A DNA stretch of 64,000 nt from Imbricaverruca yamaguchii (Eukaryota; Arthropoda; Thecostraca; Neoverrucidae). Each line of letters opens with the position of its first letter. The stretch's first letter is position 1. The notes beneath the pieces were generated by a model. The model ran no database searches, had not been told where the DNA came from, and saw nothing but the letters and a program-made list of their open reading frames with translations. The stretch is taken from positions 27,501 through 91,500 of the forward strand of contig JAOTOL010001011.1 in the NCBI GenBank assembly GCA_034440575.1, read 5' to 3'. Shown here piece after piece: positions 1-64,000 of this stretch. The translations under genes were made by a program, and so were the position numbers.

Positions 1-1060
1 TTGCACAGATCAATTCAGGCCATCAAATATGCCTATTGCCCGATTTATAGCAAAATCTGAGACATGCCGGCATTGCTTTGTGTATCTCGCCTGTTGTTTA
101 GTAGTGGAATCGTGGACTTCCAGTCTCTTCCCGTCGCCCGTCCATTACCTTCTACTGCTTCTATGAATACCCTTTACTGCTTTAATTTATCTGTGAGAAA
201 AAGCCCAACGATGAGACGCTATCTCCCCAAGTTATGTTCTGAAAAGAAATGGGTAAGGTGCACAATTTTTTTTCTAACTACTCAAAGGGCTAAATGCTCG
301 TTTAATATTTGGTGTCTGACTGCCGTAGCATTAATCGTTCAATTATTGTAATCATTACAGGCCCATTCTCAATCTAAATGAATGTAACCGCTACAGTGAG
401 TACTACATCTCTAAGTTAATTGTTGCGATGCTTTCTGAGGAGGAACCTGCGCAAGCTCCACAGCGTCCGTCCGTTGAATTATATGGGGTCTGATGGGTCG
501 AAGCTGGCGCATGTATGGTTGGTAAATAGCAACCCATTACACTGCGATATTACGGCCTTCCATATAACGGGGTGATAGAATACTTCCAGCCTGAGGCTCG
601 CCGGTCTTGGGCTGTCGATTGCAATATGAATGGTTAGAATCGGATAGTGCTGAACATAGTCATGATGAATCTCCCCCCGCCTGTCGCAGGCTCTGGGTAC
701 GTGTGCCCGTCCCAATTAATTCAAGCCGAGGGATTTGCAATTTGGCGGCTGTCAGGAAGCGCAGCCGTGCCGGGTATTTGTGACGTCAGCTGCCAGGCCT
801 GAGCGGTGGCGACCACCGCCGGGGACCCTGCTCACGATGATCATGTTTGTCACTGCGGACGCGCCTCCCGTCAGCTCCGGTCACGGACTTAGCACACCCG
901 GCGGCCTCCCAGGTGGGAGTGTCTGGCAGGGTTGGACTGTTGGACTGGCAGAAGCCACGCTGGCTGATGTGCACGGTGTATGGGCGCGTGAAGGTGCCGC
1001 CGTGATCAGAACCCAACCCCACAGCGTGTTCAAATGCTCTTTACCTCCCCGACCACCATC
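1..1060. other. No gene recognised
   Basis: Mixed-composition sequence. The 735-1060 part is GC-rich and open in one plus frame into the minisatellite, but the protein shows no domain or motif I recognise. Confidence 0.6.
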
Positions 1061-2035
1061 GTCCGACTGCCGGCTGCAGTGTCGCCCGACTGCCGACTGC
1101 CAACTGTTGTGTTACCCGACTGCCGGCTGCCGGCTGTCGTGTCGCCCGACTGCCAACTGTTGTGTCGCCCGACTGCCGGCTGTCGTGTCGCCCGACTGCC
1201 GACTGCCGACTGTTGTGTTGCCCGACTGCCGACTGTTGTGTCGCCCGACTGCCGACTGTTGTGTCGCCCGACTGCCGACTGTCGGCCGTTGTTGCCCAAC
1301 TGCCGACTGTCGGCCGTTGTTGCCCAACTGCCGACTGTCGGCCGTTGTTGCCCAACTGCCGACTGTCGTGTCGTCCGACTGCCGACTGCCGACTGTTGTT
1401 GCCCGACTGCCGACTGTTGTGTCGCCCGACTGCCGACTGTTGTGTTACCCGACTGCCGGCTGTCGGCTGTTGTGTTGCCCAACTGCCGGCTGTCGGCTGT
1501 TGTGTCGCCCGACTGTCGGCTGCCGACTGTTGTGTTGCCCAACTGCCGGCTGTCGTGTCGCCCGACTGCCGACTGTTGTGTTACCCGACTGCCGACTGTT
1601 GTGTTGCCCGACTGCCGACTGCCGACTGTTGTGTCGCCCGACTGTCGGCTGTTGTGTCGCCCGACTGCCGACTGTCGTGTCGCCCGACTGCCGACTGCCG
1701 ACTGTTGTGTTGCCCAACTGCCGACTGTTGTGTTGCCCGACTGCCGGCTGTTGTGTCGCCCGACTGCCGACTGTTGTGTCGCCCGACTGCCGACTGTTGT
1801 GTCGCCCGACTGCCGACTGTCGGCCGTTGTTGCCCAACTGCCGACTGTCGGCCGTTGTTGCCCAACTGCCGACTGTCGTGTCGTCCGACTGCCGACTGCC
1901 GACTGTTGTTGCCCGACTGCCGGCTGTTGTGTTGCCCAACTGCCGGCTGTTGTGTTGCCCGACTGCCGGCTGTTGTGTTGCCCGACTCCCAACCGCCGGC
2001 TGTCGTGTCGCCCGAATGCCGGCTGTCGTGTCGGC
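1061..2035. repeat. GACTGCC-based minisatellite
   Basis: About 1 kb built from CCCGACTGCCGACTGTTGTG-type units of about 23, 28 and 30 bp, made of a GACTGCC heptamer in different multiples plus a TTGTGTCG spacer. A block with TCGGCCGTTGTTGCCCAACT occurs twice (about 1265-1400 and 1805-1910), showing a higher-order duplication. Long ORFs on both strands are by-products of the repeat. Confidence 0.95.
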
Positions 2036-4579
2036 TGACCTCACTGGCTTGTTCTCCACCACTCGCCGTACTTCAGCGCCCGCCGAACGTGTGCTCAGCA
2101 CGCACACCTGCTGACCCGGCGACACTGCCCAGGCCCCGGGTCATCAGCGGAACTGAGGCGGCTAGCGGAAGCCCGGGCTGGCGAGGAGCTTAAATCATCG
2201 TGCTCTGAGTTATGTGGGCTATGCATCAGGTCAGACTGTGCGGCATTTATTGCTCCTTTGAGGGTGTGTGACCTGCGGTGGCCTGAAACTGCAGGACGGT
2301 CAAAGGCATTGGGAGGATCTGGTGTCATGGGTGGCCCCTGATGGGCTCTTGAAAAACAGTGATTCAGCTGGCCCCTGGCTCCCACGGAGGCCGTGAAGCG
2401 GGCATGAGACATGGGAACTGGGGCGGAGCAACTGATAATTACTGCATGCACGAACAGCTTTATTCACCTAGCAATAAACGGTCGATTCGTGCAACCGGTC
2501 TTGGCTGATAAACACAGCCCCCGGCGACTCAGCTGCACCGCCTTCCACCTAATTTAGAGTTGTGGAGCAATGATACCATAAAGTGATGTCAAAAGTATTG
2601 TCATTAAGTATGAGTTTAAACTCAAATTTGAGCATTTTAATAGGCTGGTGATAATTTATCGGGTAGTCTTATTTGCTTGCGCTTTCAGATAATTCGAGGT
2701 TCTCACGACATTCGTGAGGTTAAGGTTTTGGTGTTCCGAACATTCGAAGTTTCAATAAATGAATTTTAATACAACTGCGATTTTTGAAGCACTGAGACTT
2801 GAAGAAAATTAGTATCTTCAGGCGCTGGATTGCTGAATCCGTTCCAGGAATTATATCGTTGCCATTTCACTGTTTTCAGACATACTGGGTGAAAGGGATA
2901 AGCCTTTAGTGAAATTCGGGTAGTCATGGTTTCATGGTGTTCAGACGTTAGGCCACATTGATGTACGACTCTTATGACATCTCGATGAGGCTATTTTGCT
3001 CATCTCGTGCACCCAGTGAACACGCTTGCTGTGCGACAACGCCTGCGTCATCGGAAATAATGTGAATCCATCCTTTGGCGAAAAATAGAACACCGGATAA
3101 TAACTGAACACCTGCTACTGAACACCGTTGATCTCGTACGTGAAGCACGGTGTTCCCTTTCGAGTGGTGGGAGTACACTGCTCAAAGGTAATGTAATCGG
3201 AGGGTGGAAGGAAAGGTGAACGACTCACTTTATTGTTCAATGTTCGATTTGACCTTTTTTCAACGTATTTCATATGATATGGAGAACATGCTTCCAACAA
3301 TGCAACCCAACGGAAAATATCCATTCTCTTCGAGCATACTGTTTACCAGCATATTGAACCGGTGTGCTTCTACATTCTCTTAGCCGTGCACAATTATTGT
3401 TTCCAACATGTCACTCGAGCGATTTGTTTTCACGGTGACATAAAAGCATGAAACCAGCTTCGAAGTTAGCGATAGTCGCTATTTAAACGGGCAGATACGT
3501 GAAGGAATCGCCAACATGCAAAGCATCACACGGATACAGCTCACACTGTGCATACAGTGTGAGCTGTATTGTTGAAAATTTACATGCCATGTGCAATATT
3601 GTACAAAATTCGCAACGACGTTCAGCATGTGTCTAGACATGTCCAGCATAATTAACCTGTACCCAGGCTCACTGTTCGGCTGTAACTGCAACACGTTCAG
3701 CACTTCACTGGTCGAGCTTCAGGTCTACCCAAGTTGGCCAAAGTTACCGTTCCATTTGCAAACACCAGGCAACTGCGAAGCACACGAGCAAAACAACATT
3801 ACGGAACAACTTACGCAGAGCGCATAACCGTTGTTTCATTAGTTTCTCGTTGAGTCTCTGCGAAGTCTAACATCCTGCTGGGGTGGGTACTCGAGCAGTA
3901 ATATCTGCGCCCAGTTTGCTGTAAATAAGTATGGCAGCACGTAAATGAATGAGAAAAGCAATCGCGAACACTTCACTGCTTGCGACTTAATACCAATTAG
4001 GTATCCTTCCTGTTGCTCGTGGGATGTATCTTAATTATCCGTAACAGAGCACACATTCCATAAATTAAGTCTTGCTACGCCCTTATCTCCACTTGCATGC
4101 ACGCCCCGCTGCTTGAAAGCAAGCAATTTCTTGTGTCAGGAGAATTTCTGCCGGCATGCCGGAATGGAAACCTCTCGTCTTGAACATAAAAGTATGCGTA
4201 TGGACAACAGGTGAGAGATATCGCCAATGATCACACAATCATTAGCCAACGCAGACACTCCCCCTGCAGCCCGTGATCAACAACAATCATCTGCTAGTCG
4301 AGGTTGCCAACATTTCCTGGAGTGATCGCAGAGCCACTCGGCTCAGCTGTGGTACGAGCCGGGCCGCACAGCTGGACAGACTTGCTCCACCGGCGCCGGC
4401 TCGGCAGCGCTGCCAGACCGTCCACACGAGACTCAGCAGTTGGCAGCGCGCGGGTGATGGCAATTTCACGGCACATAGCCTCTCTGACCGAACTGCGGCT
4501 GCCCAGTCGTCATCCCGCCGCCAGACCAGTGTCCGCGCCGTGATGCGCCTTCTCCGGCCAGACTGTGCTGATGCACTGT
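2036..4579. other. No gene recognised
   Basis: AT-rich non-coding sequence apart from the hairpin at 3535. The GC-rich end (4280-4575) has short overlapping ORFs on both strands without recognisable content. Confidence 0.6.
3535..3568. other. Perfect 15-bp hairpin
   Basis: TACAGCTCACACTGT, loop GCAT, ACAGTGTGAGCTGTA. No pairing errors. No neighbouring gene is evident. Could be a small foldback or an RNA structure. Confidence 0.85.
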
Positions 4580-4932
4580 GATCCCGGGCCGCGGACTGAT
4601 CCCGGGCCGCGGACTGATCCCGGGCCGCGGACTGATCCCGGGCCGCGGACTGATCCCGGACCGCGGACTGATCCCGGGCCGCGGAATGATCTCGGGCCGT
4701 GGAGTGATCCCGGGCCGCGGACTGATCTCGGACCGCGGACTGATCCCGGGCCGCGGACTGATCCCGGGCCGCGGAATGATCCCGGGCCGCGGAATGATCC
4801 CGGGCCGCGGACTGATCCTGGGCCGCGGACTGATCCTCGGGCCGCGGAATGATCCCGGGCCGCCGAATGATCCCGGGCCGCGGAGTAATCCCGGGCCGCG
4901 GAGTGATCCCGGTCCGCGGAGTGATCCCGGAC
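4580..4932. repeat. 18-bp GC-rich minisatellite
   Basis: About 19-20 units of ATCCCGGGCCGCGGACTG, with every unit carrying CCCGGG and CCGCGG palindromes or one-base variants. One unit near 4828-4850 has an extra base. Confidence 0.95.
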
Positions 4933-5092
4933 GTTCATCGACCGCAGTGCAGCCTGGTCGTCTCGCGCTGATTGTCGCCGGCAAGTGCCGACACTGTACG
5001 CCTTCGCGCGACTGTTTGCATTCAGCATGTGGCGGTATGGCGTAATTCGTGGCTGTGTAGCTGGCTGGTGTTACTGGCGGAGCTTGGCGACT

Positions 5093-5095
5093 GTC

Positions 5096-5126
<31 letters not shown>

Positions 5127-5127
5127 G
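5093..5127. repeat. (GA)n microsatellite
   Basis: GAGAGA run with one T interruption followed by a G run. Confidence 0.9.
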
Positions 5128-5713
5128 GGGTGGAAGAGTGTGTGTGGCTGGACGTCCACCCTCGTGGACACACAGCGGTGGACGCCGGACCGGCACACTC
5201 TCAGGGACGTCTGGTGGTTGGGCACGATGGAGGAACTGTCGGATGGGGGAGCGAAAGAGCCGAGCCGAGGCCACCCGCCACCCACCATCGCCATGTGAGT
5301 GTTGCTTGGCAGCATGGAGCATCACCGGTCATCACCACCATCCCAGCTCAGCCAACGCCACCGGCTCCGGCGACTTCCCGCATGGGGTGAGGGTCAATTG
5401 CCCATATTTTCGTTTTCGCCTTTCTTACCCGACCTATTTTGGCATTTACCAGATATGTTTTCTGATTCGGCGCATAATACATATTAAGCAATGCAAATAA
5501 ACTATGATGAAGATCCGAAGATGAAGATGAAACTATGATCCGAAACTGGTGTATACATCCACGCCAAAACTGACCTGAGCCTAAATGCAGCTGGCTTGTA
5601 AATAAACTTCTGAATAACATATCGTGATCGGAAAACATTTGTTGCATCATTTATTGACAAAACTCTGTCACCGCCTCAATCTCGATATCTGTCACATGAC
5701 GGTACAATTATCG

Positions 5714-5862
5714 GTTTGTCTCTGTCTCTGTCTCTTTCTCTGTCTCTTTCTTCTCTGTCTCTGTCTCTGTCTCTGTCTCTGTCTCTATCTGTCTCTATCT
5801 GTCTCTGTCTATGTGTGTCACGGCCACGATCTCTATCTCGATCTCGATCTCGATCTCGTGAT
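5714..5862. repeat. CTCTGT hexamer and CTCGAT tandem repeat
   Basis: Tandem TCTCTG hexamers with variants to about 5815, then CTCGAT hexamers at 5826-5860. Similar diverged hexamers continue to about 6075. Confidence 0.85.
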
Positions 5863-6525
5863 TTTGGCCGAAATACCGGTCACCTGTCGCCATCGCCATC
5901 TCGATATCGGCATAGGTGAGTATCAGAGCCACTCGCGCGACCTCCATCGCAGTCTAAATCTGTATCTGTGTCACCGTCTCGATTTCGACCTCGGTCCCGG
6001 TCTTGTGGCTGCGGTCTCGAGCCCGACCTCGATCTTAGTTTAGACGTCTGTCTGTCTCTATCACTGTCTCGATCTCAATGTCCAGCGTAGACCCGGTCGC
6101 TGTCAATTAATCTGGCTCTGACACGGTCCCTCTTTTCACCCGGGTACACGGGAGCTGGATAACCCATAGCAGTTGATGCGCCCCCAAGCCCAAATAATCA
6201 CTCATCCGGGTGCATTTACGGCGAACCAGAGATTGCCGCGGGTAGAGGTCGACCGGGTCCACGGGAGATATCGACCACAGATATCGCGAGCGAGACGGCA
6301 TGCTGACTGTCTTATGGTCGACATGTCTGGCGTAGACCGTGAGTGGCCTTTGACTCTCCCTTTCTCAAGGGGAGGGGATGGAGGTGCACGACGAAAGGGC
6401 GAAATGGCGAAATTCTCCTGATTGCTACTCCTGGGCAGTATTCGTAAGTGGTAGCTGTCAACTGGACATCTGGGAAATTCGGGTATCTTTGGACCGCACA
6501 TTTTCGCTGACCCTGTGATATAACG

Positions 6526-7262
6526 TACATTTGCCATGAGTACATGTGTCATATGTACTTTTGCGCTAAGGTATATCTGTGTTTACGTACATTTGCCATA
6601 CCTACTTTTGTGCATATGTGCATTTGCTTACGTGCACACAAAACACGTATATATGATGTGCATATTTTTATAACATGTTCATTCGAAGCAAGTAAAATTT
6701 AAACATGTATTTTTAAACACGTGCATTTCAAACCCGCACATTTTGTAACGTGCATTTGCTTATGTCATATGCACACTTGCATTTGGGTAACGTAAATTTG
6801 CATTAACATGCATTTGTTCTCACGTACTTTTGCGTGTAGGTACATTTTCGCTGACATGCATTTACAATTTAGTACATTTGCTATGCGTACGTATTTCTGT
6901 TTGTGTACATTTGCGCATTCGTCACTTTGCACTTACGTACATTTGTGCTTACGTAGTTTTACGTCTACGTATACATGCGCTGTGGTACATTTGACCATGT
7001 GTGTGTGTGTGAGTGAATTTTGCCAGCCTGCCACCGTGTGGTGATATCGGCTGCGTACATTTGCATTTACGTACTTTTGCGCTTACGCATTTTTGCGCAT
7101 ACGCACTTTTGTGCATAGGTACATTGGCGCATACGTACATTTGCTTACGTATCTTCGCCATACGTACATTTGCCCTTACGTACATCTGCCACGCGCACTT
7201 TTGCGCTTTCGTACATCTGAGCTTACGTACATCTGCCAAACGTGCATTTGTCCTGGCGTATA
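6526..7262. repeat. Diverged short-period satellite (TACGTACATTTGCGC type)
   Basis: About 740 bp of loosely repeated units of roughly 16-20 bp around ACGTACATTTGCGCTTACGT, with many substitutions and variable spacing. It seems older than the other arrays because units differ widely. Confidence 0.85.
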
Positions 7263-7654
7263 GTCGTCTTGGAATCAAACCATGTAATCAGGGGAGTAAC
7301 GTCAGACGTTTACAGGTAGGATTTCTTATTAGGTAACTAATATGCATTTGTGACTAACGAAGTCCCCAGTGGAAGGGAGTACGACTCACTAAATGCTTGC
7401 GTAACACTGGAGGTGAAAATCGTGGCCGAACTATATTTTTGTTGTCGTTGTGTACATAGAGACGAAATGATCGTGTATAATGAAAGGAGGGGATGACCGC
7501 TGCATGAATGCTTAAAGGGATAGTTTTAAGGACCAGTGAAATTGTTTTGAATTTAACGCAAGTATTCAGCTGTCGGAAACATCATTGCATAAATATTACT
7601 ACGATATTACCCGTGTTCCGATGGGATCTGGCTTCCCCGAGACCATCAATTGTT

Positions 7655-7687
7655 GTGTGTGTGTGTGGGGGGGGGTGAGTGGGGGGT
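7655..7687. repeat. (TG)n and G-run microsatellite
   Basis: GTGTGTGTGTGTG followed by nine Gs and a GTGAGTGGGGGG stretch. Confidence 0.85.
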
Positions 7688-7892
7688 GCATGTGTCGTGA
7701 TATATGGCGGAACAAGAATGGATCCAATAATTGAACGAGCGCCAGCGGCGGTGGCACTGCCGACGCAGTGTATCTACATATCATCCACATATATTAGTGC
7801 CACATCACACCCTAAGCCCACAGCCCCTTCCCGCCACGTGACCATTCTGGGACACTCGCTGGCGTATGTGATGTGGAAAGGGCCTGGCCTCG

Positions 7893-7902
7893 CCTATATA
7901 AA
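7893..7902 (+). promoter_or_regulatory. Possible TATA box
   Basis: CCTATATAAATTCG lies at the edge of a GC-rich stretch, followed about 70 bp later by a donor-like GAAGAGGTAGGCC. This could be a core promoter with a short 5' exon, but no linked coding exon is seen, so it remains a guess. Confidence 0.2.
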
Positions 7903-8067
7903 TTCGCGTAGTGGTGGCAGCGGGCCGCAGCAGGGCTGGAGACGTCGGAGCGGTTGAAGAGGTAGGCCGGAGGGCAGCCAAAATAATATAGTTGGCCTAC
8001 CAGCAAGACACCCTCAGCCGCTCGCAAAGCGAGCCCTCATCTGGCCGGCCCACTGACTGACCTGACG

Positions 8068-8260
8068 GCACCCGGCACCCGGCACCCGGCACCCAGCACC
8101 CGTCACCCGGCGGCAGCCGCCGACCAGACGACACCCGGCAGCCGCCCAGAGGCCCACCCCAACACCATAACAGCCGCCACCGTCCCGCTACCGTCCCGCC
8201 ACCGCCCTGCCACCGTCACGCCACCGCCCCGCCACCGCCCGCCACCGCCCCCCCCCCCCA
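8068..8260. repeat. 7-bp GCACCCG and 10-11-bp CCGCCACCGT tandem repeats
   Basis: 8068-8109 is GCACCCG heptamers. 8172-8257 is CCGCCACCGTCC-like units ending in a C run. Confidence 0.9.
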
Positions 8261-8306
8261 ACCACAGAAGCCCGTCCCGACACCGCCCAGCCCGGCACGG
8301 CCCGGA

Positions 8307-8385
8307 CCCCACAGTAGTTAGTTATTAGGGTTTTAGGGCGCATCAACTGCAGTGGTTATACAGCGCCCATACCCCCCACAGTAGT
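8307..8385 (-). mobile_element. 55-bp retro-insertion with perfect 12-bp TSD
   Basis: Insert 8319-8373 is flanked by CCCCACAGTAGT at 8307-8318 and 8374-8385. On the minus strand the insert carries TATGGGCGCTGTATAACC, GTTGATGCGCCCTAAAACCC and the tail AATAACTA, the same 3' module as the RNase-H LINE and several other short inserts. Confidence 0.85.
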
Positions 8386-9156
8386 GACAGGCTCATCGAG
8401 ATCATCGTGTGTGTAGTATGTGCGTATTTATTTCAATAGACGTAGCTACGCGTGCACAACCTGTTTGGATCGCAGCAAAGTGTAAAAATCGAAAGCCGTG
8501 AAGGGTAATTCCAAATCCGCCTGGGGGAGACCGCCCAGTTAGTAGCCTCAGTTGTCTCGGATGGGCCGACCAACTATGGCCGGGTTTTGACCATACCGAC
8601 CACCAGCCCCTCCCCCTGGGTATTGCAGACGACATCCCGCAGATGACACGAGACGCATCGATCGGCACCGACCCTCCCGGCACTCGTGTGGGAATAACGA
8701 ATGCCGACGAAACGCGATAGCAAACCACACAAATATGCATGAGATCGTTTACGCAGCGGCCCGATCTAGGGCTGGGATTGAACGGCCAAGTAAATCTAGT
8801 CTTTATTTTGCGTGATGAGTAATGGACATTTTGTCCATTTATTCCATGCACCCTGCACGTTCGGTGAGTGATCGGTGAATGTTGTGGTAAGTGATCGTCA
8901 TGTTGTCAATTTGCTCCATGTAACGTGCACGTCTGCCTAGTTAGTACATACGTTATGTTACCACAAGGACTTTGTGATGAGAGGGGTCGCAAATCTCAAT
9001 GTTTATTATCTTAATTGCTGTGTAGTGATAAAATGGTGGTGCCCCTTCAACTTTTCACTATTTTTCCCATATACCTGTGTGCATGCAATTGTCAAGTTTA
9101 TTCAATATAATTCATTTTAGAATACCCACCGCATTCCAGGACTTCTTATATACATA

Positions 9157-9263
9157 ATGTATGTCATTATTTGAGTTTAAGGGCGCTTCGACCAAAGCTC
9201 ATAATTTGTCAATTCAGACGATGTGTTCATTTTGTTACCATTTTAGTCCCTGCATGTACGTCA
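9157..9263 (-). mobile_element. Short (87-bp) LINE-tail insertion, probable TSD
   Basis: Insert 9167-9253 contains TTATTTGAGTTTAAGGGCGC then TTCGACC, the reverse complement of the LINE tail. Candidate TSD: ATGTATGTCA (9157-9166) and ATGTACGTCA (9254-9263), 9 of 10 identical. The end away from the tail is uncertain. Confidence 0.5.
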
Positions 9264-9441
9264 GTTGATATCGAGCATTTTATAACCGTGAACAATGCGG
9301 CAACTTGTCGCCCCAAGGTTAACAGTTAGGGGCTCAAGTTACCAACCTGATCAAATTCTATAGCACTAGCAAGTTGATGTAGCCCACGTAGGACTATTTC
9401 GTGACCATAGGACAGCGACGCGCGACGTTGTGCCGCTACCT

Positions 9442-9602
9442 GGTGCAGCTGATGAGGAACCAATCGCCTACTTCATGGCTGTCTGGTGTAGCTGATGAGG
9501 AACCGCTTGCCCACTTTATCGTTGGTGTAGCTAATGAGGCGTCAATCGCCCACTTCATGGCTGTCTGGTGTAGCAGATGAGGCGTCAGTCGCCCACTTCA
9601 TG
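9442..9602. repeat. About 43-bp minisatellite, 4 copies
   Basis: Units start GGTGTAGCTGATGAGGAACC and end CCCACTTCATGGCTGTCT; the second unit is shortened. Confidence 0.9.
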
Positions 9603-12600
9603 GTATACAACACTGCTCACGTCATGCCGTGTCTTATTTGCCATGCGAAAAAATATGTGTGCTGTTGGATATCACGTGAACGTGTGTATAGACAGCTGAA
9701 TGTGGCGAAAAAATATGTAGTGAGGGGTATGCGATACAGCAGCATACATTATCATAGTGATTTTCCATATGTTGCAGGTGTTTACAGGCTGGATGTTCCA
9801 ATGAATGGTTTCGGGATGTTGTGATCTTGTATGGTAGCCGGTTCACATTGTTTAATGGAAGTTTCGATAGCTCTACCACAGCTAACAGTACTACAAGCTA
9901 GAGCAAATACACTAAAACGTTTCAGTCCGACATTCGACGAGTGCACACAGAACTTCCGCGGGAGCATATTTACCCTGATATGATCTCCTTTGTCTGAATA
10001 TATCTACATCGACGGTAGGAGCGTCACTAACCCCGGCACGTACTAAGTTCAGCGCGAACCAAGTGCACCGGGTAAACAGATCCCCCTACAAGCCAGGGCT
10101 GGCCGGACATCAGGAAGTGGTCGAAGCGCCGTTAGAAGCGCCGAAGCGCCGAACGCACTTTGCACCATATTCGTTAGTGGTATCTGTGAATGCGAGGTGA
10201 ATCGCAAGGTCATAGCAGGTCATGTGAATTTTTCAGCTTTTATTTTAACTATCTATGAATCATCTCTGTTTCATACTCTTCATGCTTCATGCTCGGTCTG
10301 TGCGCATTTTGCTGCCTTCGTTTGCAGGAGCACAGTATTACATGTGATTAAGTGATATGCATAATTTAACGTGTTTAACCAAGGTCAGTATGAGCCATTA
10401 TGGTTCCACTGGCGTGGTCATCATGAGTAACTTTCTCCCCCTGTTATTGTCGAACTGGGAGTAGGCAGAGAACCGATTGAATCGCTGTTGTGGACTGAAC
10501 GGTTTCTATAAAATTAACTACCCCTTATGCTTTTGATGGTAATATTTTAATAGATACTGTGTAAATTTTCTTCTAGTTCTTTTTAAATTTACCTAGAGTT
10601 CGCCCGGGTGAACAATTCTACACATACTTCGAGGACTTTTTAGTTGACAAAATGTGTCGCCCTTATCACATGTTAAAAAAATTGTTGGCGTTTGGTTTAG
10701 GCCAGCGAGAATCACAATCACACTTGTAACGCTAGTTTTCTCACCAATAGCGACTAAGACCAGCGCAAGACCATTTTAGACATTTCATGGTGCGTACAAA
10801 TTAGCTTTCTATTTGGATGGAATATCTTAACAGTCTTTTCAAAACGTGAAAGGCAAGCTTAAAACTCTTGGCTTGTATGGATTCGCCATTCAATTCTGTA
10901 TTTAAATGTATAAGGTTGTGTAACTTTTGCATTTGGTGAGCATCACAATCCATGGAATCCTGAACGATATGGATGATCTTCGTTATACAAAAATCAAATA
11001 CTTCCACCTGCAAGCTATCTATACATAAAAAGCAGGCTTGCATATCTGCTCAAAGGGACTACCTAACAAAGAGTGCCATTTTTAGCATGATAAATATGAA
11101 CACTTGAAAATTTGAAATTATATTAGGGATATATTGGGTCATACAGTCCTCGCCGTGTGGTCCATCTAAATATGTGCCTAGACGTTTTGAAAAAGACCAT
11201 CTTATAGGTACTAGATGTCTGAATACATGCCCAATACTAAATGCATGCCTGGCAATGCATGTGTTTTCTGCACGCCTTTCGGTGGTGGCAAAGCTAAAGA
11301 AAAGAAGGATGAGCTTTGCCAAACCCTGCTTAGTTCAACCCTGAAAGCAAGCAAGTGAAAACGTTCGTATGCTTAGTTGAAATGGCGTATACAAACTCAA
11401 TCTCGGCAGCTTCAATGGTAGATTTTCGCTCAGTAAGGGGCGTGGCAGTTACCATAAATTACTCAAAATACCGCAAGCATGCTCAAGATAAATATATGGT
11501 GCACAACACGAGAACATCAAAATGGTTACTATTTACAATTCAGGCAGCTAACGAAATACTGATTTCCGTAGAAGTCGGAGGATGCCCTTAACAAAACGAT
11601 TTGCGAAGAGGGCCAAGTGAAAAATATCCCAATTTGAACAAAACAGATCCTGAAATGAACAAAAATCAAATTCGAACTTAGCACCGAAATTTCACGAACT
11701 TAGCATGGTATACAATGTACAGCTACAGAAAACATAACTTCTACTGGATAGCATACTTGATTTAAGAACGTTTTACGACCAACACTTGTTCAGTACAGTA
11801 AATGGTACAAAGTTCCGGTGCACAATAGCAACTTATGTAGCCCTCCAGCAACCACTATTAGAGCTTCTCTACTTAAAGCGGGGTTTACATCGATCGCAAG
11901 CAAATCTCACTAGGCGGTCTTTCTGCCTTTTTCTCTCCCCATATCGCTCAGGAAGTGGAGGATTTTCGTTCAGGGAAATGCTCATTATATCAGGCCTAGG
12001 CTAATGGAATGCTAAGCATATGCGATTGGAAGTTCATTCCACCAGTACGCAGGACCGCACGGGCGATGGCAAGAGGCGGCCATGTGATGCTGCAATAGCC
12101 ATGTTGAACTCCAATGTTGCAGGCACCGGGTCGGCAGCATGCCGTTGCAGCAAATAAAACCTTCAAGTTCACCAAATCTGCGTTATCTTGGCTGCTGGTG
12201 GAATACGCTTCGATGCGTTCGATTTCGATGCAAGACAGGCCCCTCAAAGCTCGGTGGAGATTTGGCTGCTGCATCGCCTACTGAAGGCGGATTTCAGACC
12301 TGACGCAGCCTGCCGAACTGTAGAAACGTCGTCGTGGCAAGGTACATTATCTCTCCAACAGAGTTTGCGCTCGACTTCTGCTGCACACAACCGCTTCAGC
12401 CAGCGTCTCGCGCCACGCTGTGTGATATTGAGTTGGCCTCGAGGAACGCGTAGCACGTAGGATGGCGTCACCACCTGACCGGTGAGCGGCCGAATCCCCA
12501 CGGGGAGCTGTGCTGGCACGACTGTGAGTAGCGGCGAAAATTGACAAAATAACTACTTTTAGCAAAATCACCCGTTCGACAAAATCATGTCATCGAAATG

Positions 12601-13738
12601 AAACGAACGTCGTTTTGTCTTAATCTGGTCGTGAAAAAAAAGGTTTCTAGAGATAATCGGCTAGGCCCAAGAGTCGCAAACTGACCGTGATGTTCCGTGA
12701 TATGAACAAATGCGCTGTTGCGTTTGTCTGTGTTTGACGTGAGAGTCATGCTGTCTTCTGCACCACCGCGGTTTGTATTTAGGCAATCGCTGATCGGTTG
12801 TTTGAAAACTGTCAGTCATAAGGGAAAATGCATGCAAAATGCCTCGCCTCTCGCCACGGATGTTCTCGTGATACCGACAACTGCTGGAGCTGGGACAGTA
12901 GGATAGTCGCTGGGTAGGTGAAGCGAAACGAGACTCCTATTAAATCACAGAAAGTAGCATGGGACTAGCGCAAGTAGGTTTTTCCTTTTCATCTTCCTCC
13001 CCGAGGTGAATAACGGCAAGGTTTACCAAATAAATTAGGTTTACGATTGCAAATGTTTCAATCGCACACAAACCTACAATTTGTTCTGTTTTATGAAGAA
13101 GAAAAAATTTAACTTGTTATGTAATCGTTGTCGCCATTAACCTGTCAGCTAGACAACTGCATGTTTCGGTATCTAAGCATAAATCCAGCCTGCTCATGCT
13201 GTTTTCAGCCGAATTATTTTCATTTGTGGTGCTGGCTGATCTGAAGAGCGCATTGAATATGCGATGTAAACGTTTGTACAGATAAAATATTCAGCAATTT
13301 GGTTTCCATGATAAATATTTCGAATACTTTGCAATAGATATATCGACGAAGTTTAGTAAAAGGAACATCAGGTAAAAAGAACACATAATTCTGAGTAACG
13401 AAGCTGGAGCTTGAAACGTGGCTGCTTTCCCGTAACAAAGCAAAAAATAATTAATGCTTCGCAGGTGTGGCTCCCGGTTAGGGGTGTGGGATCCGTGCAG
13501 AAAAATACAGGAGCCAGCGCCAGTTTTCCTATAGGGCTAATGCATAAGCTCACAAAGTGCAGAGGAACCATGAACCCTCGCGTCCCTACGCCCATGTGGC
13601 CGGGTGCGGCGGTTCACAAGAACCTGTTCTGTACGTACAAATAAATACTGCATTAGGCTTCGACCTCACTTGTAATAATACTCTTATGAAGAGCGTCTAA
13701 ATGCTATTGGTATTGCCAACTAGCTTGATCCAATCTAG

Positions 13739-13762
13739 ACATCCGTATTACCATACGGATGT
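13739..13762. other. Perfect 10-bp hairpin
   Basis: ACATCCGTAT, loop TACC, ATACGGATGT. Confidence 0.7.
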
Positions 13763-14341
13763 GGAATCGCACGGTTGGCTTTTTACATCTCTGTATTCAT
13801 GGTGGGCTGCCAAGTTATCCCGACTTCAAACGCTGAATGAATATATCCGACCGAATTGCGGCTTGATCCTGCGACTGGCCGCCGCCCGCGAATTGATGAC
13901 ATATGGCGGTGGCGGCGAGCAAAAATGGCGCGTCCGATCGGACTGCTCCCGCTGAAGTTTGCGGGAGCAGGTAAACAAAGGAACTGCGGCGAGCAATCAA
14001 CACGCGAGCACCGCGTGTTCGACATTCCTGGCGGCGGACGCCGCTATTGAACTTGCCGGAGCTCGCCGTCTGTGGAGCGACGCCCCAGTATGAAATTCGC
14101 AGCTGCAGATCGCGTAGTGCAGACGTCCGTATTGGGCACGGCAATAGGCCGCTGAATAGTCGCCGACAGCCTGATTAACCGCCCGGCTAACTGAGAACGA
14201 CGTGCTGACAAACACTCCTCAGGGGCAATACCGAGACAGCAGGCTCGGGCGAGTATCGAGCAGGAAGGTTGCTAAGCAGTAAGGTTTGTGGTGGAATGCG
14301 ATGCTACTTTTATATTACATGTACCACTAGAATATATTGGT

Positions 14342-14547
14342 GCCATGTCATGCCTTGTTTGTTTGTTTATTGTTTATTGGTTGGTTCACAACACGCTTTA
14401 TGCACATTCACGGCTAATGGCGCCGCCCACACTGTTTCGCCGCGGGATTGGGAAATGTCCTGAGTGGCGCTAGAGTCAAACCCGGGACCTTTGGTACCCA
14501 TAGCCCGACACCTTGACCACTCGGCCATCCCCACCCCGCCATGTCAT
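14342..14547 (-). mobile_element. tRNA-derived SINE (family A), full length with TSD
   Basis: Insert 14352-14537 is flanked by GCCATGTCAT on both sides (14342-14351, 14538-14547). Minus strand: A box TGGCCGAGTGGTCAAGG, B box GGTCCCGGGTTTGACTC, resembling a Ser/Leu-type tRNA head, then a body with GGGCGGCGCCATTA and a tail rich in CAAACAAACAAG. The same family occurs at 25617-25796. Confidence 0.88.
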
Positions 14548-15249
14548 TCCTCTAAACCACAGTTCAATATATCGAGCCTTAACTATATTTCGTGCCAGGG
14601 GAGGGGGTATATTCACCATGCAAGAGAACTATGAATGTGCAGTAACTATACCAACTTTCAAGATCGTACAAGACCACTTAAAGTGCAGGATCTCTCCAGT
14701 GGCATGGTGTTTGTACAATGAAATTGGGCGCAGGCCTACACGTCCACGCAGCAACGGCATCGCATGGCTGTATTTGGTAACTATGGACTGCTGCCAGTTT
14801 GAAGTATGCCAAGGGCATTTGTCCACTGCTGTGAAAGTAATGGAACTAGTGCTGTGGGTATTCCCTATCTCTGTTTTCAATTTTGAATGGAATAAATATA
14901 TATTTATAAGCTGACAGATTTGGTTTTACATCGAAAACTGCATGAAAAATTGTGACTCGCCCCACCCTCAACTCAGAAGTGCCGCCTGGTCTCCCCTCCC
15001 CTTGTGCCGCGCCGCTGTCAATAATGCATCCAAAATCATTCGAGTGCTGGCAAGACCCAATCGGACTGGGAGCCTCAGGATTCTGGGGCTTGGTAAAGTC
15101 TCCCAGGCATGCCTTGTCTGGACCACGAATCCCAGGTTTAATCAGAGCCTACTCAGACCAGGTTGGAAAGTGCCGCTTCTGGCAAATTGCATTGCATGAA
15201 CCAATAAAGATATGATATTCATATCTCTATGAATATGCATAGAGGCAGA
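14548..15249. other. No gene recognised
   Basis: It precedes the LINE 3' end and may include more of that element's decayed body (14950-15200 is denser in open frames), but no motif is readable. Confidence 0.5.
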
Positions 15250-16034
15250 GGACACACTGTATGTGATCCTATTTGATATTCTTAGCAGCCTTTTGACACT
15301 GACCGATTTTTATCCCTCGGACCCTTTACTCCTAGACATCCCCATACGTCTTACTACATTAGAACGAGACAGAAGAAGTTTCCGCTTGTGTTGGTTCCCG
15401 AGCCACACCGGTGTGTACAGCAATGGACGTGCGGACTCTGCGACGAAGTGACGAAGTGCGACGAAGCACAGAATCCATGCCCACCCATTTGTCCACTCCT
15501 CGCCAGGGATAATTTCTCAAGAATCTCCAGTTTTATCCTTCATAAGTGGCAAAATGCCGAGATAGAGACGTCAACGGTAAAGTTAACGCGATCAAACCAT
15601 ATCTAGGACATTGGGCTTCATGCCTGCGTGAGTTCAGACCAGAGGAAGTTGCACTTTGCAGGTTGCGTATCGGGCACATCTACTCCACCCATCACTACCT
15701 CCTCTGTGGAGAGGAAAGGCCACGGTGTCCCCGCTGTCCGAAAACTCCGACGGTGCGCCACGCACTACTCATGTGCCAGCACTTTGCACGGGAGCGCAGA
15801 TTGTTTTACGGAAAGAACTTGAGTTGTCTGACATGTGAAATGAAGACATTCTGTGGGACAATTCAATACTAGTACATTCGAGGAACTTGTTCCGTTACCT
15901 ACCAGCGATTGGGTTCATAACCACGTTCACACAAAGGAAATAGTTCGTATTGGTAGTTAATCATTATAATAAATGCTATGGGCGCGAATGATCAAAACTG
16001 GTCGAAGCGCCCTTAAGCCCAAATAACTAACTAA
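15250..16034 (+). mobile_element. 3' part of a LINE with RNase H domain (I/LOA-type), frameshifted
   Basis: From 15263 the translation gives LTLTDFYPSDPLLLDIPIRL, then LCWFPSHTGVYSNGRADSATK, the RNase H C-terminal motif (W-P-SH-G--N-RAD--K). After a frameshift, 15546-15850 gives LCRLRIGHIYSTHHYLLCGE, then CPRCPKTPTVRHALLMCQHF, the cysteine-rich C-terminal segment of such LINEs. The element ends at 15984-16034 with a tail holding GGGCGCGAATGATC, GGTCGAAGCGCCCTTAAGCC and an AAATAACTAACTAAC terminus. The same tail occurs on its own at several other sites here. The 5' end is missing. Confidence 0.85.
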
Positions 16035-16857
16035 CTTAGTCTTGTAGGGGTGTTGCAGCCTCCACCATCTATGTTATCCCGCCCCGAATAATTTCAACTT
16101 TTAACGTGATATGCGATATTAATGCGTGATGCTCCCAACCCATTTGGGCCCGTCTATTGTCTCCATGTATCCCCCCACACACGATACTTTTCAGATTCAA
16201 CGTCCCTGCTCAGCCGCCATGTGAAACATTGATCACCAGAATCTGGAAAACATGTTGTTTTCCTCACGTTTATTCTTCGTTCACTTGGTCAGACATGCAA
16301 TAACGTCAGGCTTACATTACCCAGCATAGTTTCAAAATGTGACTAGCTTATCGTTGGAAATCAGCGGGAACTACAAGCGCATCAGTGGTTGCGCAAGAAA
16401 AGCCTGTATGTGATCTCCAGTAATAAGCATGCTCCCTGCTTCGGCATTGAGCATAAATAATATCAGATCAAGGCAAGCATTCACAAAGCAAAACCTGTTC
16501 TTGTAATGCGCAGCACATGCATGGGACAAGTACTGGAGTTGTATTAGAGTTTTAAACACGACATTTGAGGCCAGATAGGAAGTCATATATAAAGGGGTGT
16601 ACAATACTAGCATCGTGTATTGCAGTGTTATAGACGGAACACATTTTGACAACATACGGTGCCCTTGTTATTTCAATACGCAGCCCAGGAATTAATTGCA
16701 CACTGTGGACATCCTAATGGAATCCCTGTTGAGCCTAGAAGGAATAATTTTCGTCGAAGTTCTCGAAATAAATATATCCTTTCTACATCAATTGAGATCC
16801 ATCGGCCTGTGTTCACCCAACGCTTAATGCAAACATCATTTTAAAAGATCGAATGTT
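16035..16857. other. No gene recognised
   Basis: Only short random ORFs between the LINE tail and the family B SINE. Confidence 0.6.
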
Positions 16858-17211
16858 GCCGCCCTGGTAGCTCAGTTGGTTAGAGCGCTGGCCTGCACCG
16901 GTCTCCCCTGTTCTGGCAACACAGGGTTCGAGTCGCTTCGCGCGCTCGCATTTAACCCCCGGCCGGGAATGTCAGTTGGCAGCTGGCCCGATAAGGCCGG
17001 GGACGAGCTACCGGGCGGCCGTGTCGGTGCATTGGCGGCACGTTAAACTTTCGGTCTAAATTCTGCTGTTGAACTGGAGCTCATGGATCGGGTGGTGGGG
17101 CCAGGGTTCACGCAACAAGCTCTGCTTAGCAATAGAACCCTGGCTCCTCAAGCCACCCCAGCAACAACTCGGATCAAATTTATTATAATAAAAAAAATAT
17201 TAATAAAAAAA
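16858..17211 (+). mobile_element. tRNA-derived SINE (family B), about 354 bp with A-rich tail
   Basis: Begins GCCCTGGTAGCTCAGTTGGT (A box TAGCTCAGTTGG), B box AGGGTTCGAGTCGC. The body contains CCGGCCGGGAATGTCAGTTG and GGCACGTTAAACTTTCGGTC. Ends in an A/T-rich tail of TAATAAAAA repeats. A 6-bp AATGTT flanks both ends (16852-16857, 17212-17217), a weak TSD. A real tRNA gene is ruled out: the anticodon-region insert and 3' half do not fold as a tRNA. Confidence 0.85.
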
Positions 17212-18633
17212 AATGTTCATCCGCGTCACGTTCGCAGATTGATCTAAGAGAAGCCACAGTTCCCCGCTTTCCTGGACTTTGCACATGCTTGTAACATACA
17301 TTTTTCATGTTTCGTGTCACATACTGCAGGAGACACCAACTCAGCATGAGTCATATCTCGCTGATTTAGTGCTAGCGCATCAATCATGAGCTTTGTGTCC
17401 TGACGTACACATGTAGCATACGTCCTACTGTTGCGGCGAGAACACCATAGTTCTGCCTCAGCAACGGCACTTGCAAACATCGAATGTGCGCCTTTCTTGT
17501 GTCCTTCCGCAAAAGGTAAACATCCCTGGAGTTCACCACAATTAGTATATCTCATACACATGTAATACGTGAGAACACCATTGCGGGTTAAATAGCCTAT
17601 TCCAGAATGCAGAATAAGAATGTAGGACAATGTAATTCAGCACTCTCGCCCGGCATGCAAATGTGAGGTTTTCGAATTATTTGACTGATCTAATTACCTT
17701 TCGCGATAGCTCCTGATTCCTACATGTTTTTTTTGTTGTTTTACATTTAATTACTTGTTTTGTAATTAAGTCAAAAGTAGTGCAGTGACCAGTCAATTAT
17801 GCATTTAATCCATTGAAGTGAAACAAGCGACGGCTTGAAGAAAACCCTATTTAGTTTGTGCTCGAGAATGAGTTTTTTTCGTCTCGTTCTAAAATACTTT
17901 GCTTTGATCACATGCACGGTGTTTTTAGAACTTTACCTCAAAAGACACTTCCTAACATCATTTAATAATATATCTTTTCTGCACCTTTTCCCATGCTCCA
18001 TCGTTGTTTCGCAATACCACGGGTCGCACCACGTCTTTCGAACCACAACACCTATTAGTCACATCAGAGTGACAACGGAACCACTCTCTATCATTTCATC
18101 GTCTGCACTTTTCCCTCTCTTCCTCCGATACACCTCATGAGTGTAGCGTTGTGAAATTGATTGGGGTGTATGCCAATGTAACACACCCGTCTACCTGTGG
18201 AAACAGGACACCTTCGGCTTTGCGCTGGCAGCTTGTCGTGATCACGTAGAACGTAGTTTCGAATATTCATACAGTTATTTTATATGAAATGATTACAAGG
18301 TGATGATCAGCGTCGCCGTCTCTAGTCTATGCAACGTTAAAACTCTTCCTTCAACTCCTGAAGCATCTTCTCGGATCTCAAAAGGGGGAGGAAGTGAGCA
18401 AGAGAGCAAGAAAGCAAGCGAACAAAAAAAGCTAAGAGCAAGAAGGGAAAATTGCAGGAGGAAGCGAAGGAGCGAGTGAAGGCGATATATTGAACAAAGA
18501 TCGCTTTCAACGTCCTTGTTTTAAGTGAGATTTCCTCAAAATGTAAATTTTACGTTCAACACATTACAACTACTAAGGTGTCTCGCATCAATCGCTTATT
18601 GCCGACATAGCGGGAGCGATTAGCCCAGCCACG

Positions 18634-18634
<1 letters not shown>

Positions 18635-18697
<63 letters not shown>

Positions 18698-18711
18698 GTG
18701 TGTGTGTGTGT
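18635..18711. repeat. (TA)n and (TG)n microsatellite
   Basis: A pure TA run to about 18694, then CCTG and a TG run. Confidence 0.95.
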
Positions 18712-19199
18712 AGCATAACATGGCAAAAATAATGTTTGCCAAATTTGGTGTCTGATCAGCATGTCGATTCTGTAAAAAAGAAAGAAATTAGAGTTCTTGC
18801 AGAGCCTACCAGATAGTGCCCAGAATGTCTGGTGCGAGCACCCGTCGTGCCAATGCATGTAGGTAGCTGTTTTGGAGTGACCTGAAGGTGGGAACCTGTC
18901 TGTGGATTGGTGCAGTGATGACTAGAGATCGAGTAAAGGGCTGCCTACTTAATGAACGTCCACGCCACTAACACCTCGTATGATAAGCATTGTAACAAAG
19001 CTGCTCAAAATGTACTGTTTTAACCGTATAATGTCTGCAACTGTGGGTGCTGTGACCCCGTAAGTCAGCCGACCTACCATGCCCCGCAAATGTCGCGACC
19101 AGTACTTTTCCGTCCGGTGCCGGCAACGCGGTCACCGGCCTTCGCTGGACCCCAATCGGCGTTTTACGGGCCGATGCCCGGCAACTGTGACGTGTGCCC

Positions 19200-19238
19200 T
19201 GGTCTTCCGGTCGCGGCCGGTGCGCGGCCGGAAGACCA
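19200..19238. other. GC-rich hairpin
   Basis: TGGTCTTCCGG pairs with CCGGAAGACCA, and an inner GCG-rich part pairs partly. It lies in a GC-rich block (19070-19320) that ends in a TATAAATTAA stretch. Confidence 0.7.
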
Positions 19239-22200
19239 AGGCTAACCACCCCCGGCTGCCAGAGCTCTCTGGACTGTCGAGCGGAGCGGGCCTGTCGCGC
19301 GGTCGGTCGCGTGTATAAATTAATAACTGCAGTTTGGCCTCCAAATTTAGAACTGAAATTGATTGCTGTCGGCTGTCGGCCTGGAACATTATTGTGTGCG
19401 TCCTTTCTGTGTGCGAGCGTTACCATATATTCACTCTACTTTTTGCACAACATATCGTGCAGAGAACATATCATTTTTGCAACCGGAGTGACTCGTACGC
19501 GAGGTCGAGACCCTAGACTATCACGTGCCTACAAGGACGAACCTTCTCTACAGCATTGCTGCGAGGTATATGTACTTAAATTGTCTTCGAACTCTTCTGG
19601 AGCTGAATGCCCGATGCAAAAATAGCATCGCTACCAAGAAAGACGAGAAGAACATAAGATGTAAGGTGTATTATAAAGTGCAGCTTGGGACTCATGCGGG
19701 TGCCGATTACTTACAATTTTAAGTTCATTAGCTGACCGGCGTGGTTTAAGACGTTGCAATACAATGCGGAAATACATGCCATTTGCAAGCTAGACGTCAT
19801 GCTCTGCACTCACACGATGGTTCCGAGCTTGAGGGCACTGCATGTTAACACCAACAGGCTGACGACCAGCCAGGCAAAATACAACTCAGTGTCACCGTGG
19901 AGTCGACAATCTCCCATGCGTGAAATGGGCGTAATGGATAACAAGAAGTCTCACTAGATATCCAAGCATCTGCCAACTCTGGAAATGCAAGCATCTGGCA
20001 TATGTCATATGTCATATTGGCACATGTCGTACCGACAGCAATGCCCACCGGTAAGGCACATGTCGTATCGGCCGCAGTGCCGATTTTACACGATGTGGCA
20101 CAACCTGTCGTGTTGGATTGTATCCAGGTCCGAGCTGCAGCCACTTGGACCTGAGCACCGCACACCTGCTCGTACATCGTACATCATGCGGAAAGCCTCT
20201 GAGCGACTGGTGCGGTCTTTGCGGCTGACGTATCCGTGGGCCCCCAAGACGCGATGTTCATTGAGAAGAGGAGAGAGAGCATTTTTATATCTCGGTTGTT
20301 GGTTCCAGTGTATGGTTCAGCTTATGCGCAAATTGTTTACCACTTTGCTCTCCAAAATTTGAAAATGACAGGTACAAATTGGTGTACGCAAGGAATACTT
20401 ATCGTATCGCGTGGTTTTCAGCCATTCAGTTATCAAATTTTGCGAACAATCCTGAAAGTTTTGGCTTGTCTACTTTTTATAATTTTAGAAGTTTAAGTTT
20501 ATTTGTAGCTTTTAACTACTTATGCTTATGGCTTCATATACTGACAGTAATTTCCTGACCTGCACCTGCATCACAGGACAGTATCTTCCTGACCTGACCA
20601 GACCTGCATCACAAACTCTTAATGCAATCTGATTGGAGAACAAGTTGGCTGAGCTATATTAGCGGAGTTCAGCGGACCCTTTCCCGTATCCTCTTTTCAA
20701 GCTAGGAAATTTTTCCACAAATATCCGTAAATACCTCGCCGGCTGTTGTCAAGCAATCGAGAACGAGAGATGATGCTGGCGCAGTAAGCCGCTGCTTTCT
20801 TATCTAGCGAGCGTGCCATGCAGTGTCAGGTGATGGACTGATAATTGTCATTGATCGCAAATCCGGACTAAAGTTGACTCCCATCTCGGACTGTAAAAAT
20901 GCATCATTGATGTCAACGGTTCATGTTGCCTCATTCACATTTCTTCCCTGCAGGCATATGGCACCCGATTAACTTCATGTATTTGAAGTGTATCTGATAA
21001 TATACTTTGTCATTAAGAGTGATGAATCCCGGTCGGGATGCATCACTTTGCCATCTTCTAACAAACCGGATGAGAAGGGGGCGATCTCGACCTAGCTCCG
21101 AACAGGGCCATGTTAGTAAGTATGTATTTTACATGGGATCACAACGTCGAATCATGCGGATCTCAACGGCGGATGCATGACGGACGCTGGTGACGCGCAA
21201 GGGCAAACAATATTCGGTATGTGCGCAGTATAATATGTGTTGGGCAGCCAATATGCGTATGTGTCCGCTTACTCGATTGGAGAACGGCGCTTCCTGATCA
21301 GAGAAGAATGCCCACCTAGAAGGTTCAACCGCAGCCCCTCATTTTTTTTTGTCATCCGAAGGCGCCCTTCCGGAAGGGTGACACCTGGCTACCGAAGTTT
21401 CCAGCGAAAGGCACCTCACTGACTGTTGGGAGATCCGGGTGTACCCCTCCCCCAGCTATTTTTTTTTACGATCAGTGGCACCACTACGGAGAATTAGCGC
21501 CCTCTGGTCGAGTGCCTCCGCCCAACATTTCTAGATCCACTAACTTCGTGCGTCAATGTGCATAGTAAGATTGCATGGTGAGATGTTGCAACAATATATC
21601 GTTTGAAGAGATTGCAACCAAATGACAGGAAATCGAAAAAGCCGCATGCGAAAGGATCGTAAGAGAAACATATTACGGGAGGGTGTACAAAGTACAAATT
21701 ACAATAAACGAAAATGTTGCTAAAATTCAGACCATCCTCGAGGGAACACGGCCACGGTCCACCGTGGATCCGCACCTGTGAACGACTTAAGCTGGTGAGA
21801 CGAAGCCGGATATTGAGGGCGTCCGGTCGTGCCGAATGCCATGCCAGTGCACTTGTCTCAACGCCTCACCGTTACTGGGGCAGCCGCAAATGCATCGCAC
21901 AGCCTGGCAGGTGTGGAATGTATGCCGTCAAGTGAAGACCCAGGTCATAGTTCGAAAGGTGTTAACAATTTGCTAGTGCCACTTCATGGAATGCCGTGAT
22001 AAGTGTACGGGTGCTTTATCTGGGCGTTCAATCACCTCAAATCACCTCGCCAAGTGTGTGGTGATGTACTCTTGTTGGCAAACTGAAAGAGGACTCATTT
22101 GATAATCGAAGACCCGCACAAATATAATCCACACGGGTGCATCCGAAGAAACGTGAGGGTAGGTCAGTTGAAAGCGGGGCCGTCTCTTACAACGCCGTTT

Positions 22201-22600
22201 AAGGTATTTGTAGCTATTCTTCCGTATATTCTGCCTATTTAATATTAACGTATCCAGAAAAATTATGTTCGCTGCGGCCACGTCGTCATATCTATATCCC
22301 TGGGGTATGGACTACCGTGGAAATATCTCGTGCATTTTAATGAATGAGACATGTGTCTTTTCCTAACATTTTGAAAGACGAGCTGAGAACATTTGCTTTG
22401 ATGGCCATGCTTCCATTTCACTACCTATCAAGCATACCGTCCTATGCTTAAGAAATTGCAAATTTTTCTCCGCAAACTGGGTTTGTGCCTCGCAACTAAG
22501 AAATAACATACGTACGGCCGTTTGCAGACCCATATACGAACGAAAGGATATATTCCTTTCTTTTCGTGCAACGCCACGAGTTCTCTCACCCCACCCACTA

Positions 22601-22945
22601 CATTCATAGGTTATCTCACCCACACCCACTGCATTCACAGAAAATCTCGCCCCTCCAACCACTACATTCATTGGATATCTTATCCCCGCCCACTGCATTC
22701 AGTGTATCTCACCCCCGCCCACTACATTTGCGGTGCATCTCATCCCACCCACTGCATTCATAGGGTACCTCACCCCCACCAACTGCATTCGCAAGGTATC
22801 TCATTCATATCCGCTGCATTCGCAGGGTATCACATCCATATCCGCTGCATTCGCAAGGTATCTCATCCATATCCGCTGCATTCGCAGGGTATCTCATCCC
22901 CGCCCACTGCATTCACAATGTATTTCATTCCCACCCACTACATTC
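22601..22945. repeat. 31-bp minisatellite, about 11 copies
   Basis: Units of CATTCGCAGGGTATCTCATC followed by CCCGCCCACTG, moderately diverged. Confidence 0.93.
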
Positions 22946-24581
22946 TGTACCAAGTTGTATCGTTCAGGTGACGAACGGTGGAGATAATTAGCGTTCTGCT
23001 TTCCTTTTTCCTTCGAAGTATATTTTTGTTCGTTTGTAAATTCGAGCTATTGGCGTGCGAGGTGGTAGTTGGCTCATGCTATGCCTGGTGAAGAATTTAC
23101 TCCAGCCGGCTGATTATTGGGAAAGCTAGGTTTAAGGATACTTGTTTAAGGATACTTGTACTGGCGTCGCTGACAAGGTTCTTGGAAAACTCGTGGGAAA
23201 AGCAGACAGTATCCACAATTGATATGGAACAAAATGGCATGTCGCGAAAGTGTGTTGGAAATGGCTGTTCTTTTAAATTGAAAACGTCTGGCCTAGCATT
23301 TTATAAGAATGTAAGCGTTAAATTCAGTAGCTCCGGATGTAAATCACCCAGCGCTGTTGTACGGTAAAGGAGAACTCGGCTTATATTTGCCAAGTTGGCG
23401 AAGCTAATAAGGAGTTTCTGAAACCGGTATGCATCGAACGATGAGGAAGGAAATATGGGAAAGAATATAGACTGGAACTCTATTTTCCGGCAAAAGGTGT
23501 GCTCACCAATTATAGGAAAGTACCTAAATTTCGAAAAGGCATATTACACGGCTTATGAGGAGCATTGGAAAACCCGAAGGAAGGCGATCGAGTTCACGCC
23601 CCGTACTACGATGGTGAACGACTTCACCCACTTTCTGATACTTGGCGTCTTTCAATGGCGAGGCAGACCTTGTGTGTTCCCATCCACAACCGATGAGTCG
23701 GGGCCAATTAGTTGCGAATCCTAACGGAGCAGCCTAGCGCTTTGTGCAACACAAAGCCAATGTAACGAAACTAACACAATGCATGACATCACCCGTTTGG
23801 AAAACGCTGCTCCCAAGTGTGATTTTCCTGAGTTTCGAAGATTTACAGCCATCCTTGTGCAGCATCGCAGTTCTAAAAAGGCATAAATTTTGGCGAGAGT
23901 GCATTGGCTGGCCACAATCAGCTGCATTACGACTTCCATCATGTCTCAAGCTCCCCTCCACAGTTGTTCCAGTAGACATTCAACCGCACACGGGCGAACA
24001 GCGGCTCTCCGTATGCTTGGTTGCGGATGCTTATCATTCAAATTACCAGAACGCCAACAAACAAAGCGTAGCCGAGAGAGTAACCTCTTGTTACTCACGG
24101 CTGTACTTGCAAACGAATGGAATACCTGGGAATGTTCCCATTCGATTTATTTTCTCGGAAATCATACACAATTGAACGCAATCCCGGGGGACAGGGAGGG
24201 GGGGGCGTTCACCTCGGTCGCAACAAAGTGATAAGTATGCGTTGGTGGACCCTCGATACACTGACGAGATTGTGCTTGGGTTGAGTAGGTCTACATTGCG
24301 GTTTTCAGTAGAAATTTACTCCACGGTCATTAGCTGTTCAAAGTCATGCAGCATTGAACTAGCAGACTTAGTCTAATGGTGAACATAACATAGCAGCATA
24401 AAGTACGTGAAAGGGTGAGGAGGAATGGGAATGAGTAGGAGGAGGATGGGGGCATGACCTCATGACCCCCAGGATCCCCCATTACCTGTCGATATCTTGC
24501 CACCAACTGCTGAGCGGATTAGGCCGAGGAGTCGGGTCATGGCAACCTCTGGTTTGTTGGACTACAGTGCAATGGATTCAA
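22946..24581. other. No gene recognised
   Basis: A few ORFs of 80-145 codons on overlapping frames (23455-24230) have no recognisable motif; a decayed transposon cannot be excluded. Confidence 0.5.
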
Positions 24582-25451
24582 ATTAACCCGTCCCATCTCG
24601 AGGGGGGTCTTCAACCGCTCCCCCTCAGGTTTTTCGCAGAAAGTGGACGAACGGCGCGAGGCAGCGCGCCCAAATTTGGCATGCCTTTTCCCACATCAAT
24701 GTAGCATGCTGTTTCAAAATTTTTAAGTCAGGTTATCTAGGGTCAACGAGTTAATCTAGGTCAAGTGATGGTGGTGGATTGGAGTTTATAGGCGTGTTAG
24801 GTCAAGTGAGGTCGCCTCCAAAAAAGTTCAACCAGTTATCACGCTTTAACGGATACAGCTATTTTAGTGCAACTTCCACAGTTTGCTTATCTTTAGGGAT
24901 GCAACAAAACGCACGAGTATAATTTTTCTTTTTTCGTTTTTGACTACATACAAATTTTGCGTGTTTGCCAAATTGCAGTTCAAACAGAGGATTTTGGCTA
25001 AAGTAACCATTTTTTATCAGGGCAAGTTGACTTCCAACAACGTTTCTCGGTCTGCTCTACCCATTGGAAAAGGAAAATTAAAGAACTAGAAAACTCAAAA
25101 TTTTGAAATTTCAAAAAAATTGTTTATTTTTTTGTGGGCCAAAACAATCGTAGCCCTGGTCGACATCGCTGTTCTTTTCTCATTCTAAATAAATTTTGTT
25201 TTTCATATATCCCCCAAAATGAACTCCCCAGAGCCAAAAACATGATGTAAGTCGCGAAAATTCGTGAAAATCTATCAATAACATGTATAAAATCTCTCCC
25301 TGGTGACGTCACTTTTGGGGGAAATTGTTTTAGGGGTGGACCCGGACCCTACTCGACGAGCGCTTTCCGATGACACCTCTTTCGTTTTCGTGCGATGCTT
25401 AGTTTGGATTTTAGATGGGGTTACTAACCGCCCCCCTCCCCCGAGACGGGG
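24582..25451 (+). mobile_element. Non-autonomous DNA-transposon-like element, copy 1
   Basis: The whole segment is repeated in reverse orientation at 35461-36250. Ends form an imperfect inverted repeat: left CCCGTCCCATCTCGAGGGGG, right CCCCCGAGACGGG. No transposase-like ORF is visible. Copy 1 carries a 29-bp insertion with a duplicated 12-bp flank (24757-24809) that copy 2 lacks. Classification as a MITE-like element is inference from the ends and the dispersed copies; I see no convincing TSD. Confidence 0.7.
24757..24809 (-). mobile_element. 29-bp retro-insertion with perfect 12-bp TSD
   Basis: Insert 24769-24797 lies between two exact copies of TAGGTCAAGTGA (24757-24768 and 24798-24809). 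The minus strand reads ACACGCCTATAAACTCC then AATCCACCACCA, matching the tail of the copy at 58556. The paralogous element at 35461-36250 has a single copy of the flank and no insert. Confidence 0.8.
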
Positions 25452-25602
25452 TGTGAGGATCTGACCGGAAAGACGGCGCGGGTTAAGATATAGTTATCCT
25501 CTAAGTCAGTCATTTGGGAGTTCTTCGTAAAATGCCGTGTCATTTTAGTTATTATTAAGTGGATGTACCTTTCGCATGACCATGGAAGAAATTGGTCCTT
25601 CA

Positions 25603-25810
25603 ATTTTGCATTTGAGGGGCGGGGATGACCGAGTGGTTAAGGCGCCGGGCTGTGGGTACCGAAGGTCCCGGGTTCGGTACTAGCGCCGCTCAGGACATTT
25701 CCTAATCCCGCGGCCCACCGGCGAAACAGTGTGGGCGGCGCCATTAACCGTGAATGTGCATAAATTGCATCGTGAAACACCGAAAACGAACAACAGATTT
25801 TGCATTTGAG
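25603..25810 (+). mobile_element. tRNA-derived SINE (family A), full length with TSD
   Basis: Insert 25617-25796 (180 bp) sits between two exact copies of ATTTTGCATTTGAG (25603-25616, 25797-25810). A box: TGACCGAGTGGTTAAGG. B box: GGTCCCGGGTTCGGTAC. The body contains CGAAACAGTGTGGGCGGCGC and the tail is ACCGAAAACGAACAACAG. The promoter boxes are close to consensus, so RNA polymerase III transcription is plausible. Confidence 0.9.
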
Positions 25811-26149
25811 ACGTTTGGGGAAAACGTGGCTTGTTAGCATTGATGGTCGGCGCAAACAGTTACTTGTTTGGGAAACTTACTATGCGCTGTTTTGAAATGT
25901 AGTAGGGATGGTCTGTGTACATGGTAGCATAGCGTGGTTGTGATTTTCGTTGTTAGGAAAATGTTCTTGTTAGGAAAATTTTTCCAAAAGCACCGGAAAA
26001 TCACGCCCTTCCTCCATTAGCGGCGGTCAATTTCATGACTGCTACGCAAGCGGATATCATTGGTCTTTAGATAATTGAATAAACCAACCGAGACAGGCGG
26101 CTTAATCACTTACGGATATGATGTTCTCAATACTTTCAACGGCATTTTA

Positions 26150-26166
26150 AAATATAGATATAAATT

Positions 26167-26234
<68 letters not shown>
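26150..26234. repeat. (TA)n microsatellite
   Basis: Imperfect at the left, then uninterrupted TA. Confidence 0.95.
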
Positions 26235-26236
<2 letters not shown>

Positions 26237-26817
26237 GTGTAGTTCTGAAGCAGATCGTTTCACATACACTGCGGTTAAAGGTCACTGCGGCTTTGCTGTT
26301 GATTAATCTCCTTCATGTGGCTTCGATTTTTCATATAATGTTTTTGTATTCGCCTTCGTGTTGACTCAAAATGGTGCCGAAGCTCATAATCTGCAAAGAT
26401 ATCTGGCTGAGAAAATGCATAGTTTATGTCCTCCATGTCGACGTTTCGTCATTTCACATGACATCAGGAACAAGGACTGTTAACGAAATCACATAGGTAA
26501 TGCATTTAAGTTACGCGAATCATAGTGAAGGTGCAAGAATCGAAGTCGCACATATAGAAAGCGAATGCGAGTATCGGCTGTTATGCGTAAGCGTTCACTC
26601 GCAATAATTAGGTTACCACAGTACATATCAGTCGGTTCATTTTCCAAGACACTTAGAAATGCGCGTGCGAAACATATTTTGGTGACATCACAGAGCAGAA
26701 AAATGACTAATCTGATGACTAAATGACTAATGACTAATATCACCAATACAGGCGTCAGTATTGGTTGCTATTCACAAGGCCACACGAAAACCCTCCCTAT
26801 ATTGGCTTTATGATCAA

Positions 26818-26996
26818 AATCGATCATGGAATAGCAGTATAGGGGTAAGTGGCCCGTCTCACAATTGAAAGATCGTGGATTCGAGTGTCACCTGTCGCTA
26901 CTCTTCGCCCGCGACCAATCGGCGTGAGAGACTGGCGACGCTACATGACTCAACGGTCGACGTGTCGTAAAACCGATAACCACCACAATCGATCAT
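26818..26996 (+). mobile_element. SINE (family C) with LINE-like tail and 10-bp TSD
   Basis: Insert 26828-26986 lies between two exact AATCGATCAT copies (26818-26827, 26987-26996). The head includes TATAGGGGTAAGTGGCCCG and a B-box-like GTGGATTCGAGTGTC. The body has CTACTCTTCGCCCGC; the tail is GGTCGACGTGTCGTAAAACC then GATAACCACCAC. The tail resembles the short retro-insertions and the LINE end here, suggesting it uses that LINE for retrotransposition. Confidence 0.85.
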
Positions 26997-28221
26997 CTTG
27001 GTCCCAGGGGTGATCCGTCATACAGCGACAGAGTACCCCGCGCATTAACCTGCCGGCTTATAGCCGGGTCTCTTTCGCGTGTTTATATGGCCTCTAGTAT
27101 GTGAAGACGTCTTGGCTCATGTGATCTGGCTCTTGCGATCGTGTGATCTTTTGGATGTGTCCACCGACGGTAGTAGTGGATTATTTGCAACTAGAGTCCA
27201 TTGTAAGCCCACAGGCGTCGAACGTTGCCTTAGCGGCAAGGGTCACTGCCCTGGTAGATATAAGACAGCGCTGCCAGCGCAAATATGAACAGGACGATTA
27301 GACTGAAGAACCTGGCAACTAGCGCGCACATAATTACGCAGAGAAAACAAATGCTCGTCAACAACAATTATCTGGTGCTCACCATTGACGAGCGTATCGC
27401 GACGCTGTCACTAAGCACATCACAGCCCATACCCGTCCCTCAACACAGGACATTATATACACACAGTTCTACAAGACATAGCCTGTTCCCTGCTTACCTG
27501 ATCGATGAAAAGGTGCTTCCAAACGTTGTGAAGAGTCACTGTATTGTCCCCGACGATGAACTAAAACTATTCATTTTCTATACGAACCCCACCACTCGTT
27601 CCCTCGTTATGCAAAACAACCCGTCTTGTAAAAAATAACCGCTGAAACAATCCAATGTAATCTATTAATGCAAATGCACAATTGGACACTGTGCGTTCCG
27701 TTCAGATAGCAATTACATTGGGATAACAACTTCTCAGCAGGCGTATCCCCATGCACGACGGTGCACAAACGCATACGAGCATGCACCCTTAACATTTGCT
27801 CATGCGATACCTTACGGGACAGAAAAGCTGATGTATTTTTTCAGGTCACTGAGGCTGAGTACGGGAGTTTTTCAGACAGTTTTTTCCTCGCTGAAATTTC
27901 GAATTATAGACAACTGGTCATCTGTATTCCGCTGGCCATTGTTGGATGTGGTATCGCATCTTCATCTTCAGGCACTATACAGGTCAACGTCGTAACTGCA
28001 TTTGACGTCACCCATGTGTTTAGTGCAGTAAGCTGTACATCATCCATATATAAATATGCTGATCACCACACAGCTGAACATTTCAAGCGTGAAAGCTATT
28101 CGAACGATTTTGCAATGCAGAAGCAAATAGGGAAAATTATCGATTTCTGTGAACAATTAGCCTTCGAAGTGGACTAGAAACTTGATCAGTAAGTAGCACA
28201 TACAATCTTATGTTAATTGCT

Positions 28222-28291
28222 TCCATTGCTGACCAAACAAAGTCGATGCGCCCTAAAACCCAAATAACCAACCAACCAACCGCCTCCATTG
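28222..28291 (+). mobile_element. 56-bp retro-insertion with TSD
   Basis: Insert 28229-28284 is flanked by TCCATTG (28222-28228 and 28285-28291). Extended leftwards the flanks are GCTTCCATTG and GCCTCCATTG. The insert holds GTCGATGCGCCCTAAAACCC and an AAATAACCAACCAACCAACC tail. Confidence 0.7.
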
Positions 28292-28875
28292 TTTATGTTT
28301 CATGTCGAACTCTCCGTTTGGGAGCACTACGGCTCCTGCCTCCGTTTGGGAGTACCTGCCTCCCGGTGGAAGGCGGTAGTGTCGCATACGAGCGAATAAT
28401 ACAATTTTGTTTGGCTATGATACATGTTTATTAGACCTGCCATTTCCCGAATACCTTATTTGAAGCACGGTAGCCTTCCTTCCGAGCAATGCTATTTCAT
28501 GGAATTTCGATGTGCTTGCGCACATTCAGTTGAAGGTTAGATATTTAAAAACTGAAAGACAACAAAATTAAAGTACAGTACTGAACTGTGAAGTAATCAA
28601 ACCACCAGTTCACCTACCATGTCCAATTGATCATTGTCATCTTATATTTAACGTCATATTTATCAACGCAGCCATTGATCAGCATTACACGCTCCGAGAG
28701 ACCCGTTGCAGACAGCAAACGTGACAGCAACGCACACAGTCGTGACCCGTGATCTCGATATTGGTGACCACTATCGTAACTGGGACATTTCTGTGAAACG
28801 GCGTCATGAATATCTGTGACACACAGTGTTGCAGTGACACATGGTGTTGTGGTGACACACGATGCTATAGTGAAG

Positions 28876-29400
28876 TGTTGTGGTGGTACAGTGTTGTGGT
28901 GGTACATTGTTGTGGTGGTACAGTGTTGTAGTGGTAAAGTGTTGTGGTGGTACAGTGTTGTGGCGGTACAGTGTTGTGGTGGTACAGTGTTGTGGTGGTA
29001 CAGTGTTGTCGTGGTACAGTATTGTGGTGGTGCAGTGTTGTGGTGGTACAGTGTTGTGGTGGTACAGTGTTGTGGTGGTACAGTGTTGTGGTGGTACAGT
29101 GTTGTGGTGGTACAGTGTTGTGGTGGTACAGTGTTGTGGTGTTACAGTGTTGTGGTGGTACAGTGCTGTGGTGGTACAGTGTTGTGGTGGTACAGTGTTG
29201 TGGTGGTACAGTGTTGTGGTGGTACAGTGTTGTGGTACAGTGTTGTCGTGGTACAGTGTTGTGGTGATAGTGTTGTGGTGACACGATATTATGGTGACGC
29301 AGAGCTGTTGTGATGCATGGTACTGTGGTGACGCACGGTGCTGTGGTGACGCAGAGTTGTGATGACACACAGTGTTGTGGTGATATACAGTGTTATGGTG
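28876..29400. repeat. 15-bp minisatellite (TACAGTGTTGTGGTG)
   Basis: Nearly identical 15-bp units for about 400 bp, decaying at 29270-29400 into ACACGGTGCTGTGGTGACGC-type units. Because 15 is a multiple of 3, several frames remain open; these are not genes. Confidence 0.95.
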
Positions 29401-29588
29401 ACACACGACACATGAATCATCCCCGCAAGCACTTGCCGACCACGTTATGATCGTCTCCCCCATACGGCAATAGTGCCAGCCGGGGCATCTGGCGGCCCGA
29501 CACAACGCTACTAGCCTTCACCAGCCGATGGTCGTCCCTACCAGGTCGTGACGTAACGGCAACGGTGGGACGTACAGCGATGTTCGAT

Positions 29589-29757
29589 ACATACATGCAT
29601 ACATACACGCATACATACATACATACATACATACACGCATACATACATACATGTATACATACTTACATACATACATGTGTGTCGATACATGCACACATAC
29701 AAAGGTACGTACATACGTAAACATATATGCTTTAATATACATACATGTATGCATGCA
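29589..29757. repeat. (CATA)n microsatellite
   Basis: Tetranucleotide ATACATAC tracts with GCATG and GTATG interruptions. Confidence 0.93.
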
Positions 29758-31156
29758 TTATGCATGTTTTGTATATATATATGAATATACTTGACATTGA
29801 ATGTATCACAAAACAGTCAGACGAAGTAGGTTGCTAGTACTCGCAGACTGGACAACCTTTAAAGGAGTCTAGATGAAAAGTGCTTCGGTGCACCGGTTTT
29901 CTAACAAACGACGGAGAACTGGTTGATACATTTGTCATCCCAAAACGCCGACGTGGGCTAGATGCGGTGAGCGGAGTAATTTTCCTTCCAGACCCAAGTC
30001 TATCGATCTCACTGAAACGCCGAGCTGACTGCTGATACACTTTCGAATATAACGATTGGACGGACTGGACGGACTGGACGACTAATTCACTGCTGACCGA
30101 AGTCTCACCCCACGCGCGTAAAGGAATTGCATTGTGAGAAGACTACAAGTCCCATGTCGCAAAATCAGTCCCATGTCGCCAGAATCTGATAGCAGGTATG
30201 AACCTTCTTCGTAGGGTTTACGGGAGCTTCTCGACAAAGAAAGTGATCGTGCAGCCGGGTGTGGGTCTCCGAATTTCATCACGAGAAGCTTCAGCCCCCA
30301 CCATACCTAGCCCATTACAGAATGCGACTAACATGCTGGTCATTGTCATCTGGCGATGTGAATGTCACCATTCACGTTAATCAAGATCAAACCAAAGCTA
30401 CACGTCGCTGTCATGCAAGCAATGTGAAATATGAGAAACAGGTCTACTCGCGGAAACGGTAAGTCATGTTTGGCCACACTAATGTCAGCATCTAAAATGA
30501 ACCGCATGCATGAACATTATATATTCCCCCGATGCTCGGTGGCGGCGAACATTTTCCAAATGGTTTCCAATGCCCATGATGTCGATGACATTTCAACGTC
30601 TCCAATTGCGTTAGTGATTGGCTGCCATCTTCTGTTTGGACTTGTTGGACCTGCCTGCAGCTGGAAATCAGAAATGAAAGGGAACACATGGGGCACACTT
30701 TGCCATTCTGTAGGCAAGGGCAATGCGTTTCGATTGATCAGGTTTTCGGAGAAGCCACCAAGATTCGTCACGATAACGAGTCATCGACGGACTTACAGCT
30801 TCGGTATCCACTTCAAGACCGTTATTCGAAGAATTATTAGCAGCCCAAAGCCTCTGCAATTGTCTCTGGCGGCTGGGAAATCCACATCGGCTAATTCTTA
30901 ACCACCTCGTGACCCTTCGCCTGTCCCGTGCCCGGCATTTCGAACCCTGCCCGGCATATTCCAAACCCTGAAAACAATCTTAGTGCTCGGATTTTGTGGT
31001 CAAGTTGGCCCCTCGAATCTGCAATAGCTGAAAGCGAAATCTACGATAACGTGTTATTTATCTGCTTTGCGTATGTTGGATCCTGATTGTCGCTGGCCAG
31101 GATGTAAGGTTTGATGTCGACCCGATTGTGTTCCTCCCTGTACAAGATGCCCAATT

Positions 31157-31330
31157 CCCATGACACACCCCATGGCATACCCCATGACACACCCCATGAC
31201 ACACCCCATGACATACCCCATAACACACCATGGCACACCCCATGACACATCCCATGACACACTCCATGAAACTCCGTGAAACACTCCATAACACACACCA
31301 TGACGCACACCACGACACACCCCATGACAT
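31157..31330. repeat. Short tandem repeat (CACACCCCATGA type)
   Basis: Units of 12-15 bp around CACCCCATGACACA; the right part is diverged. Confidence 0.9.
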
Positions 31331-31690
31331 TCCGGGAACTCTCAGCGGCGCAGGGGCTTGGCCAAAATCATCGGAGACTCGCTGTCAGACTCAGTGAGGC
31401 GACCCGGGACCAGCGAGGTCAAAATATCACAGTATGTTAATTAGATTGTGTGACCGACTAATGCTGATAGATAATGGTGACTTAATAAACATTTGGTACG
31501 CACATGCTCCGGGATTATGCGATGGCTGAAAGAGAAAATCGCTCCCTTCTCCCTGATAAAATAAACTTCAAGTAGAAGAACGGATATTTCTCGCACACTG
31601 GCCATGACGGATACTTCTCGACGTAACATCTTTTTTAAATACATAGTAGAGCTCCGGCGACCAGGAAGTGTATGGTGAATGGTACGCAGG

Positions 31691-31768
31691 CAAAGTTGAA
31701 TCATTTCAGTTATTTGAGTTCAAGGGTGTTTCGACCTGAGCGTGATCATTTAGCAAAGTTTAATCATT
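31691..31768 (-). mobile_element. 48-bp retro-insertion with 15-bp TSD
   Basis: Insert 31706-31753 lies between CAAAGTTGAATCATT (31691-31705) and CAAAGTTTAATCATT (31754-31768), 14 of 15 identical. The plus strand of the insert reads CAGTTATTTGAGTTCAAGGG then TGTTTCGACC, so the tail module is on the minus strand. Confidence 0.75.
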
Positions 31769-32117
31769 AGCGCGTTGGTATGACAATGTGAATTGTACGT
31801 GACTTCGCATCCATTCACTCACTTCCCGAAACGCAAACGAAGTCGCAACCACTGTCGCCTGCGCGGGTCTGGAGCATTGACCCATTTGATAATGAGCTGT
31901 GACGTTCGCAGTTCACCTCGTATCTTTCGGCCGCCTCGATGCAGACAAGTTGAGCGCGACACCGGCCGACTATGATCGGTGCGCCGTCTTCGTCAGCGTC
32001 ACCGCCGCCGGTTAATGGTGCGCCTCCATCAGCCCGCAGCTGCGTCTAACGTAGCCGAGCCACTCAGCAGAGTGCCGCCGTCGCCGCCAGAGGCGCCACC
32101 TGTGGCGGCGGCCGCGG

Positions 32118-32670
32118 CTGAGAAGCCGGGCTCTGCACGATATTCCAGCTGAGAAACCTGGCTTTGCACGATACCCCGGCTGAGAAGCCGGGCTCTGCAC
32201 GATACTCCGGCTGAGAAGCCGGGCTCTGCACGATATTCCAGCTGAGAAGCCGGGCCCTGCACGATACCCCGGCTGAGAAGCCGGGCCCTGCACGATACCC
32301 CGGCTGAGAAGCCTGGCTCTGCACGATACCCCGGCTGAGAAGCCGGGCTCTGCACGATACTCCGGCTGAGAAGCCGGGCTCTGCACGATACTCCGGCTGA
32401 GAAGCCTGGCTCTGCACGATATTCCAGCTGAGAAGCCGGGCTCTGCATGATACCCCAGCTGAGAAGCCTGGCTTTGCACGATACCCCGGCTGAGAAGCCT
32501 GGCTCTGCACGATACCCCGGCTGAGAAGCCTGGCTCTGCACGATACCCCGGCTGAAAAGCCTGGCTCTGCACGATATTCCAGCTGAGAAGCCTGGCTTTG
32601 CACGATACCCCGGCTGAGAAGCCGGGCTCTGCACGATACCCCGGCTGAGAAGCCGGGCTCTGCGCGATAC
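32118..32670. repeat. 31-bp minisatellite, about 18 copies
   Basis: Units of GCACGATACCCCGGCTGAGA followed by AGCCGGGCTCT. GCCGGGCTC/GCCTGGCTC and CCCCGG/ATTCCAG variants alternate, so subtypes are interleaved. CGGCTGAGAAGCCG inside each unit is a small palindrome. Confidence 0.95.
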
Positions 32671-32879
32671 CCCGTCGCGGCGGCTCATCCCAGCCGCTAT
32701 AAAGGGCTGAACCGCCAGTGTCGCACCGCGCCGCGGTCTGGGAAACAGTGTCGTAATCACGTCTCAGACAGTATGTGGCAAGTGGGGCATCCGGTAATTG
32801 GTGACAGGAAGGGTCAATGCTAACCAGTGGCATTGGCACCTGTCGCGGACCTGACCTGGTTATGAAAATGCTGGTGTTG

Positions 32880-35293
32880 GCTCCCCATCATGCAAAATGT
32901 TCAGGAAATGCCTTGAAGAGGACCTGTTCTTACACCAGTTTGTATCGGAACCTACCAGGCATGGTTCATTCTTGGACCTTGTATTCTCGGATTTAAGTGA
33001 CTTGGTGCAAGGCTTGACTGTAGGCGAAACTCTGGGAAAAAGTGACCATAACATAGTTAGATTCAAGGCACATGTAGGGGAAATTATCAAGGATAATTTG
33101 GTAAAGGTTCCAAATTTAAACAGAGCAGACTTTAACGGCATGAGAGCGGCTTTAAGTGCCATCAGATGGGAAGAAGAATTCTCCAATTTAAATGCCTGTG
33201 AAATGTGGGAAAAGTTCAAATCTTACTTAAAGGAAACTCAGATTAGACGTGTCCCCCAAAAGCAAAGACGCAAAGAAGGGTAGGAAAGCCAGCATGGCTT
33301 ACACCAGACGTGATAAAAGCAATTAGGGCTAAGAAAACTGCATTTAGAGTTTTTAAAGAAGCCTCAAATGTCATTAATCTAAAGGCGTATCGAAAAGCTA
33401 GAGACACTGTGAAGCAAAAACCAGAGCAGCATAGCGAGCAAAGGAACTGGATTTAGCTAGAAACTGTAATGGGGACATTAAAAAGTTCTTTAGTTTCTAC
33501 AAGATGAGTAAAGTTTCTAGCACAATTGGTCCACTGGAAGTAAACGGGACTACATTGGGTGAGGATAGTGAGATGGTTGAGGAGCTGAGCAAGCAGTTCA
33601 AATCAGTGTTTACATTGGAAGATATGACCAATCTGCCGACCGAACACCATAGTTCAGTTACATGGGATCTGACAAATGATGTTGATTTCATTGGTAGTGA
33701 TGTTGTTTACAATCATATCAGGAAAATAAAGCCAAATAAGGCAGCAGGACTTGATGATATTTATGCTAGGGTGTTGCGGGAAAATGAAAAGGAACTGGCA
33801 TTTCCACTTAGTATAATATTTTGTAGATCAGTTTCACATAATGAAATTCCAACCGATTGGAAAAGGGCAAATGTAGTTCCTATTTTCAAGAAAGGAGAAA
33901 GAGGGAAAGTTGAAAACTATAGGCCAATAAGTCTCACATCCCTAGTCTGCAAGGTACTCGAATCAATTATCAAGGATAGAATAGTTAGTTATCTGGAAGG
34001 TAGCAGATTGATTCAAGATACTCAACATGGATTTAGAAAGGACGATCGTGTCTCACAAACCTCTTGGACTTTTGAACTTCGCCACAGAACAATTTGATCA
34101 GGGAAATCAGTTTGATGTAGCATATCTTGACTTTAGTAAGGCCTTTGACAAGACAATAAACGGTTAATGATACAGCTTCAGTCCCATGGTATTGCGGTAG
34201 CATCATAAAATGGATAGAGTTGTGGCTTACAGATAGACAGCAAAGAGTGATGCTAAATGGTACAAAGTCATCATGGCAAAATGTTCTTGGTGGAGTCCCC
34301 CAGGGGTCATACTAGGGCCATTACTGTTCATTATATTTGTAAATAACATTGAAAGTGGCCTAAGCAGTAAAGTTTTGAAATTTGCAGATGATTTGAAGGT
34401 CTTTAGGGCAATAACAGGTCAGGATGAGCATATCTCGCTGCAAAAGACTTAGACGAACTTGTGAAGTGGTCCGAAGAATGGCAAATTAAATTTAACTTTA
34501 ATAAGTGCAAAATCATGCATGTAGGTAAGCAGCATATGAAGGCTCCATACTTGATGGGTGGCAAGTGCTATCAGTGACTCAACAGGAGAAGGATTTAGGT
34601 GTTATTCTAAACACAAAATTGGGGGCATCAGAACAGACCAAGGAAGCCAGGAAGAAGGCACTGAGAATGCTCGGGGCAATAAATAGGAATGTATCATACA
34701 GAAGTGAGGAAGTGATCAGGAAGCTTTACTGTGCATACGTCAGGCCACATTTGGAATACTGCATCCAAGCTTGGTCTCCTAGCTATGAAAAAGATTGTTG
34801 GCTTTTAGAGAGAGTACAAAGAGGGCTACAAAAATGGTTAATGGCATAGGCAACCTGGCATATGAGGAAGATTGAAGAAATTGAATATGTTTTCACTTAG
34901 ATATAGAAGGCTGAGAGGAGATCTCATCGAGGTCTTTAAATTTGTCAATGGTCTGGAGAGGGGATACCTTGGGGAAATGTTTGAATTTAACAGAAATGAT
35001 GCAATTAGAAGTCATAAATTCAAAATTAAAATTAACCACAGCAGAACAAGGTTAGGCAAACTTTCTTCACCAACAGGGTAGTGGAACACAGGAACCAGTG
35101 CCAGAAAACATCGTCATAGCAGCACATTGACATCTTTAAAACAGCATAGACAATCATTATAAGAATGAGGGCTTGCTTTTCGTATTACAGGGGGCTGATT
35201 GGCAGATTTGTGGCAACTGGTTCAGTGTACAGAGTGCAACCAAAAGGCCCTTTTCAGTCATAATTTTTTTTTTATGTCTTTATGTCTTTATGT
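32880..35293 (+). mobile_element. Decayed CR1-like LINE, 5'-truncated
   Basis: A non-LTR retrotransposon remnant broken by several frameshifts and stops. At 32897-33280 is the end of the endonuclease domain (FVSEPTRHGSFLDLVFSD, then GKSDHNIVRF). From 33504 follows reverse transcriptase: IRKIKPNKAAGLDDIYA, PTDWKRANVVPIFKKGER, NYRPISLTSLVCKVLES, then in other frames a LDFSKAFDK-like motif A (about 34125), GGVPQ (34290) and the catalytic KFADDLKVF (about 34380). The region after RT (YVRPHLEYCIQAWSPSYEKD; RLRGDLIEVFKFVNGL) matches CR1/Jockey-group elements. It ends in 8-bp tandem repeats (TTTATGTC) at 35268-35293, as CR1 elements do. Not functional as it stands. Confidence 0.9.
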
Positions 35294-35460
35294 CATCAGA
35301 CAAGCAATGTGACAGCAAGTAGTGCGCCACCACCGGGAAAGCCGGCACGGGCAAGACTGTCATGTGGTCGCAGTTTGCAGGCACATACTATTGACATAGG
35401 AACTTTTTTGAGCACTGTGAATAACAAGAACAAATAATCAACATCGACAGGCCCCCAAAC

Positions 35461-36250
35461 CATGTCTCCGGGGGGCGGTTAGTAACCCCGCTCTAAAATC
35501 CAAACTAAGCATCGCACGAAAACGAAAGAGGTGTCATCGGAAAGCGCTCGACGAGTAGGGTCCGGGTCCACCCAAAAACAATTTTTCCACAAAAGTGACG
35601 TCACCATGGGGGCTATATTTTCACTTTTCACGACTTACATTATGTTTTTGGCTCTGGGGAGTTCATCTTGGGGATATACGAAAGAAAACAAAATTTATTT
35701 GGAATGAGAAAAGGACAGTGAAATCAACCAGGGCTATATATTTTTTACCCCCAATAATTTTTTTCATTAGAAATTTTGAGTTTAAGTTTTCTCTAATTTT
35801 CCTTTTCCAATGGGTAGAGCAGACCGAGAAACGTTGCTGGAAGCCAACTTGCCATCATAAAAACGCTTACCTTAGCCAGAATCCTCTATTTGAATGCAAT
35901 TTTTCAAATACGCAAAGTTTTTATGTACTCAAGAACGAGAAAAAGAGAAAAAAATCCTCTCATAGTTTTATTGCATCTTAATGATAAGCAAACGGTGAAA
36001 GTTTCATTAAAATATCTGTATCCGTTAAAGCGTGACGACTGGTTTAACTTTTTATGGAGGTGACCTCACTTGGCCTTGACTATCTCGTTGACCCTAGATC
36101 ACTTGACTTCAAAATTTTGAAACAGCATGCAAAATTGATGTGGGAAAAGGTGTGCCAAATTTGGGCGCGCTGCCGCGCGCCGTTCGTCCACCATCTGCGA
36201 AAAACCTGAGGGGGCGGTTGAAGACCCCCCCCCGAGACAGGACGGGTTAA
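35461..36250 (-). mobile_element. Non-autonomous DNA-transposon-like element, copy 2
   Basis: Reverse-complement copy of 24582-25451, alignable along its whole length with substitutions and small indels. Ends are CTCCGGGGGGCGGTTAGTAA and CCCCCGAGACAGGACGGG. It lies 170 bp after the CR1-like LINE. It keeps the uninterrupted target sequence (around 36065-36085) corresponding to the short insertion in copy 1. Confidence 0.7.
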
Positions 36251-36904
36251 GTGATCCCGAATGTTGCAAACTGGAGCCTCCCATAAGTGGTGATGTGTTC
36301 AATTCGCGTAAACATCCATACTTAATATCATATTTATATAACGCATTTAATTCCACGACGCCAGCAGACCACAACCCACTGTAGTATCATCAATTATCAA
36401 AGGAAGTACCAAATGAGTAGCGCGGGAACAATTGACGTCATGATCCGACAAACCGCCGCAAACCAGCATGACGATTTAATGTCATGCTTCGTCACACCGA
36501 TGTCCGCAGGAAACAGGCTGTGCAAATTGACAAGGTAGTGCCTAACGAACACAATTCACATGGTGCACCAATAGACGCGTTGCCGACGTAGGTGGGCACA
36601 ATTTTGCACAGCAACCCAACCTGAGAAGCACGGCCGATTCACCAAACGTTTGGAGGATGCTCGACTTTCCCCGTACACTCATCGCAATAACTGGTGTACA
36701 GCCGACCTCCAACTGGCTGAAGATTCGATCAAAGTAGCATTGCTAAGCATCCATTGGCACATTATTCCGTGCGTCCAACGACGCCCGAGAGTTGTGTGTC
36801 GCACCTCACGAACACAAAATAGCAGCCAGTACTCTTGTCGTCAAGTGTGGTAGAATCGCGACAGTCAAAACTCTACTTGATTGGTGCAAGTGTTCTTCCT
36901 GGAG

Positions 36905-37045
36905 AGGCATTAATCTGCTGGTTTTGAAAGTTCTGGTATCGCTCAGCTGGCTTTGAATGATACCGCTCTGCTGGTTTTGAAGGTTCTGGTGCCGCTCTCC
37001 TGGTTTTGAAGGTTCTGGTACCTCTCTGCTGGTTTTGAAGGCTCG
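36905..37045. repeat. About 28-bp minisatellite, 4-5 copies
   Basis: Units of CTGGTTTTGAAGGTTCTGGT followed by ACCGCTCTG; the outer copies are diverged. Confidence 0.85.
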
Positions 37046-37509
37046 ATTACCGTTGCGTCTAACGGCCCAACCCTGCACTGACAGTAGCAATCAAACGATC
37101 ATATAGTATACCTGCTCCACTGCGAACGAAGACCAACAACAGTACGAAGAATAAACTAGTTGGGCTGTATGGAACACTGAGAAAGTATCTGGTAGTACTT
37201 AGTCCCACCAGCTATTAGACCACCTATGGATGTTTCAAGATTTCCGTCTGATTTTATCGAGCATCTCAGTCACCTACCATCTCTAATTCATAACTTTCAT
37301 GGCTCAACTTCTACCAAGTAGGTGCCGAATGAGGGCACCAGTTCTTCCTTGTCGTTACTTAGGCCTTGCATATCCATGTAGTAGACAGCGCATCTGTCGC
37401 TCGTGATGTAGTACGTGCCGCCAGATGTGCGGCTTCAGGGAGCGGGCAGGTTTGGACTTGTTTCTTCTCCGCCGATCCTGCGTGCTGACATCAGTGCCCA
37501 CACCTACCT

Positions 37510-37865
37510 CAGCGGCAGTGGACATCAGGCAGGCTTAACACGTGGCGGTGTGGACATCAGACACGCTCGCTACGACAGTGTCACGTGGTGGTGGACAGTA
37601 TACAGGCTTGACACGTGGTGGCGGACATCAGACATGCTGGCCACGACAGCGTCACGTGGTGGTGGACATTATGCAGGCTTGACACGTGGTGGTGGACATC
37701 AGACATGCTGGCCACGACAGTGTCACGTGGTGGTGGACATCATACAGGCTTAACACGTGGTGGTGGACATCAGGCATGCTCGCCACAACAGCGTCACGTG
37801 GTGGCGGACATTATACAGGCTTGACACGTGGTGGTGGACATCAGACAGGCTCGCCGCAACAGTGA
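37510..37865. repeat. About 72-bp compound minisatellite, about 5 copies
   Basis: Each unit pairs two related halves: ACACGTGGTGGTGGACATCA ... GCTCGCCACAACAG and GTCACGTGGTGGTGGACATT ... ACAGGCTTG. The two halves share CACGTGGTGGTGGACAT, so an ancestral unit of about 36 bp was doubled. Confidence 0.9.
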
Positions 37866-40184
37866 CGCGTGACTGTCAAGTGATCCACTTGCATGAACGT
37901 CTGGAAGGCGACAGCATCGGCCACCGGTTCGAACAGCTCAGCTTCTACCCACGGCGCATTCGTCATCCATCTCGCCTACCCAGGACGACCGTAGCCGGCG
38001 GCTGGCTATGAGCGCGCCAAGTTCTGTCATCGCGTGAGGCGAGGGCCAATGTCTGCCTAATGGGCGACTCGACGGCTTGGGTGATTGAGGACTGGCCGGT
38101 GACAGCCTGCTTATGTCTCCCCACGGCCGCTCACATGGCGCGTCCCAGCTGACCAAAGCGTGACTAATTTGCACAGAGTTCAGCGAGTACATAATTCAGT
38201 ACATGGTGGAATACGCAGAGCAGCAGCCAATGTGGTGGGTGAGGTCCACCCCCATAGCAACCAAACATGAACCAGATCAAACAAGGACATTCGAATTTCC
38301 ACCATCTAAAGCCCGAAGTTTTGGGGACACGAAGTACCGGAACCTGTCCCGGTCTCGTTACATTTTTGTTTGGTCGGCCTCCTTTAGGGAAATCCTGGCT
38401 GCGCCGCTGGAAATGCAGACGCCGGAATTTGATTCATCTCTGGCACTTGCCCTCTTTTTGCAAGGCCTTGTGATTGAAAACTTTGATTTCTTGCACAAAA
38501 TGAAGGGCAGCTTACAGTCAGCTAGCGAAGTGACCCGCGGAAATTAACGCGCAAAGTTAACCATCTGGCGGTTAGTTTTGAGAAATACCGATTTCGCTGC
38601 TGAATAGCTCTGCCAACATGTCGAATGAACAGTGCCGTGCCCGGTCCCTTGAGGCCATGATAATTATCTGTTCACACAAACGTATTTTTAGTATTGCCAA
38701 ACTATCATTTTGACCATAGCCTAACGCTTTGATTGATTAGTTATATTAAGCAACACGCCTCGACGAAAATCTGGCACATCGGTGTAACAACGTACTGACA
38801 TGATTTGGCGTTAACAATCCAGTCTTATAAGCACTTTCAAAATCGAAAATGAAAGGCGTGACTTCCTGGACTACTGAGGAGCTTGCTGCACTCCCATCAC
38901 TGCACACTTTGACAATGCACACATACTTGGCACACCCATGGTCATGAAAATAAAAGTAAAGTTTCTCCTTTATTAAATTTGTCCACTAATATTTTTGTAT
39001 TACAAGTCAACAGTTGTTTTTTCGGAGACAGAAAATTCATGTGATATCAATGGTAGGCATGATGCCCAGAAAGCATACGAAAGTAGCAGACGGTGGTTCG
39101 AGACGCTTACTGTTGGAATGCGAACAGCTCGGTCAGGAGGAAAACATTCGATCTTGGACTCAAGACTTTTGCATGCACCCGTACCACTCTACCAGCGTTA
39201 TCATGTTTAACCCCGGCGTAAAGTTGGTAGACAGGGATGATCCATAGTCTTGGCAGCTGGACGAGTAGCTACCCAGACCCACAAGAGCCGTAATGCAGAA
39301 GGGGAACAGTATTGCATTTTTCGGCAGGGTTACTCAACAGAACCAGACCTTCAACACCTGTACACAAGGTGGCCACATACATTACATTTCCCAGGATCAT
39401 TCAACTGAGTGAAACCGATAGTAAACCGTGCGTACCGTCAGCTTTCCGAGTCAAAATATCATTCGTTTACCACCATGCAACGATTTTGACCAGAATTAAA
39501 ATAAGTTCACATCACCTTGGATAGAAATGGAAAGTCCGCACGACATCTGATGCGACAAAGACGCGGGATAGTAAATCGAAAAGGCGGTGACAATACCTGA
39601 TGTGTGGGAAATCTTAATCACATTCGCAAAGGAGTGTCTATACTGCGGACGAAAGCTCGTTAGACACAGGAATTTCCTTGGCAAAAATTGTCTTCCCATA
39701 GCAGCATCTAAAGGCAATACAGCAATACGGCCAACGTGGTCAATGCTAGAGATTGCATACAAGGCTATGGATTTAGCTCATTCCCATACAACCAAGCTGT
39801 GTGACTGGTGCCAGCTCAGTGGACGTCTATCACATCATAAACGCAAGCAGTTGGTACTCATGAGCGACACAGTTTGACCAGTTCCTGGAGGACTTCGTTC
39901 GCTGGCGTTGCCTTCCGATCACAGTCTGCTAGAGTCGCCACGAACTCCGATGCCGGTGGTGAATTTGGTTCATCCTGTCAGTTATGAGAATTAATGTGAC
40001 GATGAGGTTAAGCGGGTCTGAGCTTTGTATAGCTAAAAGTGCTTAGCTACGTGGTCGGTTTTCGTAACGGCAGGCGGACTCAACCGTATCCAATTGGAGC
40101 TGGTGTGGAACAGCACGCCGACGTAACCATGCCAGCACTCGCTTCCCGCCATCAAGATCGACTTCATGTTGGTCGCCGATCGAG

Positions 40185-40340
40185 TCATGCCGTAGTCGTA
40201 GCTGATGCCTACCATCCAGAACACGATCCATGTGTAGTCGTAGCTGATGTTTACCGTCTAGATGGCGATCGGCAGCCGTAGTCGTAGCTGATGTCTACCA
40301 TCTAGAAGGCAGCTTGCCGCTGCAGTTTTAGCTGACGTCT
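40185..40340. repeat. Short tandem duplication, 3 diverged copies
   Basis: GTAGTCGTAGCTGATG followed by CTACCATCTAGAA- or TTACCGTCTAGA-like text recurs at about 40192, 40236 and 40278. Confidence 0.7.
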
Positions 40341-42929
40341 CCGTCCAGAACTCGACCCAACCAGATGAGGGTGATTAACTGGTTCATCATTTGAGCCAAG
40401 GCCATTCTAATTTTGAAAGAATCCGACAATTCCGTGAACGTCACCTGTTGCAAATGGCTAAATTTCGGCTTGGCAGGTTAAAAAATTTGAATTGGATACC
40501 AGATAATCTTATGGTTGGCAGGGCAATGTATTAGGCAGCTACTTCAATATTTATTGGGAACAATGAAGAAAAATAATCATTTCGATGATCGACGATCGAA
40601 TATTTTGATTGCAAAATGTTCGAACTTTTGTTATTTCGCCACGAAGGACAAAGCAGGCAAACAAACCTGTGATCGCCTCAAAGTAAGCAAACAAAACTAT
40701 CATGCCTTGGCCCAGTGGTAGCTTGATGGTACGCGGTTGTGCTGAGTTGGCTCGTTCACCCTATTTACCCAATAGCTTCATCTCGTCCCTCAGTCGCGAG
40801 TACGCCATCGGGATGCTATTAAGCAAGCTTCTGTGGCGAGAGAAGGCACCATAGGCGTACGAACAAACTGTTGGGAGTTGGGGAGGGCAGGCACCTACCC
40901 TCTCCCCATTTTTGTGACCATTAAACACTAACCATTTGGACAGTGCATGGAATGAAACGACTTAATAGTAATTCGCCGTTCAAATACGTCAGATGTTTTG
41001 TCGGACTTGGAGAGATGCATGATGACGTCACAAATAATTGGAAGCTATATGGTAGCAGCACAGAGCTAATGCCGGAAAAGTTTGCACGTGGATGAAATAA
41101 CACCTGTTGAATAGTATATTCCCGTTAGGGCAATATTTATTAGCGTTGCTACGAGACGCTAGGTGATGACAACTCAACCCGCGCCTTAGGGCGCGGCGTG
41201 TAACTCAGCAGGCTGTTCCCGTCATCTTTAGCGGCATCAAACTACTACGATCTATGCTTACAGCCGGCAGATGTCGCACCCGGCGGACCACTCGCCGAAC
41301 TTCCGGTTACGGAACTAAGCCAGAAAAAAATGAAATCCGGGATTAATGGGCCAGTACACTTCCGTAACTCTGAAAGATAATAAAGGGCCATATGGGAACA
41401 CGCAGTATTACTAAGTTCCACGCAGAAATTAATTCACAGCTGAAATGTGTTGACATCTGGCAACGTCCCCCTTCCCGTCGCAGCCGAGCACCTTCCGGCC
41501 GGAACAACGGAAGAGCAGGGTTCATAGTCTAGCCCACCCCCACCCCATCAACCACACCTCTGCCTGTGACGCCCATTTCCAGTCTCCTCCTTCCGTCCGA
41601 GACGGTCTTTCAGCCGTACATCGACGAAAACGGAACGGCTGAAACTAACTGGAGTCGATATCATCGAAAGCCAAACCGTAGGTCGCAACTGCAAAGAAAA
41701 GAAAAACTCCAGCGAACGAGTAAGTAAATGCTAATGAACATGTTACTGATTACATCACATTGCAGGATACAATTTTCCTCCTTGCCGTTTACCATTCGAC
41801 TTATCGTACGTTTCTTGACTGAGTGGTTTCAGAAAATACCCTTTCCCGCTAAATGTAGCAACACCAAAACTTAATTCTCTTCAATATTCAACACACGGAA
41901 GAGTAGACGTAGCACGTCAACTCGCGGTATGCTCCACAGAAGCTCTGGCTTCAACAATACACCGAGAAAACCGGATCATTGTAATGGATAAAAGGCATAT
42001 ACATGATTTAGATTCCGGACATTTCCACAACTTCAGTGGCCAAATAGCAGGGCTCGACAACAATACGGAGCAATATTACTGCACAACAACGCACCGACAT
42101 CTGTGTAGGATACTTCCTCTTGGACAGTTCCTCACTCGGATACTTCCTGCAAAGCATCCGACAACAGTCCCGAACACTGCGGCGGTACGATAGGCGTCGG
42201 ACTGGAAACAATGTCGAAGAGGGCATTTTTGTCGCAGAAGTGGTAATACTTCCGGGACTCGTCACATTGTAACATACGATTAAACATCTACAACATAAAA
42301 ATAGCATGCTCCCATCACGTTTGCATTCGTATTCGAAGCTAAGGTGCCTGGTGATATTTTCTGACCGGAAATTATCCTCATTTGGTTCGCCTTGGTCGGT
42401 ATATCGATCGAGCAGCCGCTAAGTTCCGCTAATGCCGCGGTCCGATCCAAGCTTCACGACTCTTCATGCGGATGTGTGCACGACCTTTCGGGCAAAAGAA
42501 CAGACCCAATACCAGCCAATTCCACAGGCGATGCTCAAAGAAAACGAAAGTGATCCATCGGTAAAACGATCAGTTGCACGTTACATTGCCAGCCGAAGGA
42601 CAAGCCCAGTGTCACCAACATAAAATTGCCAGGTAGGCAACAGACATGACGATCAACGCTGTCCAAGCTGGAAACGCACGCAATCCAGACAGCGTGGCTC
42701 ATCGCGTAGCGTGGACGCGTCCACGTTCGGCCGCAAAGCTGTGACACGTCGTACTCGCAGCACAGCCCGCCACAATTCGCCGGACGAGCTGCGCTTCAGG
42801 ACGACCATGCTCCCCACACGGTTCGGCCGACCCGCTGGTGTCGGTCGGACGCCTCTACAGGTGCGGACATGCCGCCGCCAGACGCCACACGTCCCACGGA
42901 CCGCGCCAGACCGCGACCTGCTGCTGCTG

Positions 42930-42948
42930 GGGGGGGGGGGGGGGCTGC
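42930..42948. repeat. G homopolymer
   Basis: A run of about 16 Gs in a GC-rich stretch; its length is likely imprecise in the assembly. Confidence 0.8.
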
Positions 42949-43165
42949 AGAAGCCAACGCGACGCTGATCGACACCGCCTGCCGAACGGACCGCGACAGA
43001 CGCGACGCACCCACTGAGCATCGAAATGTTCCTGCCGCAGCAGACAGCGCCGGCACGTTTCGGGGGGGGCGATTGCCTCAGCACAGGTGATGGCGGCTGG
43101 CGGCCCAGCCCAGACGCAGAGCTGGCGGCTGACACAGGCGGGGCGCAGCGGTTCTCCGTCGACCC

Positions 43166-43490
43166 CAGTGAGAAGTCGGTGTGTGGTCGCCAGCTCATCA
43201 CCTGACCCCAGTGAGAAGTCGGTGTGTAGTCGCCAGCTCATCACCTGACCCCAGTGAGAAGTGGTGTGGGGCGCCAGCTCATCACCTGACCCCAGTGAGA
43301 AGTCGGTGTGTAGTCGCCAGCTCATCACCTGACCCCAGTGAGAAGTCGGTGTGTGGTCGCCAGCTCATCACCTGACCCCAGTGAGAAGTCGGTGTGTAGT
43401 CGCCAGCTCATCACCTGACCCCAGTGAGAAGTCGGTGTGTGGTCGCCAGCTCATCACCTGACCCCAGTGAGAAGTCGGTGTGTAGTCGCC
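43166..43490. repeat. 43-bp minisatellite with donor-like sites on both strands
   Basis: About 8 units of GACCCCAGTGAGAAGTCGGT followed by GTGTGGTCGCCAGCTCATCACCT split across the unit end. One unit (around 43262) is shortened. The plus strand holds CCCA then GTGAGAAG; the minus strand holds GGTCAG then GTGATGAG. Confidence 0.93.
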
Positions 43491-46400
43491 AGCAGAAGCG
43501 CCCCGCCCAGACAAGATCGTCCGCTGGCCGCGAAGGACGACGACCCGGTCTGCATGGCAGCTGGCTGCTCGCCTGGGGGCACGGGCCGGTCGTCAGTCAG
43601 GCTTTCGGCAATGACGCAAGGCTGGCGTAGACTCCGAATACGGGGGTCTGTCGAAAACAAGGCGGGGCTGATTGGATCCGAGTTATGAGTCGTGCCAGCA
43701 TCGATCGTCCCCAGGCTGATCTGAGCCAGACTGACGTCAGACTACCAAAACTGGGAAGGTCTGCCGAAGAGATGCGCCGATACGTGGCATGCCAGTCACC
43801 ATTGTCACCAAACATTTGTTGGAGAATAATTACTGGGTGTGAAAAAGTGGTCAAAATACCGCCTGCACTGAGGATGAAGTACACATATATCCGGGAACAA
43901 TGCGACAGCTGGAAGAGACAAGGCAAGAATGGAGATGGTGGTGGTTATTGGTTTTACGATGCGTCTACTGTTTTGGATCAAACAGCGTCGTCAAGTTCTC
44001 ATGCTGGTCGGTTGCAGGCGAAGAGTAGGGTCAGGTGGGACACGAACCCGCAGCCAGGTCAGGAGTAGGGAACAGTTAGGGCACCTTATCTTCATATTTC
44101 TCGCTCCCAAAATGGCAGAACAACTGGGTGACAACTGGGTGGGAGGGACAGAGGGCTATTTCGCACATTATCACCTGGTTAACATGACAAGTTTATTCCC
44201 GCTTGGCACTGCACTGCACCGGCGAAGTCCACACTCCCGGACTATCCCTTCTCACTCTCAGATCGCAACGGTCCAAATCGTGGAACTTCAAGTTGGGAAA
44301 AACACTTTAATCTGAATCTGAGTCAAGGATTGCTACTGAGTTCCCTGCCTGATTCGAGGAAGCGGATCCACACCACATCGTGGGGGGATAGACACCATAG
44401 ACTTCATGCCAGACATCCGTTCGCAGATGTTCCTCTAGATATACACTCACATGCAGCACATTCCCTTAGGAGGGATATTTGCGAGTAGATACAATGGACC
44501 AGAAGAAATGCGAAAAGGCCATTGCGATGAAGCATAGGAGACCGCTATTATCAACTGTCCAGGAATCAGCAAGAAGCCGTAGTACGCAAGCCGTAGTACG
44601 TAGTACACATTTTCATTTGAGATATTGCGGATACATGCACTGCGTGTCTTCTGCGCTTGTTGAAGCGTTACATAAAACAGCAGGGTATGACGATGAGTTG
44701 CTGGAAGGCAGTGCATGTATGGGTTAATAATGTGCATAGCTTCACGTGGAACACATTCTGGCACGGTGTTTGTTTAGCGGTATATATTGTGGTTAGTGAA
44801 ACGTGCCGAGTGTGCTGGGAATGGCTGGATATAATTGTAGCATGTATGATCCGGCACTGAGCAGCTGTCTCCAACCGAATACACGACTACATATCAGGAT
44901 AAAAATATACCCATTGTCTTGAACGTTCCTCTTACACTTCGCCGACGTAGCGGCAGAAGAGCGGAGGGCACCTGAATTTATGTGCCTTGCAATGTATGTC
45001 AACTCAACACGATCAGCTGAGTGAGGACCAGACTACGTGTGGCACCCAGTCTGCCCTGGCCGCCCGGGTAGGCCGATAAATGTATTTGACTGTCAATGAA
45101 CCATGTTTACGGCTTACCGGTATCATTCACTTTAATTCGCCGTTCAGTTTTCGCAGCACATAAGCTTGTCGTATGTCGGCCCATTCTGTCTCTCGGGAGA
45201 GTTGGGAGGGGTTGCTCTTTCCACCCACGCAGAGACTCAACCCATCCCTCACACTCAGAGAAGTAACCCATTCCACTTATCCAGAGGCACAACCCACTCG
45301 GTCATGGGGGAAGCATCCTAAGTATTGACGAGGAATATTGACGCCTCGATTGCAGTGGGAAACAACCGAGGGTGTTGTCAGATGATTTATTTTTCTTCTT
45401 TTTATGTCCGCGGCCAAGTGCTAGCCAGCCTGTTGGGAAAGGCTACGGTAACCGGAACACCGTTTTCCGGGCAAATCAGCTACGTTAAGGACTCAAGCAA
45501 AGGAAATAATGTTTGCTAATGAATGTATTTCTGGAGGCCCTTTGTAGTAAACTGGATCGTGAACGTCCTGCACAACACAGGCAGACAGTTTTGGCTGCTC
45601 AGAAGCGGCCAGCTCATCCGAGTGGGCAGGAGGACCCCCAGCCAGTCAGCCCTGTAGCCACACACTGTACCAAAATGCGTGCGGACGAAACCCAGACAGC
45701 CTAAATGCACTATTAATTCCGTTGTTTTTATATGAATAATTGTATATATATATATAATTCATATAAGAGGAGTTCCGAAAGATATGGAAAATCGTTTCCC
45801 AGAACTGTCATCAGGGTCAGTAGTATTTGATACTTGGCTGCGGAGCGCTGCATTGAAATTATATTGGGCGCGCTAGAACTCCCTCATGCAGACGACATGC
45901 TTGGTTTCATGCCGGGCAAGGTCAGAGCACATGTTTAATGGGGAATATCTTATGTGTTTTATACTCCTACTGCTTCTGCAGATGGGTCCTGCAACAACAG
46001 TGGAGATTCCAAGGGACATCACAGAGGAGAATAGGGGGAGACTCTGGTGGGCATGAATGAAGACCTGTTCTTGCCAACTTGTATGTTGTTTCATTACCGG
46101 GCACCATGGTGTGCCCTGAGACTTGGAGGATCTGTGCACTACCTTCCGGAACAATCAGGAATAGGTCTCGAACATTCCCATTCATTGAATGAGGTGTGCT
46201 GTGACATTTCGTTATCGCCTGAGGGGCTGACTGCGAATCGGATCAAAGAGCAGCTCGAGGTATCTTATTGTGTTCTATATATTGTAAACGTTGATACGTT
46301 GCACGTAATTCCGAAAAGAAAACTGCCATTATATCAGAGAGCCATTATATCGGTGCTGCGCGACATCTGGTCCAACAAATGCTGCACCAGTTTTACCTAT

Positions 46401-47879
46401 CTGCACACATTCCATTTGCCAAGAAAAAGACGAACGAAGTGTGTGCGCAATTATTTTCGAAATAGATATCGTGCTGCAGCAGTGATGAGCTGAAATATCG
46501 GAATCAGAAATAGGTAATGACAATTGGCGGGGGACTAAACCAAAATGGTGCGTATCTGAGAAGAGGAGGGATAATAAATTTTGTAGTTCTGAGTACGTCA
46601 TGCAGATTTCGCAGCGGATCTCAGATTGTACGGATTGGCCGTCATCGGCCTTGGTGTGGTCGTGAGGACGTAAATACACTAGAGTATGACGTGTCTTGGC
46701 TATGACCGAACTCTCATTGCATATCTTACAAGGTTATATGGTCGGCGATGCTGTAGGCTATGTGTATACGCTTCAATCTAAAGATTAACTGCAGGAATGG
46801 AACAAAATGCGCCATGGATTAAACGGAGTGTTCCTTTTTTAATAAACTCCAGGCGGTGTACAAGTGTAGGGGATAAATCAACGACATACATGTTGCATGC
46901 ACCGATGGGCCTAATGAGTGATATATACCTATACATTTATCAGTTTTGCAATTTACAACCTCCCTCCATTCTCTCCCAGATATTTGCCGCATGATATTTA
47001 ATAGTATTAAGCATTTCTTACGGACATGCATGAGCAGTGAAACGTAATCCATGGTCAATTATAACGCATATACCCTTGATTCGGCACAGACTAGTGTATG
47101 CATTCCGTCGACGCACAGCGGGATAGCTGGGGATGTTCGAAGACGTCGGCGGACAAATATCGCTGTGGCACATTTGAGCACAGAGAGGGAGGGACCATGT
47201 CTTGCACCACGTGATTGTGATGGCCCACCTGTGGGCCATGTTGTACCGTGGGAATTGACATATGCACACCACTGTCCGTGTTAGATATGATATCACCGAG
47301 TCGATCGTGGTAAGAGAGAGGTTCAGGTGCGCACTGTCTAAAAAAGTTAAAAATAATGTGTGCCAGAAAATAGTCTGAACACTCGATTGGACTTCATGAG
47401 GTCAAGTTGCTGTGGAGAGAAGCAAACTGAATGCGCCATGAAGCGGAGTGGAGTGGAGTGGAGTGGCGTGGTATGTAATAGTGAGGTGAGGTGAATGTTT
47501 GTTATAATTATATAGTGCAGCGAACTAGGGACAAGTTAATCATCGCGAGATTTATCATATTTTAAGAGGTGTATTGCAAGAGAGCAAACATAAGAATTTG
47601 TTATGCAAATGGTGAAAGCGAGTCATGTACGTTGAAGCAATCTACGACTCTAAAGAACACGCATAATTACGAATAATATAGACACATAATAAAAAACGTT
47701 ATCACATGATCACAAGCACCCAATATCTGCAGGTAAGTACGGCCACCTGTAGGTGAATACAATTGCTCTACGATGTCGGTACCTTTCAGACGACGCAGTT
47801 ACAGGATACGCAGTAGGTGTGCACGCGGTTGACCCCGAACCTGTATAACTATCACATTCTGTGGCCTCATCAACATAGT
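43491..47879. other. No gene recognised apart from one SINE
   Basis: Short ORFs only. A short TA run with an imperfect palindrome lies at 45735-45768. Confidence 0.55.
43935..44060 (-). mobile_element. SINE (family C), truncated or diverged copy
   Basis: The minus strand matches 26870-26986: GGGTTCGTGTCCCACCTGAC, CTACTCTTCGCCTGC, then CATCGTAAAACCAATAACCA and a CCACCAT tail. The head beyond the B box is diverged or absent. No TSD found. Confidence 0.7.
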
Positions 47880-48640
47880 TTTCACCACGACTTGTTCATT
47901 GAGGCTGTTCGGCTCGACGCTGTCGCACGCAATTTACAGCATCGATCGAAGCATGGCGACGCCATTGGTTTCCGCGGATACCTCTAAGGCCTTTGACAGG
48001 GTCGAGCACAGCCGCCTCCCGTGGGAGCTGGGGGGGGGTGCAGTGTCGACGCAGGATGGCTTGGCGCCCGGCTGAGAGGTAGGATGCAATCAGTGAGATA
48101 AAACAACGCTCTGAACGCGACTCGCGGAGTGATCTGGGGATCGATTGTTAAACACACCCCCGTTGGTGTCGTGCACCAACTGTCTCGCGCGACACATATC
48201 GCACGGAAAAACGTCATTGTTTTCCGAGACGATGCATGACTAAGATGCCGAATATCCCGTACATATTCACCGGGCTATGAAGTCCAAGAGAGGGAAAGTT
48301 GGCAAGATATAGCAATTATTTGGTTGACGAGAAGCGGTCTAAAAATAACTATCTTAAACACCGAAATGACTTTACCTGAATCAGGAAGGCTTCGCAGCAA
48401 TACTCAGCCCTCCGTGGACTTTGGAAGCAGCCGATTTCACTCCACTGTGGCTGTCGAGTTTTAGGTGTCCTCGTTGACCCTCGACTAAATCTGGCACGCC
48501 ACGTATCGGTTATTGTTCGTCGATGCTCCGCAATCGTGGTGGGGATTGCCATATTAAGACATCGCACACCTAAAGACGCTCGGAATAAGACTATCGTAGG
48601 ATTAGTTTTCCTGTAAGCGCGCTACTGCACCAAAATATTG
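47880..48640 (+). mobile_element. Decayed LINE reverse-transcriptase relic
   Basis: Motif A is readable at about 47955-48020 (PLVSADTSKAFDRVEHSRLP). Downstream in shifted frames are RGVIWGSI (the G-P-QGS-like segment), VIVFRDDA where the catalytic F/Y-A-DD has Arg for Ala, then GLKITILNTEMTL, VLGVLVDPRLNLARHV and a LRHRTPKDARNKTIVG segment. This order fits the thumb and palm of a LINE RT, but stops and frameshifts abound. Family (I or Jockey group) is uncertain; it may be related to the RNase-H LINE at 15.3 kb. Confidence 0.75.
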
Positions 48641-51600
48641 ACTGGACTCGCTAGCTCAGAGGCACAGACCTCAAAGGTCATCAATCTCGGTGCCAGCATT
48701 GTAAGACATTCAGATGGCGACGTGAGGTTGGGCCGTGGCGAGAGGGTGGCCAGGCCAGAGGGTAGTTGTCGAAATGTGACATATAGCAAGGCTTTAGCGT
48801 CCTATGATACCAAGAAATACTATTTTCAAAATGTCTCCAACATAGACATTTAAGAATTGCTATGATTTAACACACCTACACTAAGTAGCAAAACAATAAA
48901 CAAACTGGATAATTGACTTCTGGAAATGTTCGCTGAACCCAACAGTGAATGAACGTATTCAATAAATGAAGTTGTCTATATATTTCGGTGCACAGAGGGA
49001 TGAGTATAGCTTGATGTATTAATTATAAGGTTAAATTTTAGAGCGATTTGCAGGCCATCGGCATAGCAGTATAGCAACTGGAACCCATTGGATTCCCATT
49101 GATTCCACAATACTTAGGACTATGATCATGTTCTTTGAGGTAAATCCTACCACATTGATTTAACACGTTTAAGCATCTCAAAAGGCCTGCCTGTCGATCC
49201 ATATTTCAGTGTCTAGGGACTCTTACCCATGATGCATTTTATCTCAGTCTTGTAACCTAGTTATTCAATTCGATTTTCTTACAACACTCAATGAGGTTTT
49301 TCCAGCGAAGTCTGGTTCCCTGTTCTGCTGGCGTTTTCTCTGCCATGAATAATTATTGATTCATTGATATTGATTGGTTGATCTCTATGTATTTATTTCA
49401 TAATACATGCCCTCCACGTGCAGTGGCTGTTACCTATTGATTATGATCAATCGAAGTGTACACTTTTCCAAAACTTGGCAGTTTTGCGTATTCGCATTTC
49501 ATAGCCTGCATGCTTCATGCCAGCAGCAAAATGTATTTGGGCCATTGCCGCTAATGATAGGTTAGCAAAGTGCCGCGACTATGTAGCTTTGCATCACAGC
49601 AACTCATCTTAGTATTCCTGGCGCGCTGTGTGAAGATGACGAGCACGCCCGGTCCTCTGCCATGGTTATCAGATAACAGGCAGCTAGTCATGATTTGCAT
49701 GGACAATGCAGTCGAATAAACCAAGTCCTACAGTGATGTGGGGAAGATGGCGCACAGCTCCACTGAAGCGAAGAGAATCCTGGCCAGTGCGGCGAACTGA
49801 AGCTCGGCGCAGATGTGTGCGACCAGTGTTCCTCTTCAGAAACGCGTGTCCGCAGGCTCCGTTCGAACGGCCTCAGCATGCCAAGATCATCTGATGCGAT
49901 TCTGATCATGCGTCGGCCGTCGCGAGTCCTCAATTCACGGATATTGGCGTCGTGACTGGGCGCCGTTGAGCGGGGCGCATATCGCCGTCACGTCCGGTCG
50001 CCGGCGCTTCGGCACCTCCCGACTTTGATCAATGCTAGATGCGTCACAATTCGATGCCGGACTGGAGGTGTTCAGCCTGCTCGGCTTTCTCCATGGGTAC
50101 CGAGGTTCCAGCGAAGCTCTCACGAGTTCGGAGACTCGTCGATTACAGATCGCGAAGTCCTCTGGGGAGCGGCTGAGGATACGTGTGCCTGACCCACCGT
50201 CAACCATCGCTGAAACTAAAGTGTGCTCGCTGTTGGCTCGCTCTAGCTGACGCTTTGTTTTTCTCACACACCTCCTCTTTATCTCTCTCCCACTATCTCT
50301 GTCGCCTTCACACACACTCTCTCGCCCTCACTCTCTATCTCCCTCTCTCTCTCTTTCGTGCTTCCCCTGTATTGTCTATATCGTATCGCTTACTAAATCC
50401 CTTTTATCTGCTCTTTTCCAATCTCCAGCTTAACACAATGATGCTGGGTTAGCCATTAATGGGCCCGCGACGCCAATAGCTGAGATGACAAAGCACTCAT
50501 TGATCTCCCGTTGTCTATTGAGGAATGATTGAAATTGGCTCCCACGCCTGCACTAAAGATTTCTGGCCGGCACGCTCCACCGACTTCCCTTCCGACAGCG
50601 TTAATGCCGTCCCCGGCAGGGGAGTGGCCGTGGGGCAGCATCGGCGGCACGCTACGCCGCCGGTCAAGATTGTGCTGTCTAGCTGGAGTACTCCGAGCAA
50701 GTGGTGAATTCGGGGCATACGCAACAAACTGCCACAAGCTCTGAGTGGCACGCGATCTGGTTCCCTGAAACCAGCCCTACACACGTTCGAGCATGTAGGT
50801 CACAGAATGGACGCCCATGCACACAAAGGGTGCGTTGGCTTAGCATGAGCCGAACACCGGATGAAACTCTGCTACAATTGTGTCGCCCTTGCATGTGAGG
50901 AAACCCCAATTCTTGTATCGCTTCTTGGATATTCCTGAATTCCCGGGAATCATTTTCTGACTCATTCATTCACAAGATCTACAGTTTCGCGTAGAAACTG
51001 TCATTGGTCCAAGCTTGGGGAAGGGGAGGAACGGTCTCCAGCAATATTGCATAGATATTCGCAGTCTGGTGGGGAGTTAAGGTTAATGAACCTTTAGTGG
51101 TTAGTAACCTTGAATCTTTAGTGGTTAATAGCATTGCCTTCTTACCTAGGGCACTTCGTACTAGATACGCGACCAAGTGTATACAGCCTTCATAGGTCAC
51201 TAGGTGGAATCAGTTGCTGTTTGAAGCATCGTCTCTTTACCAACGTGCTGAGTGCCGGCTTCACTTAAGCATCGCCGGTTTCTCGCACCTATTAGTCGCA
51301 GGAGAATGGCGGAGGAAAACGAAACGCGAACCAAAAACCTATCGGTTCAAATACGAGTACTCATGCTTTGACTCACCCATCGTGTGGTACTCGGACATAA
51401 TAGTTTTCCAACAGTTGTCCGTGCAGCTTTCCAACAGCGATAAGGCTTTCGGAAATTTTCGGGGATTTCCCCGTTGCGTGCTATATTGGTGTGTTTTCTA
51501 AATAACAACATAAATATATTGTTAACATCCTGGATTCCAATGACCATACATTTTGGTCGAGGCTCCCCTAAACTCAACTAACTAACTGATGACGATAAAG

Positions 51601-51789
51601 TCGATGATCGGTGACGCTCAGGCGTCTCCCATTTGACATAACTGACTGAATTAATGTTCGGAGGTCGCACATTGACATCTCAGACAGAAGGCATTGGGCT
51701 CGTTTATAGAACCCCAGGAGAGACCAACTACCGCGTGCAGAAACCGTAGCGTACGACACACCGTGCAGCTCGGCTGGGATGAACAGCTT
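48641..51789. other. No gene recognised
   Basis: This lies downstream of the dpr exons in transcript direction, so the missing 3' exons could be here. The minus-strand ORFs at 49.7-50.7 kb (GC-rich) do not show a linker, transmembrane or GPI-anchor pattern I can defend. A CT-rich tract covers 50265-50355. Confidence 0.5.
51570..51592 (+). mobile_element. Possible LINE-tail relic
   Basis: The plus strand around 51556-51588 reads GGTCGAGGCTCCCCTAAACT then CAACTAACTAACT, resembling the end of the RNase-H LINE tail. No convincing TSD. Confidence 0.3.
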
Positions 51790-53457
51790 GGCTCACCGTC
51801 CAGTTAAGCTGGACAGTCTACTCGCCTTTCAGTATAGCTGGATAGTCTACTCGCATTTCAGTATAGCTGGACAGCTGATCTACCGTCCAGTGTAGCTGGA
51901 CAGGTGACCTACCGTCCAGTGTAGCTGGATAGGTGACCTACCGTCCGGTGTACCTGGACAGGTGACCTACCGTTCAGTGTAGCTGGACAGCTGATCTACC
52001 GTCCGGTGTAGCTGGACAGGTGACCTACCGTCCAGTGTAGCTGGCCAGATAACCTACCGTTCAGTGTAGCTGGACAGGTGACCTACCGTCCAGTGTAGCT
52101 GGACAGGTGACCTAGCGTCCAGTGTAGCTGGACAGGTGACCTACCGTCCAGTGTAGCTGGACAGGGGTGACCCACCGTCCAGTGTAGCTGGACAGGGGTG
52201 ACCTACCGTCCAGTGTAGCTGGACAGGTGACCTACCGTCCGGGGTAGCTGGACAGGTGACCTACCGTCCGGTGTAGCTGGACAGGGGTGACCCACCGTCC
52301 GGTGTAGCTGGACAGGGGTGACCTACCGTCCGGTGTAGCTGGATAGGTGACTTACCGTCCGGTATAGCTGGACAGGTGACCTACCGTCCAGTATAGCTGG
52401 AAAGGTGACCTATCGTCCGGTGTAGCTGGACAGGGGTGACCCACCGTCCAGTGTAGCTGGACAGGGGTGACCTACCGTCCGGTGTAGCTGGATAGGTGAC
52501 TTACCGTCCGGTATAGCTGGACAGGTGACCTACCGTCCAGTATAGCTGGACAGGTGACCTACCGTCCAGTGTAGCTGGACAGGTGACCTACCGTCCGGGG
52601 TAGCTGGACAGGTCACCTACCGTCCGGTGTAGCTGGACAGGTGACCTGACGTCCGGTGTAGCTGGACAGGCGACCTGACGACCGGTGTAGCTGGACAGGG
52701 GTGACCCACCGTCCAGTGTAGCTGGACAGGTGACCTACCGTCCGGTGTAGCTGGACAGGTGACCTACCGTCCGGTGTAGCTGGACAGGTGACCTACCGTC
52801 CGGTGTAGCTGGATAGGTGACTTACCGTCCGGTATAGCTGGACAGGTGACCTACCGTCCAGTATAGCTGGACAGGTTACCTACCGTCCGGTGTAGCTGGA
52901 CAGGTGACCTACCGTCCGGTGTAGCTGGACATGTGACCTACCGTCCGGTGTAGCTGGACAGGTGACCTGACGTCCAGTGCAGCTGGACAGGTGACCTACT
53001 GTCCGGTGTAGCTGGACAGGTGACCTACCGTCCAGTGTAGCTGGACAGGTGACCCACCGTCCAGTGTAGCTGGACAGGTGACCTACCGTCCGGTGTAGCT
53101 GGATAGGTGACTTACCGTCCGGTATAGCTGGACAGGTGACCTACCGTCCAGTATAGCTGGACAGGTTACCTACCGTCCGGTGTAGCTGGACAGGTGACCT
53201 ACCGTCCGGTGTAGCTGGACATGTGACCTACCGTCGGTGTAGCTGGACGGGACCTGACGTCCGTGCAGCTGGACAGGTGACCTACTGTCGGTGTAGCTGG
53301 ACAGGTGACCTACCGTCAGTGTAGCTGGACAGGTGACCCACCGTCCAGTGTAGCTGGACAGTTGATCTACCGTCCAGTGTAGCTGGACAGGTGACCTACC
53401 GTCCGGTGTAGCTGGACAGGTGACCTACCGTCCAGTGTAGCTGGACAGGTGACCTAC
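51790..53457 (-). repeat. 29-bp minisatellite made of copies of the dpr exon's 5' splice site
   Basis: About 55-60 tandem copies of a 29-bp unit. Read on the minus strand, each holds (C/T)GGACG followed by GTAGGTCACC, then TGTCCAGCTACA. The first copy is the real exon end plus donor at 53458/53457. Units vary in length (CAGGGGTGA versus CAGGTGA) and at a C/T before GGACG. Copies near 51.8-51.9 kb are the most diverged. Larger blocks recur: the variant with GGATAGGTGACTTACCG appears near 52339, 52489, 52809 and 53101. The array lies in the intron of the dpr gene. Confidence 0.95.
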
Positions 53458-53626
53458 CGTCCAGGATGTGTACGATGACCGAGGCCGGCTGGGCATTGCT
53501 GGGACTGCAGATATATTCGCCCGAGTCCCGGCCGCTGGCTCGCTGGATCAGAAGGTGGGAGGTGGTGCGGTGGGCCTTGGCCGTGATGACGCTGATGCCT
53601 CCTCGTGCCGAGTTGAAGCTTACCAC
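53458..53626 (-). CDS. dpr: dpr-family protein, exon encoding second half of second Ig domain
   Basis: The exon is 169 nt: 56 codons plus one base. It begins VVSFNSARGGISVIT, has LLIQRAS, then the F-strand signature DSGEYIC, then SPSNAQPASVIVHILD. The ARGGIS, LLIQ, DSG-Y-C, PSNA-PASV-VH order is the dpr second-Ig pattern. The Cys pairs with the Cys of the preceding exon. The acceptor is CCCCTCTCAG before GTGGTAAGC (phase 0), matching the phase-0 end of the upstream exon. The donor is TGGACG then GTAGGTCACC (phase 1), so the two exons form a phase 1-1 Ig cassette. No stop or frameshift is present. Immediately beyond the donor lies a tandem array of roughly 1.67 kb whose unit repeats this same splice site. 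The following exon (linker and C-terminus) was not found. Confidence 0.9.
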
Positions 53627-53971
53627 CTGAGAGGGGTACCATACTACACTAGCGAATGTCTAGAAAACAGAGACATAAAACCAACTTAGAAGCGGTAATG
53701 CGATACACTGGTGGAAGGAACGTAAACAAGCTAGATTGGCCTTACTTTGAATGGCAGCACAAGGGTTTATGGCAATCTGCTGGTCTACTTGGGAAAAGCT
53801 AAACAGATATCACTCACATGCAAAGTAATGAATGCGTGCCTTTTCGTGAACACAGTAGCGGTTAGAAGAAAACAACATGAGCAGAAGAAAAATTGCGCAC
53901 GAGACTTGCACCCTAAGGATGTATGTTCACTCAATAACACTACATGATGTAAAAAACAATAGCTGTTTTCA

Positions 53972-54052
53972 CGAAGCTTTCTAGTAGTTATTTGGGCTTT
54001 AGGGCACGTCCACTGCGTTCGTCATTTAGCGCCCATAATTCGACGCTTTATA
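53972..54052 (-). mobile_element. Ultra-short retro-insertion (about 57 bp) with decayed TSD
   Basis: Insert 53984-54040. Its minus strand carries the tail module of the RNase-H LINE (GGGCGCTAAATGAC ... GTGCCCTAAAGCCC, then AAATAACTA). It is flanked by CGAAGCTTTCTA (53972-53983) and CGACGCTTTATA (54041-54052), a 10/12 match consistent with an old TSD. It lies in the dpr intron. Confidence 0.55.
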
Positions 54053-54581
54053 ATACACGTCAAGAAAAACACACATGGTTGGTCACGTTTAGAATGCTGG
54101 CTCAATCCGGCAGTCACTGATGGTGTTGCGCGCTTGACCCTCCTCCCATTTTTTTCAGACAAAACAAGGACTATATAGCACATCGACCCAGTCTTCAGCA
54201 CACGCTTGTCGAGCAATTTTGCATCTCGTCTCACTTTCGCCTGGGAGACCAGCATAGATAACCTGTTATGGCGTCAAGTTCGTGTTGAAGGTCAAGTTCT
54301 ACACACTGAATTTGATTGTGGCGCTTCCGCTAGTAGGACAGGTTAAGACAGATAAGACATAGCAAGACGTAGGGCTGCTCAGTGATTTCCTTGATGTGCC
54401 GCCAGGTTCTGTTCAGGCCTGTATTGCTACAACAGGAAGGTTCGGCTTCCGAAATATCGGAAAACAGACTTGCCTTCCCTGAAGCTGCCAAGGTCAACTT
54501 AGGTAAGGTTGTCCTGAACGTTTCATTCAAAACGTATGCTACCAAACGTGTCCCGACAAATGTCGTGAAAGCAGAAATTTC

Positions 54582-54823
54582 ATTTCTGTCCGATCACACA
54601 ATTCGTTCCCAAAGACAGTTCTACACAAAATAACTTTTATAAGATAACTGTAATTGTATTAGAGGTTTCAACAAAAATATGAAGTATGTAACTACATTAT
54701 ATATATAATGTAGTTACATACTTCATATTTTTGTTGAAACCTCTAATACAATTACAGTTATCTTATAAAAGTTATTTTGTGTAGAACTACCTTTGGGAAC
54801 GAATTGTGTGATTGGACAGAAAT
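54582..54823. repeat. Near-perfect 242-bp palindrome (foldback element)
   Basis: Two arms of about 121 nt meet at 54702/54703 (centre CATTATATATATAATG) with essentially no loop. The inner part is perfectly complementary. Only a few mismatches are seen in the outer third, for example GACAG opposite its partner ACTACC. It sits inside the dpr intron next to a TA tract. It could be a foldback MITE or, less likely, a fold-over artefact; the mismatches argue for a real, ageing structure. Confidence 0.9.
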
Positions 54824-54837
54824 TACGTCATATTTTT

Positions 54838-54838
54838 G

Positions 54839-54895
<57 letters not shown>
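54838..54895. repeat. (TA)n microsatellite
   Basis: Uninterrupted TA dinucleotides directly after the palindrome, inside the dpr intron. Confidence 0.95.
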
Positions 54896-54899
<4 letters not shown>

Positions 54900-55257
54900 T
54901 TGTAATGCCACTATTACTCCCAATGCAGTGAGTTACATACATTTATCAATGACAGGCATCGGCACAAGTTGAGACAATACATTGTTGTCCATAAATCGCA
55001 GACGACCACTCCTCTCTGCAGGACACATACTGACATGAGCCGTCCACGACAGATAGCGGCCTGATGGCCGTTGTCTGTCTTGGCGTCGAGTACTCGGCCG
55101 GATGCTGACAGTCGGCTATACGTTCGACCGCCTTTGAAAACCGGCTTGTCGAAGACCGTCCTGCCGTTGCGAATGTGCACCCCGAAGTTATCGACAATCC
55201 CACTCGGTAAAGACGCTGCAGCACCTCAGCCCCGGCGTCATGACACGCTGGCCCGTC

Positions 55258-55407
55258 CTACACCCACCTAGTCAGTCCTACACCCATCTGGTCCGTCCTA
55301 CACCCACCTGGTCCGTCCGATACTCACCTGGTGCGTCCGACACCCACCTGGTGCGTCCTACACCCACCTGGTCCGTCCGACACCCACCTGGTCCGTAAGA
55401 CACCCAC
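55258..55407 (-). repeat. 20-bp minisatellite made of copies of the dpr exon's 5' splice site
   Basis: Tandem 20-bp units; on the minus strand each reads approximately ACCAG followed by GTGGGTGT and then (C/A)GGACGG or a close variant. Together with the genuine exon/intron boundary at 55408/55407 there are 8 evenly spaced donor-like copies. One copy (boundary 55328) reads CAG then GTGAGTATC, which is closer to the donor consensus than the exon-proximal site. The array is intronic. Confidence 0.92.
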
Positions 55408-55535
55408 CTGGTTCCGGTGGAGCCACGTCACTGCCGTGGGCGGCTCGGGACTATAGCTGACCGTGCAGGTCAGATTGAGGTCGCTGCCGCGCTGTATGAA
55501 GACGCTGCTGCCACCCACAATGCTGGCCACCGGCA
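55408..55535 (-). CDS. dpr: dpr-family protein, exon encoding first half of second Ig domain
   Basis: This exon encodes about 43 residues. It starts VPVASIVGGSSV, continues through a B-strand Cys (LNLTC) and the dpr-typical SPEPP motif, then a C-strand Trp (VTW), and ends LHRNQ. Dpr proteins are neuronal cell-surface proteins with two Ig domains that bind DIP partners in synaptic matching; this role is inferred from the family. The acceptor is read as GACAG before TGCCGGTGG (phase 1). The donor is AACCAG then GTGGGTG, leaving a complete codon (phase 0). An alternative acceptor after TGTACAG would start the exon at 55557 and add RRVRLPT. I prefer 55535 because dpr proteins usually have V-P at this junction. 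The next exon starts in matching phase. The downstream intron begins with tandem copies of this donor. Which dpr paralogue this is cannot be told. Confidence 0.85.
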
Positions 55536-56055
55536 CTGTCGGCAGGCGAACACGGCGCTGTACACTCTGGCGCTGGTACACACACAACGCTGCACACCGT
55601 GCGTGTGTACTGTTGACGTCACAAATAGCTTGGCGGTGAGGCTGGACGTCCTGGCACCGGAATGTCATGCATAGGCGTAGGTGTGGTGGGAAACAGCACA
55701 CGTACGCGTAACATTCAGGCACCAGGGGGGTCAGCCTGACTGCCTAGCTATTTGTGACGGCAATAGCACGTAGGTGGTGGGAAACAGTGTACCTATGGAT
55801 GCTATTTATTCAGGTGCCAGCACGCCCAGCCTGACCGCCTAGCTATTTGTACCGCCAATTATGCACCAGATGCTCGCAAGCGCGGCGCTGTACACTATGG
55901 CACTGGTAGACACACCAGTACACCAGTACACCAGATGTTCGTACACGCGGCGCTGTACACTATGACACTGGTACACACCAGTGCACCAGTACACCAGATG
56001 TTCGTACACGCGGCGCTGTGAGGCCGGGTAATGTTGTACACAGTGTTGTACACCT
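55536..56055 (-). repeat. Reiterated sequence upstream of the dpr exon acceptor
   Basis: The segment just upstream of the 55535 acceptor (plus strand: CGGCGCTGTACACTCTGG, then CGCTGGTACAC, at 55553-55591) recurs with few changes at about 55881 and 55946, and partially at about 56009, as a roughly 63-bp tandem unit. Between them, 55640-55860 contains a second duplication of about 110-120 bp (GGTGGTGGGAAACAG ... GCCTAGCTATTTGT). On the minus strand this is intron preceding the exon. Confidence 0.75.
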
Positions 56056-57559
56056 GGGCACTGATGTACACAAGGGTGCTGGTGCACACTGTGTTCGTGC
56101 ACATTGGGCGATGGAAGTTCACGCCTCCGCCATGCTAACGACGAAAACACATTTTAGTATTGGTAGTTACAGTAGTCTCCTTACTCTTCTAGCACTATGA
56201 TGAAAAATTGAAGTCTGCAGGTACTGAGGGAGGGCATTACATGCTGGTACGGGCATGGACGACATCGTTGTCCAGGCGGTCATGACAACTATGTTAATAA
56301 ATCTTTCGTGATATGAAAAACAGCAATTTGTGCCCAATAAATCAACGGCTTATGGGAACATGATAATGCCAACGAAAAACAGATATACTCTATCCTAATA
56401 TATTAAGATGGAATGATATAGTTCCTGCTATTGCGCACAATTGGTGTTGGAGGTTCAAACTGTTATACTCTAAACAAGGTGTGGTCAACCGGCTCTCCGA
56501 GGTAGTCGCGCTTCTCTTGGCCCAGTTCAGGTCTATGACATGAGCCGGCGTCAAAGTTGTCGCAGACGTCACCTAATATGTGTGTAATTGTATTTTATGA
56601 AATTGTGTTATATTCTATCGACTAGTATTTTATTAAAATGCTGATGGTCTGATTTAAAATACAGCATGATTGTTCTAGAAAAGGCAATCGTACTGGATAA
56701 AAATGTACAGTCAATTGTTTTTTGATACCGATAGTGACGTTTGTCTGAGTAGGGGCTGTGGCTGGTGCTGAATTGGCTCGGGTCGGACCGGGTCGGGTCG
56801 AACCAATTGGCTTGGAGTCGGGTCGAGTGGGACCTGGCCGAGTCTATGCACTCGTCCCGATCCCACTCGACCCGACCGATCGTTGATCTGATGGCTGTCA
56901 CATCGAACAACCATCAGTTCAAACCCGCATCTCGTCGCTGGGGCGGAATTTAGAGGCACCGTCACAATGCTGGACCATAGTCAACATGTGGCAGCAGAAG
57001 GTCGGGCAGTGGACTGGATAGCGCCGGGGTTCGATTGTTCGGCCGGAGCACAGTACCATCGACCGAGTTATCTGCAGATGCCCGCGCCGCTTTGGAAATG
57101 TGTCGATCTATCTGTGTGCAACATCTAGCTCATATGCTGACATCTCGCGTAATGCCTAGCAGTGAATGGTGGCGGGTGGATGGAACGATATCCCGACATC
57201 TCGCGTATTCCCTAGCAGTACGGCAGGTGGCGGGTAGGTGGGACGGCAACCTGCGCCCACAACAAAACAGCAGGCGTAATCACCAAACATCCAGCCCATT
57301 CATTCCACCACGTAGCCTCAATCAGTCTGGTAGCGAGTGTTCAGAACACAATTAGTAGTCTGGGTCACTCTGGATGTATCCTAGGTCAACGATTTTTTTC
57401 GACAAAAATTGACAGATCTGAGCGGTTGAAGAAGTGACAGAAGAAGCGCACTGTTCGGGCACAACAACCGGAAGTGATTGATAGTCGCATCGTTGTTCCA
57501 AAGCGGCCCGATCTGCATGTAAGCTGACGTTGAGGTAACATACGTGACTGCATTCCAGC
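56056..57559. other. No gene recognised
   Basis: Upstream of the dpr Ig2 exons in transcript direction. A GGTTCGATTGTTC at 57030 resembles a pol III B box but no complete SINE can be traced. Confidence 0.5.
56819..56874. other. 14-bp inverted repeat
   Basis: CGGGTCGAGTGGGA (56819-56832) and TCCCACTCGACCCG (56861-56874) with a 28-nt loop, inside a GGGTCGG-rich stretch. Confidence 0.75.
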
Positions 57560-58070
57560 TCCCGGTGGCCAGGTGTCCGACGGGGCACTGTTATGGAGCC
57601 GCGACATTTGCAGCTGTAGTCCAGCTCCCGGTGCCCAGGTGTCCGACGGGGCACTGTTATGGAGCCGCGACATTTGCAGCTGTAGTCCAGCTCCCGGTGC
57701 CCATTGTCCGACGGGGCACTGTTATGGAGCCGCGACATTTGCAGCTGTAGTCCAGTCGGTGCCCGTGTCCGACGGGGCACTGTTATGGAGCCGCGACATT
57801 TGCAGCTGTAGTCCAGCTCCCGGTGCCCATGTGTCCGACGGGGCACTGTTATGGAGCCGCGACATTTGCAGCTGTAGTCCAGCTCCCGGTGCCCATGTGT
57901 CCGACGGGGCACTGTTATGGAGCAGCGACATTTGCAGCTGTAGTCCAGCTCCCGGTGCCCATGTGTCCGACGGGGCACTGTTATGGAGCCGCGACATTTG
58001 CAGCTGTAGTCCAGCTCCCGGTGGCCAGGTGTCCGACGGGGCACCGTTATGGAGCCGCGACATTTGCGTG
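57560..58070. repeat. 66-bp minisatellite, 8 copies
   Basis: Units run GTGTCCGACGGGGCACTGTT, ATGGAGCCGCGACATTTGCA, GCTGTAGTCCAGCTCCCGGT, GCCCAG. Three units are shortened by a few bases (57700-57780). Since 66 is divisible by 3, two plus and two minus frames stay open. A minus-strand ORF of 248 codons (58098-57352) runs through it and 200 bp beyond, but nothing in it is recognisable and I do not call it a gene. Confidence 0.93.
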
Positions 58071-61000
58071 TGAACGCTGCGAGCTGGTGTGAGCTCATTG
58101 ACTGGCTAAATTAATTCGTTAAATCCGGGGCTCTAGGTTGCAGCGGCCACGTTCATCATTCACTGGCGCAGCCACCAACTCTCGTAACTTGCCTTCATCT
58201 CCTTTCGGGCCCGAGATTAAAACAGGCAACTAACGTGACTCCTCAAGGGATGAAAGGATCGGCTTAAACCAATATTTCGGTAATTAAATATCGGTATTTT
58301 TTCCAAACATCTGCTGGGTTGTGCACGTTTGCTAACACTTCGACAGCCTTTGGAGATGGGGGTATAGTACCGAGTGTTCTTTGTGTGTACCGCGGCAGCT
58401 TCCAATCACACATCCAGCAAAATCGGGTATCCCATCTGCGCTCAGCGTGGGCTGATCTTTCGCTGATAATCCTGCCATGATCTGACCCAAGGTTGAGCTT
58501 TCGCTGTGCAGGACCCCTGACGAGCTTGATGCGTTGTTGTCGGGACTTGCTTCCATGATGATGAATTGGAGTTTACGGGCGCGTCGACTGCCAGTGTCAT
58601 TTTTCGCCCATAACTGTGTTTACAGATAATCTATCATGCTCTCACAGTGGTCAGCAACTAATAGTTGTTAGGATTGGCGATATGCAACATCAAAGCGCGC
58701 ATGTTAAAGGACTTGCTTACATCATTCCTCCAAGAGCTGTTTTGCTGGTTGCTGGATAAGTTGGTTGCGGATGTTTCCTCATGCACAGCTTATCCCAGAC
58801 TGGGGTGCTAAGCTACTGGTTGGGACGTCTGACAGAAGCAGGATACACTTGGAATTTGTTGAAGCGAATGCGCAACATAGCCATCACAGACATATATAGG
58901 GTGATATGGCAACTACGGTCGCATATTTCTTGTAAAGAAAACGGCATTTGTCCATTTTAGCATACCTGCGAGGACATGACTTCAAGGCCAGTCCAGTCTC
59001 AATAATTTCAGTCACTTCTGAACGGTTTTCTAGTCTCAACGTTTTTTAACAGTTTTATCAGTACCCCAAAGGGAAATCCACCCCCGACAGACCACCATAT
59101 GATATACCAACTTGAGGACGGTACGGACACTTCTACATGTCCGTAGGTCCCGCGCAAAGGGAACACTGATACAAACCTCGCTGAAGATCTATAATTGGGC
59201 TCTACACAGGACGCAGAGCATACCGTACCACAACGCCGTACGATCAGTAACAGAAAGAGCACACCGTAACATCACGCCGCACATTAATCAATAGAAAGAG
59301 CTCACCATAACACCACCACGATCTTTTAACGTACGTAAAAACTGTACAGTGGTAATGGAATATATGGGGGTCGGGCGCCGTGGCTGGTATGCTTTCTATG
59401 TCGTATGCATACTGATTATTATCTATATCTTAGGCTATGGCTCTTAAAACCGATTTGATCCCACTGTTTGCTCAGATGGCGTGAAGATTAGTCAGTGCTA
59501 AGCATACCTTGTTGCACAGATCCTGACCACGCCGCCAAAGCTGTTCAAAGTGGATGATTTTCTCCAGCCTAGTCAGCCAAATATAGCTGAAGGATGTGCA
59601 CAGCGTGCTACACGGACGCCGCAGTGTCTGGCGCGACCCCACGGTGTGCCGGTCAGGGGTACGCCTCCGCTCGGGAGTCGGACCCTGGCACCCAGTGCTG
59701 TCACCAGCGAAGTTGCACCGCCCGCGGCATTACACCGCGGCTGTGGGCGTGCGCTCTCCTTCAGCCAAAGGTGGGCTGCCGAGCCCCGCAGAAGTTGGAT
59801 GGAGTGCGGTTATATGAAAACTCTACGTTATACTGTCACGAGAACCGCGTTCAAAATTGGCGGCTGCTGTTTTATGAGCCACTATCCGGAAACTAATTGT
59901 TCATGTGCACCTCATACGGGAGCATATTACTGGGCCAGGTGAACCCTGCATATACTGCACCGAAGAGTACGGGATCCGCAGTACCAGAAGCTGACCTGTA
60001 TTTATCCGAAACCTAAAGGCAGGAAGGGGGAAAATCATTGCCCTTTATTGTTGAAAATATCGTGTACCAAGACAAAACATATTTGGCTTATCACCGTTGG
60101 GCAGATATATTGAAAAGACTAATTTAATTTGGTTTCTATAATATATGACATGCACTAGCAACTAATTGGCATTTTATCAACGCAAGCATTGATTCCCTAT
60201 AAAACGAGCATTAAACCGCTATCGAGCCATTCCTCGGATTTTTTTTCTTATTAGATCGGATAGTTTTACACCTTGGCGATACTTTTTGCTTATCATAGGC
60301 TAATTAATCGAATCATGATGCATCAAAAGACAAATGTCATTTTTGATAGATCTTCTGGTCAAAGGGAAACCATAGCCAAGCATCATTCAACCAACATAAG
60401 TTTGGAGCAAATACTTCTTCACCCAGGGAAGACGAAAGTTTTAGACATCCACTGGAAAGAATAGTCTAAAAACATTGGTCAAGGTGAGTGGTCAGAGTTA
60501 ATTTTAGCCACGCCATAGCCTGCAATTTCATGCCCTAAAATTCCTTTCGTATGTTCAGATATTCATCATTACAGCGGTAGTTCACAATTCCACATAGCAC
60601 AAAGTTAGTAAGTTATGAAGCGGCGAGTAAAGGCAAACGCTTGCTAATTTGTTAGTCCGTTGGGATTGACTATTATGTGCCCAAGCACGGCCCAAAGCAT
60701 ACCACACGGCCTCGCACTGCAGTACAAACCAGTCTTTACGTTCGTTCGTCGGGTGATAGTGAGCGGCTGCTGCCGGTGGCTCCTCGGTAGGGGGCAGGGA
60801 ATCTGAAACGGGTACACAGTACCACCGTGAACCTGAAGCGACACGAGGTCGCCCAACTACACTGTTGAGGACAACACCGCTGCTGTGTCGGCATCGACAG
60901 CAGGCGACCGGAGATACAGGACAGTTTCAGCGCCATTTTATCGTCCCTTACCCGCCTCTGTTTCGCTTAATGGGTTTGAGGAGATTTGCATCAAGGGAAA

Positions 61001-64000
61001 ATCAAACCTTTATATATGCTGCTGCCATGGTCTTGTGATGAGGAATTCAATACCAAATACCAATATTCCATTAGTAATGCTTAAGTCTACCCATATTGAT
61101 CTAAAAATTATGAAGAGGTCTTAAAACAACTAGCAAAAAACGGAGTTGATGCGTTATAAATTGCATATCGGCAATGAGTTGTTGTCTAAGTAAAAACGAG
61201 TAATATATGGCACATACCAATGCCTCAATTGTTCGGTCCCTGACGGAGCAATTCCACTAAAATATAGGCTGCATGCATCTGCGGTATAATAGCCCTTTGA
61301 AATAAGCTCATCAGTCACGCCGAAAACGAAAATGATGTGAACTATTGGCCGTCAAAGGAATTGGCTGCGTTCAATCCAGTAGCTTGTTACGAGGTAGGTG
61401 CGTTCATGCTACTGTTGCAATTTTTCCTCGATTGGCACAAACGCAAAATATGATGATTTGATGAAATCACTAACTTTGGAGATTGAAATGATTCATCCAG
61501 AATGGAGAATGGAGAAATGTCAATAATTCCCTCAGACAGTTTGTTTTCATAATCAACTCCAACGAAATCTGTTTATATTATGCCGATTGTCCTCTTTGAA
61601 AAGTTAGCGTCGCATCCGAAGTTACTTAGCGCCTGTAATTGTTTGCATGAAGGTTAAATAAAACCCTCTGCTTCGCCTGCAGTGGCAATTCGAGTCGCCG
61701 CTTCCTATGTGAACGAGATGATGACATCAAACAATGAAAATACGCCGCGCGCCATCAGAAATGAAGCCTTCACCTGGCAGACTTCCGTATACATCATACA
61801 AACCTAAGTTTAGCATCACTTGGTATATATTGACAATCGCTATGGACGGTAAATGCACGTCCCTATCCCCCACTCTCAGCTTAACTGGACACAGGCCCCT
61901 GGTGGCAGCTCTTCTAATACCTCAGCACCTCAGAAATTAATCGAATGAACGAAGTAGGAGGATGCACGTAACGTTGGCAATAATACGACCCTGTTTATTA
62001 TTCTGGCATGCCATAATATCCCGCTTCTTTATGGCTAAAAAACAAACAAAATATAGTGGCCCAATCGTACCGATATCGGAGCACATTTCTACCGTCGAAT
62101 GGAAGAGAAGCACAAGTTCGTTGTGCAATCATTGGAAATTACGCCTATATAGCCACGTTACATAAAGGTGAAACTCAGCTAAGAAGTGCTGTGGCTATCG
62201 CCTATATTGATTCAAACCGACCGGAGGTATAGAGACGAACATTGCTCGGACCCAAACAGGGAAAGTTTTTCTTCCTTTGGATGGCAGGTTTATACATGTC
62301 ATTTATATGACCTTGTTTGAGCCAGCTTTATCTCAGGTAGAGCTAACTCACATCAGGTTGGGTTAAACAAGCAAGTCCTCATACATCATCTAGTACTTGC
62401 CATTGGAAGAAAAAGAGAACCACAGATGGGACATTTGTGCTGTGCGGGTGTCCATTTACTAATGATACCACTTAGCATTAGCTTATCAATGTCCCGAGAC
62501 AAATGCAGCTGGTGCAAAGGTAGCCCGGAAATGTCACCCGAAATTAACGCTGGATAATCGCATTGGCCGATGTCTTGAATGAGAGCATGTGGAAACCGTC
62601 CAGGTCACACTACACATGTAGTCAAATCACTGTCATACAATGGCGATAAATCCTCCGAATGCTAAGGTGTAGGCTGCCAGTAATGGCTTAATGCATCGCT
62701 GAGCTTTACAACTTAATCCCAGCGTAAATGCACGCATGTTTGCTCCATTGTCCAATTAATCTATCATATCTGTTCATCGCACATCATCATACGCCCTCTA
62801 GGTATTCACCACAGTGAAATCACTTTCAGAAGTGGGATTTAGGTGATTACTTTTGGACGTTCGCTACCAGATTGGCATTTCCTCTGGAGAGAGGTGGGCT
62901 GGTGACGTTATACGAGATGAAGCGACCTCCCACACCGTCCAGCACAGCAGCTCCACGGTGTTTCGGTTTAAGCCTACAACCTATTCGGTGTTGGCAAGGC
63001 AACATTTCGGAATGTGTCATGTCGGATCCGTCTTGCAAAAGAAATCGCTGAATACCGGCTGAGTTCCCGTGGTTGAGTTCTCATTGTTGAGCTCTGATGG
63101 CTCAGTTCTCATGATTGAGTTCCCATAGGCCACCAGTGAGACGTCTAGGGGAATGTCATAATGTGGAATGCTGTAGATGCATGCCCATAACATGCCAGTT
63201 GTCCACAGCCACAGTATTCTTCTTACCACGTGGGCTTGTAAATAACGAATATGTCATACCGACTTGTACGTGCAATAACAAAGTGAAAAAAACGGACGAT
63301 CCGATGGCTTTCGATGGACGCTGTATGGCCGACGCAGTCGTCGCGTCAACACGCCCCACAAACTCCAATAACGAATCGATGTAGTTTGACTTACACGGAC
63401 TGATCCTAAGAAATCTGTAGGCTTTGACTTTGGTTCTGTGACATTTTGAGCTGCTTGCTTCGCTTCGTTAGCACATTGTGGTTTTGGCTTCGAAGTCATG
63501 GAACTGACTTCCTGGTTTCTCACTAAATAGTATCCTAAATAAGAGGGAATTGTATAGGTAGGTTCTTAGGGGGAGATATTTTCCACACCATTCCCAATTT
63601 ATGCAATATTTATAGGAGGAACCTATGACTGACTATAGACACCGAAATTGCCGATGGAGTTCCCCACCACTATTCAAAATTGCATGGAATAATTGAATAG
63701 AACATTATCACCTGAATGTGTTGAATGTCGTTTTTCGATTCAAGGAGTACCAGATACAACTTTGATTTTCATAGCTAAAATGATTTACTTATCCCTCATC
63801 TTCATTTAGTTCCAGGTTAACGGTTTCGGGGAGCCACGTATTTGGGCACTGACTCCGGATTTTGTCTCACTATTGGCTTTGGCTTCGGCTTTGCGACACT
63901 TTAATGCTGGTTGAAGCTTCAGCTTTGGTTGAAACTTCGTGGTATTCTCATTTTCCATATTTGACTCCGGCTTAGTGACCCTATCTTTAGCTTCGGCTTA
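58071..64000. other. No gene recognised
   Basis: I looked on the minus strand for a first dpr Ig domain (a W-I-R/K-R-D stretch or a DSG-Y-C-V stretch) and did not find one. The GC-rich ORFs at 59.55-59.94 kb (plus) and 60.65-60.93 kb (minus, with an acceptor-like CCCGTTTCAG before ATTCCC) are unrecognised. The last 600 bp are rich in GCTTCGGCTTTG-like text. Confidence 0.5.
58543..58721 (-). mobile_element. Short retro-insertion with LINE-like tail, possible TSD
   Basis: The plus strand at 58556-58620 reads TGATGATGAATTGGAGTTTA, then CGGGCGCGTCGACTGCC and TCGCCCATAACTG, so the module is on the minus strand with a trinucleotide tail. Possible TSD: GGACTTGCTTCCA (58543-58555) and GGACTTGCTTACA (58709-58721), which would make a 153-bp insert. 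The tail is clear; the far end is tentative. Confidence 0.5.

Follow-up and report, generated by a model that had tools for sequence, protein, structure and literature searches.

The window considered here is a stretch of 64,000 nucleotides, and the locus within it raises a simple question: why is the 5′ splice site of a coding exon followed by dozens of tandem copies of itself, and do these copies take any part in splicing? We addressed this by establishing the exon by homology, dissecting the array unit by unit, and asking how often other exon boundaries in the genome are arranged in the same way.

The dpr-family gene and its boundary arrays

The exon at the edge of the array, Ig2b (53458..53626, reverse strand), belongs to a nerve-adhesion gene of the dpr family. 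Its translation, VVSFNSARGG...VHILDG, forms the second half of the protein's second Ig domain. The exon ends in the phase 1 donor CTGGACG|GTAGGT, with the edge at 53458. Generic dpr Ig queries were used in locating exons of the gene. Joined to Ig2a, Ig2b matches Drosophila Dpr4 (PDB 6eg0; E value 3.7e-23) as well as Pfam Ig families, and the four best matches of the joined product of four exons (202 residues) are the barnacle proteins P0001–P0004 from Pollicipes pollicipes and Amphibalanus amphitrite (68–75% identity). By this similarity, the genome most likely comes from a barnacle with no protein of its own among these matches. The predicted spliced product reads ...VHILDG^EQPAAMQTGSSSFAASGRSCLGG, and Pollicipes protein P0001 likewise has HILDG-EQPAAMQTGSSSFAASGRSCLGG. 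This continuation past VHILDG, with the same sequence present behind an acceptor at 43572-43454, makes 53458 a well supported exon end on homology grounds. The last coding exon (43454..43572, reverse strand; GEQPAAMQTGSSSFAASGRSCLGG...HRLLTGVR-stop) lies behind the acceptor CCCCCAG|GC and matches the C-terminus of P0001. The original prediction had placed a dpr-type exon here, with its own 5′ splice site inside the repeat unit, and had named as its refutation a finding that 53458 is no exon end. Homology and unit dissection agree with its placement, and the homologous proteins and the next exon support the exon end. At the other side of Ig2b, a 33-nt extension (53627..53659, reverse strand; TFASVVWYPSQ) lies behind a TTTTCTAG acceptor. 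Amphibalanus P0003 has TLASSVWSPSQ where the extension falls, and Pollicipes P0001 does not contain it; the extension is likely to represent an alternative or the main exon start, using this upstream acceptor.

Array A (51797..53464, reverse strand) begins within Ig2b and consists of about 57 units of 29 bp, each made of 7 exonic (CTGGACG) and 22 intronic bases. Tandem Repeats Finder (TRF) reports 51864-53462 with a period of 29, 54.9 copies and 90% matches, and a diverged stretch at 51807-51874 in addition; dissection from the exon edge, unit by unit, gives 54 good and 3 decayed units, with remnants to about 51755. The array of some 55–60 copies originally proposed is therefore real, although its unit has 7 bases in common with the exon and not 6. 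The exact donor ACG|GTAGGT is retained in 34 of the 54 good units, GT in 48 and GT[AG][AG]GT in 46, so it was too strong to say that all intact units present one and the same donor. A 23-bp unit pattern searched with up to 2 mismatches against the 767-Mb genome (1430 contigs) gave at least 45 matches. All 45 matches listed fall inside array A, and a dispersed repeat family was rejected on this basis. As the listed matches are confined to the array, and as sister donors show the same architecture built from other sequences, the overlap of array and exon is far beyond chance.

Exon Ig2a (PVASIVGGSSVFIQRGSDLNLTC...WLHRNQ; 55408..55535, reverse strand, acceptor end placed by eye) has the phase 0 donor GGAACCAG|GTGGGT, on which lies array B (55248..55412, reverse strand; 20-bp unit, 8.2 copies in TRF). 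Its exonic share is 5 contiguous bases, 7 by a lenient count, or 9 by eye if one indel is allowed. Exon Ig1a lies outside the window, on contig C778 at about 160.2 kb. It ends ...CGCAACATCGCAAACTATACG|GTACGT and is followed by array C (28 bp × 11), whose unit takes in 4 intronic bases and about 24 exonic bases by eye; the latter code for VRNIANYT, a stretch that is similar in P0001 and P0003. The donor of exon Ig1b carries no array. Of the four internal donors located in this gene, three thus bear arrays, and the units of A, B and C differ in sequence. Since counterparts of the coding portions occur in other barnacle proteins, we take the exon to be the older sequence and the array to be derived from it. 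Array D (43161..43493, reverse strand; 43-bp unit, 7.8 copies in TRF) overlaps the 3′ end of the coding region, stop codon included; the seed therefore need not be a splice site. The further array-bearing exon ends of this gene within the window were absent from the original prediction.

Unit A is predicted to fold into a stable hairpin (z of −2.8 for DNA and −2.65 for a 116-nt RNA stretch), which could alter access to the donor. The other units (B, C and D) show no folding advantage over their shuffles, and the hairpin of unit A is not a general feature.

Divergence and donor potential of the copies

The number of mismatches per unit shows no trend with distance from the exon across units 1–54 (Spearman −0.02, P=0.88), and units 55–57 have a mean of 8 mismatches. 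The earlier observation that the most diverged copies lie farthest out holds for units 55–57 but not for units 1–54. Growth from the exon side, which had been proposed from it, was rejected: 54 units carry no gradient, and a run of five units is duplicated inside the array. This run of unit types, 7-1-8-9-10, occurs in units 9–13 and again in units 19–23, ten units apart, and the pair 9-10 recurs twice later. At least one block of units has therefore been duplicated within array A, a result that rests on this single run of five unit types. There is no strong higher-order period, with identical pairs at 12% or less at any lag from 1 to 39.

On one alternative reading, the copies would serve to buffer the loss of the donor, to tune splicing or to protect the long transcript, as spare donors or as decoys for U1. 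The retention of GT in 48 of 54 units and of GTRRGT in 46 would suit such a device, as would the arrays on three of four internal donors of the gene. The donor hexamer, however, is mismatched in 22 of 324 cells (6.8%), compared with 40 of 1188 elsewhere in the unit when the polymorphic column 24 is set aside and 70 of 1242 when that column is counted (3.4–5.6%). The hexamer is at least as diverged as its surroundings, the copies show no sign of being retained as donors, and selection on them was rejected. Donor copies 2 and 3 would shift the frame and later copies would lead into a stop in the extension, so that they could not buffer the protein; a single weak GT at +33 is in frame, and it is not the main donor of any unit. 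The conserved product results from the first donor copy alone. Arrays are also found at acceptors (see below) and at one coding-sequence end, which likewise counts against such a device. We regard a spare-donor or decoy function, one of the roles first put forward for the array, as quite improbable. Because the hexamer is not better conserved and the later donors shift the frame or meet a stop, the anatomy of array A favours neutral tandem duplication over any such device.

A related possibility is that the downstream units act as regulated alternative donors, giving isoforms or unproductive mRNAs. Most copies in array A score level with the first donor (3.8 for ACG|GTAGGT), on a donor weight matrix that was also used in the survey of exon boundaries below. 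According to PMC4526556, two downstream repeat units of the human IFI6 minisatellite serve as donors. For array A, the frameshifts at copies 2 and 3 and the stops behind later copies speak against useful variable exon ends, which had also been suggested, but they leave room for unproductive splicing. This argument does not extend to arrays B and C, where 2 of 13 and 7 of 23 GT sites, first donor included, are in frame and free of stops. Overall, regulated variable ends appear unlikely.

Frequency of arrays at exon boundaries

Searching the genome at the protein level yielded 32 dpr-like exon matches, of which 30 came with loci and two had none. Three of the 30 loci (L035, L036 and L038) were omitted because the exon extends beyond the match. 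Donors were fixed by homology at 25 paralog loci and, with the 4 internal donors of this gene, make up a set of 29. For each, a segment of 39 bp across the junction was matched against the next 220 bp, and a local score of at least 15 crossing the junction was taken as a hit; in 3000 trials with shuffled junctions, 12 was the 99th percentile and 17 the maximum. Eight of the 29 dpr donors pass. Leaving aside the Ig2b donor itself and a hit at locus L030 gives 6/28, or 4/25 without this gene. L030 passed the automatic test and was dropped (7/28 to 6/28): a tRNA-like SINE, called by eye from its tRNA-like box and AAAC tail, sits at the donor, and its target-site duplication holds the second donor copy.

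As a second sample, 60 of 136 kinase-domain exon matches were taken by score order. The rule, set before any of their sequences had been inspected, required the match to lie within the domain at both ends and the open frame to be at most 250. For the last 20 donors, about 160 bases after the match were available, which can only lower the count. Eleven of the 60 pass the automatic test and two further examples were recognised by eye. Pooled over both samples, 17 of 88 homology-defined donors lie in tandem copies whose first unit begins within the exon (15/85 without this gene). The pooled figure does not count L025, L083 and L112, where boundary copies were seen by eye and fail the automatic rule. 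At L062 and L111, the donor picked by the automatic step is a downstream copy. The paralogs L013 and L017 resemble each other and may trace back to one event. In the 13 kinase examples, the exonic bases in common with the next copy, counted without gaps, number 15–58 in eight and 0–8 in five. In the dpr paralog L034/L025 (contig C1297), a downstream array of 86-bp units holds 10 repeats of about 81 exonic bases together with the donor, near half an exon.

These counts have to be read against a genome that is rich in minisatellites, in which some arrays must touch exon ends by chance. TRF arrays make up 16–18% of contig C778. A copy downstream is found at 16.8% of 5607 random positions and at 13–20% across the control sets, so part of the association between donors and arrays reflects this background. 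At the dpr sites, plain copy coverage is 31% at the donor, against 17–34% at points from +20 to +480 bp, which by itself would fit chance abutment. A fairer comparison for an exon end is a position within about 70 bp of the upstream edge of an array. By this edge rule, the rate is 3.7% of the 5607 random positions, 5.0% of 220 donor-like motifs, and 4.5% and 4.9% of 1345 and 1132 positions in nearby introns, compared with 17/88 donors. The rule was applied to the dpr donors together with the controls and to the kinase hits only after their selection. Ten of the 11 kinase hits conform to it, six with a full seed and four with a shorter seed, for which only 48–82 bases before the donor were at hand; L111 was left without a call. 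Against a rate of 4.5%, binomial P values are 3.6e-7 for 17/88 and 5.6e-6 for 15/85, and they are rough since control positions are not independent. Moreover, the unit takes in exonic sequence in register. Chance abutment is, in our judgement, very improbable as an explanation of these arrays.

Arrays also lie at 3′ splice sites. Among acceptors, picked by pyrimidine tract and open frame, 5 of 39 from kinase exons and 1 of 13 from dpr exons pass (6/52; P=0.029 against 4.5%); the choice of acceptor at L085 is doubtful, and at L067 the automatic acceptor is a copy and not the exon's own. Both 5′ and 3′ exon boundaries are thus affected in this genome (17/88 and 6/52). The two rates do not differ significantly (P=0.35), nor do they in kinases with both ends available (donors 6/40, acceptors 5/39; P=1.0). 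Upstream of the L067 exon on the gene strand, and at L062, kinase exon-start arrays include the 3′ splice site, and L062 carries arrays at both ends of one exon.

Relation to described arrays and proposed origin

Arrays at exon boundaries have precedents. Mirages in amphioxus were reportedly described by Canestro in 2002, and the human IFI6 gene (6-16, G1P3) is said, in work of Turri in 1995, to contain a minisatellite with multiple splice donor sites. According to PMC3087553, mirages are minisatellite-like tandem duplications of exon–intron boundaries in the amphioxus Adh3 and globin genes, at both types of boundary, with units of 10–72 bp in Adh3 and 150–160 bp in the globins; RT-PCR suggests regular splicing, and alleles differ in length. 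PGBD5 and troponin C are added in PMC3902484. By its sequence, array A fits the anatomical definition of a mirage: its unit crosses the exon–intron boundary (7+22 bases; about 24+4 in the Ig1a array), and its unit length of 29 bp falls in the reported range, with other boundary arrays mostly at 19–111 bp. The duplicated block of units, seen in one assembly, is consistent with the allelic length instability of mirages. Array A therefore belongs to a described but little-known class, and the earlier remark that no such class was known has to be given up in the light of the amphioxus and IFI6 cases.

The amphioxus examples (Adh3, troponin C, the globins BflGb6 and BflGb9, and PGBD5) share with the barnacle arrays a minisatellite-like unit across a 5′ or 3′ boundary, splice signals in many copies and an intact ancestral exon. 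They differ in extent, with 3–6 copies in BflGb6 as against about 57 in array A, and in frequency, since the barnacle has several arrays in one gene and arrays at about one-fifth of the donors sampled. The amphioxus transcripts were examined by RT-PCR, whereas the barnacle arrays are known from genomic sequence. IFI6 is alike in having several donors supplied by tandem units at the end of an exon, but its downstream units are reported as used, whereas those of array A are predicted to cause frameshifts or stops. What is new here is an arthropod case and its frequency, the latter from one genome and set against a rarity elsewhere that is a matter of general knowledge. Intron gain by tandem genomic duplication is a known model. 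PMC3087553 cites it as the Rogers model; there too, the duplicated segment contains a splice signal, but the new intron arises inside an exon, whereas here the intron already exists and its edge alone is multiplied. Among the titles and abstract openings listed for the barnacle and crustacean literature, which included a Daphnia tandem-repeat survey, none of the titles concerned an exon-edge array.

We consider it probable that array A is a mirage that arose by duplication of the boundary and expanded in the intron, in which the first donor makes the conserved product and the remaining copies are neutral passengers. A short segment across the boundary (7 bases of exon followed by 22 of intron) would have been duplicated in tandem. 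Slippage or unequal exchange would then have enlarged the array inside the intron, with a block of units duplicated as well; among the origins first listed for the array, slippage from the exon edge is the best fit. Selection on the protein would maintain the copy in the exon together with its donor, and the other copies that carry GT would be passengers. We infer both the mechanism of duplication and the normal use of the first donor; protein homology agrees with the latter.

The same process may account for part of the recurrence at other exons. Tandem duplications of 20–90 bp would arise often in this genome, and some would expand. One that spans a donor places every added copy in the intron and would be harmless for as long as splicing keeps to the first. 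With one copy frozen by selection, two copies should also stay recognisable up to about twice as long. Such slower decay could cover up to about two-fold of the four- to five-fold excess at exon edges, and a bias of birth towards exon edges, or retention, may supply the rest. Neutral birth with slower decay thus explains the excess only in part. A broader proposal, that barnacle genomes preferentially amplify exon edges, 5′ splice sites above all, and that about one-fifth of introns open with an array of donor copies, is tentative and we hold it to be doubtful. If such amplification were tied to transcription or splicing (for example, by R-loop or nick-driven duplication at exon ends), it would be a lineage-wide mode of mutation, and the spliceosome would routinely pick the first of many equal donors.

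The frequency in the barnacle genome is the part most worth pursuing. If, as the sampling suggests, about one-fifth of donors are followed by their own tandem copies, the genome offers a natural experiment on the choice of a 5′ splice site among dozens of equals, and on how often boundary duplications supply new exon or intron material. It also warns of possible errors at exon ends when genes are predicted or reads are mapped in barnacles.

The window contains further repetitive elements. ORF fragments at 47833-48616 on the forward strand resemble, by eye, the reverse transcriptase of a non-LTR retrotransposon (DTSKAFDRVEHSRL), and many more minisatellites are present, such as those at 32115-32674 (31 bp × 18) and 57554-58067 (66 bp × 8).
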